From positions 62,001 to 126,000 of the forward strand of contig NZ_CALWUM010000001.1 of the NCBI RefSeq assembly GCF_944384765.1: a stretch of 64,000 nucleotides of DNA, written 5' to 3'. The notes beneath the pieces were generated by a model. It made no database searches and had not been told where the DNA came from. It worked only from the letters and a program-made list of their open reading frames with translations. Of this stretch, positions 1 through 64,000 are shown piece by piece (position 1 is the first letter of the stretch; each line of letters starts with the position of its first letter). The translations under genes were made by a program, and so were the position numbers. This DNA is from an uncultured Agathobaculum sp. (GTDB lineage Bacteria > Bacillota > Clostridia > Oscillospirales > Butyricicoccaceae).

Positions 1-1
1 C

Positions 2-178
2 GAGATCATCGGCGTGGACAGCCTGGGCTTCCTGTCGCTCGAAGCGGCGCACAAGATCGCCGTAGGCTGCCATCTGGGCTTCTGTGACGCCTGCTTCTCG
101 GGCGAGTACCCGATCCCGGTGCCCGAGCAGGCGGAAAAGAATATGTTTGAAAACGAGATCCCGCTCCCCGCTGAATAA
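2..178 (+). CDS. purF: Amidophosphoribosyltransferase PurF, C-terminal end (partial)
   Basis: This is the last 58 residues of a reading frame that enters from the left edge. The segment GFLSLEAAHKI followed by a CDAC pair and FSGEYP matches the C-terminus of Fe-S type PurF, where the two cysteines are cluster ligands. PurF makes 5-phosphoribosylamine from PRPP and glutamine, the first step of purine synthesis. The gene lies 29 bases ahead of a second PurF-like gene in the same operon. The family call rests on the C-terminal signature alone, since the catalytic half is outside the window. Confidence 0.88.
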   Translation, partial: EIIGVDSLGFLSLEAAHKIAVGCHLGFCDACFSGEYPIPVPEQAEKNMFENEIPLPAE

Positions 179-207
179 GGGCTGACGGGCACAGGAGAGG
201 AGTAGTT

Positions 208-1629
208 ATGGGCGGATTTTTCGGCGCCGTCTCCAAGCAGGACTGCGTGCTGGACATCTTTTTCGGTGTGGACTATCACTCCCACCTGGGTACGCGCCGC
301 GGCGGCATGATCCTTTATGACCGCGAACGCGGCTTCCAGCGCCAGATCCACAACATCGAAAACACCCCGTTCCGCACCAAATTTGAAAAGGATTTGGCGG
401 ACTTTTCCGGCTGCAGCGGCATCGGCTGCATCAGCGATACCGACCCGCAGCCGCTGCTCGTGCGCTCGCACCTCGGCCTGTATGCGCTGACCACGGTCGG
501 CATCATCAACAACGCCGAGGAGCTGGTGCGCCGGTATTTTTCCGACCACGGCCATCAGTTCATGGCCATGAGCTCGGGCAAGGTCAACTCCACCGAGCTG
601 GCCGCCGCGCTCATCAACCAGAAGGATGACATTGTCTCGGGCATCCTGCACGCGCAGGAGCTGATCGACGGCTCGCTGACCGTGCTCGTGCTGACCCAGG
701 ACGGCATCATCGCCGCGCGCGACCGCCTCGGCCGCCTGCCCGTGCTGATCGGGCAGAACGAGGACGGCTGCTGCGTCTCGTTCGAGTCCTTTGCTTATCA
801 CAAGCTCGGCTATGCGGACGCTTACGAGCTCGGCCCGCGCGAGGTTGTCCGGGTCACGGCGGACGGGTTTGAAACCCTGTCCCCCGCAGGCAAGGAGATG
901 CGCATCTGCGCCTTCCTCTGGACCTATTACGGCTACCCGAACTCGAATTACGAGGGCGTCAACGTCGAAGTCATGCGCTACCGCAACGGCGCGCTCATGG
1001 CGCGCGACGATAAAAAACGCGGTCTCGCGCAGGATGTGGACTATGTCGCGGGCGTGCCGGATTCCGGCCTGCCGCACGCGATCGGCTACGCCAACGAATG
1101 CGGCAAGCCGTTTGCGCGCCCGTTTGTCAAATATACGCCGACCTGGCCGCGCTCGTTCATGCCGGCCAACCAGAAAATCCGCAACCAGGTCGCCAAGATG
1201 AAGCAGATCCCCGTGCCCGAGCTGATCGAGGGCAAAAAGCTGCTGTTTGTGGACGATTCCATCGTCCGCGGCACCCAGCTGCGCGAAACCGTGGAATTCC
1301 TGTATGAATCCGGCGCAAAGGAAGTGCACATGCGCTCGGCCTGTCCGCCGATCATGTACGGGTGCAAATACCTCAACTTCTCCTCCTCGAATTCCGAGCT
1401 GGAGCTGCTCGCCCGCCGCACCGTGCAGGAGCTTGAGGGCGACGAGGGACAGAAGCACCTGGAGGAATACGCGGACGCCAACACCGAGCGCGGCCAGTGC
1501 ATGCTGAAGACCATCTGTGAAAAGTTCGGCTTCAGCTCGCTGGGCTACCAGTCGCTCGACGGCCTGCTCGAGGCCATCGGCCTGGACCGCGACAAGGTGT
1601 GCACCTATTGCTGGAATGGCAAGGAATAA
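208..1629 (+). CDS. PurF paralogue with an inactivated glutaminase site
   Basis: This 473-residue protein is co-linear with PurF. The phosphoribosyltransferase half looks intact: PDSG near residue 284, a flexible-loop segment RSFMPANQKIRNQVAKMK, the PRPP motif VDDSIVRG near residues 348-355, and cysteines matching the Fe-S ligands including a C-terminal CTYC. The N-terminal amidotransferase half is not intact. The chain starts MGGFFG where PurF has a processed nucleophilic Cys in CGVFG. The GHxRY arginine region reads GIGCIS, and the HNGNL asparagine region reads TVGII. Glutamine hydrolysis is therefore unlikely. It may use free ammonia, act as a partner of the true PurF next door, or be regulatory. 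Family membership is firm and the function is unknown. The ribosome binding site is GGAGAGGAG. Confidence 0.85.
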   Translation: MGGFFGAVSKQDCVLDIFFGVDYHSHLGTRRGGMILYDRERGFQRQIHNIENTPFRTKFEKDLADFSGCSGIGCISDTDPQPLLVRSHLGLYALTTVGIINNAEELVRRYFSDHGHQFMAMSSGKVNSTELAAALINQKDDIVSGILHAQELIDGSLTVLVLTQDGIIAARDRLGRLPVLIGQNEDGCCVSFESFAYHKLGYADAYELGPREVVRVTADGFETLSPAGKEMRICAFLWTYYGYPNSNYEGVNVEVMRYRNGALMARDDKKRGLAQDVDYVAGVPDSGLPHAIGYANECGKPFARPFVKYTPTWPRSFMPANQKIRNQVAKMKQIPVPELIEGKKLLFVDDSIVRGTQLRETVEFLYESGAKEVHMRSACPPIMYGCKYLNFSSSNSELELLARRTVQELEGDEGQKHLEEYADANTERGQCMLKTICEKFGFSSLGYQSLDGLLEAIGLDRDKVCTYCWNGKE

Positions 1630-1690
1630 GCGCTGCGCTGCGTGCGCTGCGGACAGATATCAACAACAAGGGAAAGTGAGAGTGTAACTT

Positions 1691-2728
1691 ATGAGTGAAA
1701 GCCGTTCTGAGAGCTACAAGGCTGCCGGCGTGGACGTAACCGCCGGTTACGAGGCGGTCAAGCTGATGAAGCCGATGGTCGAATCGACCTTCACCAAGGG
1801 CGTTATGGGTACGCTCGGCGGCTTCGGCGGCCTGTTCCGTCCGGATTTCAAGGGCATGGCCGACCCCATCCTGGTCTCGGGCACGGACGGCGTGGGCACC
1901 AAGCTCAAGCTGGCGTTCCTGATGGATAAGCACGACACGGTCGGCATCGACTGTGTGGCCATGTGCGTCAACGACATCGCGTGCTGCGGCGCGCAGCCGC
2001 TGTTCTTCCTGGACTATATCGCGGTCGGCAAGAACCATCCGGCCAAGATCGCGCAGATGGTCTCGGGCATCGCGGAGGGCTGCCGTCAGGCGGGCTGCGC
2101 GCTGATCGGCGGCGAGACCGCCGAAATGCCCGGCTTCTACCCGGAAAACGAGTACGACATGGCCGGCTTCTCGGTCGGCATGGTCGACAAGGAGAAGATG
2201 ATCGACGGCACGACCATCCGCCCGGGCGACGCGCTGATCGGCGTGGCCTCCTCGGGTGTGCACTCCAACGGCTATTCGCTCGTGCGCAAGACGCTCGGCA
2301 TCAATGAAAAGTCCGTGCGCCGCTATATCGACGAGTTCGGCAAGACGCTGGGCGAGGAGCTGCTCACCCCCACCAAGATCTATGTCAAGACCATCCAGTC
2401 GCTCATGGGCAAGGTGGACGTCAAGGGCATCAGCCATATCACGGGCGGCGGCTTCTATGAAAACGTGCCGCGCATGCTGCCCGACCGTATCTGCGCCAAG
2501 ATCGAAAAGGGCGCGCTGCCGGTGCCGCCGGTGTTCGACCTGATCGCAAAGACCGGCAAGATCCCGGAGCGCGATATGTACAACACCTTCAACATGGGCG
2601 CAGGCCTGGTGATCGCGGTTGCGGCGGAGGACGCCTCCCGCGCGGTTGCGGCGATCTCGGCCGCGGGCGAAAAGGCCTACATCATCGGCGAGTGCGTGTC
2701 GGGCGAAAAGGGCGTCGAGCTCGTTTAA
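1691..2728 (+). CDS. purM: Phosphoribosylformylglycinamidine cyclo-ligase (AIR synthetase)
   Basis: PurM closes the imidazole ring of FGAM with ATP to give aminoimidazole ribotide, a cytosolic purine step. The 345-residue length is normal. Typical segments are [11 protein letters not shown] near residue 65, the [18 protein letters not shown] block near residue 97, [11 protein letters not shown] near residue 140, and the C-terminal [15 protein letters not shown]. Start ATG 1691 follows a GGGAAAGTGAG-type site. It is the third gene of the purine operon in this window. Nothing in it looks damaged. Confidence 0.97.
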
Positions 2729-2839
2729 TCCCGATCGAATCGGGACGCACCGGCCCCGTCCGGCCGCGTCCTGACGCAAGGCAATAAGGACAGAGCGCGC
2801 CCGCGCTCTGTTCGGATTTCATGCGCGCTGCGGCGCGAA
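2729..2839 (+). repeat. Three consecutive hairpins between purM and purN
   Basis: The 129-base purM-purN gap holds perfect palindromes at 2729-2745 (TCCCGAT stem) and 2790-2811 (ACAGAGCGCG stem), and a shorter one at 2824-2837 (CGCGC/GCGCG). None has a T-run, so they are more likely RNA stabilisers or REP-like repeats than terminators. The last one is nearly identical to a hairpin ahead of cinA at 19671-19689. Confidence 0.6.
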
Positions 2840-2857
2840 GGATTTAGGAGAGCCAAT

Positions 2858-3490
2858 ATGATCAAGATTGCAGTTTTGGTTTCCGGCGGCGGCACGAACC
2901 TGCAGGCGCTGATCGACGCACAGCAGGCGGGCAAGATCGAAAACGGGCGCATTGCGCTCGTCATCTCGTCCAACCCGCAGGCCTATGCGCTCGAGCGCGC
3001 GGCCGAGGCGGGCATCCCCACGGAGGTGCTGCGCCGGCGCGACTACGACAGCGCGGACGCTTACGCGCACGCGCTCGACGCGCGGCTCCAGGCACAGGAC
3101 ATCGGGCTCGTCGTTCTGGCGGGCTTTATGACCGTCCTGCCGGACAGCTTCTGCCGCGCGTGGGAAAACCGCATCATCAACGTACATCCGTCGCTCATCC
3201 CCTCGTTCTGCGGGGAGGGTTTTTACGGGCTGCATGTGCACGAGGCCGCCCTCGCCAAAGGGGTGAAGGTGACCGGCGCAACCGTGCATTTCGTCTCCGA
3301 AGTGGTAGACGGCGGCGCGATTATCGCGCAAAAAGCCGTCAATGTGGAGGAGGGCGACACGCCCGCGGTGCTCCAGCGCCGCGTGATGGAGCAGGCGGAA
3401 TGGATTTTGCTGCCGCAGGCGGTATCCGACTTCTGCGCCGGACGGCTGACCGTGCGCGGCGCATGGGTCGAACGAAAGGAAAAGGAGTGA
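2858..3490 (+). CDS. purN: Phosphoribosylglycinamide formyltransferase PurN
   Basis: PurN transfers a formyl group from 10-formyltetrahydrofolate to GAR. The protein of 210 residues starts with the signature MIKIAVLVSGGGTNLQAL. It carries INVHPSLIPSF near residues 107-117, which contains the catalytic His of the HPS motif, and TGATVHFVSEVVDGG near residue 137 with its His and Asp. The length is normal. The start follows ATTTAGGAGAGCC. The next gene, purO, begins 7 bases after the stop, so the two are probably translated as a unit. Confidence 0.96.
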   Translation: MIKIAVLVSGGGTNLQALIDAQQAGKIENGRIALVISSNPQAYALERAAEAGIPTEVLRRRDYDSADAYAHALDARLQAQDIGLVVLAGFMTVLPDSFCRAWENRIINVHPSLIPSFCGEGFYGLHVHEAALAKGVKVTGATVHFVSEVVDGGAIIAQKAVNVEEGDTPAVLQRRVMEQAEWILLPQAVSDFCAGRLTVRGAWVERKEKE

Positions 3491-3497
3491 CAGCAGT

Positions 3498-4223
3498 ATG
3501 AGCAAAAATGTGTTTGACATCAGCACCGAGCTGATGAGCAATGCTTATCCGGGCCGCGGCATTATTTTCGGCCGCACACTGGATAACAAGCAGAACGTGG
3601 TCGCGTACTTCATCATGGGCCGCTCGGAAAACAGCCGCAACCGCGTGTTCGTCGAAACCGAGGACGGCATCCGCACCGAGGCGTATGACCCCGCCAAGAT
3701 GACCGACCCCTCGCTGATCATCTATCATCCGGTGCGCCAGTGCGGCGGCAAGCTGGTCGTCACCAACGGCGACCAGACCGACACGATCTGCGACTACCTG
3801 AAACAGGGCAAGAGCTATATCGACGCGCTGCGCACCCGCCAGTTCGAGCCGGATGCGCCCAACTACACCTCGCGCATCTCGGGTGTGATCAATGAGGACG
3901 GCTCGTACAGCCTGTCCATCCTCAAGAACTTCACCTCGGACCGCACCTCGAACAAGCGCTTTTTCTATGAGTACGACAAGCCGGTGCCCGGCCTCGGCCA
4001 CTTCATCCACACCTATCAGTGCGACGGCGACCCGCTGCCGCCCTTCCGCGGCGAGCCCAAGTGCATCCGCATCGAAAAGCCCATCAAGCAGTTCACCGAA
4101 ATGCTGTGGAACAGCATGAACGAGCAGAACAAGGTTTCCCTGTTCGTGCGCTATATTGATCTGGCAACCGGCGCATACTGGCAGGAGATCCGCAACAAGC
4201 ATGAGGAGGGCAAAAACGCATGA
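3498..4223 (+). CDS. purO: IMP cyclohydrolase, archaeal PurO type
   Basis: This 241-residue protein matches the stand-alone IMP cyclohydrolase family. The N-terminal YPGRGIIFGRT block is followed by YFIMGRSENSRNRVF. The enzyme closes FAICAR to IMP, the last step of the pathway, a job most bacteria give to the N-terminal half of bifunctional PurH. The next gene supplies only the other PurH activity, which supports the assignment. The stop overlaps the next start by four bases (ATGA), indicating translational coupling. Presence of this type in Clostridia is known; distribution in this lineage cannot be judged here. Confidence 0.9.
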   Translation: MSKNVFDISTELMSNAYPGRGIIFGRTLDNKQNVVAYFIMGRSENSRNRVFVETEDGIRTEAYDPAKMTDPSLIIYHPVRQCGGKLVVTNGDQTDTICDYLKQGKSYIDALRTRQFEPDAPNYTSRISGVINEDGSYSLSILKNFTSDRTSNKRFFYEYDKPVPGLGHFIHTYQCDGDPLPPFRGEPKCIRIEKPIKQFTEMLWNSMNEQNKVSLFVRYIDLATGAYWQEIRNKHEEGKNA

Positions 4224-5395
4224 AGGAACTCGCACTCAAATACGGCTGCAACCCCAACCAGAAGCCTGCGCGCATCTTTATGACCGAGGGCGAGTTGCCG
4301 ATCGAGGTATTAAACGGCAAGCCGGGCTATATCAATTTCTGCGACGCTTTCAACTCCTGGCAGCTGGTCAAGGCGCTCAAAAAGGCGACCGGTATGCCGG
4401 CAGCGGCGTCCTTCAAGCACGTCTCGCCCGCGGGCGCGGCGCTTGGCAAGCCGCTGACCGAGATCGAAAAGCAGATGTACTTTGTCGAGGCTGACCACGA
4501 CCTGTCCCCCATCGCGTGCGCCTACATCCGCGCGCGCGGCGCGGACCGTCTGTGCTCTTACGGCGACTGGGCGGCCCTGTCCGATGTCTGCGATGCGGAC
4601 ACTGCAAACTACCTCAAGCACGAGGTGTCGGACGGCATCATCGCCCCGGGCTACACGGATGAGGCGCTCGAAATTCTGAAAACCAAGCGCAAGGGCGGCT
4701 ACAATGTCGTCAAGATCGACCCGGACTATGTGCCGAAGCCGATCGAGCAGCGCGATATTTTCGGCATCCGCTTTGAGCAGGGCTACAATGACTATGAGAT
4801 TAACGAAAGCCTGCTTAACAACATTGTCACCGAGAACAAGGAACTGCCTGAGAGTGCCAAGCACGACATGATCCTCGCACTGATCACGCTCAAATACACC
4901 CAGTCCAACTCGGTCTGCTACGTCAAGGACGGCATGACCATCGGCGTGGGCGCGGGCCAGCAGAGCCGCATCCACTGCACGCGCCTGGCGGGCAACAAGG
5001 CGGACAACTGGTTCCTGCGCCAGCATCCCAAGGTGCTCGGCCTGCAGTTTGTCGACGGCATCCGCCGTCCGGACCGCGACAACGCGATCGATGTATATAC
5101 CTCGGATGAATACGAGGATGTGCTCGCGGACGGCGTGTGGCAGAACACCTTCAAGGTCAAACCCGAGGTGCTGACCGCAGAGGAGAAAAAGGCGTGGATC
5201 GCAAAGAACACCGGCGTGACCGTGGGTTCGGATGCGTTCTTCCCGTTCGGCGACAACGTCGAGCGCGCGCGCAAATCGGGCGTGCAGTATATTGTGCAGC
5301 CGGGCGGCTCGATCCGCGACGACAACGTGATCGAAACCGCCAATAAATACGGCATCGTCATGGCGTTTACGGGCATGCGCCTGTTCCACCATTGA
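4220..5395 (+). CDS. purH: AICAR formyltransferase, stand-alone (PurH transformylase domain only)
   Basis: This 391-residue protein corresponds to the AICAR transformylase half of PurH, without the N-terminal cyclohydrolase domain. The Lys-His catalytic pair appears in FKHVSPAG near residues 64-71. Further family segments are LKYTQSNSVCYVKDGMTIG near residue 224, GAGQQSRIHCTRLAG, and a C-terminal QPGGSIRDDNVI. It formylates AICAR to FAICAR with 10-formyltetrahydrofolate and passes it to the cyclohydrolase coded just upstream. The four-base overlap with purO fits a split PurH made as two coupled subunits. Its stop also overlaps the following start by one base. Confidence 0.93.
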   Translation: MKELALKYGCNPNQKPARIFMTEGELPIEVLNGKPGYINFCDAFNSWQLVKALKKATGMPAAASFKHVSPAGAALGKPLTEIEKQMYFVEADHDLSPIACAYIRARGADRLCSYGDWAALSDVCDADTANYLKHEVSDGIIAPGYTDEALEILKTKRKGGYNVVKIDPDYVPKPIEQRDIFGIRFEQGYNDYEINESLLNNIVTENKELPESAKHDMILALITLKYTQSNSVCYVKDGMTIGVGAGQQSRIHCTRLAGNKADNWFLRQHPKVLGLQFVDGIRRPDRDNAIDVYTSDEYEDVLADGVWQNTFKVKPEVLTAEEKKAWIAKNTGVTVGSDAFFPFGDNVERARKSGVQYIVQPGGSIRDDNVIETANKYGIVMAFTGMRLFHH

Positions 5396-5979
5396 TGTTT
5401 GAACAAAATCCCGCAGCCGCGGCAAGCTGGACGCTGATCGCACTCATCGTGCAGCTCGCCGCGGGCGTTTGTATGGAGGCAGTCGGGCACACAGCCGGTT
5501 TTGTGCTGCTGCTCGTGTGCTGGCTGCTCAATGCGTATGCAGCCTGCCGTCTGCGCAGCCCGGCGCCGCTTGCGGCGTCGATCGCAGGCGCGGTGTTCGC
5601 CGCGCTCTGTCTCGGCGGCCTCTCGGCCGGCTGGGTAGGCAGCATGTTGTCCAACCTGCTGTTCCTGCTGTTTTATCTGCCGCTGCAAAACCGCTTTGAC
5701 CGTGCGCTTGCTGCGGCGGATGTCTCCAAGGGCACCCGCATGATCGGCCGGATGTGGTCTTATGCCACGCTCGTGCAGCGCGGCGCGTCCATGCTGGGCT
5801 TTGCCCCGCTGTTTGCCGGACAGGACGTCCTGTCCGCCCAGCAGGGCAGCTACACCCCGCTGTTCACCTTGCAGCTTGCGCTGGAGGTAATCGCGCTCAT
5901 TGCAGCGGTGCTTTCGTACATCTGGATGGTGCGGTACCTGTGGCGCGTGCGCGGGCTGCTGAAGGAGGAGGCGTCATGA
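5395..5979 (+). CDS. Multi-pass membrane protein of unknown function (purine operon, first)
   Basis: This 194-residue protein is not recognised. It has about five hydrophobic segments, roughly at residues 12-30, 34-52, 58-100, 125-145 and 158-182, with positive loops such as RNRFDR and a basic C-terminus. ATG 5395 overlaps the purH stop by one base, and its own stop overlaps the next start by four bases, so it is translationally coupled on both sides. The placement between purH and purD suggests a role tied to purine supply, for example transport or membrane tethering of enzymes, but no motif supports a specific function. Confidence 0.7.
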   Translation: MFEQNPAAAASWTLIALIVQLAAGVCMEAVGHTAGFVLLLVCWLLNAYAACRLRSPAPLAASIAGAVFAALCLGGLSAGWVGSMLSNLLFLLFYLPLQNRFDRALAAADVSKGTRMIGRMWSYATLVQRGASMLGFAPLFAGQDVLSAQQGSYTPLFTLQLALEVIALIAAVLSYIWMVRYLWRVRGLLKEEAS

Positions 5980-6488
5980 CCGGATTGACCCATTTTCAAG
6001 GCCGCCTGCTTCTCGGCGTGGGCGCGGCGGTGATGATCGCCCTGCCCGGCAACTGGATGATGCAGCTGGCGGCGTTCGCGCTGCTCTCCGCCGGGGCGCT
6101 GGCCTGGCAGGATGCCGCGCGCTGGTTCTTTTACGCGAGCATCGCGGCGGACGTGATGATCTTTTTCGTCCTGCTCGGCGGCACCCCCGTGCTGGGTGCC
6201 GGGTTGGCGCACACGATCGCCGCCACCGCAGGCGATGTGGTGCAGTGGATCACCGGCTGTCTGCTGCTGCGCGCCAGCGCCGCCGTGATGGCGGCGGATG
6301 GCCGGCGCACCGCGCCCGAGTGGCTCGCCCTGCTCGTCTGGAGTGCGGGCTGCCTGTTCCCCATCCTGTCTGCCTGCATGGGCGTCAACGCGCTGGCAGC
6401 GCAGTGGATCGGCCTGCTCGCCCCCATTCTGCAAGGACTGGGCACGCTGCTGCTGATCGTGGACGCCCTGTTCCGCATGCGCAAATAA
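5976..6488 (+). CDS. Multi-pass membrane protein of unknown function (purine operon, second)
   Basis: This 170-residue, very hydrophobic protein is not recognised. Membrane spans are visible around residues 10-30, 34-50, 52-72, 80-100, 112-130 and 140-163. It starts at ATG 5976 inside the end of the previous gene, after a GAAGGAGGAG site within that gene. The long upstream extension of this frame has no better start. With the preceding gene it forms a coupled pair of small membrane proteins inside the purine operon. A two-subunit complex is plausible but is inference from position only. Confidence 0.68.
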   Translation: MTGLTHFQGRLLLGVGAAVMIALPGNWMMQLAAFALLSAGALAWQDAARWFFYASIAADVMIFFVLLGGTPVLGAGLAHTIAATAGDVVQWITGCLLLRASAAVMAADGRRTAPEWLALLVWSAGCLFPILSACMGVNALAAQWIGLLAPILQGLGTLLLIVDALFRMRK

Positions 6489-6514
6489 ACGATCCGTTTG
6501 GAAGGAGATAACTC

Positions 6515-7765
6515 ATGAAGGTTCTCGTCATTGGCGGCGGCGGCCGTGAGCACGCCATCGTCCATACCTTAAAGAAAAGCCCCAAGGTGGACCATATCTG
6601 GTGCGCGCCGGGCAACGGCGGTATCGCACAGGAGGCTGAGTGCGTGGACATCAAGGCCACGGACATCGACGGCGTGGTTGCCTTTGCCAAGGCGCACCAA
6701 CCCGACCTTGTGATGGTCGCACCGGACGACCCGCTTGCGCTCGGCATGGTGGATGCGCTCGAGGAAGCGGGCATCCGCGCGTTTGGCCCGCGCAAAAACG
6801 CAGCCATCATCGAAGGCTCCAAGTCCTTTGCCAAAGAGCTGATGAAAAAATACAATATCCCCACTGCGGCCTATGCGGTGTTTGAGGATTCCGCGCAGGC
6901 GATCGACTACATCCGCGCGCAGGGTGCGCCGATCGTTGTCAAGGCGGACGGTTTGGCGCTCGGCAAGGGTGTCACGGTCGCCATGACCGAGGAAGAGGCT
7001 ATCGCCGCGGTCAAGGACGCGATCGACGGCCACGCCTTCGGCGGCGCGGGCGCGCGCGTGGTCATCGAGGAATACCTGACCGGCCCCGAGGTGTCCGTGC
7101 TCGCGTTTGTCGATGGCAAGCACCTCAAAACCATGCCCTCGGCGCAGGACCACAAGCGCGCCTACGACCATGATGAGGGCCCGAACACGGGCGGCATGGG
7201 CGCGTTCTCGCCCTCGCGCTATTACACCGAGAACGTAGCACAGACCTGCATGGAGACCATTTTTAAGCCCACAGTCGCGGCCATGGCGCAGGAGGGCCGT
7301 CCGTTCAAGGGTGTGCTGTACTTTGGCCTGATGCTGACGCCCAAGGGCCCGCGCGTGATCGAGTACAACGCGCGCTTTGGCGACCCGGAGACCCAGGCTG
7401 TGCTCTCGCGCCTGGAAACCGACCTGTACGATATTTTTAACGCGGTTATTGACGAAAAACTCGACCAGATCGAGATCAAGTGGGCGGACAACGCCGCGTG
7501 CTGCGTGTGCATGGCCTCGGGCGGCTACCCCAAGGCCTATGAAAAGGGCAAGGAGATCACCGGCCTGGACTACGTGACCGACTCGTTCGTGTTCCACGCG
7601 GGCACGGCGGTCAAGGACGGCAAGTTCGTCACGAGCGGCGGCCGTGTGCTCGGCGTGACCGCAACCGCGAAAACGCTGGACGAGGCCATCCGCAAGGCTT
7701 ATGCAGACGTGCACAAGATCCACTTTGACAAAGCGCATTTCCGCACGGATATTGGAGTGAAATAA
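6515..7765 (+). CDS. purD: Phosphoribosylamine-glycine ligase (GAR synthetase)
   Basis: PurD joins glycine to phosphoribosylamine with ATP. The 416-residue protein begins MKVLVIGGGGREHAIV, the classic PurD N-terminus. It continues with ATP-grasp segments VVKADGLALGKGV near residue 141 and VIEEYLTGPEVSVL near residue 184, the DHKRAYDHDEGPNTGGMG block near residue 212, and the metal-binding EYNARFGDPETQ near residue 285. The ribosome binding site is GGAAGGAGA. It is the last recognisable purine gene here, followed two bases later by an unknown gene. Confidence 0.97.
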   Translation: MKVLVIGGGGREHAIVHTLKKSPKVDHIWCAPGNGGIAQEAECVDIKATDIDGVVAFAKAHQPDLVMVAPDDPLALGMVDALEEAGIRAFGPRKNAAIIEGSKSFAKELMKKYNIPTAAYAVFEDSAQAIDYIRAQGAPIVVKADGLALGKGVTVAMTEEEAIAAVKDAIDGHAFGGAGARVVIEEYLTGPEVSVLAFVDGKHLKTMPSAQDHKRAYDHDEGPNTGGMGAFSPSRYYTENVAQTCMETIFKPTVAAMAQEGRPFKGVLYFGLMLTPKGPRVIEYNARFGDPETQAVLSRLETDLYDIFNAVIDEKLDQIEIKWADNAACCVCMASGGYPKAYEKGKEITGLDYVTDSFVFHAGTAVKDGKFVTSGGRVLGVTATAKTLDEAIRKAYADVHKIHFDKAHFRTDIGVK

Positions 7766-7767
7766 GG

Positions 7768-8289
7768 ATGAAAGCAGAAAAACAGAATCAAATTTTGGGC
7801 TGCATGGCCGATGTGCTGAACCAGAACGGCTTCCGTGCCGAGGTCATGACCAAGGAAGGCGCACCCACGCTGCTGCGCTGCGAGGCCGCGCGTCAGGGCA
7901 AGGTCGCCAAAGATGTAGTGATCGAGTGCTGCTTTATCCCGATGCAGCTGCCCGAGGAGGATATGGGCCTGCTGCAGTTTTTCGTCACCTTGTTCCAGGG
8001 CGCGCCGGATATGCACGCAAACCAGCTGCGCCGCGCCTGCGCTTACTGCAACGATTTCTGCGCGCTCGGTGCGTTCGGCTTTTTCGAGCAGGCGGGCCAG
8101 ATCTACCTCAAGCACAACACTTTGCTGGACGGCTCGCTCGACCTCGAGAAAAACATCACCTTTGTGGCGGATAATATCTCGGTGCTGCTCGCGGCGGTCG
8201 GCCGGTTTATCGACGGTCTCGCGCAGGTCGCCTATGCAGGCATGACGCTCGAAGCGGTCATCGATCAGGAACTGTTCCCTAAAATGTAA
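7768..8289 (+). CDS. Hypothetical protein, possibly YbjN-like fold
   Basis: This soluble 173-residue protein starts two bases after purD, so it is co-transcribed with it. There is no signal peptide or membrane span. The layout of a short N-terminal segment, a central hydrophobic LLQFFVTLF strand-like region, an NQLRRACAYCNDF helix and a C-terminal FIDGLAQVAYAGMTLE helix is reminiscent of YbjN-type sensory or chaperone-like proteins. This is a weak resemblance only. A strong terminator follows at 8319-8353, so it closes the purine operon. Confidence 0.65.
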   Translation: MKAEKQNQILGCMADVLNQNGFRAEVMTKEGAPTLLRCEAARQGKVAKDVVIECCFIPMQLPEEDMGLLQFFVTLFQGAPDMHANQLRRACAYCNDFCALGAFGFFEQAGQIYLKHNTLLDGSLDLEKNITFVADNISVLLAAVGRFIDGLAQVAYAGMTLEAVIDQELFPKM

Positions 8290-8318
8290 GCGCAGCCGTA
8301 ACCCGGCTGCGGGCATAC

Positions 8319-8353
8319 GAAAAGCGCGTCCGGAAATCCGGACGCGCTTTTTT
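8319..8353. terminator. Terminator closing the purine operon, convergent with the dehydrogenase operon
   Basis: A stem of about 14 pairs (AAAGCGCGTCCGG with its complement, AAAT loop) is flanked by A- and T-runs, so it can work in both directions between two convergent operons. Confidence 0.9.
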
Positions 8354-8431
8354 GCGTCTGACGCAGCAGGGGCGCTGCGGAAAACCGCTTCTCCCCTGCC
8401 GTCTGTGTATGCTGATGAAACCAGGTTTCGC

Positions 8432-9502
8432 TTACTGCATCTCGCACAGCACGCGGATAACCTCGTCGCCCACCTGGTCGGTGGTAGCGGTGCCGCCCAT
8501 ATCCGGAGTCAGCGCCTTCTTTTCGACCATCACGCGCTCGATCACGTCGATCAGCTTTTTGCCCCAGTCCTCGTGGCCGAAGAAGTCCAGCATCTGGCTG
8601 GCCGACCAGACCGACGCCAGCGGGTTGGAGATCTTCTTGCCTGCGATATCCGGTGCAGAGCCGTGGATCGGCTCAAACATGGACGGGAACTTGCGCTCCG
8701 GGTTGAGGTTTGCGCCCGCCGCTAGGCCCATGCCGCCCGAGATCGCCGCGCCCAGGTCGGTGATGATGTCACCGAACAGGTTGGAGGTGACAACGATCTG
8801 GAAGCGCTGCGGATTCTTGACAAAGAACATGCTCGCTGCATCGACCAGCAGGGAATGCGTCTCAACATCCGGATATTCCCGGCTGACCTCCTCAAACACC
8901 TGATCCCAGAACACCATGGAATAGTTGAGCGCGTTGCCCTTGCTGATGCTGGTCAGGCTCTTTTTCTCCTTGCGCGCCAGCTCGAACGCATAGCGGATGA
9001 TGCGCTCGGTGCCGTGACGGGAGAACACGCCAGTCTGCAGCACAACTTCATTTGGCTGGCCCTTGTACAGCCAGTCGCCCGCGCCCGCATATTCGCCTTC
9101 GCTGTTCTCACGGATGACGATCATGTCGATGTCGCCCTTCTTGCAGCCCTCGAGCGGGCAGGGCGCGCCGTTCAGCAGCTTAACCGGACGGACGTTGACA
9201 TACTCGTCAAAGTCGTGACGGATGCGCAGCAGCAGATCCCACAGCGAAACATGATCGGGCACACCGGGCATGCCGACCGCGCCCAGATAGATCGCATCGA
9301 ACTTGCTGAGCGTTTCGATACCGTCGTCGTCCATCATCTTGCCGGTCTTGAGGTAATACTCGCAGCCCCAGGGGAATTCGGTGAACTCGAAGCGAAACGA
9401 GCCGTCCAGCTCGGCGACCTTGTTGAGCACCTTCATGCCCTCGGCGATGACCTCGGGGCCGACGCCGTCGCCTGCGATGACCGCAATCTTATAGGTTTCC
9501 AT
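8432..9502 (-). CDS. Tartrate / D-malate dehydrogenase-type oxidative decarboxylase
   Basis: This 356-residue protein belongs to the isocitrate/isopropylmalate dehydrogenase superfamily, in the tartrate dehydrogenase/D-malate (DmlA/TtuC) branch. Signatures are the N-terminal IAVIAGDGVGPEV, GAVGMPGVPDHVSLW near residue 77 (the substrate-specificity loop of the tartrate branch), RENSEGEYAG near residue 130, and the metal-binding VTSNLFGDIITDLGA near residue 238. Family members oxidise and decarboxylate 2-hydroxy dicarboxylates with NAD and a divalent metal. It is the last gene of an operon with archaeal-type PGK and GAPDH, so its real substrate may be a sugar-acid derivative. That link is inference. 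Confidence 0.88.
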   Translation of the reverse strand: METYKIAVIAGDGVGPEVIAEGMKVLNKVAELDGSFRFEFTEFPWGCEYYLKTGKMMDDDGIETLSKFDAIYLGAVGMPGVPDHVSLWDLLLRIRHDFDEYVNVRPVKLLNGAPCPLEGCKKGDIDMIVIRENSEGEYAGAGDWLYKGQPNEVVLQTGVFSRHGTERIIRYAFELARKEKKSLTSISKGNALNYSMVFWDQVFEEVSREYPDVETHSLLVDAASMFFVKNPQRFQIVVTSNLFGDIITDLGAAISGGMGLAAGANLNPERKFPSMFEPIHGSAPDIAGKKISNPLASVWSASQMLDFFGHEDWGKKLIDVIERVMVEKKALTPDMGGTATTDQVGDEVIRVLCEMQ

Positions 9503-9529
9503 GTTGTCTATTCCTTCTTTCTCTGTATC

Positions 9530-10789
9530 TCAGTCGAGCGGAAAGACTTCCGCAGCGTGGCGCAGTGCGCGCACAACCGGCAGTTCCTCGCCGCTTAAAA
9601 AGCGGATCAGCGCGCCGCCGCCCGTGCAGATGTATCCCATCTGCGGGCCCAGGCCGTATTGATTGGTTGCGGTCACGCTGTCGCCGCCGCCGACCACGGT
9701 ATAGCCCGCGGTGTCCGCCAGCGCCTGCCAGACCGCCTTGGTGCCGAATTCGGTTTCTTGCTTTTCGAAAATGCCCATCGGGCCGTTGACGAACACGGTC
9801 TGCGCGCCCAAAATGATCTCGCGGTATTTTGCCGCGGTCTGCGCGCCGATGTCGACCAGCATTTTGTCGTCCGGCAGCCGGCCGACCATGGCCTCCCCGC
9901 GTTTGCCTTGTTCAGTATACGCCAGATCAACCGGAAGCACAATCTTTTCGCCGTATTTTTCGAGCAGCGGCGCAGCGGTTTGGATAAAGCCGTCGTAGCC
10001 CTGCTTTTTGATGAAGCCGAGCGAAGCCGCGCCGATCTGCTCGCCCTTAGCAGCAAGCAGGATGTTGGCCACTACGCCGCCTGCGAGCACCTGATCCGCG
10101 ATGCCGCGGTCGAGCACGGTCTGCATCATCAGAAAGGCGTCTGCGATTTTGGCGCCGCCGAGCACAAACACGCACGGCCGTTCGGGCGCTTCCATCAGCG
10201 AGGAGATTACGCTGTATTCCTTTTCAAACAGCCGGCCCATGGCAGAGGGCAGGCGCTGCTCAAAGCCGCACAGCGTGGGCTGGTCGCGGTGCGCGGCCGC
10301 AAAAGCATCGCACACGTAATAATCCGCGAGCGGGGCGAGCGTGCGCACAACGAGCGTGTCCGCCTGCTGCTCATGCGTCAGCTTGAGGCTGCGCTCGAAC
10401 AGGGTCTGTTCCTCGGCCATAAAGCGCACGTTATCCAGCAGCAGCACCTCGCCGGGCTGCAGGCCGCGGATTGCGTCCTGCGCGGCCGGGCCGCACACAT
10501 CTGCGATGAACTGCACCTTGCTGCCGAGCAGCTGCTCGAGCACACGGACGTGCGGCCGCAGGGTGTAATAGTTTTTATACTCGATGTCGCTGCCCTGGTG
10601 CGCCATAATGACCACCTTAGCGCCGCGGTCGCACAGCTCGGCAATGGTCGGCACGCAGCCGCGAATGCGGGTGTCGTCGGTCACGCGGTCGGCCGCGCGG
10701 TCGATCGGCTCGTTGATGTCCACGCGCAACAGCACGGTCTTTCCTGCCACGTCCAGCGCGTCCAGGGTATAGATGCCAAATTTCTTCAT
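9530..10789 (-). CDS. Phosphoglycerate kinase, archaeal-like
   Basis: This 419-residue protein is a phosphoglycerate kinase homologue. The N-terminal LLRVDINEPI resembles the archaeal form of the PGK substrate loop rather than bacterial RVDFNVP. DNVRFMAEE lies near residue 118, LGGAKIADAF near residue 211, NGPMGIFEKQ near residue 332 and GGGDSVTA near residue 364. The enzyme would transfer phosphate from an acyl-phosphate to ADP. Its start overlaps the stop of the upstream GAPDH by four bases, so both are made together. A housekeeping bacterial PGK is not visible in this window, so this may be a dedicated copy for another pathway. Confidence 0.9.
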   Translation of the reverse strand: MKKFGIYTLDALDVAGKTVLLRVDINEPIDRAADRVTDDTRIRGCVPTIAELCDRGAKVVIMAHQGSDIEYKNYYTLRPHVRVLEQLLGSKVQFIADVCGPAAQDAIRGLQPGEVLLLDNVRFMAEEQTLFERSLKLTHEQQADTLVVRTLAPLADYYVCDAFAAAHRDQPTLCGFEQRLPSAMGRLFEKEYSVISSLMEAPERPCVFVLGGAKIADAFLMMQTVLDRGIADQVLAGGVVANILLAAKGEQIGAASLGFIKKQGYDGFIQTAAPLLEKYGEKIVLPVDLAYTEQGKRGEAMVGRLPDDKMLVDIGAQTAAKYREIILGAQTVFVNGPMGIFEKQETEFGTKAVWQALADTAGYTVVGGGDSVTATNQYGLGPQMGYICTGGGALIRFLSGEELPVVRALRHAAEVFPLD

Positions 10790-11820
10790 TTCAGACCACG
10801 CGCTTTCATGCCCAGATATTTGTTGGTTTCCGCCGTGCCCTCGTCCCGGGTCATCTGCATCTGCATGGCTGCACGGATGCCGTCCATGTTCTCCGGAATG
10901 ACAACTGACTCCTGCGGGATGTTGATGGCGAACATGATCTGGTCGCCGCTCATCACGATGGACTCATCCCACAGCGCGATCTCGTAGTTGTCGCCGCGGA
11001 ACTTGCCCATGTCGCGCGCATAGCGGAACAGGGAAGCGTTGCCGAGGAAGCCATCCGCGATCTTGACCGTGCGGATGCGGGGATGCTGCGCCGCCATCTC
11101 GAGCAGATCGGCCTTGTTGATCTTTTTCTTGGGCGTTGCAACGACCGTGATGATATGACCGTGGGTGACCGGCGCGTGCACCAGGATGCCGGTCGCATCC
11201 ACATGCGGCATGATGTTCATCAGGTCGAGTGCCTGATGGCTGGGCGCGTATTCCATCTGCAGCGCGTTGGTCAGGCCGCGGTGATAGTCGCCTGGGTCGG
11301 CCACGCGGCGGATGATCGTGATGGCAACCTTGTCCACGCCGACCGCGCGGTCGATCATATCCACCGCACGGATCAGGCCAGTGGTGTTGCAGCTGGTCAG
11401 CTTGAGGAACTGCTGCCCCAGGCCCTTCTCATAGTTTGCATAGCCGTGGAAGAACACATCCGCCACGTTATTCTTCTCGCCGCCCTGGAAGATGGCTTTT
11501 TTGCCCATGCGCGCATAAAGCTCCTTGTTCTTTGCGCCGATGCCCGCTGAGGTCGCGTCCAGGATGATGTCGCACTGCTCGACCATATCCTCCATCGTGC
11601 CCGAAATAGGCACGCCGGCCTCCTTGAGCTTGTCCTCATTCTCAGGCAGCGCATTATAAAAATGATAGGGCATACCGGACTCTACCAGCCCGCGCACCGC
11701 CAGAGTGGGCGCAACGTCGGAAACACCGACCAGTTCCATATCCTCCTGCATTGCCACGCCCGTCGCCAGACGAAGACCAATTACGCCGTAACCCGCTACA
11801 CCAACTTTTACCTTACTCAT
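10786..11820 (-). CDS. Type II (archaeal-type) glyceraldehyde-3-phosphate dehydrogenase
   Basis: This 344-residue protein matches archaeal-type GAPDH. It has an N-terminal Rossmann motif VGVAGYGVIGLRLA, the catalytic Cys in LTSCNTTGLIR near residues 138-148, then RRVADP and SHQALD blocks typical of this class. It oxidises a phosphorylated aldehyde to an acyl-phosphate with NAD(P). ATG 11820 was chosen because CAGGAGGAGAAGC precedes it; an upstream in-frame ATG lacks a site. It is the first gene of the operon, driven by the promoter at 11889-11917. Physiological substrate could be glyceraldehyde-3-phosphate or a related aldose phosphate. Confidence 0.9.
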   Translation of the reverse strand: MSKVKVGVAGYGVIGLRLATGVAMQEDMELVGVSDVAPTLAVRGLVESGMPYHFYNALPENEDKLKEAGVPISGTMEDMVEQCDIILDATSAGIGAKNKELYARMGKKAIFQGGEKNNVADVFFHGYANYEKGLGQQFLKLTSCNTTGLIRAVDMIDRAVGVDKVAITIIRRVADPGDYHRGLTNALQMEYAPSHQALDLMNIMPHVDATGILVHAPVTHGHIITVVATPKKKINKADLLEMAAQHPRIRTVKIADGFLGNASLFRYARDMGKFRGDNYEIALWDESIVMSGDQIMFAINIPQESVVIPENMDGIRAAMQMQMTRDEGTAETNKYLGMKARGLK

Positions 11821-12094
11821 GCTTCTCCTCCTGTAAATGGTCATATCTTGGTTATATTTTTGTTATCTTCTGGCCAGATGTTGCATATACTATACCATGC
11901 TTCACCCCATATTGCAATAGAAAAATCAAAACTTTTTATTGTCTTTTTTCTATCAATCACGTTATTTTTGTGTCAAATTAAAAACTTTGTGACCGAAATA
12001 ACAATATATACAGCCTGCACAATTCCATGGTTAAGTTTTGGTTGGTTTTAACCAGAATTTTTCATTCCATCAACGGCTATGGGCCGCATGATGC
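11821..12094 (-). promoter_or_regulatory. AT-rich control region with palindromes upstream of the GAPDH operon
   Basis: This gene-free stretch holds the promoter above, a perfect 10-base palindrome TCTGGCCAGA (11869-11878) just downstream of the likely start of transcription, and TGGTT-TT-AACCA (12043-12054) nested in a wider TGGTTAA/TTAACCA inverted repeat (12028-12054). These are candidate operators. The regulator is unknown. The marR gene to the right is an obvious candidate but is in the same orientation and separated by a terminator. Confidence 0.45.
11889..11917 (-). promoter_or_regulatory. Sigma-A promoter of the GAPDH-PGK-dehydrogenase operon
   Basis: Reading leftward, -35 TTGCAA (11912-11917) and -10 TATAGT (11889-11894) are separated by exactly 17 bases, placing transcription start near 11882. 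Confidence 0.75.
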
Positions 12095-12137
12095 AAAAAA
12101 GTCCGGGCCCCGGTCTGCTGCCGGGGTCCGGACTTTT
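12095..12137 (-). terminator. Terminator of the marR gene
   Basis: A 17-base stem (AAAAGTCCGGGCCCCGG and its near-perfect complement, 7-base loop) is followed on the minus strand by a run of six T. Confidence 0.9.
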
Positions 12138-12149
12138 GGTCCCTTTATA

Positions 12150-12596
12150 CTATTCTGATTCCTGCGCAAGCGCCTGCTCCATACTCTTTTGCAGTTTGCA
12201 CATGGCGTCCACCATCGCTTCCCGCTCCTCGGGCTGCAACATGGACAGGGCGCGTATCTCAAACCGCTTTACCGCCTCGCTCAGTTCGCGCGCCGCGGCG
12301 CTGCCCGCCTCGGTCAGCACGACAACGCGGCTGCGCCGGTCGTCCCGCGCCACACGGCGGACCGCCATGCCGCGCTTTTCCAGGCTGTCGATCACGCTGG
12401 CAACCGTCTGCTTGGACAGATGCAGCCGGCGGCACAGCTCCGCCTGGGAAAGCGGCTCGGCCTGTTCATACAGCATGGTGAGCATGTTGAATACGTTGAA
12501 TGTGACACCGCGGCGCGCCGCCCACTTTTCGTAAACCGCGTCCAGCCCAAGCCAGCTCTCATAATACTGTCGCAGCAGTTCCTCCATGGTGCGCAC
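12150..12596 (-). CDS. MarR family transcriptional regulator
   Basis: This 148-residue protein has the MarR layout. An N-terminal dimerisation helix is followed by a winged helix (PLSQAELCRRLHLSKQTVASVIDSLEKRG, residues about 48-76), the wing with RRVARDDRRSRVVVLTEAG near residues 79-97, and a C-terminal dimerisation helix. The wing sequence DDRRSRVV is the DxRxxxv signature of the family. GTG 12596 is preferred because AAGGAGGG lies seven bases upstream; ATG 12587 is too far from that site. The gene stands alone between its own promoter and terminator. Ligand and targets are unknown. Confidence 0.88.
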   Translation of the reverse strand: MRTMEELLRQYYESWLGLDAVYEKWAARRGVTFNVFNMLTMLYEQAEPLSQAELCRRLHLSKQTVASVIDSLEKRGMAVRRVARDDRRSRVVVLTEAGSAAARELSEAVKRFEIRALSMLQPEEREAMVDAMCKLQKSMEQALAQESE

Positions 12597-12620
12597 CGGG
12601 CATCCCTCCTTGTTCCCTTT

Positions 12621-12649
12621 ATTTTAGCCGCGATGCCTGCTGCCGTCAA
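12621..12649 (-). promoter_or_regulatory. Sigma-A promoter of marR
   Basis: On the minus strand -35 TTGACG (12644-12649) and -10 TAAAAT (12621-12626) are separated by 17 bases, just ahead of the AAGGAGGG site. Confidence 0.72.
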
Positions 12650-12671
12650 GCGCAAGACCGGCCGGAAAATG

Positions 12672-12698
12672 AAAAAACGGCTGCAAAGCAGCCGTTTT
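12672..12698 (-). terminator. Terminator downstream of carD, beyond the MITE
   Basis: AAAACGGCTGC pairs with GCAGCCGTTTT around an AAA loop, with a T-run on the minus strand. It is now separated from the carD stop by the inserted element at 12723-12883. Confidence 0.85.
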
Positions 12699-12718
12699 GG
12701 ATGTTGCCGCGCCAGGGC

Positions 12719-12887
12719 TTAGGGCAATACCGCATAATTGGGCGGGGAGCGATTTGCGAGAATATTTTGCGTCCGGATGCGGCGCGTTTTTGCGGCAATA
12801 CTTGATGTATTGCAAGGAAACGCAACAAAATACGGGCACAAAATTTCCGCAAAGCGCCGCAGACATAATTGTGCGGTGTTGCCTTAG
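12719..12887. mobile_element. MITE-like palindromic element with TTAG target duplication
   Basis: A 161-base element (12723-12883) has terminal inverted repeats GGCAATACCGCATAATT and its diverged complement. The rest folds back on itself, with a GCAATAC/GTATTGC loop hairpin in the middle. It codes for nothing. TTAG flanks both ends (12719-12722 and 12884-12887), as expected of a 4-base target duplication. The right-hand TTAG supplies the stop codon of carD. No transposase with such ends is in the window. Confidence 0.75.
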
Positions 12888-13408
12888 TGCACCTTGGCGG
12901 CTTTTGCCGTTTTGCCGGTTTTGTCTGCAATCGAGCGCGAGATGTAGGACTGCACCTCGGCCAGCGGAATGCCGAGCGCCACGGCCAGTTCGCCGTGCAG
13001 CAGTTCCTCCGCCCGCTTGCGGTAGCGCTGGTCGATCTGGCTGACGCGGCGGCCATTGCGGCGGGACTTGGCATAAACCGTCTTGATCAGCTGCACCAGA
13101 TCGCGGCAGTCGTGGCTTTGCAGCGCTGCCTGATAGTGCTCGGTGGACATACGCAGGCTGTGCGAGGTGAAATGATCCTCCTCAATCGAGGGAATGGAAT
13201 CGATCAGACGTTCTGCCTGCGCGCGGGAGATGACCGGCCGCATAAACACCGGAGAATCGACCGGAACATAGATGGTCTCGGTTCCCGAAACAGGCACAAG
13301 CGTATAATACAGCTTGTCCTCCTCCCCCTCAAACGGCGGTGCGCCCACCGATTCCACACGGCACACGCCGCTGGTTCCGTAGACGATGAACTCCCCTGCT
13401 TCGAACAT
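12884..13408 (-). CDS. CarD family transcriptional regulator
   Basis: This 174-residue protein begins MFEAGEFIVYGTSGVCRVESV, the Tudor-like RNA polymerase interaction domain of CarD/CdnL proteins, and ends in a helical DNA-binding half (residues about 75-160). CarD binds the polymerase beta subunit and stabilises open promoter complexes. ATG 13408 follows GAGGAGGCATAGC; the eight-residue upstream extension has no site. The C-terminal GKTAKAAKVH tail is basic. The stop codon lies in the target duplication of the adjacent MITE, so the insertion left the protein intact. Confidence 0.87.
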   Translation of the reverse strand: MFEAGEFIVYGTSGVCRVESVGAPPFEGEEDKLYYTLVPVSGTETIYVPVDSPVFMRPVISRAQAERLIDSIPSIEEDHFTSHSLRMSTEHYQAALQSHDCRDLVQLIKTVYAKSRRNGRRVSQIDQRYRKRAEELLHGELAVALGIPLAEVQSYISRSIADKTGKTAKAAKVH

Positions 13409-13490
13409 GCTATGCCTCCTCAAAAAATACAACGCACAAACGGCAGGCGTGGGCAGCGCAATCTCTGCCGCAGTCTGTCTCTTTTGTTAT

Positions 13491-13496
13491 ATTATA
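13491..13496 (-). promoter_or_regulatory. -10 element of the carD promoter
   Basis: A consensus TATAAT on the minus strand in an AT-rich gap, 83 bases ahead of carD. The -35 (TTACAT, 17 bases upstream) is weak, which is common for promoters that depend on CarD-type help, though that is only a suggestion. Confidence 0.5.
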
Positions 13497-13610
13497 GCAC
13501 ATTTCGCGGGAAAATGTAAGCAAAAAATCAATTTTCACTATATTTTGTGTAAATTTATCCGTTTTTACGGCCTTCACTCTGCGCAAATTCGACAGTTTTA
13601 CCGCCCCTGC

Positions 13611-14168
13611 TCAGTCTGCCCCGATCCACTCGCCGCCCACCATGCCAGCGCGCTCGTGCGTGAGGAAAAAGTGCAGGTGATCCTTGATCTCCCCGTTATA
13701 CAGCATCTCGGCGCGGTGCAGCGTGCCCTCATACTGGAACCCGCACTTCTCAAGCACCCGACGCGAGGCAAGATTGTCCGGATAGCAAGTGGCCGAGATC
13801 ACGTCAAGCGACATCTTTTCAAACCCAAAGCGGATGACCGCGCGCACTGCCTCGGTCATATAGCCCTGCCCCCAGTAGCGGATGCCGAGCGCATAGCCAA
13901 GCGAACGCGCCGAACCGTATTGCCGGGCGGAATCCGTGATCAGGCCGATCGAACCCATCAGCTGCCCGTCCGACCGGCGCTCGATCGCCCACACGCTCGG
14001 CTGGTCGAGAAACACCAGATGCAGGATGTCGTCCGACTCGAGCAGGCTCTCATGCGGTTTCCAACCCGCGTTGCGACCGACCGCCTCATCCTTGGAATAG
14101 TCGTACAGCGCCTGTACATCGTCCTCATGGAAGGGCCGCAGCAGCAGGCGTTCGGTTGTCAGTTCCAT
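13611..14168 (-). CDS. GNAT family N-acetyltransferase, RimJ/RimL type
   Basis: This 185-residue protein opens with MELTTERLLLRPF, the standard beginning of RimJ/RimL-like acetyltransferases. It carries the acetyl-CoA loop motif YALGIRYWGQGYMTEA near residues 92-107 and NLASRRVLEKCGF near residue 137. Such enzymes acetylate N-termini of ribosomal proteins or small amines and antibiotics. The substrate here cannot be told. It lies downstream of purA on the same strand, but a terminator separates them. Confidence 0.88.
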   Translation of the reverse strand: MELTTERLLLRPFHEDDVQALYDYSKDEAVGRNAGWKPHESLLESDDILHLVFLDQPSVWAIERRSDGQLMGSIGLITDSARQYGSARSLGYALGIRYWGQGYMTEAVRAVIRFGFEKMSLDVISATCYPDNLASRRVLEKCGFQYEGTLHRAEMLYNGEIKDHLHFFLTHERAGMVGGEWIGAD

Positions 14169-14235
14169 GTCGTTCCCCTTTCTCTTTCAGCGCACGGACG
14201 GTTTGCGCCCGGCCGGCTTGGCGGCATCGGTATAA

Positions 14236-14266
14236 AAAAGCGCAAAGCATACCGCTTTGCGCTTTT
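14236..14266 (-). terminator. Terminator of purA
   Basis: AAAAGCGCAAAGC pairs with GCTTTGCGCTTTT around ATACC, with a T-run on the minus strand, 13 bases past the purA stop. Confidence 0.9.
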
Positions 14267-14278
14267 CCGCTTGCATCT

Positions 14279-15562
<1,284 letters not shown>

Positions 15563-15617
15563 AGGATTTCCTTCCTTTCTTCTCTCGGACGTGTTCTTCA
15601 GCACGTCATACGGGTAA

Positions 15618-15646
15618 AGTATACCATAGGACCGCGTTTATTTCAA
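15618..15646 (-). promoter_or_regulatory. Sigma-A promoter of purA
   Basis: On the minus strand -35 TTGAAA (15641-15646) and -10 TATACT (15618-15623) with a 17-base spacer. Confidence 0.75.
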
Positions 15647-15678
15647 TCCTGTATTTGCCCAAATTACGGGTTTGTATC

Positions 15679-15707
15679 TTGTAAAAGGCGGCCTGCCGTT
15701 GTAAAAT
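15679..15707 (+). promoter_or_regulatory. Sigma-A promoter of the cysteine desulfurase gene
   Basis: -35 TTGTAA (15679-15684) and -10 TAAAAT (15702-15707) with a 17-base spacer, back to back with the purA promoter. Confidence 0.65.
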
Positions 15708-15752
15708 GATTGCATACTGGAAGTTTTGAAAAGGATAAGGAGTCAACTGTTC

Positions 15753-16880
15753 ATGCATTATCTGGACAATGCGGCAACGACGCGCGTTCTGCCCGAGGCG
15801 GCCGAGGCCGCCGTGCACGCCATGTGCGAGGAATTCGGCAACCCGTCAAGCCTGCATAAAATGGGTATCCAGGCGTCCCATCTGCTGGAGGACAGCCGGG
15901 GAACCGTCGCCGCAGCGCTCGGCTGCCTGCCGGAGGAGACTTATTTCACCTCCTGCGGCACGGAGAGCACCAACATCAGCCTGCGCGGCGCGGCGCACCT
16001 GGCCCGCCACAAAAAAGGCCGCATCATCACTACGGCGATCGAACACGCGGCGACGCTCAACACCTGCAAGCAGCTTGCTGCCGAAGGGTTCGACGTGGTT
16101 TATCTTGCGCCGGATGCGACCGGACACATCACGGTAGATGCGCTGGACGCGGCGCTGACCGCGGACACCATTCTGCTGTCCTGCCAGCTGGTCAACAACG
16201 AGATCGGCACAGTGCAGCCGGTAGCTACGCTGGGCGCACATCTCAAGGCCAAAGCGCCGGACGCGCTGTTCCACATCGACGCGGTGCAGGGCCTTGCCCG
16301 CGTGCCGCTCACACCGAAAAAGTGGAAGTGCGACCTGATGAGCGTATCCGGCCACAAGATCGGCGCGCCCAAGGGCATCGGCGCGCTCTATGTGAAAAAG
16401 GGCCTGCGCCTGCCGCCCCTGATGTTTGGCGGCGGGCAGGAAAAAGGCCTGCGCCCAGGCACCGAGCCGCTGCCGAACATTGCGGCGTTTGCCAAAGCGT
16501 GTGAAATCCGCATGGCGCATTTTGAGGAGGATTATGCGCATGTGGCGGAGCTTGCGGCTTATCTCAAAGAACAGGCCGCGGCCGGCCTGCCGGACGCGGC
16601 CATCAACGGCGCGGGCGACATCCCGCACGTGGTCAACCTGTCCATCCCGGGCTGCAAGAGCGAGGTCATGCTGCGTGTGCTTGAGGGGGACGAGGTGTAC
16701 GTATCAAGCGGGTCGGCCTGCTCCAAGGGCAAGCAGAGCGGCGTGCTGCGCGCGCTCGGCCTGCCTAAAACGCGCACGGACAGCGCCATCCGCGTGTCGT
16801 TCTGCCCGGCGAACACCAAAGAGGATGTGGATGCGTTCATCGCCGCGGCGCAAAAGGGCATCCGGATGCTGCGGCGGTAA
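15753..16880 (+). CDS. nifZ: Cysteine desulfurase (NifS/NifZ-like), partner of ThiI
   Basis: This 375-residue class V PLP enzyme begins MHYLDNAATTRV. It has the PLP lysine in SVSGHKIGAPKG (Lys about 202) and the catalytic Cys loop SGSACSKGKQSG (Cys about 323). It removes sulfur from cysteine as a persulfide. The neighbouring thiI uses such a persulfide to make 4-thiouridine in tRNA. The same gene pair in Bacillus (nifZ-thiI) supports that role rather than Fe-S assembly. No iscU, sufU or iscR-like gene is nearby. ATG 15753 follows GATAAGGAG. A repeat-rich gap and a membrane protein gene separate it from thiI. Confidence 0.88.
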   Translation: MHYLDNAATTRVLPEAAEAAVHAMCEEFGNPSSLHKMGIQASHLLEDSRGTVAAALGCLPEETYFTSCGTESTNISLRGAAHLARHKKGRIITTAIEHAATLNTCKQLAAEGFDVVYLAPDATGHITVDALDAALTADTILLSCQLVNNEIGTVQPVATLGAHLKAKAPDALFHIDAVQGLARVPLTPKKWKCDLMSVSGHKIGAPKGIGALYVKKGLRLPPLMFGGGQEKGLRPGTEPLPNIAAFAKACEIRMAHFEEDYAHVAELAAYLKEQAAAGLPDAAINGAGDIPHVVNLSIPGCKSEVMLRVLEGDEVYVSSGSACSKGKQSGVLRALGLPKTRTDSAIRVSFCPANTKEDVDAFIAAAQKGIRMLRR

Positions 16881-17581
16881 TGCGGCCTGCGCGGCCGCAC
16901 TGCGCGCAAGAGGGGAGAAACCCAGTTTTCTCCCCTCTTGCGAATCACCCCTTTTCCTTCTAAATAAAAGCAGGCAGTTAGGCATCTGCCCGAAGATTTG
17001 CGGCATTTGCTGCCGCAAATAAGGGCGCGCTGACGCGCGCAAAGGTGCGTTACGCTGAAGTTTTTGCCGCCGGCTACCTTTCAGCAGCAAGAAGGGAAAT
17101 CCCCGCCCCTCTGGGGTGGCAGCCAAACCTTGCCTGTCGCAACAGCGGCTGGGCGGCAGCCGCTTGGCGGAACTGCGATAATCCGCGCCCGCGGCGCGCC
17201 TGAGGGAATGGGGATGATTCGCAAGAAGGGGAAAACCGCAGGTGTTCCCCTTCTTGTGCGCCCGCCGCGCAGGCGAAATCCCCCGTGATGCGCGGGCACC
17301 CCATTTCGCCCTGTCGGGCGAAAACCCAAAGACCAGCACCCCTCCGGGGTGGCAGCCAAACCTTGCCTGTCGCAACAGCGGCTGGGTGGCAGCCGCTTGG
17401 CGGAACAACGATATTCCGCGCCGCGGCGCGCCTAAAGGGAATGGGGATGATTCGCAAGAAGGGGAAAACCGCAGGTGTTCCCCTTCTTGTCCGCCCGCCG
17501 CGCAGGCGAATTCCCCCGTGATGCGCGGGCATCCACGTTTGGCCCGTTTTGCAAAACGAATACAGTTGGGAGGTCGGTTCC
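16881..17581 (+). repeat. Repeat-rich intergenic region with a 233-base tandem repeat and strong hairpins
   Basis: This 701-base gene-free gap contains two direct copies of a unit of about 197 bases (17106-17302 and 17339-17534, offset 233). Each carries a perfect hairpin CAAGAAGGGGAA/TTCCCCTTCTTG (17224-17258 and 17457-17491). A related piece lies inverted upstream as a perfect 16-base stem at about 16906-16945. Several short open frames exist in all registers but none has a start site or family similarity, so the region is taken as non-coding repeat. Read-through from the desulfurase to thiI would have to cross these hairpins. Confidence 0.7.
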
Positions 17582-18307
17582 ATGCAGGAGAAAAAATATC
17601 CGCTCCAGGAATGGCTCTTTGCCGCTGTCATGTGGGCTGTGTTCAGCTTTGTGCTGCTGTGGCTGCACTACAAAGTGTATGACAGAATACTGCTCGCAGG
17701 GGATATTATCGTGTTCTGGGGGATCATCATTCTGGTGCCCGCCTACCCGCTTGGGCGCTGGCTTGCGCAGGGCAGCCTTTCTCCGGAGCCGCCAGATCGA
17801 AACAGCATTGCCGTGCGGCTGTACACGTTGTTCTGGTGTTTGGTACCAGTATGCTGTTTTTACACGCTTCTGACCGAGCCATACCGCCTTGCTGTATGGC
17901 TGCTGGGCGCATGGCTCGTGCTTTTTGTGCTGCTGCACCGGCATCGGCATACGCGCCCAGCGGCAGTTGGACTGCTGTTTCTCACCGGGCTGCTGGTGAC
18001 GGGCGCTTATCTGCTGGCCATGCAGCCAGTGAGCGCCGCGCAGGCGGAGGATATGGTCGGGCAGGCGGGCTACACCAACCTGTACCCGTTCGACGCCAAC
18101 GAATTTCAAAACACCGTTTGGTTCGAGTGCGCGCTGGACAATGGCGAGACCATCGGCTGCACAATGCCGCCGCAGGCCGACCCGCTCGGCTATTACGGCT
18201 TCCGCGCCGTACAGGACGGCGACCCATACTGCGTCATTGTATCGGCCGCGCGCGGCCAGATCGAAGTGGAACAACCGCAGCCGTTTGACGGCCTGCGAAA
18301 TGAATAA
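17582..18307 (+). CDS. Membrane protein of unknown function
   Basis: This 241-residue protein has about four membrane spans in its first half (residues about 10-30, 40-58, 80-100 and 105-150). A C-terminal soluble part of about 80 residues starts after AMQPVSAAQAEDMVGQAGY. No family is recognised. ATG 17582 follows TTGGGAGGTCGG; an upstream in-frame start has no site. It sits 14 bases before thiI and may share its transcript, but nothing in the sequence links it to sulfur transfer. It may have arrived with the repeats that precede it. Confidence 0.7.
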   Translation: MQEKKYPLQEWLFAAVMWAVFSFVLLWLHYKVYDRILLAGDIIVFWGIIILVPAYPLGRWLAQGSLSPEPPDRNSIAVRLYTLFWCLVPVCCFYTLLTEPYRLAVWLLGAWLVLFVLLHRHRHTRPAAVGLLFLTGLLVTGAYLLAMQPVSAAQAEDMVGQAGYTNLYPFDANEFQNTVWFECALDNGETIGCTMPPQADPLGYYGFRAVQDGDPYCVIVSAARGQIEVEQPQPFDGLRNE

Positions 18308-18321
18308 AATAAGGAGACATT

Positions 18322-19491
18322 ATGAAAGAAGTATTACTGCTCAAGTGCGGCGAGATCGTGCTCAAGGGTCTCAACCGCAAAACCTTTGAGGACCGCCTGC
18401 TCAAAAACCTGTCCCGGCGCATGAAGCACGTCTCGGACTGCGAGATCACCATGCGGCAGTCGGTTGTCTATGTCGAAGTGCCCGAGGAGGCAGACGCGGA
18501 CGCGGTGATGGACTGTGCGCGCCATGTGTTCGGCTTTGCAACCATCTCGCGCGCAGCGGTCTGCCCGGAAAAGACGCTCGAGAGCGTGATCGCAACCGCG
18601 CAGTCCTACCTTGCGCCGCGCTTTGCGCAGGCAAAGACCTTCAAGGTCGAAACCAAGCGCGGGGACAAAAAGTTCCCCATGACCTCGACCGAGATCAGCC
18701 AGCACGTCGGCGGCGAGCTGGCCGACCTGTTCCCCGCTGTCCGCCCGGATATGCACCACCCCGACCTGACCGTGCATGTGGAGATGCGCGAAAAATACGC
18801 CTTTGTCCACGCCGGCCCCGAGCCGGGCGCGGGCGGCATGCCGGTCGGCACGAACGGCCGCGCGGCGCTGTTGCTCTCGGGCGGCATCGACAGCCCGGTT
18901 GCGGGCTGGATGATGGCCAAGCGCGGGCTGGAGCTTGTGGGCGTGCACTTTTTCAGCTATCCCTACACCTCGGAGCGCGCCAAGGAAAAAGTGCTCGAGC
19001 TCGGCCGCAAGCTGACCGTGTGGTCCGGCCGCATGAGCGTCATGGTCGTGCCGTTCACCAAAATCCAGGAGGAAATCCGTGAAAAGTGCCACGAAGAGCT
19101 GTTCACGCTCATCATGCGCCGCTTTATGATGCGCATTGCGGAAAAGGTCGCGATCGAGTACGGCTGCGGCGCGCTCATCACGGGCGAGTCGCTCGGCCAG
19201 GTGGCCAGCCAGACCATGCCCGCCATGGCGGTGACCGGCGCGGTGTGTGAGCTGCCCGTATTCCGCCCCTGCATTGGCATGGACAAGGAGGAGATCGTGC
19301 GCATCGCGCGCCACATTGACACGTTTGAGACCTCCATCCTGCCCTACGAGGACTGCTGCACGGTGTTCACCCCCAAGCACCCGAACACCAAGCCCAAGAT
19401 GCCAAAAATCCTTGAGGCCGAAAGCCACCTGGATGTGGACGCGCTGGTCGATGAGGCAGTTGCAGGCGTTGAAATTATCCACTTACCGTAA
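18322..19491 (+). CDS. thiI: tRNA 4-thiouridine synthase ThiI
   Basis: ThiI adenylates uridine 8 of tRNA and inserts sulfur, and in some bacteria also serves thiamine synthesis. The 389-residue protein has the N-terminal ferredoxin-like and THUMP domains (to about residue 165). The PP-loop ATPase motif LLSGGIDSPVAGWMM is at about residues 184-198, and CCTVFTPKHPNTKP lies near the C-terminus. The rhodanese domain of E. coli ThiI is absent, as usual in Firmicutes. The start follows AATAAGGAGAC. Confidence 0.96.
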   Translation: MKEVLLLKCGEIVLKGLNRKTFEDRLLKNLSRRMKHVSDCEITMRQSVVYVEVPEEADADAVMDCARHVFGFATISRAAVCPEKTLESVIATAQSYLAPRFAQAKTFKVETKRGDKKFPMTSTEISQHVGGELADLFPAVRPDMHHPDLTVHVEMREKYAFVHAGPEPGAGGMPVGTNGRAALLLSGGIDSPVAGWMMAKRGLELVGVHFFSYPYTSERAKEKVLELGRKLTVWSGRMSVMVVPFTKIQEEIREKCHEELFTLIMRRFMMRIAEKVAIEYGCGALITGESLGQVASQTMPAMAVTGAVCELPVFRPCIGMDKEEIVRIARHIDTFETSILPYEDCCTVFTPKHPNTKPKMPKILEAESHLDVDALVDEAVAGVEIIHLP

Positions 19492-19492
19492 C

Positions 19493-19689
19493 CTCTAAGG
19501 GGGACGCTGTCCCCCTTAGATACGCAAAAAGTTCCCGTGGAAACTTTTTGCGATAACCCCCCTCGCCTTTGTAGCCAAAGGCGGTCGCGCCGCCACGGCG
19601 CGGGTCGGGGTATCCAACCGCGGCAAAGCTGCGGTTGGATGGCGGTTTGCGCGCTGCGCAAACCGATTTTATGCGCGCTACGGCGCGAA
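19493..19689 (+). repeat. String of hairpins between thiI and cinA
   Basis: In about 190 bases there are consecutive palindromes: CTAAGGGGGAC/GTCCCCCTTAG (19495-19519), GCAAAAAGTT/AACTTTTTGC (19524-19551), ATCCAACCGC/GCGGTTGGAT (19612-19640), CGGTTTGCGC/GCGCAAACCG (19643-19665) and CGCGC/GCGCG (19674-19687). The last copy, ATGCGCGCTACGGCGCGAA, is also found ahead of purN with one mismatch. The first may end thiI transcription but lacks a T-run. Confidence 0.6.
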
Positions 19690-19702
19690 AGGAGAAGCAG
19701 TT

Positions 19703-20932
19703 ATGAACGCAGAACTCATCGCCGTCGGCACGGAAATCCTGCTCGGCGACATTGTCAACACGGATGCACAGCTGATCTCACAGGGTCTGAGCGAGCTGGG
19801 CATCAACGTATTCTATCAGACCGTGGTGGGCGACAACCCGGCCCGCCTGCGCCATGTGGTCGAGACCGCGCGCGACCGCGCGGACATCATCATCACCACC
19901 GGCGGCCTCGGCCCCACGCTCGACGACCTGACCAAGGAAACGCTGGCCGCGGTATTCGGCAAAAAGCTCTCGCTGCATCAGCCCTCGCTCGACCGCATCA
20001 AGGACTTTTTCCAGACCATCGGCCGCGAGATGACGCCGAACAACGAAAAGCAGGCGTGGCTGCCCGAAGGCTGCACGGTGTTCGTCAATGCGTGGGGCAC
20101 CGCCCCCGGCTGCGCCTTTGAAGCCTACGGCAAGCATGTGCTCATGCTGCCCGGCCCCCCGCGCGAGTGCAACCCGATGTGGAAGGAATGCGCGATGCCC
20201 TATCTGTATCAGCTCGCAGGCGGGTGCATCGTCTCGCGCAACATCCGCGTGTTCGGTTTGGGCGAGAGCAACATGGAGGCCATTCTGCACGATATGATGG
20301 CCGAGAGCAAAAACCCGACCATCGCGCCCTACGCCAAGACCTCGGAATGCTTCGCGCGCGTGACCGCCAAAGCGGACACGCCGGAAGAGTGTGAAACGCT
20401 GCTCGAACCGGTGGTCGAAAAAATCTGCGGCCTGCTGGGCGAGGATGTGTACGGTGTGGACGTGGACTCGCTCGAACAGGTCGTGGGCGACGGCCTGCGG
20501 CAGCGCGGCCTGATGCTCGCCGTGGCGGAGAGCTGCACGGGCGGCCTGCTGTCCAAGCGCATCACGGATATCCCGGGCTGCTCGGATTATTACCTCGGCG
20601 GCGTATGTTCCTACGCCAATTCGGTTAAAATGAACGTGCTGGGCGTCAAAAAGGAAACGCTCGACACGGTCGGCGCGGTCTCCCCCGAAGTGGCCGAGCA
20701 GATGGCCGAGGGCGTGGCACGGGCGCTCGGCGCGGATGTCGGCGTGGGCACCACGGGCATTGCCGGCCCGGGCGGCGGCACGGACGACAAGCCGGTCGGC
20801 CTGGTGTATATCAGCGTTTGGTACAAGGGGCAGCACTTTACCCGCAAAATGCAGTCCATGAACGGCCGCGACCGCATCCGCATGCAGGCCGCTTCGACTG
20901 CGCTTGATCTCATCCGTCGCAACGTTTTCTGA
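19703..20932 (+). CDS. cinA: CinA-like nicotinamide-nucleotide amidase
   Basis: This 409-residue protein has the full CinA layout. An N-terminal molybdopterin-binding-like domain carries AVGTEILLGDIVNTD and TTGGLGPTLDDLTK near residues 70-83. The C-terminal PncC amidase domain carries AESCTGGLLSKRITDIPGCS near residues 274-293 and TTGIAGPGGGTDDKPVGLVY near residue 352. The amidase recycles NMN formed by DNA ligase; in naturally competent species cinA is linked to recombination. Start ATG 19703 follows AAAGGAGAAG. A terminator follows at 21013. Confidence 0.94.
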   Translation: MNAELIAVGTEILLGDIVNTDAQLISQGLSELGINVFYQTVVGDNPARLRHVVETARDRADIIITTGGLGPTLDDLTKETLAAVFGKKLSLHQPSLDRIKDFFQTIGREMTPNNEKQAWLPEGCTVFVNAWGTAPGCAFEAYGKHVLMLPGPPRECNPMWKECAMPYLYQLAGGCIVSRNIRVFGLGESNMEAILHDMMAESKNPTIAPYAKTSECFARVTAKADTPEECETLLEPVVEKICGLLGEDVYGVDVDSLEQVVGDGLRQRGLMLAVAESCTGGLLSKRITDIPGCSDYYLGGVCSYANSVKMNVLGVKKETLDTVGAVSPEVAEQMAEGVARALGADVGVGTTGIAGPGGGTDDKPVGLVYISVWYKGQHFTRKMQSMNGRDRIRMQAASTALDLIRRNVF

Positions 20933-21012
20933 ACAAAACAGCATGATTTTGTACGTTATTTCACATATTTTCGGCAAATCATGTTGAAACCAAACAAAAT
21001 TCTTATTAAATG

Positions 21013-21050
21013 AGTCCAGTAATTGTGTAAAATTACTGGACTTTTATTTT
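21013..21050 (+). terminator. Terminator between cinA and the glycogen genes
   Basis: A perfect 12-base stem AGTCCAGTAATT/AATTACTGGACT with a 6-base loop is followed by TTTATTTT. Confidence 0.88.
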
Positions 21051-21065
21051 GATTTGATGTATACT
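21037..21065 (+). promoter_or_regulatory. Promoter of the glycogen operon
   Basis: -10 TATACT (21060-21065) lies 17 bases after a -35-like TGGACT (21037-21042), which is part of the preceding terminator stem. It gives a leader of about 110 bases ahead of glgB. Confidence 0.55.
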
Positions 21066-21179
21066 ATACCCAACTAAAGTGATGTAATTTTGCCCAAATC
21101 ATGTGAAAATGCTGAAAATGTTGGAAGAATTTCGCAAATTGCTCAAATTTCGGCAGTTAAAATAAGGGAGAGATGCAAT

Positions 21180-23369
21180 ATGAAGAAGAAAACCGCGCCC
21201 CCGGCCTGTGAAAAGCGCAGCCAGCTTTTCTATTCGGGCAGGGATTGCCGTGCCTTCGACTACATGGGCGCGCATCCCTACACGCAGGACGGCGAGCAGG
21301 GCTATCTGTTCCGGGTATATGCTCCCGAAGCGGAAAAGGTTTCGGTCATGGGCGAATTCAACGGCTGGAACCGCGAAGCCGACTATATGGTGCGGGACGA
21401 GCAGGGCATCTGGGAAAAATTTATCCCGCATATCTCCGAATACGCAACATATAAGTACAGCGTGTGGGCAAAATCCGGCGACGTGTTCGACAAGTCCGAC
21501 CCCTATGGCTTCCACGCGGAAACCCGCCCGGGCAATGCCTCCAAGGTGTATGACATCGAAGGCTACGAGTGGAATGACGACTCCTGGCTGGACTGGCGCA
21601 AAAAGCACCTGCCGTATTCCAACCCGGTCAATATCTACGAATGCCACCTCGGCTCGTGGAAGATGCACGAGGACGGCAACTTCTATTCCTACCGCCAGCT
21701 GGCGGACGAGCTTGTGCCCTATGTCAAGGAAATGGGCTACACGCACATCGAGTTCATGCCGCTGACCGAGTATCCGTTCGACGGCTCGTGGGGCTATCAG
21801 GTCATCGGCTACTTTGCCGCGACCAGCCGCTACGGCACGCCCAAGGACCTGATGTATCTGGTCGATAAGGCGCATCAGGCCGGCATCGGCGTGATCATGG
21901 ACTGGGTGCCCGCCCACTTCCCCAAAGACGGCTGCGGCCTGGTCGAGTTTGACGGCTCTTACCTGTATGAATACGCCGACCCGCTCAAGATGGAGCACAA
22001 GGAATGGGGCACGCGCGTGTTTGACTATGGCAAGACCTCGACCCGCAACCTGCTGTTCTCGTCGGCCATGTTCTGGATCGAAAAGTTCCACATGGACGGC
22101 CTGCGCGTGGACGCGGTCGCCTCCATGCTGTATCTGGATTACAACCGCCAGAACGAGTGGCGGCCCAACATCCACGGCGGACGCGAAAACCTGGAAGCGA
22201 TCGACTTTTTGCGCCTGCTCAATGAGTTTGTGCTGACCGACCATCCGGACGTCATGATGATCGCCGAGGAGTCCACCGCGTGGCCGATGGTCACCAAACC
22301 GGGCTACGACGGCGGCCTGGGCTTCAACTTCAAATGGAACATGGGCTGGATGAACGATATGCTGTGCTACTGCTCGGCTGACCCGTTCTTCCGCAAGGAT
22401 ATGCACGATAAGATCACCTTCTCGTTCATGTACGCGTTCTCCGAAAACTATATCCTGCCGCTTTCGCACGACGAGGTCGTGCACGGCAAGTGCTCGCTGA
22501 TCGCCAAAATGCCGCCCCCGTATGAAAATCAGTTCGGCGGCCTGCGCGCGCTGTATGGCTATATGGCTGCACATCCAGGCAAAAAGATGCTGTTCATGGG
22601 CGGCGAGTTTGCCCAGTTCTCCGAATGGGCGTATCAGCGCGGTCTGGACTGGATGCTGCTCGACTATCCGGCGCACCGCCAGATGCAGACCTACGTCAAG
22701 GCGCTCAACCACTTCTACCTCGCTACCCCGCAGCTGTGGGAGCAGGACACCGACTGGCGCGGCTTTGAATGGATCAGCCACGATGACAACCGCAACAACA
22801 CCATCGCCTTCCGCCGCATTGCGAAGGACGGTAGCGACATTGTCGTGGTGGTCAACTTCTCGCCCGAGCATCTGACCGGCTACCGCATCGGCGTGCCGTT
22901 CGCCGGCACCTGGGAAGAGGTCTTCTCCTCCGACCGGACCGAATTCGGCGGCAGCGGCATCGCCAACGGCAAGGTCAAGACCGACAGCAAAAAGCCGCTG
23001 CACGGTCAGGACCAGTCCATCAGCATCGACATCCCGCGCTTCGGCGTGCTGTTCTTCAAGGGCAAGCCGCGCGCAAAGCGCCGCACCAAGGCCGAGATCG
23101 AGGCAGCCAAAAAGGCCGCCGCGGAAAAGAAGGCCAAAAGCGCAAAATCTGCCAAATCCGGAAGCAAGGCTGTGGCAAAGACCGGTGAAAAGGCGGTCGC
23201 CAAGACCGGCACCCGCGCCGTAGCCAAGTCCGCGGAAAAGGCAGTGGCAAAGACCACGGAAAAAGCGGTTGCCAATCCCACGGAGAAGGCCGTCGCAAAA
23301 CCCACGGAAAAGGCGGTGGCAGCCACCGGAACAAAGGCGGTGATTGCAACCGAAGACGAGAAGGCATAA
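21180..23369 (+). CDS. glgB: 1,4-alpha-glucan branching enzyme with a Lys/Ala repeat tail
   Basis: GlgB makes alpha-1,6 branches in glycogen. The 729-residue protein has a CBM48 domain (about residues 20-130), then the GH13 barrel with DGLRVDAV (nucleophile Asp about 311), IAEEST (acid Glu about 363) and LSHDEVVH (about 428-435). From about residue 620 the protein ends in a low-complexity tail: a basic stretch, then about eight copies of a seven-residue unit of the type TEKAVAK. This tail is not part of normal branching enzymes and may be a disordered tether. ATG 21180 follows AAGGGAGAG; an upstream 30-residue extension has no site. Confidence 0.95.
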   Translation: MKKKTAPPACEKRSQLFYSGRDCRAFDYMGAHPYTQDGEQGYLFRVYAPEAEKVSVMGEFNGWNREADYMVRDEQGIWEKFIPHISEYATYKYSVWAKSGDVFDKSDPYGFHAETRPGNASKVYDIEGYEWNDDSWLDWRKKHLPYSNPVNIYECHLGSWKMHEDGNFYSYRQLADELVPYVKEMGYTHIEFMPLTEYPFDGSWGYQVIGYFAATSRYGTPKDLMYLVDKAHQAGIGVIMDWVPAHFPKDGCGLVEFDGSYLYEYADPLKMEHKEWGTRVFDYGKTSTRNLLFSSAMFWIEKFHMDGLRVDAVASMLYLDYNRQNEWRPNIHGGRENLEAIDFLRLLNEFVLTDHPDVMMIAEESTAWPMVTKPGYDGGLGFNFKWNMGWMNDMLCYCSADPFFRKDMHDKITFSFMYAFSENYILPLSHDEVVHGKCSLIAKMPPPYENQFGGLRALYGYMAAHPGKKMLFMGGEFAQFSEWAYQRGLDWMLLDYPAHRQMQTYVKALNHFYLATPQLWEQDTDWRGFEWISHDDNRNNTIAFRRIAKDGSDIVVVVNFSPEHLTGYRIGVPFAGTWEEVFSSDRTEFGGSGIANGKVKTDSKKPLHGQDQSISIDIPRFGVLFFKGKPRAKRRTKAEIEAAKKAAAEKKAKSAKSAKSGSKAVAKTGEKAVAKTGTRAVAKSAEKAVAKTTEKAVANPTEKAVAKPTEKAVAATGTKAVIATEDEKA

Positions 23370-23439
23370 AAGGCATAACAAGGGGACACGCCAGAAGCGT
23401 AAACAATAAATGCTTACACTGTAAAGGAGAGAGTTCATC

Positions 23440-24651
23440 ATGTATCGGAAAAAAGAATGCGTGGCAATGCTGCTCGCAGGCGGCCAGGGCAGCCGCCTCT
23501 ACGTGCTGACGAAAAACGTCGCAAAACCCGCGGTGCCGTTCGGCGGCAAATACCGCATCATTGACTTCCCGCTTTCCAACTGCGTCAACTCCGGCATCGA
23601 CACGGTCGGCGTTCTGACCCAGTATGAGCCCCATGTGCTCAACGCATATATCGGCTCGGGCCAGACCTGGGACCTCGACCGCCTGCGCGGCGGCGTATAC
23701 GTCCTGCCGCCGTATCAGAAGGGCAAGACCTCGGAATGGTACAAAGGCACGGCCAACGCGATCTATCAGAACATCGCCTTTATCGACGAGTACGATCCCG
23801 ACTATGTGCTCATCCTGTCCGGCGACCATATCTACAAGATGAACTACAACAAGATGCTCAAGCAGCACAAGGAAACCGGCGCGGACGCGACCATCGCCGT
23901 GCTCGACGTGCCGCTTTCCGAGGCATCCCGTTTCGGCATCATGAACTGCAAGCCGGACGGCACGATCTACGAATTTGAGGAGAAGCCCAAGCAGCCCAAG
24001 TCCACCCTGGCTTCCATGGGTATCTACATCTTCTCGTGGAAAAAGCTGCGCCAGTACCTGATCGACGACGAAAACAACCCCAAGTCCTCCAACGACTTCG
24101 GCAAGGACATCATCCCCGCCATGCTCGGCAACGGCGAAAAGCTGGTCTCCTACCGCTTTGAGGGCTACTGGAAGGACGTCGGCACGATCGAGAGCCTGTG
24201 GGAGGCAAACATGGACCTGCTCTCCCCCAACTCCGGCCTGAACCTGTCGGATGACTCCTGGAAAATCTACGGCCGCACCACCGGTTCGCCCCCGCACTTC
24301 ACCGCCAAGGGCGCCACGGTCAAGCACACGCTGCTCTCTGAGGGCTGCGAGATCGCGGGCGATGTTTCCGAATCCGTATTGTTCTCCGATGTCAAGATCG
24401 CCAAGGGCGCCAAGGTGGAGTATTCCATCCTGATGCCAGGCGCGGTCGTCGAGGAGGGCGCCTGCGTGCGCTATGCCATCGTCGCGTCCAACGCAGTGAT
24501 CGCCAAGGGCGCAGTCGTCGGCGGCAGCCCGTCGGAAGGCGATGTGGACAAGTGGGGCGTCGCTGTCGTGGCAGAGGGCGTACGCATTGGACGCGGCGCA
24601 ACGCTTGCGGCCAAGGAAATGGCAGACGAAGACCTGCCGGACGTAAAGTAA
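23440..24651 (+). CDS. glgC: Glucose-1-phosphate adenylyltransferase, catalytic subunit
   Basis: GlgC makes ADP-glucose, the donor for glycogen synthesis. The 403-residue protein has the nucleotide-binding [16 protein letters not shown] near residues 9-24 and the [19 protein letters not shown] block near residue 28. [11 protein letters not shown] lies near residue 102, [10 protein letters not shown] near residue 128 and FEEKPKQPK near residue 180, followed by a C-terminal left-handed beta-helix. The motifs are complete, so it should be the active subunit paired with GlgD coded next. The start follows AAAGGAGAG. Confidence 0.96.
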
Positions 24652-24664
24652 GGGGGCGGACAAG

Positions 24665-25792
24665 ATGAAGAATGTATTAGGCATCATCATTGCTTTCGAT
24701 AACGACAACGATCTTCGCGAGATCACCGAGCACCGTACGGTCGGCGCTGTCCAGTGGGGCGGCCGCTACCGCATCATCGACTTTATGCTGTCCAACATGG
24801 TAAACAGCGGCATCTACCGCGTGGGCGTGCTGATGAAGGATAAGTACCAGTCGCTGATCGACCACATCGGCAATGCAAAGGACTGGGACCTGTCCCGCAA
24901 GAATTCGGGCGTCACCCTGCTGCCGCCGTATTCCTACTCCAAGAAGGCCTCCCCGCTCGTCACGGGCGAGTACCGCGGCAAGATCGACGCGCTGGCCGGC
25001 GCGGTCGACTTCCTGCAGAAGAACAAGGCCGAATATGTTGTCGTCGCGGACGGCGACATCGTTGCCAACATCCCGCTTGACGACGTGATCGAGCGCCACA
25101 TCAAGTCGGGCGCGGACCTGACCATGGTCTGCACCAAAAAGACCAAGGACTCGCCGTTCACCACCTATGTTGAGCTCAACCGCAAAAAGGAAGCGGTCGA
25201 TATCCGCGTGGGCGATACCAACGAGGGCAAGTGCAAGCACATCGCGCTGGGCGTTTATGTGATGAGCCGCCAGTACCTGATCCACATGCTGTCCGACTGC
25301 GTCACCCACAACTGCATCCACTTCGAGCGCGAGTTCCTGACCCGCGCGCTGATCGACGGCACGGTTGCAGGTTATCTGTTCAACGAGTATGCGGTCAAGA
25401 TCGAGGACACTTTCGACTACTTCCGCTCCAACATGGATTTGCTGGACAAGGATGTGCGCGACGAAGTGTTCCTGCGCAACCGCCCGATCCTCACCCGCAT
25501 CAAGGATGAGGCGCCGGCTTACTACGGCGACAAGGCGCTCGTGGAGGACAGCCTGATCGCCGATGGCTGTGTGATCGAAGGCACGGTCAAAAACTGCGTG
25601 CTGTTCCGCGATGTTGTCGTGGAAAAGGGCGCGGAAATCTCCAACTGCATCATCATGGAGGGCGGCCGCATCCTGTCGGATGCCTCGCTGCGCTATGTGA
25701 TCACCGACCGCAATGTGGTCGTCCGCGACGGCCGCACCATGATGGGCCACGAGAATTATCCGATTACGATTGCGAAAAACGCCACGGTATGA
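24665..25792 (+). CDS. glgD: Glucose-1-phosphate adenylyltransferase subunit GlgD
   Basis: This 375-residue protein is the GlgD type found in Firmicutes. It begins MKNVLGIIIAFDNDN in place of the GGxGxRL nucleotide loop of GlgC, then has GRYRIIDFMLSNMVNSGI and a C-terminal beta-helix. The missing glycine-rich loop means that it is probably poorly active alone and raises the activity of GlgC in a mixed tetramer, as shown for Bacillus-type GlgCD. It begins 13 bases after glgC. Confidence 0.95.
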   Translation: MKNVLGIIIAFDNDNDLREITEHRTVGAVQWGGRYRIIDFMLSNMVNSGIYRVGVLMKDKYQSLIDHIGNAKDWDLSRKNSGVTLLPPYSYSKKASPLVTGEYRGKIDALAGAVDFLQKNKAEYVVVADGDIVANIPLDDVIERHIKSGADLTMVCTKKTKDSPFTTYVELNRKKEAVDIRVGDTNEGKCKHIALGVYVMSRQYLIHMLSDCVTHNCIHFEREFLTRALIDGTVAGYLFNEYAVKIEDTFDYFRSNMDLLDKDVRDEVFLRNRPILTRIKDEAPAYYGDKALVEDSLIADGCVIEGTVKNCVLFRDVVVEKGAEISNCIIMEGGRILSDASLRYVITDRNVVVRDGRTMMGHENYPITIAKNATV

Positions 25793-25890
25793 TAAATTTT
25801 CGTCAAACCCGCAAAGAATACGCAAAAACAGAATGGTTCGGCCCGATATGTTCGTGGAAAATCCCTATGTTGTGGCGAACAGGAATTTAG

Positions 25891-25939
25891 TATAATAATA
25901 GTACACAGGTGCGGAAGCGGGGCAACTGTTTCCGCACCT
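25891..25939 (+). promoter_or_regulatory. Internal promoter and leader hairpin of glgA
   Basis: A consensus -10 TATAAT (25891-25896), with only a poor -35 candidate, lies in the glgD-glgA gap. Immediately after the expected start, AGGTGCGGAA pairs with TTTCCGCACCT (25907-25939). This would put a stable hairpin at the 5' end of a glgA mRNA, ahead of the ribosome binding site. Confidence 0.5.
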
Positions 25940-25962
25940 CCTGCTGGGAAGGGTTGGCTTTT

Positions 25963-27399
25963 ATGAAAATCATGTATGTTACCAGCGAGTGCGCCCCGTT
26001 TGTCAAAACTGGCGGCCTGGGCGACGTCGCAGGTTCTCTCCCCAAAGCGCTGGCTGCAAAAGGCCACGACGTGCGCGTTTTCTGCCCGCTTTACTCTGCA
26101 ATCAGCCCGGAATGGCGTGAAAAATTCTTATATGTGAAAAACGCATACGTCCGTCTGGGCTGGCGCAACCAGTACTGCGGCATCTTCCGCTATGAGGCGG
26201 ACGGCGTGACGTTCTATTTCATTGACAACGAATATTACTTTGCCCGCGGCCAGGTCTACGGTGAATATGACGACGCTGAGCGCTTTGCCTACTTCTCCAA
26301 GGCTGTGCTCGAGGTCCTGCCCGACCTGGACTGGAAGCCGGACGTGATCAACTGCAACGACTGGCAGACCGCGCTTGTTCCGGTATATTATAACCTGATG
26401 TTCTCCTCCCGTCCGTTCTATGAGAACATCAAAACCGTGTTCACCATCCACAACATCCAGTATCAGGGCCGCTATGGCCGCGAGATCCTGGAATATGTGC
26501 TAGGCATCGACGACGCGCATTTCCGCTCGGGCTTTATGGCCATGGACGGCGACGTCAACCTGATGAAGGCGGCGATCGTCGCTTCGACCGCGGTCACCAC
26601 GGTTTCCCCCACCTATGCGCAGGAGATTCAGACCGAATACTACGGCTACCGCCTGGACAGCGTGCTGCGCATGAACAGCTATAAGCTGCACGGCATCTTA
26701 AACGGCATCGATATGGACGCCTTCAACCCGCAGACCGATCCCAAGATCTTCAAGAACTACGGCCCCAAGACACCAGAGGACAAAAAGGTCAACAAACTCG
26801 AGCTGCTCAAGCTGTGCGGCCTCGAGGGCGACGAGAACACGCCGGTCATCGGCATGGTCACCCGCTTTGTCGACCAGAAGGGCCTCGATTTGATCGAAGC
26901 CGTGCTGCATGACATCCTGTCCGACGACCTGCGCCTGATTGTGCTCGGCAAGGGCGACTGGCGCTATGAGCAGATGTTCCTCGAAGCCAAGCGCCGCTAT
27001 CCGAACAACCTATCGGCGTCCATCATGTTCTCGGGCGACCTCGCCAACCGCATCTATGCGGGCTGCGATATGTTCCTGATGCCGTCCAAGTTCGAGCCCT
27101 GCGGCCTGGCGCAGATGATCGCGCTGCGTTACGGCACGATCCCGATCGTGCGCGAAACCGGCGGCCTGAAGGACACGGTGCAGGCGTTTGTCGATTACGC
27201 CGGCACGGGCAACGGCTTTACGTTCGCCAGCTACAATGCCCACGATATGCTGCACGTCATCCGCGAAGCGTGCGGGGTGTTCCGCTACAATAAACCCGCA
27301 TGGAAAAAGCTGATGGTGCAGGGAATGCAAAGCGACTTCAGCTGGGATCGCTCGGCTGATCAATACATCGAGGTCTATCACTCCGCCCTGGGCTGGTAA
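25963..27399 (+). CDS. glgA: Glycogen synthase (ADP-glucose type)
   Basis: GlgA extends alpha-1,4-glucan from ADP-glucose. The 478-residue GT5 protein starts MKIMYVTSECAPFVKTGGLGDV, containing the ADP-glucose binding KTGGL motif (residues 15-19). VFTIHNIQYQGR lies near residue 156. The C-terminal GT-B half carries SKFEPCGLAQMIALRYGT near residue 376, with its catalytic Glu, and RETGGLKDTV. ATG 25963 follows GGGAAGGG; the upstream frame extension runs through the leader hairpin and is not used. Confidence 0.95.
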   Translation: MKIMYVTSECAPFVKTGGLGDVAGSLPKALAAKGHDVRVFCPLYSAISPEWREKFLYVKNAYVRLGWRNQYCGIFRYEADGVTFYFIDNEYYFARGQVYGEYDDAERFAYFSKAVLEVLPDLDWKPDVINCNDWQTALVPVYYNLMFSSRPFYENIKTVFTIHNIQYQGRYGREILEYVLGIDDAHFRSGFMAMDGDVNLMKAAIVASTAVTTVSPTYAQEIQTEYYGYRLDSVLRMNSYKLHGILNGIDMDAFNPQTDPKIFKNYGPKTPEDKKVNKLELLKLCGLEGDENTPVIGMVTRFVDQKGLDLIEAVLHDILSDDLRLIVLGKGDWRYEQMFLEAKRRYPNNLSASIMFSGDLANRIYAGCDMFLMPSKFEPCGLAQMIALRYGTIPIVRETGGLKDTVQAFVDYAGTGNGFTFASYNAHDMLHVIREACGVFRYNKPAWKKLMVQGMQSDFSWDRSADQYIEVYHSALGW

Positions 27400-27459
27400 G
27401 GACAGACCCCGCCAAAGCAAAATCCAAACGCAAAACTATGTGAGGAGATTAGAAGTACC

Positions 27460-29907
27460 ATGCCAAAAAATCAGTACACAAAAACCGCGCTGAAGGAAGC
27501 GATCGCAGGCAAGCTGCAGCGCCACTTCGGCCGTGAGGTCGAGGATGCCACCAAGGAGCAGATCTACGAAGCCTGCGCGCTCGTCGTGCGCGATGCGCTC
27601 ACCGAGCATATGATCGAAACCCAAAACGAAGTGGAAAAGTACGGAGAGCGTCAGGTGCACTACCTGTGCATGGAATTTCTGGTTGGCCGCAGCCTGCGCA
27701 ACAATGCCTACAACCTGGGTATTCTGTCGACCATGACCGAGGCGCTCAAGGATATGGGCTATGAGATGGCTGATATCTTCGAGCAGGAGGCCGATCCGGG
27801 CCTCGGCAACGGCGGCCTCGGCCGTCTGGCGGCCTGCTATATGGACGGCATGGCCACCATCGGCGTGCGCGGCACGGGCTATTCCATCCGCTATGAGCAC
27901 GGCATTTTCAAGCAGAAGATCGAAAACGGCCAGCAGGTCGAGCTGCCGGACTCCTGGCTCGCGTCGGGCGACGTATGGCAGATCCCCGCGATGGACGACA
28001 CCCGCGAGGTCAAGATCGGCGGCACGGTGGACACCCACTTTGACGAGAACGGCAAGTTCATCGTCGAGTACAAGGACTACACCCCGGTGCTCGCTGTTCC
28101 GTACGACATGCCGATCTCGGGCTATGACACGGACAACATCGCCTGCCTGCGCCTGTGGGAAGCCAAGAGCCCGATCGCGCTGGATATGAAGCTGTTCTCG
28201 TCCGGCGAATACCTCAAGGCGGTCGAGAAGCACGCGATGGCGGAGACCATCTCCATGGTGCTGTATCCGGAGGACAACCACCGCGAGGGCCAGTCCCTGC
28301 GCCTCAAGCAGCAGTACTTCCTGGTGTCCGCTACCCTGCAGGACATCTGCGCCAAGCACAAGGCCAAGTACGGCACGCTGGATAACTTTGCGCACAAGCA
28401 TGTGCTGCATATCAACGACACCCACCCGACCCTGGTCATCCCTGAGCTCATGCGCATCCTGATGGATGAAAACGATATGTCCTGGGAGCAGGCGTGGAAC
28501 ATCACCAGCCAGTCGGTCGCGTATACCAACCACACGGTCATGCCCGAGGCGCTCGAGTGCTGGCCGGTATCGCTGGTGCAGGAGCTCATGCCCCGCATCA
28601 TGCAGATCATCTACGAAATCAACGAGCGCTTCTGCAAGGAGCTGTGGAACTACTTCCCGAACGACTTCCAGAAGATCTCCAAGCTGGCCATCGTGGCGGA
28701 CAACACTGTGCGCATGGCGCATCTGGCGATCGCGGGCTCGTTCTCGATCAACGGCGTATCCGCGCTGCACTCCGAGATCCTCAAGGACCGCGTGTTCAAT
28801 GATTTCTACAAGATCTATTCGTCCAAGTTCTGCAATGTCACCAACGGCATTGCGCACCGCCGCTGGCTGTGCGAGGCGAACCCGGAGTTGGCTGCCCTGA
28901 TCGAGAGCAAGATCGGCAAGGGCTACCGCAAGCATCCGTCCGAGCTGCAGGTGCTCGCCAACTACGGCGACGACAAGAACCTGCTGCGCCAGCTGGGCGA
29001 AATCAAGCGCCACAACAAGCAGCGTCTGGCCGACTATATCAAGGAGCACAACAGCATCGAGGTCAACATGGACTCGATCTTCGACGTACAGGTCAAGCGT
29101 CTGCACGAGTACAAGCGCCAGATGCTCAACATCCTGCACATCATTTCTCTCTATCAGAAGCTCAAGGCCAACCCGGGCATGGATTTCGTGCCGCGCACCT
29201 TTATCTTCGGCTCCAAGGCGGCGCCGGGCTACGCGGTGGCGAAAAAGACCATCCAGCTGATCAACTCGATCGCAAACACGATCAACAACGACCCGGAGAT
29301 CGGCGACAAGCTCAAGGTCGTCTTTATCGAGGACTACAAGGTATCCCTGGCCGAGATGATTATGCCGGCCGCCGAGATCTCCGAGCAGATCTCGATCGCG
29401 GGCAAGGAAGCATCCGGCACGGGCAACATGAAGTTCATGATGAACGGCGCGCTCACCATCGGCACGATGGACGGCGCAAACGTCGAGATCTGCGAGGCGG
29501 TTGGCCGCGAGAATATCTTCATCTTCGGTATGGAGACGCCTGAGGCTGAGGCCCTGGCTGCATCCGGCAACTACGAGCCCATGCTGATCTACCAGAACGA
29601 TCCAGTGATCAAGGGCGTGCTCGATCAGATCATCAACGGCTTTGGCGACGGCGTGGATTACACCGACATTGCCAACCTGCTGCTGCACGGTGCGGGCGGC
29701 CAGCCGGCGGACCGCTATATGAGCCTCAAGGACTTCCCGTCCTACGCAGTGGCGCAGGAGCGCGTCAGCGAGATGTACCGTCGCCCGGAGAACTGGAACT
29801 ATATGTCCCTGATGAACATTGCCAACTCCGGCCGTTTTGCGGCAGACCGTTCGGTCGCCGAGTATGCGCAGAATATCTGGCGCGTCAAGACCAACTTCGC
29901 ATTCTAA
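27460..29907 (+). CDS. glgP: Glycogen phosphorylase
   Basis: GlgP releases glucose-1-phosphate from glycogen chain ends. The 815-residue protein has the family blocks YLCMEFLVGRSLRNN near residue 68 and DPGLGNGGLGRLAACYMD near residue 112. DTHPTLVIPELMRIL lies near residue 316. The PLP-lysine region KEASGTGNMKFMMNGALTIG is near residue 648. Length is normal. It closes the glgBCDAP cluster, so the same region codes for both building and breakdown of glycogen. Strong terminators follow at 29944. Confidence 0.97.
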   Translation: MPKNQYTKTALKEAIAGKLQRHFGREVEDATKEQIYEACALVVRDALTEHMIETQNEVEKYGERQVHYLCMEFLVGRSLRNNAYNLGILSTMTEALKDMGYEMADIFEQEADPGLGNGGLGRLAACYMDGMATIGVRGTGYSIRYEHGIFKQKIENGQQVELPDSWLASGDVWQIPAMDDTREVKIGGTVDTHFDENGKFIVEYKDYTPVLAVPYDMPISGYDTDNIACLRLWEAKSPIALDMKLFSSGEYLKAVEKHAMAETISMVLYPEDNHREGQSLRLKQQYFLVSATLQDICAKHKAKYGTLDNFAHKHVLHINDTHPTLVIPELMRILMDENDMSWEQAWNITSQSVAYTNHTVMPEALECWPVSLVQELMPRIMQIIYEINERFCKELWNYFPNDFQKISKLAIVADNTVRMAHLAIAGSFSINGVSALHSEILKDRVFNDFYKIYSSKFCNVTNGIAHRRWLCEANPELAALIESKIGKGYRKHPSELQVLANYGDDKNLLRQLGEIKRHNKQRLADYIKEHNSIEVNMDSIFDVQVKRLHEYKRQMLNILHIISLYQKLKANPGMDFVPRTFIFGSKAAPGYAVAKKTIQLINSIANTINNDPEIGDKLKVVFIEDYKVSLAEMIMPAAEISEQISIAGKEASGTGNMKFMMNGALTIGTMDGANVEICEAVGRENIFIFGMETPEAEALAASGNYEPMLIYQNDPVIKGVLDQIINGFGDGVDYTDIANLLLHGAGGQPADRYMSLKDFPSYAVAQERVSEMYRRPENWNYMSLMNIANSGRFAADRSVAEYAQNIWRVKTNFAF

Positions 29908-29943
29908 AAAGCAGCCTAATTGGTTTCAGCTGCCAGAAACGAC

Positions 29944-29976
29944 AAACGCCCGGCTCTGCCGGGCGTTTTCTTTTTT
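29944..29976 (+). terminator. Terminator of glgP
   Basis: AAACGCCCGGC/GCCGGGCGTTT stem with a TCT loop is followed by CTTTTTT. A second perfect hairpin GGGGCGGCGT/ACGCCGCCCC lies at 30001-30025. Confidence 0.93.
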
Positions 29977-30057
29977 GAGACACTGGCTGAAGAAAGAACA
30001 GGGGCGGCGTTTGATACGCCGCCCCTGCTTTGCTACTCAGCGCAAGCCGCGCACAGC

Positions 30058-30090
30058 AAAAGGGGCAGGCCCTGCACAGGTCTGCCCCTT
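30058..30090 (-). terminator. Terminator of the PTS-ribokinase operon
   Basis: AAGGGGCAG pairs with CTGCCCCTT and the minus strand continues with TTT, 16 bases past the ribokinase stop. Confidence 0.75.
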
Positions 30091-30105
30091 GTCTGTCTCC
30101 ACCTG

Positions 30106-30999
30106 TCAGCCGCCAAAGGCTGCCGCCTGCGCGCGCGTCGGAATGGACGGCGCTGCGCCCCGGCGCGTGACGCTGTACGCCGCGGCGCGCGCGGCCTGCG
30201 CCATGGCCTGCGCCGCGCTTTCGCCCCGCAGGCGCGCGGCAAGGAAAAAGCCGGTGAAGGTATCGCCCGCGGCGGTCGTATCCACTGCCTGCGCGGGAAA
30301 AGCCGCCTGCCGGACGGTCTGTCCGCCGTCCATATACACCGCGCCCTGTGCACCCAGCGTCAGCACCACGGCCGCATCCGGGAACCGGGCGCGCAAAGCG
30401 CGCAGCAGCGCGTCCTCGTCCGCGCCGTCCGTCTCCGCCAGCTGCGCCGCTTCTACGCGATTGAGCAAAAACAGATCGACTGTCTCCAGCGGCAGCTCCA
30501 GCACGCGCGCCTCCATCGGCGACGGATTGCACGCAATGCGCAGGCCGCGCGCCTGCGCCTGCCGCATGAGATACGGCAGACCGTTTATCTCGTTTTGCAG
30601 CAGCAGCCAGTCGCCCGCGGTAAACGAGGCAAGCGTTTGCTCCACCTGCTGTTCGGTGATGGCGCGGTTCGCGCCGCCGTACAGCAGGATGCAGTTGTCT
30701 CCCGTTTTATCGTTCTGGATGATGGCGTTGCCTGTGCGCACCGTCTCGAGCACGCGCACCAACCCGGTGTGCACGCCGGCAGCAGCCAGCTCGTCAAGCA
30801 GAAAACGGCCGTCCGTGCCGACTGCGCCCGCCATCCAGACCGCCGCACCCGCACGCGCCAGCGCGACCGCCTGGTTGAGCCCTTTGCCGCCGCTGAACAC
30901 CTGTAAGCTGTCCGCCGCGAGCGTCTCCCCCGGCTGGACAAAATGGTCCACGCGGTAGGTGTAGTCGATATTGAGCGAGCCGAAGCACAGGATGCGCAT
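30106..30999 (-). CDS. rbsK: Ribokinase-type PfkB family sugar kinase
   Basis: This 297-residue protein has both PfkB signatures: the N-terminal FSGGKGLNQAVALARAG near residues 35-51, and the C-terminal DTTAAGDTFTGFFLAARL near residues 238-255 with its catalytic Asp. FGSLNIDYTYRVDHF at the start and the GGKG form point to ribokinase rather than fructokinase. It phosphorylates ribose or a similar sugar. It lies 27 bases after a PTS-type permease gene on the same strand, so the permease may bring in its substrate. The start follows AAGGAGGAAAA. Confidence 0.87.
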   Translation of the reverse strand: MRILCFGSLNIDYTYRVDHFVQPGETLAADSLQVFSGGKGLNQAVALARAGAAVWMAGAVGTDGRFLLDELAAAGVHTGLVRVLETVRTGNAIIQNDKTGDNCILLYGGANRAITEQQVEQTLASFTAGDWLLLQNEINGLPYLMRQAQARGLRIACNPSPMEARVLELPLETVDLFLLNRVEAAQLAETDGADEDALLRALRARFPDAAVVLTLGAQGAVYMDGGQTVRQAAFPAQAVDTTAAGDTFTGFFLAARLRGESAAQAMAQAARAAAYSVTRRGAAPSIPTRAQAAAFGG

Positions 31000-31026
31000 A
31001 CGCAGTTTTCCTCCTTGATTTTCCGG

Positions 31027-32118
31027 TCAGGACAGCGTCATGTCGCCGTCCTTGACCCAGCCGATTTTACGCAGCACCAGATTGATCAGCGGGCACAGCA
31101 CGGCGGGCAGGACAAACGAGATCAGGATCAGGCCGATCCAATCCTGCGCGGTGATCGCCGTTTTGACGCCCGCGGCAATATCGCTCGTCCAACCGGTATA
31201 CACGCCGATCTGGCCGACCAGGCCGCAGGTGCCCATGCCCGAGGATACGGGCGTGCCGTTCATCTGCAGGCCGAACACGCAGGTCGCGATCGGCCCGGTG
31301 ATAGCCGAAGTGAGGATCGGCGCGATCCAGATACGCGGGTTTTTGACGATGTTGCCCATTTGCAGCATGGAGGTGCCGATGCCCTGCGACACCAGGCCGC
31401 CCCAGCGGTTCTCCGGGAAGGACATGACCGCAAAGCCGACCATCTGCGCACAGCAGCCCGCGACCGCCGCGCCGCCGGCCAGGCCGGTCAGGCCGAGCGC
31501 GGCGCAGATCGCCGCCGAGGAGATCGGCAGCGTCAGCGCAATGCCGACCAGCACGGACACCGCAATGCCCATCAGGAACGGCTGCAAATTGGTCGCCCAC
31601 ATGATCAAATTGCCGACCTGCATGGCCGCCGCGCCGAGCGCGGGCGCCCACCAGGCGGACAGCCCCACACCCACGCCGATGGTGACAAGCGGTGTGACCA
31701 GAATGTCGATCTTGGTCTCGCCCGAGACCGCCTTGCCGATCTCCGCGGCGATGATGGCCACAAACAGCACAGCCAGCGGACCGCCCGCGCCGCCCAACGC
31801 GTTGGACGCAAAGCCGACCGTGATGAGCGAAAACAGCACGAGCGGCGGGCATTTGAGCGCGTAGCCGATCGCCACCGCCATGGCCGGGCCGCTCATTGCG
31901 GAGGCCAGTCCGCCGACTGTGTACTCCACGCCGCTCACGGTCGCAACCGGCATGGTCAGAAACGAGATGCCGAGCTGCGTGCCGACCGTGTCGATGATCG
32001 TGCCGATCAGCAGCGAGCAGAACAGGCCCTGCGCCATCGCGCCGAGCGCGTCAATGCCGTAGCGCCGGACTGAAATCTCGATGTTTTTGCGTTTGAGAAA
32101 CGCCTTCCATTTTTCCAT
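31027..32118 (-). CDS. PTS system IIC-like membrane permease (EIIC_2 family)
   Basis: This 363-residue protein has about nine membrane spans and matches the EIIC_2 permease family by its N-terminal RRYGIDALGAMAQGLFCSLLIG and the glycine-rich GGLASAMSGPAMAVAIGYAL region near residues 66-85. A later block NGTPVSSGMGTCGLVGQIG lies near residue 287. No IIA or IIB domain is fused or nearby, so it may work as an independent permease. Ribokinase follows it in the operon, which suggests a pentose or nucleoside-type substrate. The substrate is not shown by sequence. Confidence 0.82.
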   Translation of the reverse strand: MEKWKAFLKRKNIEISVRRYGIDALGAMAQGLFCSLLIGTIIDTVGTQLGISFLTMPVATVSGVEYTVGGLASAMSGPAMAVAIGYALKCPPLVLFSLITVGFASNALGGAGGPLAVLFVAIIAAEIGKAVSGETKIDILVTPLVTIGVGVGLSAWWAPALGAAAMQVGNLIMWATNLQPFLMGIAVSVLVGIALTLPISSAAICAALGLTGLAGGAAVAGCCAQMVGFAVMSFPENRWGGLVSQGIGTSMLQMGNIVKNPRIWIAPILTSAITGPIATCVFGLQMNGTPVSSGMGTCGLVGQIGVYTGWTSDIAAGVKTAITAQDWIGLILISFVLPAVLCPLINLVLRKIGWVKDGDMTLS

Positions 32119-32187
32119 ATCTGTCCCTTCCCCCTGCTGTCCCTTACGGACAGCTGTCTGTTTGACTGTAAAGACAGCCCTGCCGCT

Positions 32188-32193
32188 ATTATA
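32188..32193 (-). promoter_or_regulatory. -10 element of the PTS-ribokinase operon
   Basis: Consensus TATAAT on the minus strand, 70 bases ahead of the permease gene. The -35 region (TTTGTA) is weak. The leader that follows carries CTGTC/GACAG inverted repeats, including CTGTCC-GTAA-GGGACAG (32136-32152), that could be an operator. Confidence 0.45.
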
Positions 32194-32254
32194 GCACAGC
32201 CTGCGCAGGGATACAAAGGGAATTTACTGCGGGACAGGATAGAAAGCGGCGCGC

Positions 32255-32599
32255 TCAGCGCACCGGGGTGTAGTCGATCTCAGCGGTTTCGTCCGTCGCC
32301 TCGAGCTTGAAGATGACCGGACGCAGGCCGTCGTTGCAGCTGCAGATCGCGACCCCCGGCTTGCGGATCCAGTCGCCGTAGTAAAACAGCCCTTCTCCCG
32401 CGCCGTGCGCCAGTGCGAACACATACTGATAGATCGCCTTCCACGCCTCGTCGCACAGGCCGTCCGGCTTGGCGTAGTCTGCGTAGAACACCTGCCCCTC
32501 ACGCAGCATGGGGCAAGCGGTCAGGCCCTCGACGCCGTATTCCGCCGCGAGTTCCTGATCGAGCGTGGTCTTGAGCACAGTGATCTTGACTTTTTTCAT
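32255..32599 (-). CDS. TIGR04076-like protein
   Basis: This small soluble protein of 114 residues starts MKKVKITVLK. It has a CPMLREGQVF segment near residue 30, GLCDEAWKAIYQYVFAL near residue 48, and CSCNDGLRPVIFKLE near residue 87. These features are those of the TIGR04076 family of unknown function. The conserved cysteines suggest metal or redox binding. The second ATG (32599) is chosen since AAAGGA lies at proper distance; the upstream ATG abuts the site. It follows the MATE gene on the same strand with a 27-base gap. Confidence 0.72.
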   Translation of the reverse strand: MKKVKITVLKTTLDQELAAEYGVEGLTACPMLREGQVFYADYAKPDGLCDEAWKAIYQYVFALAHGAGEGLFYYGDWIRKPGVAICSCNDGLRPVIFKLEATDETAEIDYTPVR

Positions 32600-32626
32600 G
32601 GGGAACATCCTTTCTGTCCGGTTGGT

Positions 32627-33994
32627 TTATGGGGTTTCGGTTTGCTGCGGCGCACTGGGGAACACCCGCCGCCTGACTACGAAATAGCACACCAGATGCG
32701 CGCTGATGGTCAGCGCCCATGAGATCGGATAGGAGACATACAGGCTGAACAGCGTGTGCTGCCACTGGAACACGGTGAAAATCCAGATCACGCGGAATAC
32801 GCACGCGCCCGCAAGCGACACCAGCATGGGCAGGATCGAATAGCCCAGCCCGCGCACGCTGCCCGCGACCACGTCCATCATGCCGCACAGGCAATAGGTC
32901 ACGCTGACCACGCCCAGCCGCATCATACCGTATTCGATCACATCCGCCTCGCCCGAGTAGATGCCCAGCAGCGTGCGGCCAAACAGGTGCGCGCCGTTGC
33001 CCAGCACCAGCCCGATCAGCAGCACCAGCGCCAGGCAGCGCGCCAGAATCTGATCGATGCGGTGATATTGCTTGGCGCCCAGGTTCTGGCTGGTGAAGCT
33101 GAGCGAGGTCTGATAAAGCGCGTTCATCGAGGTGTAGACAAAGCCCTCGATATTGCTCGCCGCGGTGTTGCCCGCCACCACGGTCGCGCCGAACGAGTTG
33201 ACCGACGACTGGATCAGCACATTCGAAATGTTGAAGATCACGCTCTGCAGCCCGGCGGGCAGGCCGATCTGCATCATACGGCGGAACTTATCCGGATAAA
33301 AGCGCAGGCGGCGCAGGTTGACGTTGCACATGCCGTCCACCCGCATCAGGCACAGCACAATGAGCGTTGCCGAGACGATCTGCGACAGCACAGTCGCCAC
33401 CGCAACGCCCGCCACGCCCATGCCGAGCACGATCACAAAAAACAGGTCGCCCGCCACGTTGATCACGCCTGCGAGCGTCAGGAAATACAGCGGACGGCGT
33501 GTATCACCCACCGCGCGCAAAACAGCCGCGCCGAAGTTATACAGCATGGTCGCAGGCATGCCGATAAAATACACCCGCATATACAGCACCGCCTGGTCGA
33601 GCACCTCGGCCGGGGTCGCCATCCACACCAGCATGGGCCGCGCGAGCAGCAGGCCCGCGGCAATCAGCACAAACCCGCCGAACACCGCGGTGATCAGCGC
33701 GGTCTGCACGGTCTGCTGCGCGTCGTCAAAGTCGTTCGCGCCGCGAAACCGCGCCACCAGCACATTTGCGCCCACCGATATGCCGATAAAAAAGTTGACC
33801 AGCAGGTTGATCAGCGAGCTGGTCGAGCCCACGGCCGCCATCGCGTTGCTGCTGACAAAGCGGCCGACCACAATGATATCGGTTGCGTTGAACAGCAGCT
33901 GCAGCACGCCCGAGCAGATCAGCGGCACTGCAAACAGCAGGATGCGGCTGAGCAATGGGCCGTGGCACATGTCGATCTCATACGATTTTCTCAT
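32627..33994 (-). CDS. MATE family efflux transporter
   Basis: This 455-residue protein has about twelve membrane spans. The MATE/DinF signatures are FAVPLICSGVLQLLFNATDIIVVGRF near residues 18-43 and GISVGANVLVARFRGA near residues 66-81; a repeat of the first pattern opens the second half. MATE proteins expel drugs or metabolites in exchange for sodium or protons. ATG 33994 follows AAAGGACGAAAGGG; the ten-residue extension has no site. The cargo is unknown. Confidence 0.92.
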   Translation of the reverse strand: MRKSYEIDMCHGPLLSRILLFAVPLICSGVLQLLFNATDIIVVGRFVSSNAMAAVGSTSSLINLLVNFFIGISVGANVLVARFRGANDFDDAQQTVQTALITAVFGGFVLIAAGLLLARPMLVWMATPAEVLDQAVLYMRVYFIGMPATMLYNFGAAVLRAVGDTRRPLYFLTLAGVINVAGDLFFVIVLGMGVAGVAVATVLSQIVSATLIVLCLMRVDGMCNVNLRRLRFYPDKFRRMMQIGLPAGLQSVIFNISNVLIQSSVNSFGATVVAGNTAASNIEGFVYTSMNALYQTSLSFTSQNLGAKQYHRIDQILARCLALVLLIGLVLGNGAHLFGRTLLGIYSGEADVIEYGMMRLGVVSVTYCLCGMMDVVAGSVRGLGYSILPMLVSLAGACVFRVIWIFTVFQWQHTLFSLYVSYPISWALTISAHLVCYFVVRRRVFPSAPQQTETP

Positions 33995-34022
33995 TTCCCT
34001 TTCGTCCTTTCCCAGTCTTTTC

Positions 34023-34052
34023 ATCTTACTGCGGTGCGCCGGGTAAAGTCAA
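34023..34052 (-). promoter_or_regulatory. Promoter of the MATE operon
   Basis: On the minus strand -35 TTGACT (34047-34052) and -10 TAAGAT (34023-34028), 18-base spacer, divergent from the HMA promoter. Confidence 0.6.
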
Positions 34053-34076
34053 TCGCAAATCCGCCGGATTTTCCTC

Positions 34077-34105
34077 TTGCATCCGCGGTGATTTCGTGCT
34101 ATATT
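34077..34105 (+). promoter_or_regulatory. Promoter of the HMA-domain gene
   Basis: -35 TTGCAT (34077-34082) and -10 TATATT (34100-34105) with a 17-base spacer. The operator at 34109-34124 covers the expected start of transcription. Confidence 0.7.
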
Positions 34106-34108
34106 TTG

Positions 34109-34124
34109 GTTAGCAGATACTAAC
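34109..34124. promoter_or_regulatory. Operator GTTAG-N6-CTAAC, copy 1
   Basis: GTTAG and CTAAC are perfect inverted half-sites six bases apart, directly after the -10 box. The same arrangement recurs at 34482-34497. The half-sites resemble those of DtxR/IdeR-type iron or manganese repressors. Confidence 0.65.
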
Positions 34125-34166
34125 TATCGCTGCTGCGGCAGTGCGCCGCATCGAATAAAGGAGTGT

Positions 34167-34430
34167 ATGGAAATGATCAGGACAACAGTCGGTGTGGACG
34201 GCATGATGTGCGGCATGTGTGAGGCACATGTCAACGATGCGGTGCGCAAGCAGTTTCCGGTCAAAAAGATCACCTCATCGCACACGAAAAAGCAGACGGT
34301 CATCCTGTCCGACGAGCCGCTGGACGAGCAGGCGCTGCGCGACACGATCGGCCAAACCGGCTATCAGGTGACCTCGGTCACGAGCGAGCCGTATGAAAAA
34401 AAGGGGCTGTTCGGCGCATTCCGCAAGTGA
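34167..34430 (+). CDS. Heavy-metal-associated (HMA) domain protein
   Basis: This 87-residue single-domain protein has the HMA fold. The metal motif MMCGMC lies near residues 13-18 after the first strand (IRTTVGVDG), and GYQVTSVTSEPYEKKGLFG closes the domain. Such proteins carry Cu(I) or similar soft metals. The extra methionine and the C-terminal GLFGAFRK tail are its own. It has its own promoter, operator and terminator. Location beside a P1B-type ATPase cluster that shares the same operator suggests joint metal control. Confidence 0.85.
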   Translation: MEMIRTTVGVDGMMCGMCEAHVNDAVRKQFPVKKITSSHTKKQTVILSDEPLDEQALRDTIGQTGYQVTSVTSEPYEKKGLFGAFRK

Positions 34431-34446
34431 GCGCCGGATGATCTGG

Positions 34447-34473
34447 CAAGCCGCGCGAGGCGGCTTGTTTTTG
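34447..34473 (+). terminator. Terminator of the HMA gene
   Basis: CAAGCCGC pairs with GCGGCTTG around GCGAG and is followed by TTTTT. Confidence 0.85.
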
Positions 34474-34481
34474 CGCCATAA

Positions 34482-34497
34482 GTTAGGTTTTGCTAAC
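34482..34497. promoter_or_regulatory. Operator GTTAG-N6-CTAAC, copy 2
   Basis: A second inverted repeat with identical half-sites and the same six-base spacer, 50 bases ahead of the AraC-type gene. It suggests the HMA gene and the downstream cluster form one regulon. Confidence 0.65.
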
Positions 34498-34548
34498 CAA
34501 ATTTCGTTTTAAGCCCTGTTTGGGTTTATCTGTATAGGAGGATTTGCT

Positions 34549-35502
34549 TTGCTGGAAACGCTGTTGACACCGGACGCGGGCGGCGCCCTGTCCGGCCGCA
34601 TCCGCCGCACCGCGGTGATGGAGGGGGTGCGCGTGTGCAGCTTTGACTGCACGCTGCCCGACCCGCCCGCGGTGCCCCCGCTGGCGGCGCTGCATTTCGA
34701 GCTGCTGTTCTGCCTGTCCGGCAGCCTGCGGCTCGAGCGCCGGGACGGGCGCACCCTGTGCCTGCGGGAAGGCGAAATCCTGCTGGTGAGCGATGCCTCG
34801 GCCATCCACCGCCTGACCTTCCCGGACGGCCGGCTGGGCGGCGAGCTGGTCCTTGTGGATGCGGCGGCGGCGCGCCAGAGCCTGGCCCGGCTGTGTATGC
34901 TGCTGGGCGGGCTGCGGCTGGATACCGCACAGGTGCGCGCGCTCATGCAGGCGCACGGCGGCAGCGCCGTGCTGCGCGACGCCGCCTGGGCGGACGCGGT
35001 GTTCGCCGCGCTGCGCACTTTCCCGCCCGAGGACCGCGCGCGATACAGCGTACTCAAGGCCGCCGAACTGCTCTACCTGCTGTGCAGCGACAGCAGCCTG
35101 CTGCGTGCGCCGTCCGCCGTTCCCTATCACGACCGCTATCAGCTCGAAACCGCACAGCAGGTGCAGGAATACATGGTCGCGCACCTAGCTGAGCCCATGA
35201 CGATCGCGCAGCTGGCCGCGCGCTTTCACATCTCCCCCACCGCGCTCAAGGACTGTTTCCGCCAGCTGTACGGCCGCCCGCTGCACCAATACCTGCTTGA
35301 ATGCCGCATCCAGCGCGCCGCGGCGCTGCTGCGCGAGGGACACCTACCGGTCACCGAGGTCGCGGCGGCGGTCGGCTATACGAGTGCCAGCCAGTTCGGC
35401 GTGGCCTTCAAGCGCCGGTTCCACCTGACGCCCTCTCAGTTCCGCCGCCTGTCGCGCGAGGAAAAAATCCAAAACCGCGTCCGCATGTCCAAAACCGAGT
35501 GA
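34549..35502 (+). CDS. AraC family transcriptional regulator of the metal cluster
   Basis: This 317-residue protein has an N-terminal cupin-like sensing part (FELLFCLSGSLRLERRDG near residue 45) and a C-terminal double helix-turn-helix of about 100 residues. The latter carries MTIAQLAARFHISPTALKDCFRQLYGR and then VTEVAAAVGYTSASQFGVAFKRRFHLTPSQFRR. The start is TTG 34549, seven bases after AGGAGG; no ATG has a comparable site. It opens the cluster with the small membrane peptide, the DUF6110-like protein and the ATPase, and is probably their activator. Confidence 0.88.
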   Translation: MLETLLTPDAGGALSGRIRRTAVMEGVRVCSFDCTLPDPPAVPPLAALHFELLFCLSGSLRLERRDGRTLCLREGEILLVSDASAIHRLTFPDGRLGGELVLVDAAAARQSLARLCMLLGGLRLDTAQVRALMQAHGGSAVLRDAAWADAVFAALRTFPPEDRARYSVLKAAELLYLLCSDSSLLRAPSAVPYHDRYQLETAQQVQEYMVAHLAEPMTIAQLAARFHISPTALKDCFRQLYGRPLHQYLLECRIQRAAALLREGHLPVTEVAAAVGYTSASQFGVAFKRRFHLTPSQFRRLSREEKIQNRVRMSKTE

Positions 35503-35567
35503 AATTTCTGTCTTTTTATGATATCTTTAGTGGAATGAATGATCGTCCAAGCGATCCCGGGAGGTGT

Positions 35568-35654
35568 ATGACCTTGAAGCAGCATCGTTTTTGGGCATGG
35601 GGCGCGGTGATCTGCATGATCATGGTGATGATCACCGGATATAAGCGCAAATAA
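35568..35654 (+). CDS. 28-residue single-span membrane peptide
   Basis: A short frame codes MTLKQHRFWAWGAVICMIMVMITGYKRK: a basic start, one hydrophobic span (about residues 8-24) and a basic end. GGGAGGT precedes it closely. Position between the AraC gene and the DUF6110-like gene, and a plausible transmembrane layout, argue that it is real. Small membrane peptides often regulate P-type ATPases, which would suit this place, but this is inference. Confidence 0.5.
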   Translation: MTLKQHRFWAWGAVICMIMVMITGYKRK

Positions 35655-35676
35655 CATTCCACAGGAGGAGTCAGAC

Positions 35677-35958
35677 ATGATGAACATTTACAAGAATCTC
35701 GCGGTATTTGCAGGCGGCGTGCTGTTCGGCTCGGCCGGCATCAAGCTGCTGTCCAGCAAGGACGCAAAAAAGGTTTACACCCACGCGACCGCGGCTGCGC
35801 TGCGCATGAAGGATACAGTTATGAGCACGGTCAACTGCGTGCAGGAGAACGCGGCCGATATCCTCGCCTCCGCGCAGGACATCAACGAAGCCCGCGCCGC
35901 ACAGGAGGAGGCCGCAGCTGTGGCCGACACCGCGGAAGAAGAAGCGGCGGCAGAATAA
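35677..35958 (+). CDS. DUF6110-like small protein
   Basis: This 93-residue protein begins MMNIYKNLAVFAGGVLFGSAGIKLLSSKDAKKVYTHATAAALRMKD. A glycine-rich membrane-like segment (residues 8-27) is followed by an amphipathic helix and an acidic alanine/glutamate tail. This matches proteins labelled DUF6110 in gut Clostridia, where they precede a heavy-metal P-type ATPase. Function is unknown. The start has a strong AGGAGGAG site. A terminator-like hairpin follows, before the ATPase gene. Confidence 0.75.
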   Translation: MMNIYKNLAVFAGGVLFGSAGIKLLSSKDAKKVYTHATAAALRMKDTVMSTVNCVQENAADILASAQDINEARAAQEEAAAVADTAEEEAAAE

Positions 35959-35976
35959 ACCGACCAAAACCGGCAT

Positions 35977-36007
35977 AAAGAGGGGCGTGCGCGCGTCCCT
36001 CTTTTTT
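35977..36007 (+). terminator. Internal terminator between DUF6110-like gene and the ATPase
   Basis: AAAGAGGG pairs with CCCTCTTT and is followed by TTT, 18 bases after the stop. It would let only part of the transcripts reach the ATPase gene. Confidence 0.7.
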
Positions 36008-36030
36008 CCCGTACGGAGGAGAAACCCAAC

Positions 36031-38127
36031 ATGAAAGCAACCATTGTTCACGAAAGCCGGGGGCGGCTGCGCCTCCGGCTCGCCCAGCGCCGCATGACGC
36101 TCGAGCAGGCCGACCTGCTCGAGGCCTGGCTGCAGGTGCAGCCGGGTGTGTCTGAGGCGGTGGTGCACGAGCGCACCTGCTGCGCGATCGTGCGCTACAC
36201 CGGCAGCCGCGGCGCGGTGCTTGACGCGGTCAGCCGCTTCCGGTATGACGCGCCCCAGGTCGCGGCGCTCGCACCGGCGCACAGCAGCCGTGCGCTGAAC
36301 CGCAAATACCAGGAAAAGCTGGTCGGCAAGGTGGCGGTCAAGCTGCTTACCTCGCTGTTCCTGCCCACGCCGCTGCAAATCGCGCGCGTGTGCTGGATCT
36401 CCGTGCCGTTCCTGCGGCGCGGTCTGCGCCGCCTGCTGCGCGGCCAGCTGCGTGTCGAGCTGCTCGACGCGCTCTCGATCGGCCTGTCCATGGCGCGGCG
36501 CGACTTTGGCACCGCGGGCTCGGTCATGTTCCTGCTCGAGCTGGGCGAACTGCTCGAGGAATGGACGCACAAAAAGTCGGTCGACGACCTCGCGCGCTGC
36601 ATGGCGCTGGGCGTTGACCGCGTCTGGCTGCGCACTGGAGAGGGCGAAGTGCTCGTCCCGATCTCGCAGGTCGCGGCGGGCGACCGCATCGTCGTGCGCA
36701 TGGGCGGCGTCATCCCGCTCGACGGCCGCGTGGCCGAGGGCGAGGTGATGGTCAACCAGGCCTCGCTCACCGGCGAATCCCTGCCGGTCGCCAAACGGCC
36801 GGGCACCAACGTCTATGCAGGCACGGTCGTCGAGGAGGGCGACTGCGTGATCGAGGTCACCCAGCACGCGGGCGCAAGCCGCTACGACAAGATTGTGCAG
36901 ATGATCGAGCAGTCCGAACAGCTCAAGAGCGCGGCGGAAAGCCGCGCCTCCCGCCTGGCCGACCGCCTTGTGCCCTACACGCTCGCGGGCAGCGTGCTCA
37001 GCTTTGCGCTCACGCGCAATATGACCCGCGCGCTGTCCGTGCTGATGGTGGACTTCTCGTGCGCGCTCAAGCTGGCCATGCCGCTGGCGGTGCTGTCCGC
37101 CATGCGCGAGGCGAGCGCTTATCACATCACGGTCAAGGGCGGCAAATTCCTCGAGTCCATGGCCGGCGCGGACACGATCGTGTTCGACAAGACCGGCACA
37201 CTGACCCACGCCTGCCCGGTGGTGGCGCAGGTCGTTCCGTTCGGCGGGCACAGCGAGCGCGAAATGCTGCGCGTCGCGGCCTGCCTGGAGGAGCACTTCC
37301 CGCACTCGATGGCAAACGCGGTCGTGCGCGCGGCCAAAGAGCGCCAGCTTGCGCACGAGGAAATGCACTCGCAGGTGGAATACCTGGTCGCACACGGCAT
37401 TTCCAGCACCGTAGACGGCGAAAAAGTCATCATCGGCAGCGCGCACTTTGTCTTTGAGGATGAAAAGTGCACCATCCCAGCCGGAGAGCAGGCGGCGTTC
37501 GACACGCTGCCGCCCGAATACTCGCACCTGTACCTCGCCATCGGCGGCGAGCTGGCGGCGGTCATCTGCATCTCCGACCCGCTGCGCACCGAGGCGCGCG
37601 CGGCGCTTCAGGCGCTGCGCGAACTGGGCGTCAAGCGCACAGTCATGCTGACCGGCGACAGTGCGCGCACCGCAGCGGCCATTGCGGCCGAGGTCGGCGT
37701 GGACGATTTCCGCGCCGAAGTGCTGCCCGAGGACAAGGCGCGCTTTGTCGAGGCCGAGCGCGCGGCCGGACACACGGTCGTGATGATCGGCGACGGCATC
37801 AACGACTCCCCCGCCCTTTCGGCGGCGAATGTCGGCGTCGCGATCAGCGACGGCGCGGCGATCGCCCGCGAGATCGCGGACATCACCATCGCTGCGGATA
37901 GCCTGTTCGAGCTGGTCACCCTGCGCCGCATTGCGCAGGGGCTGATGCGCCGTATCCACGGCAATTACCGCTTTGTCATCGGCTTCAACGGCACGCTGAT
38001 CGGCCTGGGCGTGGCAGGTGTGCTCGCCCCGGCGTCCTCCGCCATGCTGCACAACCTGTCCACTCTGGGCATCAGCCTGCGCAGCATGACCAATCTGCTC
38101 CCGCCCGCCCCTGCGGCGCAGGAGTAA
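36031..38127 (+). CDS. P1B-type cation-transporting ATPase without a CPC motif
   Basis: This 698-residue protein has an N-terminal HMA-like domain without CxxC (residues 1-70), a transmembrane region, the phosphorylation motif FDKTGTLTH (Asp about 386), TGES near residue 250, MLTGDS and GDGINDSPAL. In the metal-binding helix, where P1B pumps have CPC or SPC, it reads DFSCALKLAMP (Ser 343, Cys 344). Only a few spans are hydrophobic. It likely exports a divalent cation such as iron, manganese or zinc. The cluster and the DtxR-like operators point to iron or manganese, which is inference. Confidence 0.87.
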   Translation: MKATIVHESRGRLRLRLAQRRMTLEQADLLEAWLQVQPGVSEAVVHERTCCAIVRYTGSRGAVLDAVSRFRYDAPQVAALAPAHSSRALNRKYQEKLVGKVAVKLLTSLFLPTPLQIARVCWISVPFLRRGLRRLLRGQLRVELLDALSIGLSMARRDFGTAGSVMFLLELGELLEEWTHKKSVDDLARCMALGVDRVWLRTGEGEVLVPISQVAAGDRIVVRMGGVIPLDGRVAEGEVMVNQASLTGESLPVAKRPGTNVYAGTVVEEGDCVIEVTQHAGASRYDKIVQMIEQSEQLKSAAESRASRLADRLVPYTLAGSVLSFALTRNMTRALSVLMVDFSCALKLAMPLAVLSAMREASAYHITVKGGKFLESMAGADTIVFDKTGTLTHACPVVAQVVPFGGHSEREMLRVAACLEEHFPHSMANAVVRAAKERQLAHEEMHSQVEYLVAHGISSTVDGEKVIIGSAHFVFEDEKCTIPAGEQAAFDTLPPEYSHLYLAIGGELAAVICISDPLRTEARAALQALRELGVKRTVMLTGDSARTAAAIAAEVGVDDFRAEVLPEDKARFVEAERAAGHTVVMIGDGINDSPALSAANVGVAISDGAAIAREIADITIAADSLFELVTLRRIAQGLMRRIHGNYRFVIGFNGTLIGLGVAGVLAPASSAMLHNLSTLGISLRSMTNLLPPAPAAQE

Positions 38128-38139
38128 GCCATATCGCAC

Positions 38140-38176
38140 AAAAAGGCTGCAAACCCTTCGGTTTGCAGCCTTTTTC
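38140..38176. terminator. Bidirectional terminator after the ATPase gene
   Basis: A 16-base perfect stem AAAAAGGCTGCAAACC with a CTTC loop, with A- and T-runs on both sides, between convergent genes. Confidence 0.93.
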
Positions 38177-38177
38177 T

Positions 38178-38939
38178 TTACAGATACAGCTCGTTCTCCT
38201 GCCGCACGGCGGCGAACGGCGCGAGCTTTTCACCCAGCATCTGCGTGACCTGCGGCGGCAGGGCGCGCGCATTCTGCGGGCACACAGCCACGCAGCGCAT
38301 ACAGGTGATGCACTTTGACGCGTCGGTCTGATGCGGATTGTCCGGCGCGATCGCCTGCGCCGGGCACTGCCGCGCGCAGGTGCCGCAGGCGACACAGGCG
38401 TCCGACGCCGCCGGCGTCACCGGCATACCGCTCCATTCCTTATAGGGACGGTTGCCCGGCGCGTGCGGTGCGTCCGTACCGCCCTGTGCGAGCTTGTCCG
38501 CGATGCGCACGGCAAAATCCGCCAGCTGCGCGGCATCCTGCGCATCCGGCCGGCCTGCCGCGAGTGTGCGCACGATTGAGTGCTCGGCCAGCAGCGCGGC
38601 CGCCGCAACCACCCGGAAGCCCTGCACCGCAAGCAGGTCATCCAGCTCGATGAGCGCGTCCTCATATGCGCGGCCGCCATACACCGCCGCCGTGATCGCC
38701 CGCGCGCCGTTTCCCTGGCACTGCCGCAGCCGCTCGGCCATGAGCGCGGGGATGCGCCCGCCGAACACCGGCCCGGCCGCCAGCACCACATCGTCCGCAT
38801 CAAAGGCGTGGGGCGCGCAGTCCGGCCGGCTGAGGTCGACCTGCTGGACCGTGTGCGCGAGCCGTTCAGCCAGCAGCATCGCTGCCCGCTGCGTGCCGCC
38901 CGTCGGGCTGAACAGCAAAACGGTTATCTTGTCCAACAT
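38178..38939 (-). CDS. EFR1-type protein: flavodoxin plus two 4Fe-4S clusters
   Basis: This 253-residue protein has an N-terminal flavodoxin-like half starting with the FMN loop LLFSPTGGTQRAAM. Two 4Fe-4S motifs follow at the C-terminal end, CVACGTCARQCP near residue 183 and CITCMRCVAVCP near residue 211. It would pass electrons between ferredoxin-like partners and a flavin. ATG 38939 follows AAGGGAAGG; the long upstream frame overlaps another gene and is not used. It has its own promoter and may work with the flavin enzymes upstream. Confidence 0.87.
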   Translation of the reverse strand: MLDKITVLLFSPTGGTQRAAMLLAERLAHTVQQVDLSRPDCAPHAFDADDVVLAAGPVFGGRIPALMAERLRQCQGNGARAITAAVYGGRAYEDALIELDDLLAVQGFRVVAAAALLAEHSIVRTLAAGRPDAQDAAQLADFAVRIADKLAQGGTDAPHAPGNRPYKEWSGMPVTPAASDACVACGTCARQCPAQAIAPDNPHQTDASKCITCMRCVAVCPQNARALPPQVTQMLGEKLAPFAAVRQENELYL

Positions 38940-38970
38940 GGGTATCCTTCCCTTCCTTGTCGTTACCTTC

Positions 38971-38999
38971 AGTATAGCACGTTCTGCCGCCGGACACAA
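38971..38999 (-). promoter_or_regulatory. Promoter of the EFR1-type gene
   Basis: On the minus strand -35 TTGTGT (38994-38999) and -10 TATACT (38971-38976), 17-base spacer. Confidence 0.55.
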
Positions 39000-39033
39000 A
39001 CGGGGAGCGGCTGCCGTAACAGCCGCTCCCCGT
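39000..39033 (-). terminator. Hairpin ending the redox operon
   Basis: ACGGGGAGCGGCTG pairs with CAGCCGCTCCCCGT around CCGTAA. The minus-strand T-run is short (TTT), so efficiency is uncertain. Confidence 0.65.
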
Positions 39034-39069
39034 AGTACACCTTGCTTTTCGCGCCGCAGCATCTTCCAG

Positions 39070-39621
39070 TCATCGCTGCGATGCACAGGCACTGCATTGC
39101 CGTCCCAGCGCAGGGCTTCCCCAATCGGTTTTGCCGAGCCATTGCCGCAGCGTCTCCGGCAAATATACGCCGCCGTCATCCATGATGTACAGCGCCGCCC
39201 GGACATCCGCTTTGGGGCAAATCTTCGCAACAGCATTTTGGATATTGCCTGCAACCCCACCGCAATGGGAGCAAAACGGAAGGATAATCTTGCCGGACAA
39301 ATCATTTCCCGCAAGCCAGGAGGCGAGCGGCGGGGCGATCGTCCCGCACCAGTTGGGCGTGCCCACGAAAACGACGGAATAGGGCTTTGGATTTTTGCTC
39401 CCCGGCAGCAGGCGGGGACGGCAGCCCACACGCACCTCATGCCGGACCTGTTCCAGCAGCGCCGGGAATGCCGCAGGATAGGGCTGCCAGGGATGGATTT
39501 CACACCAGTCACCGCCGGTCATCGCCTGCAGCTGCTGCGCAATCCGATATGTGTTTCCTGAATAGGAGTAGGAAACAATCAGCGGAGGCATCGTTCTTTG
39601 CTCTTCCACCATTTGACCCAT
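39070..39621 (-). CDS. Flavodoxin family protein
   Basis: This protein of about 183 residues has the flavodoxin FMN loop in IVSYSYSGNTYRIAQQL near residue 16, the second FMN region VVFVGTPNWCGTIAPPLASWL near residue 83, and PFCSHCGGVAGNIQNAV near residue 115. It belongs to the flavodoxin_4 type that occurs in redox operons of gut Firmicutes. The start is uncertain: ATG 39621 follows AAAGGAAG inside the previous gene, while ATG 39591 begins right at the conserved fold. It is the last gene of the redox operon. Confidence 0.82.
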   Translation of the reverse strand: MGQMVEEQRTMPPLIVSYSYSGNTYRIAQQLQAMTGGDWCEIHPWQPYPAAFPALLEQVRHEVRVGCRPRLLPGSKNPKPYSVVFVGTPNWCGTIAPPLASWLAGNDLSGKIILPFCSHCGGVAGNIQNAVAKICPKADVRAALYIMDDGGVYLPETLRQWLGKTDWGSPALGRQCSACASQR

Positions 39622-39625
39622 CCGC

Positions 39626-40180
39626 TTACGCTTCCTTTCCCTTTCCAAAGGACATACATTTGCCGATCACTTCGCCGGTGCGCAGATATTCATACGTAGG
39701 CATCTCAAACAGCACGGGTTTCAGCACATGGTAATCGATCTTGCCATCCCCGTTCAGCACGCTTTCCTCCGCATAGGTGGCGTCGATGGTGCAGATGAAG
39801 CTTTCAAAGCCTTTGGTCTCGTAGATATCCTCCACGCTGCACACCATTGTCACCGGGGCCTGGGAAATCATCGGCACACCCGCATCGTCTACCACGTAGT
39901 CAAACAGCCCGGATTTGTCCTCCCGGCTGCCGCTGACGCAGCCGGCATGATCCGCTTTGGCCAGCATCGCTTCGTCCACAATGTTGATGGAGAGCTTTCT
40001 GCTCTCCTTGATGCCCTGGTTGGTATAGTGGGCGCTGGCCAGGCTGACCATCACATGGTCGTGGCCGATGATGCCCAAATGTCCCACCAGCAGCCAGTTG
40101 GGCTTGCCGTTTACCATCGCGCCCACGACGACAAGGGGCGTGGGATACAGTGCGAGCGCGTTTCCAATGTTCTTTTTCAT
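39626..40180 (-). CDS. Flavin reductase family protein
   Basis: This 184-residue protein begins with ALYPTPLVVVGAMVNGKPNWLLVGHLG, the flavin reductase-like split-barrel FMN-binding start. It carries SLASAHYTNQGIKESRKLSINIVDE near residue 48. These proteins bind FMN and either reduce free flavin or act as small flavoproteins. It stands four bases ahead of the flavodoxin gene, so the pair may exchange electrons. The start follows TTGGAGGTC. Confidence 0.87.
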   Translation of the reverse strand: MKKNIGNALALYPTPLVVVGAMVNGKPNWLLVGHLGIIGHDHVMVSLASAHYTNQGIKESRKLSINIVDEAMLAKADHAGCVSGSREDKSGLFDYVVDDAGVPMISQAPVTMVCSVEDIYETKGFESFICTIDATYAEESVLNGDGKIDYHVLKPVLFEMPTYEYLRTGEVIGKCMSFGKGKEA

Positions 40181-40214
40181 AATGTTTGACCTCCAAACTG
40201 ATTTCTCTTACGAT

Positions 40215-40925
40215 TTATCGTTCTTTCAAAGCCTTGCCCGGCGGTGTGGGCTTGCCGCTGGGGCGCCGCAGCAGCAGCGCGGCATAATAGCCCAGGAAAA
40301 CAAAGGTTCCCATCATCGCCAGATAATCCAGATAAAACAGCGGGATCGGTTCGCCAAAATCCAGAAACACAAACTGGGTGCGCACCAGCATATAGGTGAG
40401 CAGATCCCGCCGGATGAATACGGTCAGGCCGTAAACAGCGATCCCGGCACCGGCAAGGGGCAGCAGAATGCTCCTCAGCCGGGAAGCCCGTTTGCGTTGC
40501 AGCGCCTTTTTGGCCATCCCCATGCATATGCCCCAGTGCATCCCCAGATGCAGCGCCATCAGCACAAAGCCCCAATAGGAGGCGGCCATATGCAAAAGCC
40601 GCGCAAAGGACTTGCCGCCATGCAGGTGCAGAAAGGCAAACACATGGCTGGAGAGCAGGATGCCGCTGACCATCAGCCCGATCATCGAGAGGAACACCAG
40701 CAGATCCACGACCAGCTGCAATACGCGGGCGGGGGTGTATTTCCCGCGAAACAGGTTTTTGTGCCACCCGCCGTTGAGGATGTGGTGCAGGATAAACAAG
40801 AGGAACATCCCCGCGCCGGCCCACTCATGGGCCACGTCGCCCCAGAACTGGTAGCCCATCAAAAAGAGCAGGCCGAGCGTCATCAGCACGTCGATCGCAA
40901 TTTTGATAATTGCCTTTGGCTTCAT
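40215..40925 (-). CDS. DUF4405-like membrane protein, possible b-type heme carrier
   Basis: This 236-residue protein has about six membrane spans. Histidines lie inside them: [14 protein letters not shown] near residues 45-58 and [23 protein letters not shown] near residues 108-130. Such pairs are typical of DUF4405 and cytochrome b561-like proteins that hold heme b across the membrane. It may move electrons to or from the flavoproteins coded beside it. ATG 40925 follows AAAAGGAGGGATGG; the upstream extension has no site. Confidence 0.78.
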
Positions 40926-41055
40926 GGGCCATCCCTCCTTTTGTCCATTCCTTCCGTATCGTTGTTCATATCCATACCGGCCATGGTGCATGCCCCGGTC
41001 AGCACGGGGCCGTATCCGGCCGGGATGCCGTGCACCTTCCGGCTCTGCCTTTCCC

Positions 41056-41919
41056 TCACAGGCTGGTCAGCACGGGGTTGTTCAGATAGTCGTAGACCCG
41101 CTTCACTTCACTGATTTTCCGGGTATCCAGCATAGAGGGGCTGCCTGTATCAAGCGCCGTGATCTTTTCCATGTCCTCTGTGTCCAGGGCAAAATCCCAG
41201 ATGGCGAGGTTTTCCTCCATCCGCTCCCTGTGCACTGATTTGGGGATCACAATAACGCCCTGTTGCACATTCCAGCGCAAAATCACCTGGGCTGGGGTCT
41301 TGCCGTGCTTGCGGGCGATCTCCTGCAGCACCGGCTCGGTAAACATCCCTCTGAGTCCCTCCGCAAAGGGCGCCCAGGCCTCCGGCTGTATGTTCAGCTC
41401 GTGCATCAGGGCAAGCTCTTCCGGGCGCTGATAATGGGGGTGCCGCTCGATCTGGTTGATCTGCGGCAGGATTTTCGCGTTATAGCACAGGTCCAGCAGC
41501 CGGTCCGGCAGGAAATTGCACACGCCGATGGCGCGGACCCTGCCCTCCTGGTACAGCTCCTCCAGCGCCCGCCACGAGCCGTAGTAATCCCCAAAGGGCA
41601 TATGGATCAGGTAGAGATCCAGATAGGTAAGGCCCAGATTGTCTAAAGATTCCTGAAACGCCGCTTTGGTCTTCTCATACCCCATCTGCTGGATGTAGGC
41701 TTTTGTAGTAATGAACAGTTCCTCCCGCGGGATGCCGCAGCCGGCAATCGCCCGGCCTACGGCCTTTTCATTCTGATAGGAACTGGCGGTGTCGATCAGG
41801 CGGTACCCTGCGGCAAGGGCGTCCCGCACCGCGTTTTCGCAGGATTCCTCCGGAATTTGAAAGACGCCGAACCCCTCCATCGGCATGGTTACGCCGTTAT
41901 TTAATTTGACAGTATCCAT
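41056..41919 (-). CDS. Aldo/keto reductase
   Basis: This 287-residue protein has the AKR catalytic tetrad: Asp and Tyr in [16 protein letters not shown] near residues 40-55, Lys in FITTKAYI near residue 72, and His in LYLIHMPFG near residue 101. The C-terminal NADPH site is [13 protein letters not shown] near residue 230. It belongs to the AKR5-type 2,5-diketogluconate/glyoxal reductase branch. It reduces aldehydes or ketones with NADPH. ATG 41919 follows AGAGGAGG. The substrate is unknown. Confidence 0.92.
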
Positions 41920-41993
41920 AATCCACAACCTCCTCTGATGCAAAACGATGGCAAATGGGTGAAACAGCCGTCTGCCTCACCCATCCGGATTGC

Positions 41994-42530
41994 CTATTTC
42001 AGCCGGTTGCCAAGCTGGTATGCCTGCTGGGGGAAGGGGGAGTGCTGGGTCATGGAAGGAGTGCCGCACCCCTTCCCCAGCACCATGCCCATGTCCTCCA
42101 GATTAAGGTAGCGCACCAGCGTCTGGTAGTGGGCCTCCAGCGCCTCAAAGGTCCAGCCGTCGCTGTTCCAGGCCACCGCCAGCAGGGCCGACTGCATGTG
42201 TTTACGCTGAATGGAGCTGTTAAAGGCGCAGAAGCGGTCGATCATGGTCTTCAGCTGGGCGGACATGCCGTAGTAATAAAGCGGTGTGGCAAACACGATC
42301 ATGTCCGCTTCCAGAATTTTTTTGCGGATGCCCGCCACGTCGTCCTTCTGCACACAGGGGCCTTCGTACCCGCAGTGGACGCAGCCGGTGCAGGGGTGGA
42401 TATTGGCATGGGCCACGTTAATCAGCTCCACCGTATGGCCCGCCTCCTCCGCCCCCTGGCGGAAGCAGTCCGCCAGGATATGCGTGGAGCCGTTTTGGTT
42501 GGGGCTGCCCTCCAGCACAACGATTTTCAT
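41994..42530 (-). CDS. NAD(P)H-dependent oxidoreductase, flavodoxin fold
   Basis: This 178-residue protein has the FMN loop GSPNQNGSTHILAD at residues 8-21 and a cysteine-rich HPCTGCVHCGYEGPC segment near residues 47-61. FATPLYYYGMSAQLKTMIDRF follows near residue 83. It matches the FMN reductase/IsaA-like iron-sulfur flavoprotein group, where the compact cysteines bind an Fe-S cluster in some members. ATG 42530 follows TAAGGGAG. It sits between the two aldo/keto reductase genes. Confidence 0.88.
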   Translation of the reverse strand: MKIVVLEGSPNQNGSTHILADCFRQGAEEAGHTVELINVAHANIHPCTGCVHCGYEGPCVQKDDVAGIRKKILEADMIVFATPLYYYGMSAQLKTMIDRFCAFNSSIQRKHMQSALLAVAWNSDGWTFEALEAHYQTLVRYLNLEDMGMVLGKGCGTPSMTQHSPFPQQAYQLGNRLK

Positions 42531-42543
42531 CTTCTGCACTCCC

Positions 42544-43482
42544 TTACTTCATTTCCTTTTCCCAGTAGCGGATGACGTTTAGCGGGGTCTCGCCGGCCAG
42601 ACGCTCCATGGTCTCGATCTCACCGGCAGTCAGCGTCAGGGCAGCGGCCTTGGCGGCGTCCTCCACCTGATAGACCTTGGTCACCCCAATGATAGGCAGT
42701 GTGCCCTTGGCGATGGCCCAGGCCACCGGCAGCTGCGCAACGGCCACACCGTGCCGGTCCGCGATCTCCTTCAATCCGGCGTTGAGCTTTTCCAGCTGCG
42801 GCAGCATGGGGTTATACACCGCGCCCCGGTCGGAGTCCGCCGGGAAGGGATGCTTCGTATCATACTTGCCGGACAGTGCGCCCTGCTCGAGCACCATGTA
42901 GGAGAAGAAGGTGATGCCGTTCTCCTTGCAGTAGTCCAGAATGCCGGAAGTCTCAGACGAGCGGTTTAACAGGCTGAAATGGTTCTGTATCGCGGAGATT
43001 TTCAGTCCTTCGGCCGCCAAAATGGCTTCTGCTTCCTTGATTTCCGCCAGATTGTGGTTGGACAGGCCGATGCGGCCGATTTTGCCTGTCTTTGCCAGCG
43101 GGATCAGCTTGCGGGTCCACTCCGGTGCGCCCACCGGATTGTGAATCCAGTAAATGTCCATCTCATCGGTCCCCAGCAGCTTGGCGCTGGTCTCATACAG
43201 CGCCGTCACCGCGTTCTCCGCGTTGGGGTCGGCGCACTGAGGCGTGAACTTATCCGAGATCAGATAGCTGTCCCGGGGATAATCCTTCAAAAATTCCCCA
43301 AGCACCTTTTCGGAAGCGCCCATGCCGTAGGCATAGGCAGTATCCCACAGGTTCAGGCCCGCTTTCATCCCGGCATCAAAGACCGGGCGCAGGTCGCCGG
43401 CGGTCAGGTTGCCGCCAAAGGTTCCGTCGTTGCCCCAGGCCCAGGCGCCCAGCGCGATTTTCGGTAATGGTTTCTGCTGCAT
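42544..43482 (-). CDS. Aldo/keto reductase, second copy (Tas/YajO-like)
   Basis: This 312-residue protein belongs to a different AKR branch from its neighbour. It has LGAWAWGNDGTFGG at the start, Asp and Tyr in LNLWDTAYAYGMGASE near residue 43, a Lys in LISDKFTPQ and a His in IYWIHNPVG. GLSNHNLAEI lies near residue 145 and the NADP site PIIGVTKVYQVEDA near residue 266. It likely reduces small carbonyl compounds. Two unrelated AKRs in one operon suggest a pathway that handles several aldehydes or ketones. Confidence 0.9.
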   Translation of the reverse strand: MQQKPLPKIALGAWAWGNDGTFGGNLTAGDLRPVFDAGMKAGLNLWDTAYAYGMGASEKVLGEFLKDYPRDSYLISDKFTPQCADPNAENAVTALYETSAKLLGTDEMDIYWIHNPVGAPEWTRKLIPLAKTGKIGRIGLSNHNLAEIKEAEAILAAEGLKISAIQNHFSLLNRSSETSGILDYCKENGITFFSYMVLEQGALSGKYDTKHPFPADSDRGAVYNPMLPQLEKLNAGLKEIADRHGVAVAQLPVAWAIAKGTLPIIGVTKVYQVEDAAKAAALTLTAGEIETMERLAGETPLNVIRYWEKEMK

Positions 43483-43651
43483 ATCGGTTTCCTCCCGTTT
43501 CTTTATGTTGTCTTTTATCTTTTGTTATGTGTTATGGAGCTGCCGGGGCACATGGCCTGCACTTGCGCGCCGCTCACGTTTGTCTGTCCGGCGCGGCGCA
43601 GGTGCCCCGCCCCGAAGCACAGCCCGGTTCGCTGTCTTGCTCCCTTCCTGA

Positions 43652-44731
43652 TTACGCCTGGACGGCTTGCAGCGTGACCGTGCCGGACATTTCGCCGATC
43701 CGCTCTCCGCCGGAAACAACCTGCCCCAGTTCAAACAGGCCGGGGTTTTCGTTGTAGTCCCCGTAGAAGAATACCACATCGCCCCACGGCTCGTAATACG
43801 CCAGCGTCCCGGCGCCTGCCTGCGCCAGCGGCGCAGCCGAAGTGTCCAGTGCCGCATCGGGGTAGAAGATTTTCTCGTTGGTGCCGTAATCCTCTACCTG
43901 AACGGTGAGGGGCAGCATCGCGTAGAGGGCATCCGCGGCGGAGCCATCGTTCAGTTCATATACCGCTGTGCTGCCGCCAAACTGTACGGAGATCTGCCGC
44001 GCCGCCGCGGGCGCCGCAGCGTCCTGCGCTGCCGGACGGGAATACCCCAGTTCATTCACCCAGGCGCGGATCGCCGCCTCAGAGGAAGCGGCCTCCTCCT
44101 CAGAGCAGTCGAAAATATTGTCCGAGATTACGGCATCCGGCGCAGCCTCGGTGATGATCTCCACACTGCGTGCCAGCCCGCCCGTGCCGTGCGAACAAAA
44201 CAGGTATACCTGCTTGCCGGAAAGGTCGTTTTCCTCCAAAAAAGTGAGCAGCGCCATGGGAACGCCGTACCACCAGTTGGGGTAACCCAGAAATACCGTA
44301 TCGTACTCCTCCAGATTTTCTACGTTCTCTGCAAGCGCCGGCCGGGCGTCGTCGCCCCGCTCCTCGTTGGCTCGTTCCAGGCAGGCGTCCCAATCGCTCG
44401 GATACGGGTCGGTTACCCGGATGGCAAACAGGTCGCCGCCGGTTTCGTCCTGCACCCAGCCTGCCAGCTGCTGCACATTACCCGGCGGGACAACGCTGGG
44501 CGAAGTGACAGCATCCACATCATCCGCCAAAACGGCGTTATCCGCCCAGGAGAAGTACGCCACCAGAATGTTTTCCCCCTCTGTCCGGCCGGAAGGCTCC
44601 TGCGGTGCTGTCTGCACTTCCGCAGAGGAATCCGCAGCCGGTTCAGAGGCCGGCGTCCCGCCGCTCTGCCCGCACGCCGCAAGCGAAAATACCATCACGA
44701 TGATCAAAAACAGAGAAAGAATTCGTTTCAT
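43652..44731 (-). CDS. Lipoprotein: flavodoxin domain fused to a cyclophilin-like domain
   Basis: This 359-residue protein starts with a lipoprotein signal ending in the lipobox FSLAAC (Cys about 20) and a Ser/Pro/Glu linker. A flavodoxin_4-like domain (about residues 52-215) carries ILVAYFSWADNA and VFLGYPNWWYGVPMALLTFLEE. The last 120 residues, with ISVQFGGSTAVYELNDGSAADALYAMLPLTVQVEDYG, match the cyclophilin-like fold that often accompanies such flavodoxins. It would be an extracellular, membrane-anchored flavoprotein. It is the first gene of the redox operon. Confidence 0.84.
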   Translation of the reverse strand: MKRILSLFLIIVMVFSLAACGQSGGTPASEPAADSSAEVQTAPQEPSGRTEGENILVAYFSWADNAVLADDVDAVTSPSVVPPGNVQQLAGWVQDETGGDLFAIRVTDPYPSDWDACLERANEERGDDARPALAENVENLEEYDTVFLGYPNWWYGVPMALLTFLEENDLSGKQVYLFCSHGTGGLARSVEIITEAAPDAVISDNIFDCSEEEAASSEAAIRAWVNELGYSRPAAQDAAAPAAARQISVQFGGSTAVYELNDGSAADALYAMLPLTVQVEDYGTNEKIFYPDAALDTSAAPLAQAGAGTLAYYEPWGDVVFFYGDYNENPGLFELGQVVSGGERIGEMSGTVTLQAVQA

Positions 44732-44821
44732 GGCTTTTACCTCCTGTCCGTACTCGCGCCCGTTTCGCTCTGTGTGTGCGGTATCGCGTCCGAAATGGAA
44801 CTTTTTCCTGCTTCCAGTTTC

Positions 44822-44850
44822 ATTATAGCGGCACTGTATTTTAATGTCTA
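44822..44850 (-). promoter_or_regulatory. Promoter of the redox operon
   Basis: On the minus strand -35 TAGACA (44845-44850) and -10 TATAAT (44822-44827), 17-base spacer. TCTTTTATCTTT (44858-44869) just upstream is repeated at 43511-43522 ahead of the second aldo/keto reductase gene. Confidence 0.72.
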
Positions 44851-44896
44851 ATACTTATCTTTTATCTTTTTCCATTCCAAAAATGTATAGCTCAAG

Positions 44897-44940
44897 CAAC
44901 AGGAGGGCCTCCCGCACAAAACCGGGAGGCCCTCCTGTTG
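44897..44940 (-). terminator. Hairpin at the end of the lysR gene
   Basis: A perfect 18-base stem around an 8-base loop lies directly after the stop. A T-run is missing on the minus strand, so it may be a terminator of low strength. Confidence 0.65.
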
Positions 44941-44941
44941 T

Positions 44942-45829
44942 TTATTCTATTTTAGCCCGCATCATATTGATCTCCTGCACGAACAGAGACGTAGCGGGAG
45001 TAAACAGCTGATTTTTCTTCCAGACCAACACGCTGCGGGTGGTGTGCTCCGGCGTGATGGGGATAAAGCGCAGCCGCGGGCTGCTGTGAATGGCCAGCGC
45101 ACCGTCCAGGCAGAAGGCACACCCCAGCCCTTCTTCCACCAGCAGCACCGCGTTGGAGAGCAGCGTGTAGCTGAGTGGGATATGCAAATCCTTTTCCTCT
45201 TTTTTCAGCCAGTTCAGGATCTCCGCGCGCGCCCGTACGCGCAGCGGCAGGATGAGCGGATACTGGGTGACCTCCTCCGGCCGGATCGACTCCCGTTGCG
45301 CCAGCGGATGGTCATCCCGCATGAGCACGCCCCAGGTCTCTTTTTGCGACAGGCGGATATAATCATATTTTGAGGTGTCGACCGGCTCGAGCAGCAGGCC
45401 GACATCGATCAGCCCTTTGTCTATGCGGTCTTTGAGGGAATCCGCCACTTCATTGTACAGATGAAACCGCACCAGCGGATATTTCTCCGAAAACCGCTTC
45501 ACCAGCTTTGCAAACAGGCGGCTGCCGATGGCTTCGACGGCGCCAATGGAAATTATGCCGCTGACCTCTGCATTCCGTTCTGCAAAGGACCGCTCCAGCC
45601 GGTCTGCGAGTTCCACGATCTCCTCCGCGCGCTGGCGGAAAAAGATGCCGTCGTCCGTCAGCGTCAGCCCGTTTTTGCCCCGGCTCATCAATGTGGTTCC
45701 AAGCTCCCGCTCCAGATCCATGATCTGACGGCTGAGTGTCGGCTGGGTGATATGCAGAATGTCCGCGGCCCGGGTGATATTCCCCTCTTGCGCTGCGGCC
45801 AAAAAATAACGCAGTGTGCGAAGCTCCAT
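44942..45829 (-). CDS. LysR family transcriptional regulator
   Basis: This 295-residue protein has the LysR helix-turn-helix at its start (LRTLRYFLAAAQEGNITRAADILHITQPTLSRQI, residues about 3-36) and a C-terminal effector-binding fold. ATG 45829 follows AAAGGGGGC; the 22-residue extension has no site. It lies directly upstream of the redox operon in the same direction, a layout common for regulators of aldo/keto reductase and flavodoxin genes. A promoter with -10 TATACT and -35 TTGTCG lies at 45852-45879. Confidence 0.9.
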   Translation of the reverse strand: MELRTLRYFLAAAQEGNITRAADILHITQPTLSRQIMDLERELGTTLMSRGKNGLTLTDDGIFFRQRAEEIVELADRLERSFAERNAEVSGIISIGAVEAIGSRLFAKLVKRFSEKYPLVRFHLYNEVADSLKDRIDKGLIDVGLLLEPVDTSKYDYIRLSQKETWGVLMRDDHPLAQRESIRPEEVTQYPLILPLRVRARAEILNWLKKEEKDLHIPLSYTLLSNAVLLVEEGLGCAFCLDGALAIHSSPRLRFIPITPEHTTRSVLVWKKNQLFTPATSLFVQEINMMRAKIE

Positions 45830-46005
45830 GAATTCGCCCCCTTTGCCAACAGTATAGCACATCCATACACGAGCGACAACATTCTTTCCATCCATGCGCC
45901 AATCGTATCAATAAACAGCAAAGGACAGCGCTTCCGCCCGATCGCGCAATACATGGGGAACGAAGCAGGCAACCGGGATACGTGCCGCATTGCCGTCGTT
46001 TCCTG

Positions 46006-46040
46006 CAAAAAAGGGAACGGCTGCCGCAGCAGCCGTTCCC
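46006..46040 (-). terminator. Terminator of the UroD-like/GPH operon
   Basis: GGGAACGGCTGC pairs with GCAGCCGTTCCC around CGCA and is followed on the minus strand by CTTTTTT. Confidence 0.9.
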
Positions 46041-46083
46041 CCGTCAGGTGACTATGTGAATATGCAGGTTGCCTTGTGTCGGA

Positions 46084-47397
46084 TCAGCCATAAACCTTGC
46101 CAATGCACTCGCGGCACATGTCGGTCCACTTGCGGAAGCGCATCGGGTCGTGGCCGATGGTGTGGGTGTCCTTGAGGATGATCTCAAACGCCGTGCCCTT
46201 GCCGTCGGTCATCAGCTGCATGGTGTTCTTGCGCATCAGGTCCTCATCCCAGCCGTTGGTGATGAGCGACGGATTAGGCTTGCAGGAGAAGATCGCCTTC
46301 ATGCCGATCTGGTCGCGCATGGACGCCACGTCCGCCCACGGAGAAACCGAAATACGGCGGATATTCGGGATCGCGAGCACGTCAGGCAGCTTCTTTTCCA
46401 GGTTGTCGCAGCAGCCGTACGCCGACAGGCCGAAGTTGGACAACAGGCGGCTCTCGTAGTCGATCGCGAACTCCTTGGTCATCTCGGGCGATACCGAAAC
46501 GAACTCCTGCGACTCGGCATACGCCCACAGGTTTTTGAAGGTCAGCTTGTCGCCCGGCTTGAGATCGGGCAGGTCATGGGTGTAGCCATAGCCGCCGGTG
46601 CCGTTGTACTGGCAGCCGTTGTTCATCTCGAGCAGGCCCATGTCGAGCTGCTGCTGATACAGGTTCAGATAGCCCTTCTCGAGTACGCGCAGGATGGCGT
46701 GCATCTGGTCCGGGTAGTCATACAGATCGTAGAGCGCGTTTTCATAGCCGCGGATCTTGGTGTAGGTCTCCATCCAGGAGAATGCGATGTAGGTGTTGCC
46801 GCACCAGTGCACATCCAGGATGTCGCCCAGCAGATCCTGATGGATCTCGAGGTCGCGCTTCGAGCCCTCCTCGTCGTAGATCACCTTGGGCGCGACGAGC
46901 AGCTCTTCGATGCCGCCCTCTTCCATCTCGTCGTCCGTGATCAGCGGGTCGAACTCGGCCGCGGTCTCGTCGAACTTATAGTCTTTGCGCCAGAACGGGT
47001 TGATGGTCGAGATGGTCGGCACATGCACGGACTCATTGGTGAAGGCGTTGTGCGCCTGACGGCCCTCGAGCGTCCAGCCCGTGTCCGAAATGCGCTTGCG
47101 GCAGTCCCAGCGCATCTCCGCCGGCACGTCGTCGTTGATGACCTCAGCGCGGTAGATGCGGGCGCGCAGCGTCCACTCGATCTCGCGGGCGACCGGGTCC
47201 TGGCATACCAGGCTGTCCGGGGTGACGATCTCGCGCCATGCGCCCTCGGGCGAGCAGTCGATGACCGGCTGATCGGTCTTGAGGTCGTTGTGCGCATACC
47301 ACAGCTTGCGGCGCTCTTCCATAATCGGCTGGTTTGCCAGCTCGGCCAGTCGCTTGGCCAGATCGCGGATTACTTCGCGTTCGTTTGCAGTAATCAT
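46084..47397 (-). CDS. Uroporphyrinogen decarboxylase-like (MtaA/CmuA superfamily) protein
   Basis: This 437-residue protein belongs to the UroD/MtaA superfamily by its barrel layout, with cysteine-containing strands SAYGCCDNLEKKLPDVL near residue 347 and AIFSCKPNPSLI near residue 387. These are the places where corrinoid methyltransferases bind zinc. It lacks the arginine-rich N-terminus of true heme-pathway UroD. No corrinoid protein gene lies nearby. It is paired with a GPH transporter and faces two AraC regulators, so it probably acts on an imported compound. Substrate is unknown. ATG 47397 follows GCAAGGAGGC. Confidence 0.78.
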   Translation of the reverse strand: MITANEREVIRDLAKRLAELANQPIMEERRKLWYAHNDLKTDQPVIDCSPEGAWREIVTPDSLVCQDPVAREIEWTLRARIYRAEVINDDVPAEMRWDCRKRISDTGWTLEGRQAHNAFTNESVHVPTISTINPFWRKDYKFDETAAEFDPLITDDEMEEGGIEELLVAPKVIYDEEGSKRDLEIHQDLLGDILDVHWCGNTYIAFSWMETYTKIRGYENALYDLYDYPDQMHAILRVLEKGYLNLYQQQLDMGLLEMNNGCQYNGTGGYGYTHDLPDLKPGDKLTFKNLWAYAESQEFVSVSPEMTKEFAIDYESRLLSNFGLSAYGCCDNLEKKLPDVLAIPNIRRISVSPWADVASMRDQIGMKAIFSCKPNPSLITNGWDEDLMRKNTMQLMTDGKGTAFEIILKDTHTIGHDPMRFRKWTDMCRECIGKVYG

Positions 47398-47512
47398 GTG
47401 TCTGCCTCCTTGCAGCATGAAAAATAGGTTGGTTACTGTTTTGTGCGCCGGTGCGCCCCGCCCCTGGAGACGGGGCGCACCGGCGCTTGACAGAGAGGAA
47501 AAGGTAGCGTGT

Positions 47513-48907
47513 TTATACTTCGCCGCGGGCTTCGCGCTCTGCCAGATCCTGCATGATCCGGTCGTACTTCTTATCCAGCTGATAGAGCGCCAGCACGACG
47601 ATGATGATTGCCCAGATAACCAGCGGGCCGAACTTGTAGACGTTGACGATCATGTCGAGCGCGCTGTCCGGCTGCGCGGTGCCGCCGGTGGTCGAGCTGA
47701 TGAAGCCGGCCAGACCGAGCAGCGAGGTGATGGCGAACGAGGTCAGGCCGGCACCGATCTTGGAACCGACCGAGCCGCCTGCGAATACCATGCTCTCCTG
47801 ACGGACGTGGGTCTTCCACTGGCCATATTCGACCGCGTCGCCCAGCATGCCGAATACCACAGAGTTAAACGGTGCCAGACCGATCGCACGCACGATGCAG
47901 CTGAAGAACAGCCACTGGATGCTGTACGGGTTGAGGAAGAACACCAGCTGGCCGACAAAGGCCAGGATCGCGCCGGCGAGCGACATGTTGCGCTTGCCGA
48001 ACTTTTTGAGCAGGAACGGGCTGCAGAAAGTGCCGGCGACAAGGACCAGCGTTTCCACCAGATAGACCGTGGAGTACAGCCAGGTGTCGTTGTTGAAGAT
48101 GTAGCGGCAGTAATACGGGAGGATGGTGCCGGTGAAGGTGAACAGGCCGTTCTGCATCGCCCACAGGATGAGGATCGCCCAGAAGTAGCGGTTGGTGACC
48201 AGCGCCTTGAGCGACTTGCCCAGCGGGATCTTGGCCTGCTTCTTGACCGCTTCGATCTGCACGTTCTCCTTGCAGAATGCGAAGTTGATGATCAGCAGGA
48301 TGACTGCCAGCACCGCCCAGATGCTCATGGTCTTGATCCAGGCCATCTGGTCGTCGCCGAAGAACTGGATGAGCGGCAGGGATACGGTGACCGCGAGGAT
48401 ACGGCCGAACGGGGACAGGCCCATACGCACGATGCTCAGGTAGGCGCGCTCGTCCGAGTCGCGGGTCATCATGGCGGACAGCGAGCCGTACGGCAGGTTG
48501 ATCGCCGTGTAGCAGATCGTGGTGCAGAAGTTATAGGTGACAAAGATGTACAGGAACTGAATGAACGCCGTGGTGTGCGGCACGGTGAACAGCAGCACCG
48601 CGCTGATGGCGAACGGCACGCTCATCCACAGCAGCCAGGGGCGGGATTTGCCCCACTTGGAATGGGTGTGCTCGACAACGACGCCCATGATCATATCGGA
48701 TACGCCGTCGAACACACGGCTGAGCAGCATGACCAGGCCGACGGTGGCCGCCGGGATACCGGCGTAGTCCGTGTAGAACAGGGTCAGGATTGTGCTCATC
48801 ATGCCGAAAACCAGGTTGCAGGCCGTGTCGCCGCAGCCATAGGCAAAACGTATGCCCCAATTGAGCTTGCCGCTGGCTTCCGGTGATTTCAAGGTGGTTT
48901 GGTTCAT
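47513..48907 (-). CDS. GPH family sodium- or proton-sugar symporter
   Basis: This 464-residue protein has twelve membrane spans and the melibiose-permease signatures. FAYGCGDTACNLVFGM lies near residue 20 and SRVFDGVSDMIMGVVVEHTHSKWGKSRPWLLW near residues 58-89. LPYGSLSAMMTRDSDERAYL sits near residue 135. GPH proteins take up glycosides or glucuronides with Na+ or H+. ATG 48907 is chosen because AAAGG lies at correct distance; ATG 48916 abuts that site. It heads the operon with the UroD-like gene. Confidence 0.88.
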   Translation of the reverse strand: MNQTTLKSPEASGKLNWGIRFAYGCGDTACNLVFGMMSTILTLFYTDYAGIPAATVGLVMLLSRVFDGVSDMIMGVVVEHTHSKWGKSRPWLLWMSVPFAISAVLLFTVPHTTAFIQFLYIFVTYNFCTTICYTAINLPYGSLSAMMTRDSDERAYLSIVRMGLSPFGRILAVTVSLPLIQFFGDDQMAWIKTMSIWAVLAVILLIINFAFCKENVQIEAVKKQAKIPLGKSLKALVTNRYFWAILILWAMQNGLFTFTGTILPYYCRYIFNNDTWLYSTVYLVETLVLVAGTFCSPFLLKKFGKRNMSLAGAILAFVGQLVFFLNPYSIQWLFFSCIVRAIGLAPFNSVVFGMLGDAVEYGQWKTHVRQESMVFAGGSVGSKIGAGLTSFAITSLLGLAGFISSTTGGTAQPDSALDMIVNVYKFGPLVIWAIIIVVLALYQLDKKYDRIMQDLAEREARGEV

Positions 48908-49351
48908 GTTTTCCATCCTTTCTTCCGAAGCTTCTCTTTTTCTCCTATATTTCACCTGCGGCGCGTGCGTCGCGCGCTCGCGCGCACCACAGGAAAATAT
49001 CTTTATTTTGCTTTTCCATATCAGGGATCATATTCACTTATCTTGTTTTAATGTATTGTATTATATCTTGTTTATTACTTGTTTTTGTTTTTTATTTTTT
49101 CGTTTTATATCTCTTATCTTGGTTTAAGTTTATCATTTTTCCGAAATATCCGTTAGAATTGGACACTATAAAAATTAGCACAAAACAAAACTAATTTATC
49201 TTGCTTTATGTAATTTTGCCAAATCAGCTCCTGTACTCTTGGCCAAATCCTCCATATCTATTTCATTGATTTTGCTTTTCTTTTTCCGTGGATCGCGTTA
49301 CAATATATATACAGAGAACAGATCAACCGTTTGAGGAAAGGAGGCGCAGCC
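48908..49351. promoter_or_regulatory. AT-rich divergent control region with four TTATCTTG-type repeats
   Basis: This gene-free stretch is far more AT-rich than its surroundings. It holds four direct repeats of the type TTATCTTGNTTTAA at 49038-49051, 49063-49076, 49114-49127 and 49196-49209, all in the same orientation. Such direct repeats are usual for AraC-type activators. A minus-strand TATAAT at 49060-49065 overlaps the second copy and may serve the transporter operon without a good -35. A plus-strand TACAAT at 49299-49304 may serve the AraC gene. Confidence 0.6.
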
Positions 49352-50332
49352 ATGCCTGTCCGCACCCATTACATTGACCGCGACGTGCCGGACGCTTCGG
49401 GCATCACCCTGCTGCAGGAGCAGGCAGCCGCAGACCACTCACCCATTCCGGCGTCTCGCCCGCCGCTGCACTGCCACGCCTTTTATGAGCTTGTGCTTGT
49501 GCTGCGCGGCAGCGCCGAGCTGTTCACCGGGCAGGGGCAGTTTTCACTCATCCCGGGCGACCTGCTGCTGCTCCCACCCGACCGGCCGCACGCCTATATC
49601 CTGCTGCGCGGCGCGCAGGCCTGCTGCTGCCGCTTCGAGGCAGACAGCCTCTCCGGCGCGCTTGCGGCTTCGCTGCACGATATGGTATACTGGAATACAC
49701 CGAAAGGCAAAGCCACCGAAAAGCGTCTGCGCGAGCTGCGCGCCTTCGAGAGCGAGGCGCGTGCGGCGGGCGAGCCTGTGCTGCTGCACATGAGCGCGGC
49801 GCATATGCAGGGCCTGCTGCACCTGTCACACGCCGAGCTGGACGCGCTTTACCCCCTCCTGCAAGGCATTGGCCGCGAGCAGGAGGAGCGCCGCTTCGGT
49901 TTTGAGCAGATGAAACAGCTGCTGCTGCAGCAGATACTGGTGCAGGTGCGCCGCATCCAGCTGGGGCAGTTCGAGCAGCTCAGCCGCACCTCCTCGTGGA
50001 AGGAGGAGATGATCGGCGCGGTGCTCACGCAGATCGACCGCGATCTGGCGCAGGAGATCGACTTCGAGGCCATTGCGCACGAACAGGGCATCACCCTCGC
50101 CTACTTCCGCACCCTGTTCAAGGAGGTCACCGGTATGCCGCCGACCGACTACCTCAACCGCGTGCGCATCCTGCACGCGCTCGAGCTGCTGCAGACGAGC
50201 GACGCGCCGGTCGCCGAGATCGGCCGCGCGGTCGGCATTTACGACGCAAACTATTTTTCCCGCCTGTTCAAAAAGATCACCGGCTATCCGCCGCGCTATT
50301 TTAAGGCCATCCCGCCCGAAAACGGACAGTGA
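49352..50332 (+). CDS. AraC family transcriptional regulator (first of two)
   Basis: This 326-residue protein has an N-terminal cupin (LHCHAFYELVLVLRGSAELFTGQGQFSLIPGDLLLLPP, residues about 39-76). The C-terminal AraC domain carries IDFEAIAHEQGITLAYFRTLFKEVTGMPPTDYLN and VAEIGRAVGIYDANYFSRLFKKITGYPP. ATG 49352 follows AAAGGAGG. It is divergent from the GPH/UroD-like operon, with the TTATCTTG repeats between them, so it is the likely activator of that operon. Confidence 0.9.
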   Translation: MPVRTHYIDRDVPDASGITLLQEQAAADHSPIPASRPPLHCHAFYELVLVLRGSAELFTGQGQFSLIPGDLLLLPPDRPHAYILLRGAQACCCRFEADSLSGALAASLHDMVYWNTPKGKATEKRLRELRAFESEARAAGEPVLLHMSAAHMQGLLHLSHAELDALYPLLQGIGREQEERRFGFEQMKQLLLQQILVQVRRIQLGQFEQLSRTSSWKEEMIGAVLTQIDRDLAQEIDFEAIAHEQGITLAYFRTLFKEVTGMPPTDYLNRVRILHALELLQTSDAPVAEIGRAVGIYDANYFSRLFKKITGYPPRYFKAIPPENGQ

Positions 50333-50363
50333 CCTTGCATCTTAATGCTTCAGGAGGCAACGT

Positions 50364-51254
50364 ATGAAAAGTTATGAGATCGGCGTACTGCCTGAGTCCG
50401 AATGGTTTTTCTTTTCCCCGTCCGAGGAGACCCGGAAGATGTTTTACTACCACACCATGTGCGGCCATTTTTACTGCAACCGCGATTACTACATCAAGCG
50501 CGAAACCTTTTCCCCGCTGCTGCTGATTTACGTCCGGCGCGGCACGTTTTTCTTTGAGCTTTCCGGCGAAAAACACGAGGCCCGCGCGGGGCAGATCGCG
50601 TTTTTCGACTGCCGCCAGCCGCACTACTATCACACCGCGGACGGCACCGAGTTTTACTACGTCCATTTCGACGGCCCGCAGGCGCACGAGCTGTGCCGCT
50701 ACATCAACCAGACCAGCGGCCTGGTGATCGAGGGGGAAAACAACGGCGCCATCCTGCGCATGATGGACGAAATGGTCGCGTTCTACCAGAACGGCAGCAG
50801 CGAGAGCGTGTTCGACACCTCGGCCCGCATCTACCAGATGCTCATGCTGCTCAACAACCCGGTGCAGTCGCCCCGCCTGAAAAAGAACGACGACTCACTC
50901 ATCCGCGTGGTCACCTATATCCGCAGCCATGTCGGCAAGCGCATCACCCTGCAGGAGATGGCCGACATCGCCGGACTGAGCCTGTACTACTTCTCCCACT
51001 TGTTCAAGGAGATGACCGGCCAGTCGCCCAACGAATTTGTCATCTACTCGCGCATCGACCGCGCCAAGGCGCTGCTGCTCACCTCCGACCTGTCGATCGC
51101 CGAAATCTCGCGCGAGGTCGGCTACCCCAACAGCAGCAACCTGATCACGCTGTTCACGCGGCGCGTGGGCTGCCCGCCTGCGCAGTTCCGCCGGGAAAAC
51201 CGCGCCGCAGGCACAGCGGCGCTCGGGCCGGCGGAAACGGCAGAGGCGCAATAG
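50364..51254 (+). CDS. AraC family transcriptional regulator (second of two)
   Basis: This 296-residue protein has a cupin-like N-terminus (LLLIYVRRGTFFFELSGEKHEARAGQIAFFDC near residues 53-84) and a typical AraC domain with ITLQEMADIAGLSLYYFSHLFKEMTGQSPNEF and IAEISREVGYPNSSNLITLFTRRVGCPP. It starts 31 bases after the first regulator. Its TAG stop lies in the last bases of the group II intron on the other strand, so the present C-terminal end (after about residue 290) may differ from the ancestral one. Confidence 0.9.
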   Translation: MKSYEIGVLPESEWFFFSPSEETRKMFYYHTMCGHFYCNRDYYIKRETFSPLLLIYVRRGTFFFELSGEKHEARAGQIAFFDCRQPHYYHTADGTEFYYVHFDGPQAHELCRYINQTSGLVIEGENNGAILRMMDEMVAFYQNGSSESVFDTSARIYQMLMLLNNPVQSPRLKKNDDSLIRVVTYIRSHVGKRITLQEMADIAGLSLYYFSHLFKEMTGQSPNEFVIYSRIDRAKALLLTSDLSIAEISREVGYPNSSNLITLFTRRVGCPPAQFRRENRAAGTAALGPAETAEAQ

Positions 51255-52892
51255 GGTAGAGTTTGGATAGCCATGCGGCTATCCTCTCCCTCCCGTTGCA
51301 CCGTACGTACCGGTCAGGTATACGGCGCTATATCAATGTAGATTCAAGTTTTAACTCAGATAATACACCAAAGGATCGACCAGTCCCGGTCGATCTTTTG
51401 TTTTACGCCCGAGTATTTCGGGGTTTAATGCGTAGTTCACTACATACATCCCGCATCGTCTGTACCATCCCAGACGGCTGTTTGCAACCTTATACAATTC
51501 TTCATCTGTAAAATTGCATCCTACTATCCGGTTCAGCTTCTGAAGATTCCGGTAGATGCGGCTTGGCTTTTTCCATTGTTTGAGTATCACGACTCTCACC
51601 TTGTGTCTGAGCTATTGTCCGTATTCGTCGAGGAATCCTTTCATATTGCCGATTCTGTAGTAGTTGACACATCCTTGGATGAGCCAGTTCAGCTGCATGA
51701 ATGTAGATCTTATCGACCTTGCCGCCGCTTTTCGTCTGCACAATATCGCACGGGTCTTGTCATACAGCCTTTTCTTGCGGTCATCCGCAGGTCTGCACTT
51801 CCACCCGTCCCTGCCTTATATCTGACGAAATAGAGTCCTCGTGATTCGAGTTCCTTGTCGAGTTGTAGAACGACACATTGTCGTATCCATAAACGTCAAA
51901 TTAAAATCTCCATGTTTAAGAAAAAACAACATGTTCCTATCGCTTATCAGAGTGTTCCATAAAGTCACAGAAGTCGCAAGGATAAACAAGCTGCTACGCA
52001 GTCCTTGCAACTCCTGCATCTTTATGGATAAGTACAGACAAGCGATTAAGAACCACTGTGCTATTGCCTGCTGAATGATACGGTCTGTGACGGTCGGGAT
52101 ACCAAGCTTTCGTATCCCTCCGTCTGGCTTGGGGATTTCCACTCGCCTGACAGGAGACGGGGTATACTTCCCCTTTCGGATTCTCTCTATCAGTTCTTGC
52201 TTATGTTCCTTCAGCCATGGCAGCGCCTCCTCGATGGTCATTCCATCTACTCCAGGCGCTCCTTTGTTTGCCTTCACTCTCCGGTATGCTGCATTGAGAT
52301 TATCTCTATCAAGTATCTTACCTAAGATATCCGGCTCTGCACTGTCTCTTTCCTTCCATATCCGGTTGAATGAGCGGTGCGCTCTCACATACCCTTTGCG
52401 TTCCGCGCTATCTCTTTGTGAGCAGCTTTCTTCTTTGTTTTCTGTACCCATCTGCTCATTCCTCCTTTCCAGGTTGTACTCAAGACTCCTACTGATTCGG
52501 TCCTTCGCTGCATGCAGCTACTATGACCTCTGCTGACTTCTGTGCGCTCAACACCATCTCACGATAATGCTTATTCCTTTCGGAGCATTCCGCACAGATC
52601 TCCCCGGGTACCACACGTTTCTTTCCCTCCATCTATCTGCCGCATCTACTGTACATGATTCCGTGTAGCTATCGGGCTTCATCTTGATTGGCAGACTTAC
52701 CCTCATGCACAGCCTTCTATGCGATTTCTGTTCGTCAGACCAGAGGTTTGCCCGTGGGTTAGTAGCTTCCCCACATCCGGCTTCCTTCAGATTCCACCTC
52801 ACGATGGACACCCTTGCCTTCGGCTATGTCCTTCCCGCTACCGGGCGGACTCGGGTCTTTCACCCGTTAGAAACGTGCGCCGCCGGGCGCAC
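51251..52892 (-). mobile_element. Degenerate class C group II intron
   Basis: The minus strand shows a 5' end GTGCGCCC at 52892 and a domain V-like hairpin (CGCCGTATACC and GGTACGTACGGTG, about 51299-51327). A domain VI-like stem GGATAGCC/GGCTATCC follows, with an end near 51251. Between them lie remains of a reverse transcriptase/maturase gene. The 5' junction is directly after a transcription terminator (stem at 52902-52937, then TTTTTTTGTGTG), which is the target typical of class C introns. At 1.64 kb it is shorter than intact relatives. The exact 3' boundary is uncertain by a few bases. Confidence 0.82.
51351..52451 (-). pseudogene. ltrA: Group II intron reverse transcriptase/maturase, broken
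   Basis: The N-terminal part (52451 to about 52055) is clear: NLNAAYRRVKANKGAPGVDGMT, RIRKGKYTPSPVRRVEIPKPDGG and IRKLGIPTVTDRIIQQAIAQ. After that the expected palm domain with YxDD is missing and replaced by unrelated sequence. The C-terminal maturase part resumes in another frame (about 51800-51351) with DRKKRLYDKTRAILCRRKAA, then GQ, an in-frame TAG where relatives have Trp, and LRHKVRVVILKQWKK. Central deletion, frame change and nonsense codon show that it is inactive. Start follows AAAGGAGG. Confidence 0.85.
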
Positions 52893-52893
52893 C

Positions 52894-52937
52894 ACACAAA
52901 AAAATCCCGCACACGAAAGCCTTCGTGTGCGGGATTT
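52894..52937 (-). terminator. Terminator of the cyclophilin gene and target of the group II intron
   Basis: AAATCCCGCACACGAA pairs with TTCGTGTGCGGGATTT around AGCC, followed on the minus strand by seven T, 19 bases past the gene stop. Confidence 0.93.
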
Positions 52938-52956
52938 GCTATGGATGGGGCTTTGC

Positions 52957-53577
52957 TCAGTCCAGGATCGTGATGCGCTCGATCACCGGCTGATTTTCCG
53001 GCAGTACGGTGCCATTGTTGTCCTCGACCGGGGTGTTCTCGCAGATCTCGTCGACAATGTCCATGCCGTCGGTCACATATCCGAAGCAGGCATACTGCCC
53101 GTCCAGATAGGTGCTGTCCTGATGGACGATGAAGAACTGGGAGGAGGCGCTGTCCGGGTCGCTCGCGCGCGCCATCGAGATCGCGCCGCGCGTGTGCGAC
53201 AGGTCATTCCGGATACCGTTTGTGTTGAACTCGCCCACAATGGTCTGATCCGAGCCGCCGGTGCCGTCGCCGTTCGGGTCGCCGCCCTGCATCATAAACC
53301 CATTGATGATGCGGTGGAAGGTCAGCCCGTCATAAAAGCCGCTCTCCGCCAGATCCATAAAGTTCTGCACCGTGACCGGTGCGGCGTCGCCGTCCAGCTC
53401 GACCGAAATCGTGCCCATGTCCTTGACCACGATCTCCGCATGGTGTGTGCCGATCCCCTCGGTCTGGGCTGTGTCCTGCGCACTGTCATCCGCCTGCGCG
53501 GTTTGCGATGTGCCGCCGCAGCCGCTCAGCAGCAGGGCAGCCAGCAGCGCAGCGGTCATAAAAAAGCGTTTTTTCAT
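52957..53577 (-). CDS. Cyclophilin-type peptidyl-prolyl isomerase, lipoprotein
   Basis: This 206-residue protein has a lipoprotein signal (LLLSGC, Cys about 20), a short Gln/Asp/Thr linker, and a cyclophilin domain. The domain contains GFYDGLTFHRIINGFMMQGGDPNGDGTGG (residues about 81-109), with the active-site Arg and Phe, followed by GAISMARASDPDSASSQFFI and YACFGYVTDGMDIVD. It would help fold proteins outside the membrane. The gene has its own terminator, after which the group II intron inserted. Confidence 0.94.
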   Translation of the reverse strand: MKKRFFMTAALLAALLLSGCGGTSQTAQADDSAQDTAQTEGIGTHHAEIVVKDMGTISVELDGDAAPVTVQNFMDLAESGFYDGLTFHRIINGFMMQGGDPNGDGTGGSDQTIVGEFNTNGIRNDLSHTRGAISMARASDPDSASSQFFIVHQDSTYLDGQYACFGYVTDGMDIVDEICENTPVEDNNGTVLPENQPVIERITILD

Positions 53578-53881
53578 GTGCCATACTCCTTTTTGCAGTC
53601 TGCGTTTATTGTACTCCCAAACGCGCGGAGAATCCAGCCCTATTTTTTCTTCCCCCTTTCTGCGCCTTTATGCCGGGCCTATCCTTGCAGATCATCCGAC
53701 AATATACCTGCTTTTTGTTGACGCACTTTGTGAAAGCCGGTATAATACAGATAGGTGTAAAATATCAGTTTTGTCTTTTTCGGGAGCATTGCTCCTATTT
53801 TTTTTCAAATGATCCGGCCTGATGGCCGGCCAAGCCGCATCCCACAGTTGGCCCGCTTGCCGGGCATCAGGAGAAGCCACT
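53578..53881 (+). promoter_or_regulatory. Promoter and hairpin-rich leader of the GGDEF-EAL gene
   Basis: -35 TTGACG (53718-53723) and -10 TATAAT (53741-53746) are 17 bases apart. The leader of about 130 bases contains a small terminator GGAGC-ATT-GCTCC followed by a T-rich run (53783-53806). It is followed by CCGGCC-TGAT-GGCCGG (53814-53829) and GCCCG/CGGGC (53851-53865) just ahead of AGGAGAAG. The arrangement suggests attenuation. It does not fit known c-di-GMP riboswitch sequences. Confidence 0.6.
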
Positions 53882-56116
53882 ATGCAATATAAATTCAGCA
53901 AGCACTGGTCCTGGCGGCGCGCCGCAATCCTGTTCAGTGTGATTATTCTGGTGCTGTCTGGTGTGTTTGTTTACAAATCCATGCAGATTCACGAGCAGTC
54001 CCGCGAGCGGACACGTCAGTATCTGATCGATGTGACCTACCAGATCCACGAGCACATCGAAACCCAGATCGAGAAATCGCTGGAAATGCTGCGCCTGATC
54101 CGAAACGGCGCGCTGGATATCCCGCAGCAGGATCTCACCGCTTATCTGGCGGATCAAACCGAATTTTCCAATTTCAGCGAGCTGTATCTGGTGGATGATT
54201 TCGACCAGGCCGAAGCCTGGCTGCAATCCCATTACGGCGCGCAGCATACGCTCGACCGCAGCCGGCTCCGCCAGGGCAAGTCGCAGCTGATCGCCATTCC
54301 AGGCGAGGGCGCACTGGTGTACTTCACAGCCGACCACATTGATGAAAACCCGGCTGTCATCATTGGCATCAAGACCAACGAGCTGCTCAAGGAGCTGCTC
54401 AGCAACAACAGCTTTGATGACCAGGCGCTGACGCTCGTTATCTCCCAGTCGGGAACGATCATCACCTCGCAGACCGAGGAGAACTTTTTCGACCAGATCC
54501 ACTCGTCCTACGCGGGCACGGCCTACGACCATGTGCCCCAGCTGTTTGAGCAGATGCGCACCGACCTGCAGGCTGGGCAAAGCGGCACGTTGTCCTTCCC
54601 CTCGACCGGCGGCGAAGCCCTGCTGCTCAGCTACGAGCCACTGTCCTTTTCCGACTGGTGTGTATTCACGGTGATCCCAGCCAAGGTGCTCGATGCCGGC
54701 ATCGAGGACCTGACCATGCAGAACCTGATCCTGACGCTGGTCACCGTGCTGCTTCTGGGCGGCTGCACGATTTTCCTCATCGGGCAGCAGCGCCGCCACA
54801 CCCGCCGCCTGATCGACGCCGCCTTTACCGACAAAATCACCGGCGGCTGGAACAATCTGCGCTTCCAGCTGGAGACCTCGCGCCGCCTGCAGGGCAACAC
54901 CGGCTATACCATGATCGCGCTGGATGTGGCGGATTTCACCTTTCTCAACAACCTCTACGGTGTGCAGGCGGGAGATGATGTGATCCGGCACATCTTCATG
55001 CAGATCCTCCGCTGGCTGCAGCCGGACGAGATCGCCGCGCACAGCTCGGCGGACCTGTTTTACATCCTGATGCACACACAGGACCAGGACGAGATCACCG
55101 GGCGCCTGTCCGTGCTCAAGCAGCGCGCAGAACGCTATGACAAGCTCGGCGGCGGCAACTACCAGCTCGAACTGCACTTTGGAGCCTATCTCATCCGGGA
55201 GGCCGGCCGTTCGGTCACCTGGATGGAGGACAACGCCAATCTGGCCCGCAAGTACCACGACGGCCACCTCTGCTCGTTCTACCGCGCGGAAAAATGGGAG
55301 AAGAAAAAGCTCGAGCGCGAACTGATCAACGATATGCCCGACTCGCTGCGCAGCGGTGCGTTCGAGGTATACCTGCAGCCCAAGGTGCGGCTGTCGGATA
55401 ACCGGGTGGACGGCGCGGAAGCGCTGATCCGCTGGAACCACCCGAAGAAGGGCCTCCTTTCGCCCGGCGTGTTCATCCCGGTCTTTGAAAAGGCGCGGCT
55501 GATCGCCCCGCTGGACCACTATATGTTCGAGCAGGTATGCAAGCTGCTGCACCGGTGGCGGCAGGAAGGGCGGGAGACCTGCGTGATCTCGGTCAACCTG
55601 TCGCGGCAGAACCTTGCAATCCCGGATCTGCTGCAAAAGTACCGCGCGATCTGCGATGCGTACGACGTGCCGCCCTCCGGCATCGAGCTGGAACTGACCG
55701 AGAGCATCTTTATGGAAAACACCGAGTGGATGCGCTGCTTTGTGCGCGAAATGCATGCGCAGGGCTTCCAGTGCTCGCTGGACGACTTCGGCTCGGGTTA
55801 TTCCTCGCTCGGGCTGCTCCGGGAGCTGGATATCGACGTAATCAAGCTCGACCGCAGCTTTTTCACTGGCAGCGAGGCCGACCGCAAGGGGGCGCTGGTC
55901 ATCCGCGCGATCCTGAAGCTGGCGCAGCAGCTGCACATCCGCACTGTGGCCGAGGGCATCGAACACACCGAGCAGGTAGAAATGCTCCGGAAGCTGGGCT
56001 GCGATCTGGTGCAGGGCTTTGTGTTTTTCCCGCCCATGCCGGTGGCGGATTTTGAGGCCCGGGCCTGCGACAACGGCACGCTGCGCCGTCTGGACCGGCC
56101 GGATGACGCACACTGA
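53882..56116 (+). CDS. Membrane-bound c-di-GMP phosphodiesterase (degenerate GGDEF plus EAL)
   Basis: This 744-residue protein has a first span (residues about 14-34), an extracellular sensor part to about residue 285 and a second span (about 288-310). A GGDEF-like domain follows in which the active motif reads HSSADLF, so it cannot make c-di-GMP. The C-terminal EAL domain is intact: AEALIRW (Glu about 513), NLSRQNL, ELTES, DDFGSGYSSL, KLDRSF and AEGIEH. It should degrade c-di-GMP in answer to an outside signal. ATG 53882 follows AGGAGAAG. Confidence 0.93.
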   Translation: MQYKFSKHWSWRRAAILFSVIILVLSGVFVYKSMQIHEQSRERTRQYLIDVTYQIHEHIETQIEKSLEMLRLIRNGALDIPQQDLTAYLADQTEFSNFSELYLVDDFDQAEAWLQSHYGAQHTLDRSRLRQGKSQLIAIPGEGALVYFTADHIDENPAVIIGIKTNELLKELLSNNSFDDQALTLVISQSGTIITSQTEENFFDQIHSSYAGTAYDHVPQLFEQMRTDLQAGQSGTLSFPSTGGEALLLSYEPLSFSDWCVFTVIPAKVLDAGIEDLTMQNLILTLVTVLLLGGCTIFLIGQQRRHTRRLIDAAFTDKITGGWNNLRFQLETSRRLQGNTGYTMIALDVADFTFLNNLYGVQAGDDVIRHIFMQILRWLQPDEIAAHSSADLFYILMHTQDQDEITGRLSVLKQRAERYDKLGGGNYQLELHFGAYLIREAGRSVTWMEDNANLARKYHDGHLCSFYRAEKWEKKKLERELINDMPDSLRSGAFEVYLQPKVRLSDNRVDGAEALIRWNHPKKGLLSPGVFIPVFEKARLIAPLDHYMFEQVCKLLHRWRQEGRETCVISVNLSRQNLAIPDLLQKYRAICDAYDVPPSGIELELTESIFMENTEWMRCFVREMHAQGFQCSLDDFGSGYSSLGLLRELDIDVIKLDRSFFTGSEADRKGALVIRAILKLAQQLHIRTVAEGIEHTEQVEMLRKLGCDLVQGFVFFPPMPVADFEARACDNGTLRRLDRPDDAH

Positions 56117-56196
56117 ACATCCGCTGCAGGCTGTATGCATTGTATCAAAGCCGTGGCGCGGGCAAGCGGGGCACAGTACAGGAAAGGAGCAGGCCT

Positions 56197-57573
56197 ATGG
56201 CCGAAAAATATCATTTTTTCAGCGATCCCGACGCAAAGCGTTATATTCTGGGCTGCCTGATTGCTATCGAAATCCTGGTATCCGTATCCTATATCGGCTA
56301 TATCCACATTGAGCCGATTTCCATCACCCTTGCCTATATCCCGATCCTGATCACCGGCATACTGATGGGGCCGCTGGAGTCGACCATAGTCGGCGCGGTC
56401 TTCGGCGGGCTCAGCCTGTGGAAGGCCTCGGCCAGCTATGTGATGGCGGGCGACCGCATCTTCTCCCCGTTCGTGAGCGGCAGTCCGTTTAAGAGCCTGC
56501 TGCTCAGCATCGGCGCCCGGGCGCTGTTCGGTCTGGCCGTTGGCATACTGTACGACCTGGCAAAGCGGCGCAGCCGCCGCCCCGACCTCTGGGTCGGCGT
56601 AATCTCCTTCTTCGGGAAGGCGATACACTCGCTGCTGGTATACGGCGGCATGGCGCTGCTGTTCCCCGCAATGGGCTTTGGCATCGCGGACACTTTGCAC
56701 AGCTTTTTCACGCTGAGCAACCTGATCACGATCACCGGAACCACGCTCATCGCCCTGCTCATCCGGCGCGGCCTGCGCTCGCGCCCCTTCCAGCTGTTCG
56801 AACAGCGGATGCAGATGTCCAAATCGCTCCGCGCATCGCAGCCCTCGCCCAGCCGCACCATGCTGGCGTCCATCCTGATCGAATTCCTCCTCACCTGCGC
56901 GGTCACCGTCTATTTTGTCGGGCGCACGCGGTATATGCTCGAGCAGGACGGCGTTGTTGTTTCCTCCGACATCCTGTCCGATCTGTTCCTGCTGCAATCC
57001 CAGTTCCTGCTCGGCATCCTGGCGCTGATGTTCCTGCTCGTCGTGTTTCAGGTGTTCCTCCGCCGCTATGCGGTATGCACTGAATACGAAACGCGGCTGG
57101 ATGCGCTGACCGGCGTGTGGAACCGAAAAAACTTTTTCCAAAAGGGCGGGCAGGCGCTTTCCGCCATGGCGCGCCAAAACGCCTGGCACGGCTACTTTAT
57201 CATGATTGACATCGACTGGTTCAAGCAGATCAACGATATGTTCGGCCATCCCGAAGGCGACCGCGTGCTGCACGATCTTGCGAAATGCCTGCGGTCTATT
57301 TTCGCCCCCATCGGGCTGATCGGCCGCCTGGGCGGCGACGAGTTTTCCATCCTGATCGACCGCCCGATCGAACGCGCACAGCTGGAAAGCAGGCTGCATA
57401 CCTTTGCCGCACAGCTTGACCAGCTCGGCGCCCCGGCTTCCGGCGTTTCGTGCAGCATCGGTGTGCTTGCGATCACCCATCCCACCTCGGTCGAGGCGCT
57501 CTACCAGCAGGCAGACCAGCTGCTGTACCAGGCCAAGCAGCAGGGCCGCAGCCGCTTTATCTTCGGTGAATGA
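56197..57573 (+). CDS. Membrane diguanylate cyclase (GGDEF)
   Basis: This 458-residue protein has about seven membrane spans in its first 300 residues, then a GGDEF domain starting at LDALTGVWNRKNFF. It carries IDIDWFKQINDMFGHPEGDRVL and the intact motif RLGGDEFSIL (residues about 377-386). It should make c-di-GMP. The inhibitory RxxD site upstream of the motif is absent. The N-terminal spans resemble ECF-type or MASE-like sensor regions but no family is certain. It follows the phosphodiesterase gene by 80 bases, giving an opposing enzyme pair. ATG 56197 follows AAAGGAG. Confidence 0.92.
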   Translation: MAEKYHFFSDPDAKRYILGCLIAIEILVSVSYIGYIHIEPISITLAYIPILITGILMGPLESTIVGAVFGGLSLWKASASYVMAGDRIFSPFVSGSPFKSLLLSIGARALFGLAVGILYDLAKRRSRRPDLWVGVISFFGKAIHSLLVYGGMALLFPAMGFGIADTLHSFFTLSNLITITGTTLIALLIRRGLRSRPFQLFEQRMQMSKSLRASQPSPSRTMLASILIEFLLTCAVTVYFVGRTRYMLEQDGVVVSSDILSDLFLLQSQFLLGILALMFLLVVFQVFLRRYAVCTEYETRLDALTGVWNRKNFFQKGGQALSAMARQNAWHGYFIMIDIDWFKQINDMFGHPEGDRVLHDLAKCLRSIFAPIGLIGRLGGDEFSILIDRPIERAQLESRLHTFAAQLDQLGAPASGVSCSIGVLAITHPTSVEALYQQADQLLYQAKQQGRSRFIFGE

Positions 57574-57596
57574 GCAGGAACGCCCCCGCACCCGTT

Positions 57597-57632
57597 AAAA
57601 AAGGACTCCCTGCACACAGGGAGTCCTTTTTT
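57597..57632 (+). terminator. Terminator of the diguanylate cyclase gene
   Basis: AAAAAAGGACTCCCTG pairs with CAGGGAGTCCTTTTTT around a CACA loop. Confidence 0.93.
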
Positions 57633-57676
57633 CATCCTACGCCGGAACCAGCGGAGGGATGGGCCGCCGTATAAAA

Positions 57677-57716
57677 AAATCCGAACCTGACGCCAATCGG
57701 CGTCAGGTTCGGATTT
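57677..57716. terminator. Second, bidirectional terminator, next to tRNA-Val
   Basis: A perfect 18-base stem AAATCCGAACCTGACGCC around an AATC loop, with an A-run on the left, so it likely ends tRNA-Val transcription on the minus strand. Confidence 0.88.
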
Positions 57717-57722
57717 ATCTTC

Positions 57723-57799
57723 TGGTGGGGTTGGCGGGGCTCGAACCCACGACCTCTCGCGTGTGAGGCGAACGCTCTGACCAGCTGAGCTACAACCCC
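57723..57799 (-). tRNA. tRNA-Val (anticodon CAC)
   Basis: The minus strand folds as a full cloverleaf: acceptor GGGGTTG/CAACCCC, D arm GCTC/GAGC, anticodon stem TTCGC/GCGAG with loop CTCACAC (anticodon CAC, codon GTG), and T arm GTGGG-TTCGAGC-CCCGC. The discriminator is A and CCA is coded. It is a single tRNA gene, not part of a tRNA cluster. Confidence 0.96.
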
Positions 57800-57817
57800 G
57801 GCTGTTGTTACCTGATT

Positions 57818-57846
57818 ATTATACCAGAAACCCGCCGGGGTTGCAA
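57818..57846 (-). promoter_or_regulatory. Promoter of tRNA-Val
   Basis: On the minus strand -35 TTGCAA (57841-57846) and -10 TATAAT (57818-57823), 17-base spacer, starting seven bases past the oadG-like stop. Confidence 0.8.
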
Positions 57847-57853
57847 GACTTTT

Positions 57854-57985
57854 TTACTGTTTCCGGCCGCCCTTATCCATGCGGCCGAGCAGCGCCACGA
57901 TCAGCGCGATCACGATCAGAACGGTAAAAATGCCGGCCATACCCTGTCCGAGCAGCTGAATGGCCTGCTGTACTGCTTCACTCAT
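57854..57985 (-). CDS. oadG: OadG-like small subunit of a sodium-translocating decarboxylase
   Basis: A 43-residue frame codes a short polar start (MSEAVQQAIQLLGQGM), one long hydrophobic span AGIFTVLIVIALIVALLG and a basic end RMDKGGRKQ. This is the layout of the gamma subunit of oxaloacetate or methylmalonyl-CoA decarboxylase, here reduced to its membrane anchor. It follows the beta subunit gene by 18 bases on the same strand. It was found by reading the sequence directly and is below usual gene-size limits. Confidence 0.78.
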   Translation of the reverse strand: MSEAVQQAIQLLGQGMAGIFTVLIVIALIVALLGRMDKGGRKQ

Positions 57986-58003
57986 GTTATCTGCGCCCCT
58001 TTC

Positions 58004-59131
58004 TCACATAAAGAATCCGAGGATGACGCCGCCGGCGACAACCGAGGCGATCTGTCCCGAAACATTAGCCGCAACCGCGTGCATCAGCAGGTGGTTGGTG
58101 CGGTCGGCCTCCATGCCGAGCTTTTCAATCACGCGCGCGGACATCGGGAAGGCTGAAATACCCGCCGCGCCGACCATCGGGTTGACCTTGGTGCGGGTGA
58201 ACAGGTTGAGCACCTTGGCGAACAGCACGCCGACCACCGAGTCGAGCACGAACGCGACCAGGCCCAGGCACAGGATGATCAGTGTCTCCTTGGTGACGAA
58301 CTGGTCCGCACGCATGGAGAACGAAATCGTGATGCCCAGCAGCAGGGTGATCAGATTGGCCAGCTCGTGCTGCGCGGTCTTGGACAGGCTGTCCAGCACG
58401 CCGCACTCGCGGATCAGGTTGCCGAACATCAGGAAACCGACCAGCGCGACCGACGAGGGCGCGACCAGGCCCGCGACGATCGAAACCACGATCGGAAACA
58501 GGATGCGCGTGCGGCGGGAAACGCCGCTTGCCGCATAGGGCATCTTCATCGCGCGCTCCTTTTTGGTGGTCACCAGCTTGATGGCAAACGGCTGGATGAT
58601 AGGTACGAGCGCCATATAGCTGTATGCCGCAACCGCAATCGCGCCGACGTACTTGGAGCCCAGCACCTGGGAAACCAGGATGGACGTCGGGCCGTCCGCC
58701 GCGCCGATGATGCCGATCGAGGCCGCGTCGATGATGTCAAAGCCGAGCAGCGCCGCGACGATGATGGTCAGGAAAATGCCTGCCTGCGCCGCCGCGCCAA
58801 ACAAAAACAGCTTGGGATTGGCCAGCAGCGGGCCGAAGTCGATCATCGCGCCGATGCCGATGAACAGCAGCAGCGGGAACGCCTCGCTCGCCTCAATGCC
58901 GGCTTCAAACAGCCATTGGATGATGCCGTTTGTCTCGCCCACGCCCTGCGTGATCTGGTCGATCACGCCCGACATCGGCAGGTTGACCAGGATCGCGCCA
59001 AAGCCCATAGGCAGCAGCAGCGACGGCTCATACTCCTTTTCGATTGCCAGCCAGATGAGCAGGCCGCCGACCAGGTACATGACCACCTGCTGCCAGGTGA
59101 TGGCAAGCAGGCCCTCATACAGAAATTCCAC
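58004..59131 (-). CDS. oadB: Sodium ion-translocating decarboxylase beta subunit
   Basis: This 375-residue protein has about nine membrane spans and the OadB/MmdB/GcdB signatures. FPLLLFIGIGAMIDFGPLLANPKL lies near residues 85-108 and GIIGAADGPTSILVSQ near residues 138-153. AAGISAFPMSARVIEK and HAVAANVSGQIASVVAGG sit near the end. The beta subunit decarboxylates carboxybiotin and pumps sodium out. The alpha carboxyltransferase and biotin carrier are not in the window and must be coded elsewhere. The start follows GAGGGGGAG. The gene is preceded by a structured leader. Confidence 0.94.
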   Translation of the reverse strand: MEFLYEGLLAITWQQVVMYLVGGLLIWLAIEKEYEPSLLLPMGFGAILVNLPMSGVIDQITQGVGETNGIIQWLFEAGIEASEAFPLLLFIGIGAMIDFGPLLANPKLFLFGAAAQAGIFLTIIVAALLGFDIIDAASIGIIGAADGPTSILVSQVLGSKYVGAIAVAAYSYMALVPIIQPFAIKLVTTKKERAMKMPYAASGVSRRTRILFPIVVSIVAGLVAPSSVALVGFLMFGNLIRECGVLDSLSKTAQHELANLITLLLGITISFSMRADQFVTKETLIILCLGLVAFVLDSVVGVLFAKVLNLFTRTKVNPMVGAAGISAFPMSARVIEKLGMEADRTNHLLMHAVAANVSGQIASVVAGGVILGFFM

Positions 59132-59185
59132 AAATACTCCCCCTCAACGAAAAACAGATGTTCGGAAAAACGCCGCCTGATACAA

Positions 59186-59320
59186 AAACAGACCTGCGTC
59201 TCCCCCCTTGGAGACGCAGGTCTGGTCATTTCAGGCAACAGCCAGAGCGGAGCCATGCCCCGTCATGTATGTTGACGATGCCGCGCGGCGGGCTGCCGCG
59301 CCGACTACTCCCCTTTGTCC
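59186..59320 (-). promoter_or_regulatory. Riboswitch-like structured leader of oadB with attenuator
   Basis: The minus-strand leader has GGGGAGTAG (59305-59313), then a GCGCGGC/GCCGCGC stem (59283-59301), then CGTCAACAT (59269-59277). Further folds end in AGACC, which is also the start of a 15-base terminator stem (59189-59203 with 59210-59224) followed by GTTTTTG. The two conserved blocks and their order resemble the yybP-ykoY (manganese) riboswitch. The linked gene is unusual for that class, so a sodium-related or other ligand should be considered. Confidence 0.5.
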
Positions 59321-59326
59321 TATGTA

Positions 59327-59356
59327 ATCATACCATCGGACAAAGCGGGGTGTCAA
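59327..59356 (-). promoter_or_regulatory. Promoter of the oadB operon
   Basis: On the minus strand -35 TTGACA (59351-59356) and -10 TATGAT (59327-59332), 18-base spacer, giving a leader of about 190 bases. Confidence 0.7.
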
Positions 59357-59382
59357 GCAAAAGCGCAAAGGTTTTTGCCGGC

Positions 59383-62004
59383 TCAGTAGCCGTATGCGCC
59401 GTCCTCGAGCACCCATTTTCCGTCCGCGCCGCGGTACAGGGTGAACGACCAGCCCTCGGCCTGCTCGCGCCACGCATCATCATCGAACTGCGCGTCGCCT
59501 ATGACGGTAATCACGTTTTCGATCGTCAGGCCGTCGTTTTGCACGTTGTCCTGCAAAACGCCGCTTTGCATAATATCCTGCGAGAAACTAAAATCGTGAC
59601 TTACGTCATAGTGCAGGTTTTCGACCGAAAAGCCGTGCGCCCCCGCGTAGTCGCGCACCGCCTGACAGGCCGCCTCGATCTCGCTGTCCGAGAACCGCGC
59701 GCCGAAAATATCCGGGTTGGCTGCCTTGTGCTGCGCCCACACGGTTTGCACCCCCGTGCCTGCGACCGCGTCTTCGACTGCGTCCGCGTCCTGCTGCCAG
59801 CGCTGGTCCAGTTCAGCAAAGATGGCCTCGGCATACGCGCCGTCGGCCTGCGCCAGATAATACACCAGCGCCTCTGTCGCGCATCCGGAAAAGTCATTGC
59901 GTTCCTTGCACATCATATAGGTATAGGGGTCATACGCCCAGCCGGAGCCGCCCGCATCGCCCGCGTCCCACCGAACCGGCAGATAAACCGGCTGCGCCGC
60001 GCCGCCCAGCTGCACGGGCTTCATGGCGAGCGAAACCCGGCTGCCCGATGCAAAGACATACGAGAAATTCGTTTCCTGTCCGTCATCCGTGCTGTGCAGC
60101 CCATCCGCTGTGCCGCCCGACAGGCCGAGCGTCCATTCCGCCGCCTGCACCGGGTCGCGCAGGGCGGTGATGGAGGTGTCCGCCAGCAGGGTGCGCACAC
60201 GGTCTTCCGAACAGGCGGGCAGCCCAAGGCCGGTGTCGTACAGCAGCAGGAACTCATCGAGCGTGGTCACGCCCGCCGCCGCATCCGCCAGCACCTGCGT
60301 GCGAATGGGCTGCGCGCTGTCGAGCGACTCGCCAAACCACACGCGCACCGCGCGGCGCATATCCTGAATCGGAGGATCGCCCGCAGACCCGACGATTGTG
60401 CAGGCGTTCTCCGCCGGGTCCGCCGTGATATCCCACTGACCGATGTAGCCATTCTCTCTGGCAATATAATACCTGCCGAGCTGGCGCAACGCGAGCGCCC
60501 GCTCGTTTTCCTGCTGGTCGCCGGTCTGCCCCTCAAACGAGAGCGCGCTGCCGTCCATTGCCTGTGCAGCCTGATACATCTCGGTATAAGCCGCTGTGAT
60601 CTCCGGGTTCGCCGGGTCATACTGCACATCGGACGCAAATGCAAGAAACCAGGTCAGCCCATCCCGCTCGGCCAGCTCGACGCAGGGAATATAATAGTTT
60701 TGCACCCAGTCCTCGCCGAACGTATCGCGCAGCTCCGCGGTCGCGCCTGCCAGCAGCGTCATCACTGCGCCGCCGTCGGTCGGGTCGTCCGAATAGCCCG
60801 GCAGCGCATCGGGCAGCCCAAAGGTGACCGAACCATCTTCCCCGGTATTCACATAGGCGCGGTCTGCAAAGCAGTCGGGCAGCGTCAGCGTGTAGCCATA
60901 GGTGGCATTGGTATACACATTGCCCTCGAGCGCGGTCTCGCTCACCGCAGACGGCTCACTCTCCCCTACCGACACCGCGCACCCCAGCGTGCCGACCAGC
61001 AGGGCCGCCGCCACGATGAGCGCCGCGCCGCGCTTTTTGGTGCGCGTGTCAAAAATCCCCTCAAACCGCCGCATGAGCGTCTGCTTATCCCCGGTAAAGC
61101 AGGACACCAGCGCGCGCCGTTTGGCCTGCGCGGCCGCGGAGCGCAGAATGGTCTCGCCGTAGGCGCGGCGCGCGTCCACGTCCATGCCGCGCACCACCGC
61201 GTCGTCACAGGCAAGCTCGATGTCCTCCTGCGCGAAGCGCGCCAGCAGGTGCACGAGCGGATTGAACCAGTGCACCGACCGCGCCGCCGTGAGCAGCAGC
61301 TTGAGCCACAGGTCGCCGCGCTTGTAGTGCGTCAGCTCGTGCCGGAAGATGAACATAGCCTCCTGCGCGGAGAGCGCTTCATCCGGCAGGTAAAGCGCGG
61401 GTTTGATAAACCCTGCCAGCATCGGACAGTCCGCCGCCGGTGTGACGAGCAGCGGGATGTCCCGCCGGATGCCGAGCGCGCGCTTCTGCTCCTCAAGAAC
61501 GGCGCGCAGCATATCCCGTTCGGCTGGCTGGCCTGTTCCCCGCGCCAGATACAGGAAGCTCATATAGCTGTACAGTTGCCAGATAGAGAACGCCGCCAGC
61601 CCCAGCATCCAGATGAATGCCAGCGCATAGCCCAAATCAAACGAAATCAGCGTGGGCATATCGTTCGGCGTCAGCGCCTGCGCCTGCTCGCTTGTCACCC
61701 AGCGTTCAGTGGTAAAGGCGCCGTCCTGCTCGATCACAGGCAGGCCCGCCCGTTCCAGCGCTGCCGGTGTGAATTCGGTCTGCGTCAGGTATGTGGTGCG
61801 CGGTGTAATCTGCACCGGCGCATCCGGCAGCGTGAGCTGTACCGGGATCAGCAACCGGATCGCCAAAAGCGCCCACACAAAGCAGATTGCCCGCGCCGGA
61901 TAGCGCTTTTTCAGCACCTTGCGCAATATGAACAGCACCAGCGCTGCCGCCGACACGGTCAGCCCGATCTGTACCAGATTCAGCAGCAATTCGTTTCCAG
62001 TCAT
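59383..62004 (-). CDS. M56 (BlaR1/MecR1-like) membrane metalloprotease with a large C-terminal sensor region
   Basis: This 873-residue protein has an N-terminal membrane domain with the gluzincin motif HELTH (residues 222-226) and a third ligand in ELACDD (Glu 263), then a span at about 326-344. The remaining 530 residues lie outside and are not the penicillin-binding fold of BlaR1. They start YTNATYGYTLTLPDCF and contain several unknown globular parts. In this class, binding of a signal outside activates cleavage of the partner repressor. It is coded 17 bases after the BlaI-like gene. The signal is unknown. Confidence 0.87.
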   Translation of the reverse strand: MTGNELLLNLVQIGLTVSAAALVLFILRKVLKKRYPARAICFVWALLAIRLLIPVQLTLPDAPVQITPRTTYLTQTEFTPAALERAGLPVIEQDGAFTTERWVTSEQAQALTPNDMPTLISFDLGYALAFIWMLGLAAFSIWQLYSYMSFLYLARGTGQPAERDMLRAVLEEQKRALGIRRDIPLLVTPAADCPMLAGFIKPALYLPDEALSAQEAMFIFRHELTHYKRGDLWLKLLLTAARSVHWFNPLVHLLARFAQEDIELACDDAVVRGMDVDARRAYGETILRSAAAQAKRRALVSCFTGDKQTLMRRFEGIFDTRTKKRGAALIVAAALLVGTLGCAVSVGESEPSAVSETALEGNVYTNATYGYTLTLPDCFADRAYVNTGEDGSVTFGLPDALPGYSDDPTDGGAVMTLLAGATAELRDTFGEDWVQNYYIPCVELAERDGLTWFLAFASDVQYDPANPEITAAYTEMYQAAQAMDGSALSFEGQTGDQQENERALALRQLGRYYIARENGYIGQWDITADPAENACTIVGSAGDPPIQDMRRAVRVWFGESLDSAQPIRTQVLADAAAGVTTLDEFLLLYDTGLGLPACSEDRVRTLLADTSITALRDPVQAAEWTLGLSGGTADGLHSTDDGQETNFSYVFASGSRVSLAMKPVQLGGAAQPVYLPVRWDAGDAGGSGWAYDPYTYMMCKERNDFSGCATEALVYYLAQADGAYAEAIFAELDQRWQQDADAVEDAVAGTGVQTVWAQHKAANPDIFGARFSDSEIEAACQAVRDYAGAHGFSVENLHYDVSHDFSFSQDIMQSGVLQDNVQNDGLTIENVITVIGDAQFDDDAWREQAEGWSFTLYRGADGKWVLEDGAYGY

Positions 62005-62021
62005 ATCCTACCCCTCCTGTC

Positions 62022-62393
62022 CTACCGTCCCTGCGCGTCCAGGAAGGCGCGCAGGTCTGCCATGTCCTGCTCGGTCAGCGCGCCTGCGTCCGACAGGCTC
62101 GCGACCAGATTTTTCACCGACCCGCCGCACAGCCGGCGCACAAAGCTCGTGCTCTCCCGCTGCAGGTAGGTCTTGCGCGAGATAAGCGGCGTGTAATAGT
62201 TCTGCCGCCCCTCCTTTTCGCACGAAAGAAAGCCCTTGTCACACAGGCGCGAGAGGAACGTGAGCACGCTCGTCGCCTTCCACTCCTTGCTCACGCGCTG
62301 CTGCACGGCCGCGGCGGTTACCGGCGGCTCGAGCGACCAGACCGCCTGCATCACCTCAAGCTCGGCGTCCGGCAGGCTCTTCATCGTCTTCAT
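62022..62393 (-). CDS. BlaI/MecI/CopY family repressor
   Basis: This 123-residue protein has the winged helix of the family: LPDAELEVMQAVWSLEPPVTAAAVQQRVSKEWKATSVLTFLSRLCDKGFL (residues about 7-56). The YYTPLISRKTYLQRE linker is followed by a C-terminal dimerisation helix. The linker is where M56 proteases cut BlaI-type repressors. It is the first gene of the pair and probably controls itself through the operators at 62411 and 62443. Confidence 0.92.
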   Translation of the reverse strand: MKTMKSLPDAELEVMQAVWSLEPPVTAAAVQQRVSKEWKATSVLTFLSRLCDKGFLSCEKEGRQNYYTPLISRKTYLQRESTSFVRRLCGGSVKNLVASLSDAGALTEQDMADLRAFLDAQGR

Positions 62394-62410
62394 CCAGATC
62401 CCCCCTTTTC

Positions 62411-62469
62411 TCTACAAACGTAAAACCATTTTCTATTTTTATTCTACATACGTAGAGCTATCCTGTCAA
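62411..62469 (-). promoter_or_regulatory. Promoter and operators of the BlaI/M56 operon
   Basis: On the minus strand -35 TTGACA (62464-62469) and -10 TAGAAT (62441-62446) have a 17-base spacer. A perfect inverted repeat TCTAC-ATAC-GTAGA (62443-62456) covers the -10. A weaker copy TCTACAAACGTAA lies at 62411-62423. Both contain the TACA/TGTA-like cores of BlaI operators. Confidence 0.78.
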
Positions 62470-62496
62470 GTCATATTTTGTTTACAGTTTGGAACG

Positions 62497-62525
62497 TTGA
62501 CAGCACCCGGGTTTTGCTGTATGCT
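62497..62525 (+). promoter_or_regulatory. Promoter of the barnase-barstar operon
   Basis: -35 TTGACA (62497-62502) and -10 TATGCT (62520-62525) with a 17-base spacer, back to back with the repressor promoter. Confidence 0.72.
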
Positions 62526-62569
62526 AACAGTGTAAAACCAACCCTCGCAACCATAAAAGGAGCAAAGAT

Positions 62570-63007
62570 ATGCGCAAATTCACCGCGCTCGGGTTTGCGA
62601 TCTGCGGCACTCTTCTGGTGGTGCTGCTGTTCATCGCCGGGCGCATGCTGTATGTCCATCTATACAGCCAATCCTTTGCAGATATCGCAGAGACCGACAC
62701 GCCTGCTGTGCTCAGCATTACGGAAAACAGCACCGCGCTGCCCGACATCACCGACCCCGGAAGGATCAGCGCGTTCACCGAGCTGCTTGACAGCTATACT
62801 TATAAACCATACCCGCATCTCTTTCAGCCCGGCAAGGAGCAGCTGACCGCCAGCTGCCTCACGGTTACCTTTGAAAACGGCAATTCGATCGGCGTCAATG
62901 CGGATGGATATGTGTTCATAGGTGGCGAGCTGCGCGACATCGAGGGCAGCCGCGGGCAGGAATTTTATCACAAACTATACGTTCTGGTCTATCCGAACGC
63001 AAGCTAA
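62570..63007 (+). CDS. Membrane-anchored protein of unknown function
   Basis: This 145-residue protein has one N-terminal span (about residues 6-27) and an outside domain of about 110 residues with ITDPGRISAFTELLDSYTYKPY and TVTFENGNSIGVNADGYVFIGG. This looks like a small beta-rich fold. No family is certain. It begins the operon that continues with the barnase and barstar genes, 12 bases before the barnase start. The ribosome binding site AAAAGGAG is strong. It may help display or sense at the cell surface, but there is no direct evidence. Confidence 0.7.
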   Translation: MRKFTALGFAICGTLLVVLLFIAGRMLYVHLYSQSFADIAETDTPAVLSITENSTALPDITDPGRISAFTELLDSYTYKPYPHLFQPGKEQLTASCLTVTFENGNSIGVNADGYVFIGGELRDIEGSRGQEFYHKLYVLVYPNAS

Positions 63008-63019
63008 AAGGAGCACCCT

Positions 63020-63619
63020 ATGAAAAAGTTAACATCGCTGTGGCTGACGCTGCTGCTCGCGCTCGGCGCGCTGACCGGCTGCACACCGGATACGAGTGTC
63101 GGCGTGATCGGCGGCGCGGACGGGCCGACCCAGGTCTACGTTTCGGATGAGGGCAGCACGGCCGCCGCGGGCGACCCCAGCACCGCCGCCGGCGAGCAAA
63201 TGGGCCCTGCGGTCACCGGAACCGAAACCGTGCTGCGCGGCAGCGAGCCGATCGCCGAGGACGGCAGCTACGACACCCGCGACGCGGTTGCGCTCTACCT
63301 GATGGAATACGGCACCCTGCCGCAGAATTACATCACCAAGGCTGAAGCGCAGGCGCTCGGCTGGGAGGGCGGCTCACTGCTCGCTTACGCGCCCGGCAAA
63401 TCGATCGGCGGCGACCGATTCGGCAACTATGAGGGCGCGCTGCCGGAAAAGGATGGCCGCACCTACACCGAGTGCGATATTGATACCGCGGGCGCTGACG
63501 AGCGCGGCGCGGAACGCATCGTGTTTTCAAACGACGGGCTGATTTTCTACACCGCTGACCACTACCAGACATTCACACTGCTTTTGGGGGAGGAACAAGA
63601 TGAGGGAGCTGCTGCTTGA
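63020..63619 (+). CDS. Barnase-type ribonuclease carried on a lipoprotein
   Basis: This 199-residue protein has a lipoprotein signal with lipobox GALTGC (Cys 21), a linker containing GVIGGADGPT (residues 28-37), and a C-terminal barnase domain (about 85-189). The barnase match is close: LPQNYITKAEAQALGW, YAPGKSIGGDRFGNYEGALP, and ADHYQTFT. All catalytic residues are present: Lys 107 (barnase K27), Glu 151 (E73), Arg 162 (R83), Arg 166 (R87) and His 181 (H102). It should cut single-stranded RNA. The barstar gene overlaps its end by 20 bases. Barnase is normally secreted freely, so the lipid anchor is unusual. Confidence 0.93.
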   Translation: MKKLTSLWLTLLLALGALTGCTPDTSVGVIGGADGPTQVYVSDEGSTAAAGDPSTAAGEQMGPAVTGTETVLRGSEPIAEDGSYDTRDAVALYLMEYGTLPQNYITKAEAQALGWEGGSLLAYAPGKSIGGDRFGNYEGALPEKDGRTYTECDIDTAGADERGAERIVFSNDGLIFYTADHYQTFTLLLGEEQDEGAAA

Positions 63620-63866
63620 CGCAGAGACCCTGTACACGCGCGACCAGGCACACGACGCGCTAGCCAAGGTCTTTGGTTTTCCCGCGGATTACGGCCGCAA
63701 TCTGGACGCTTTATACGATCTGCTGACCGCCTATCCCGCCGCGCGGCTGACCCTGCGCCATGCGGAGATGCTGGTCATCCACATGGGCAACTACGGCGAG
63801 CTGCTGTTACGCGTGCTGGCGGATGCGGCGGCGGAAAACCCTTCCTTTATCCTGCAAACCGAATAA
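63600..63866 (+). CDS. Barstar-family ribonuclease inhibitor
   Basis: This 88-residue protein matches barstar over its full length. The key contact loop reads DYGRNLDALYD (residues about 30-40), matching the barstar YYGENLDALWD loop, with both contact aspartates kept and Trp changed to Tyr. It lacks a signal peptide, so it stays inside and protects the producer from its own barnase before export. The start lies inside the barnase gene after GGGGGAGG, so the inhibitor is made together with the enzyme. Confidence 0.93.
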   Translation: MRELLLDAETLYTRDQAHDALAKVFGFPADYGRNLDALYDLLTAYPAARLTLRHAEMLVIHMGNYGELLLRVLADAAAENPSFILQTE

Positions 63867-63873
63867 AACGAGC

Positions 63874-63912
63874 AAACCCCGCCCGAACCGATCGGTTCGG
63901 GCGGGGTTTTAT
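63874..63912. terminator. Bidirectional terminator after the barstar gene
   Basis: A perfect 16-base stem AAACCCCGCCCGAACC around GATC, flanked by A- and T-rich ends. Confidence 0.93.
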
Positions 63913-64000
63913 CATGCCGTCTCGCCGGGCAGACGCTGTTTGCCGTCCGCCGGGTCGCGCGGCATGGCGCGGCGCAGCGTCGAGCGGAGCAGCACGAGCG
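63912..64000 (-). CDS. C-terminal end of an unidentified protein (partial)
   Basis: A minus-strand frame enters from the right edge and ends at 63912 with LLRSTLRRAMPRDP and then DGKQRLPGETA. The basic tail could be the cytoplasmic end of a membrane protein. Only about 29 residues are visible, so no family can be given. The bidirectional terminator beside the stop supports a real convergent gene. Confidence 0.4.
   Translation of the reverse strand, partial: LVLLRSTLRRAMPRDPADGKQRLPGETA

Follow-up and report, generated by a model that had tools for sequence, protein, structure and literature searches.

A gene trio of an uncultured Agathobaculum sp. as the probable closing part of a myo-inositol pathway that uses transketolase and passes through D-malate

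The window analysed here, a stretch of 64,000 nucleotides from an uncultured Agathobaculum sp., carries three adjacent genes on the minus strand that, together with the candidate signals around them, are laid out as follows.

10786..11820, minus strand: GAPDH-II homologue, 344 aa; proposed phosphorylating D-malic-semialdehyde dehydrogenase
9530..10789, minus strand: PGK homologue, 419 aa; proposed D-malate kinase (D-malyl-phosphate + ADP -> D-malate + ATP)
8432..9502, minus strand: TtuC/DmlA-type dehydrogenase, 356 aa; proposed to convert D-malate to pyruvate + CO2
11889..11917, minus strand: promoter-like site directly upstream of the GAPDH-II gene (TTGCAA-17-TATAGT, extended -10 TG), a consensus match only
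11844..11876, minus strand: three 11-bp tandem repeats (TGGCCAGAAGA/TAACAAAAATA/TAACCAAGATA) resembling the IolR operator of B. subtilis, a suggestive likeness
8291..8311, minus strand: terminator-like hairpin downstream of the trio, a consensus match only

Open reading frames and profile matches bear out an earlier note on this DNA, which had recognised an archaeal-type GAPDH, an archaeal-type PGK and a tartrate/malate-type dehydrogenase at 8432-11820. In profile searches the first protein scored 393 bits against NF003251 (type II GAPDH; cut-off 185) and 302 bits against TIGR01546 (cut-off 233), and the second 394 bits against PF00162, above the Pfam cut-off, with P. horikoshii PGK (2cun) as its closest solved structure. 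The third matches TIGR02089 'tartrate dehydrogenase' at 507 bits, where 470 is the cut-off, and its closest solved structure is 3flk. The genes had also rightly been described as overlapping or close: the GAPDH stop and the PGK start share ATGA, and 27 nt separate the PGK and TtuC genes. A ribosome-binding site (AGGAGGAG) is predicted before the GAPDH-II gene, and the G+C content of the trio is 0.606 compared with 0.602 for the window. Purine genes flank the trio on one side; on the other lies a MarR gene (12150-12596), which we rejected as a member of the unit because a strong hairpin with a T-run stands in between. A survey across genomes, as the earlier note had proposed, found the full trio in G241 (identities of 94/86/94%) and also in L050, L051, L068, L073 and L093, so the trio is a real conserved arrangement and not the product of chance.

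The genome to which the window belongs (G000; 2.29 Mb, 98% complete) also encodes, on contig 8, a PGK of the canonical kind (558 bits, HLGR motif intact) and, on contig 24, a canonical GAPDH. Since ordinary gap and pgk genes are thus present, the trio does not constitute the glycolytic enzymes of this genome, and a role as its main glycolytic set was rejected, in agreement with the side branch of central metabolism that had been suggested before. A leucine or TCA role for the TtuC-type gene was likewise discarded because LeuB and IDH are encoded elsewhere. The trio has no physical linkage to the iol genes of this genome, which lie on contig 12 (IolG, IolE, a second IolG-like gene, IolD, an IolB-like gene, TKn and TKc), contig 10 (TKn, TKc, malic enzyme and IolE) and contig 4 (an IolB-like gene and IolD). 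IolD (871 and 867 bits), IolE (383 and 372 bits) and IolG (445 bits) are over their cut-offs. The IolB-like proteins match the KduI/IolB Pfam family and score 85-103 bits against TIGR04378 (cut-off 205), IolB homologues being divergent overall (85-109 bits against the IolB cut-off of 205). IolC (5-dehydro-2-deoxygluconokinase) was not found over the cut-off in this genome; the top match (208 bits, cut-off 300) adjoins sucrose PTS and invertase genes and is therefore probably a fructokinase.

Locus layouts made by tblastn place GAPDH-II in a wider gene context. Among the 80 loci listed, PGK is present at 76 and begins less than 200 nt after GAPDH-II at 72; TKn was found at 39, IolE and IolG at 34 each, IolD at 32 and IolB at 23, and malate-racemase-type LarA, malic enzyme and TtuC at 46, 21 and 8, respectively. 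One locus, L036 (G355), holds iolE-iolB-iolD-iolG-gapdh2-pgk-larA-tkn-tkc-malE in a single row, and that of Clostridium ganghwense (L079) reads gapdh2-pgk-tkn-tkc-iolB-iolD-ttuC-iolE-iolG, its TtuC being over the TIGR02089 cut-off. The IolD, IolE and IolG of related operons score above the cut-offs of their equivalog models. Another genus has three genomes in which the place of TtuC is taken by a D-2-hydroxyacid dehydrogenase. The occurrence of three D-malate-capable enzyme families beside one GAPDH-PGK pair suggests D-malate as their shared product, and the stereochemistry in turn suggests that its source is transketolase cleavage of 2-deoxy-5-keto-D-gluconate. Clustering of the 80 loci listed, which was done after the transketolase idea had arisen, also brought out a split transketolase, malate racemase, malic enzyme and IolB.

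With 597 bits, the LarA of L066 exceeds the cut-off (500) of the malate racemase model NF052593, and it has Mar2 as its top solved match. Every LarA whose signature position could be read (44/44) shows [GYW]HK there, GHK being the malate signature of LarA-type racemases (PMC7583248). Such Mar2-like proteins are over the cut-off in related clusters but not in the window's genome, where malate racemase was not found over the cut-off (336 vs 500 bits) and TtuC stands in its place; the TtuC-type enzyme is therefore likely to be the D-malate enzyme of this organism. Malic enzyme always occurs with LarA among the loci listed (21/21; Fisher p = 9e-7) and TtuC never does (0/8; Fisher p = 6e-4), both p values being optimistic because kinship was ignored. 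This pairing and this exclusion are what would be expected if racemase plus malic enzyme, on the one hand, and TtuC, on the other, were alternative uses of D-malate. The in vivo role of LarA-type malate racemases had been left open (PMC7583248). As for TtuC, the protein is over the cut-off of the TtuC/D-malate dehydrogenase family (TIGR02089) and here shares its operon with GAPDH-II and PGK.

In 3-phosphoglycerate kinases, the Arg or Lys at the end of the HLGR/K motif binds the 3-phosphate of phosphoglycerate. The PGK of the window reads AHQGS instead, and this position is Ser, Asp or Gly in 81/81 relatives among the PGKs listed, as opposed to Arg in this genome's own canonical PGK (HLGR) and Lys in P. 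horikoshii (HQGK). GAPDH-II, with its catalytic Cys in SCNTTG, shows RGLTN...SHQ...THGH where the archaeal enzymes have KGPIN...SHH...LMHxH, and the changes from SHH to SHQ and from LMHxH to THGH, near the pocket, are family-wide. The pair therefore resembles archaeal type II GAPDH and PGK in family, in the catalytic Cys and in the remaining PGK substrate residues (equivalents of D23, N25, R38, H62, R122 and R170 are retained), but differs in the lost phosphate-site residue, the GAPDH motifs and the operon context.

The gene content, co-localisation, family identities and residue losses observed here can be brought together in one pathway, and we think it probable that the trio completes a breakdown of myo-inositol by way of transketolase, yielding D-malate, then pyruvate, and one ATP. 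IolG, IolE, IolD and an IolB-like enzyme, encoded elsewhere in the genome, would convert inositol to 2-deoxy-5-keto-D-gluconate. TKn/TKc would then transfer a C2 unit (carbons 5-6) onto glyceraldehyde 3-phosphate to form xylulose 5-phosphate, leaving 3-hydroxy-4-oxobutanoate (D-malic semialdehyde) as the other product, a cleavage that would stand in for IolC phosphorylation and IolJ aldol cleavage. GAPDH-II would oxidise this semialdehyde with NAD(P) and Pi to D-malyl phosphate, from which the PGK homologue would form D-malate and ATP at the expense of ADP, and the TtuC-type enzyme would carry out the NAD-dependent oxidative decarboxylation of D-malate to pyruvate and CO2; in relatives, D-malate may be used by malate racemase and then malic enzyme, or perhaps by a D-2-hydroxyacid dehydrogenase. 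Substrates and direction are predictions, and so is the D configuration, since transketolase cleavage of this ketose would leave the malate carbon as D. The earlier note's chemistry is supported as far as aldehyde oxidation with phosphate, ATP gain from an acyl phosphate and oxidative decarboxylation of a hydroxy-acid are concerned, but its aldehyde phosphate substrate is not. It also seems likely to us that this is a new and widespread anaerobic inositol route, in which transketolase gives D-malic semialdehyde and a repurposed GAPDH-PGK couple of archaeal type turns it, via D-malyl phosphate, into D-malate with formation of ATP. To our knowledge, neither a D-malic-semialdehyde nor a D-malate-kinase-type activity has been reported for the GAPDH-II and PGK families. 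The earlier note had known of no described pathway with this gene set, and we too found none in the open-access literature, in which sources on inositol give IolC/IolJ only or omit the present route.

The classical myo-inositol pathway of Bacillus, Salmonella and Anaerostipes runs through IolG, IolE, IolD, IolB, IolC and IolJ (PMC9430895, PMC8355322). The proposed route would share with it the IolG, IolE and IolD equivalogs and the IolB homologue up to 2-deoxy-5-keto-D-gluconate, but the window's genome has no IolC over the cut-off, and transketolase, GAPDH-II, PGK and D-malate enzymes would replace the kinase, the aldolase and the malonate-semialdehyde enzymes. In the sulfo-TK pathway of sulfoquinovose, the transketolase SqwGH cleaves a 6-substituted ketose without a C6 phosphate and passes the C2 unit to glyceraldehyde 3-phosphate (PMC9594981). 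Its action on a comparable 6-substituted fructose is a direct precedent for the proposed TKn/TKc step, with the difference that the substrate here would bear a carboxylate and the C4 aldehyde would be oxidised with a gain of ATP, rather than being isomerised and cleaved again.

The triple 11-bp repeat before the trio, which we presume to be akin to the B. subtilis IolR operator, is the top IolR-operator-like triple within the 64-kb window. A TAACCAA core, which the G000 sequence examined contains about once every 16 kb, is located just upstream of the trio, TKn and iolB in this genome, and also precedes the trio in G241, L050 and L051. These observations were made post hoc and are suggestive only. 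A DeoR-type regulator gene adjoins the transketolase operon in the window's genome, and GAPDH-II in several relatives.

Within the order, 394 genomes were surveyed with profile cut-offs for GAPDH-II, IolD and IolC. GAPDH-II proved rare (7/394 over the cut-off), IolD was found in 36 genomes and IolC in 14, all of them IolD-positive. All seven GAPDH-II genomes fall among the 22 that have IolD and lack IolC (hypergeometric 6e-10 over the 394 genomes, kinship ignored). Fifteen IolD-positive, IolC-negative genomes do not have GAPDH-II and must handle malic semialdehyde with a different enzyme or have a different fate for it; in G172, a genome of this type from the same genus with transketolase and malic enzyme, GAPDH-II persists only as a remnant. 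A wider scan of 84,980 species, in which 290 candidates encoded relatives, gave at least 80 GAPDH-II loci at 67-94% identity, and those listed span Clostridia, Spirochaetota, Chloroflexi, Poribacteria and Kiritimatiellia. Where few or no iol genes are present at the locus, IolD is encoded elsewhere in the genome in 21 of 25 carriers. About 12 carriers are without IolD (for example Acetobacterium, Dorea D27, L068, L085, L091, L092, L093 and L116), and in these the GAPDH-II/PGK module may serve another substrate; at the Acetobacterium loci an acetoin-dehydrogenase-like E1/E2/E3 set takes the place of transketolase. Plasmid type II GAPDHs (~35% identity) were uninformative as a functional guide; two examples adjoin a copper ATPase/DUF305 or pfkA, with no PGK annotated alongside.

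The absence of IolD from some carriers would also agree with a module acting on tartrate semialdehyde (2,3-dihydroxy-4-oxobutanoate), which transketolase would release from fructuronate or a hexuronate like it and which would be oxidised to tartrate as the substrate of TtuC, a family that carries tartrate's name; malate racemases, too, weakly epimerise tartrate (PMC11770544). However, the IolD, IolE and IolG of the operons, as equivalogs over cut-off, yield a 5-deoxy product and hence malate, not tartrate, and malic enzyme, where present, always comes with malate racemase. We therefore hold tartrate to be an unlikely general substrate, which may nonetheless be used in a minority of genomes without inositol genes.

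Glycolysis itself is suggested by the NCBIfam label of type II glyceraldehyde-3-phosphate dehydrogenase, and the pair might be a spare or conditional set of archaeal origin, with TtuC unrelated to it. The conserved linkage to iol, transketolase and malate genes, the active-site changes in both proteins and the second, canonical-scoring PGK in 18/19 carriers checked, as in the window's genome, make this very unlikely. The conversion of erythrose 4-phosphate to 4-phosphoerythronate with gain of ATP, followed by decarboxylation to dihydroxyacetone phosphate by the TtuC-type enzyme, as in PdxA2, is chemically neat, was the first idea to come from the trio alone and had its substrate, erythrose phosphate, named in the earlier note as well. 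That proposal does not withstand the loss of the PGK phosphate-binding residue in all 81 relatives listed, nor would malate racemase and malic enzyme make sense alongside it, and we consider it highly improbable. The substrate of the trio is probably no aldehyde phosphate at all, as the genes around these loci indicate malic semialdehyde, formed from inositol by transketolase.

Inositol is a common plant sugar-alcohol, and the transketolase-type inositol route, if true, would explain the use of inositol from dietary phytate by many gut, rumen and sediment anaerobes, with pyruvate and CO2 predicted to be formed without malonate semialdehyde. Surveys call inositol users by iolB, iolC, iolD and iolE (PMC9430895), so that genomes on this route, which are mostly without iolC, could be missed or show unexplained products. 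The route would also provide a physiological source of D-malate for malate racemase and D-malate dehydrogenase, and the energy-conserving couple of GAPDH and PGK would gain a second substrate.

Across the order Oscillospirales, where 394 genomes were surveyed, IolC, the kinase of the classical inositol route, was not found over the cut-off in 22 of the 36 genomes encoding the inositol-pathway enzyme IolD, and GAPDH-II was also missing from 15 of these 22. A congener of the window organism (G172) retains a 72-codon remnant of the GAPDH-II gene (L042:9650-9865) at the same purine locus as the window trio; the remainder of the trio has been deleted, while iol, transketolase and malic-enzyme genes are still present. 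The window's own genome carries a decayed fragment of a third PGK gene (contig 16:26496-26858; L043:10002-10385). It shares 48-54 % identity with the PGK of the window, contains an in-frame TAG, and has a pyruvate carboxylase gene on one side and genes for molybdate transport on the other.

Other gene company was also observed. A D-2-hydroxyacid dehydrogenase gene immediately precedes GAPDH-II in four loci (L037-L040), joined in L037-L039 by an HPr-like gene and in L038-L039 by genes for an FGGY kinase, a GPH transporter and an SDR, and the module there possibly acts on a different substrate from that elsewhere. Another conserved gene set, and no iol genes, adjoins GAPDH-II/PGK in L057, L060, L061, L063, L071, L072, L076, L082 and L107; IolD is encoded elsewhere in these genomes. 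Bacterial type II GAPDHs of a distinct group, at about 35 % identity, are encoded on plasmids of Rhodococcus, Corynebacterium and alphaproteobacteria; one of these genes has a copper ATPase gene as its neighbour.

In Acetobacterium (L096, L098 and L103; for example, L103:5269-9981), the set comprises GAPDH-II, PGK, malic enzyme and the malate-racemase-type protein LarA. Here transketolase is replaced by adjoining xanthine-dehydrogenase-like genes and genes for the E1-alpha, E1-beta, E2 and E3 components of a complex resembling acetoin dehydrogenase. This complex is perhaps an alternative TPP-dependent supplier of the same aldehyde, the proposed D-malic semialdehyde.
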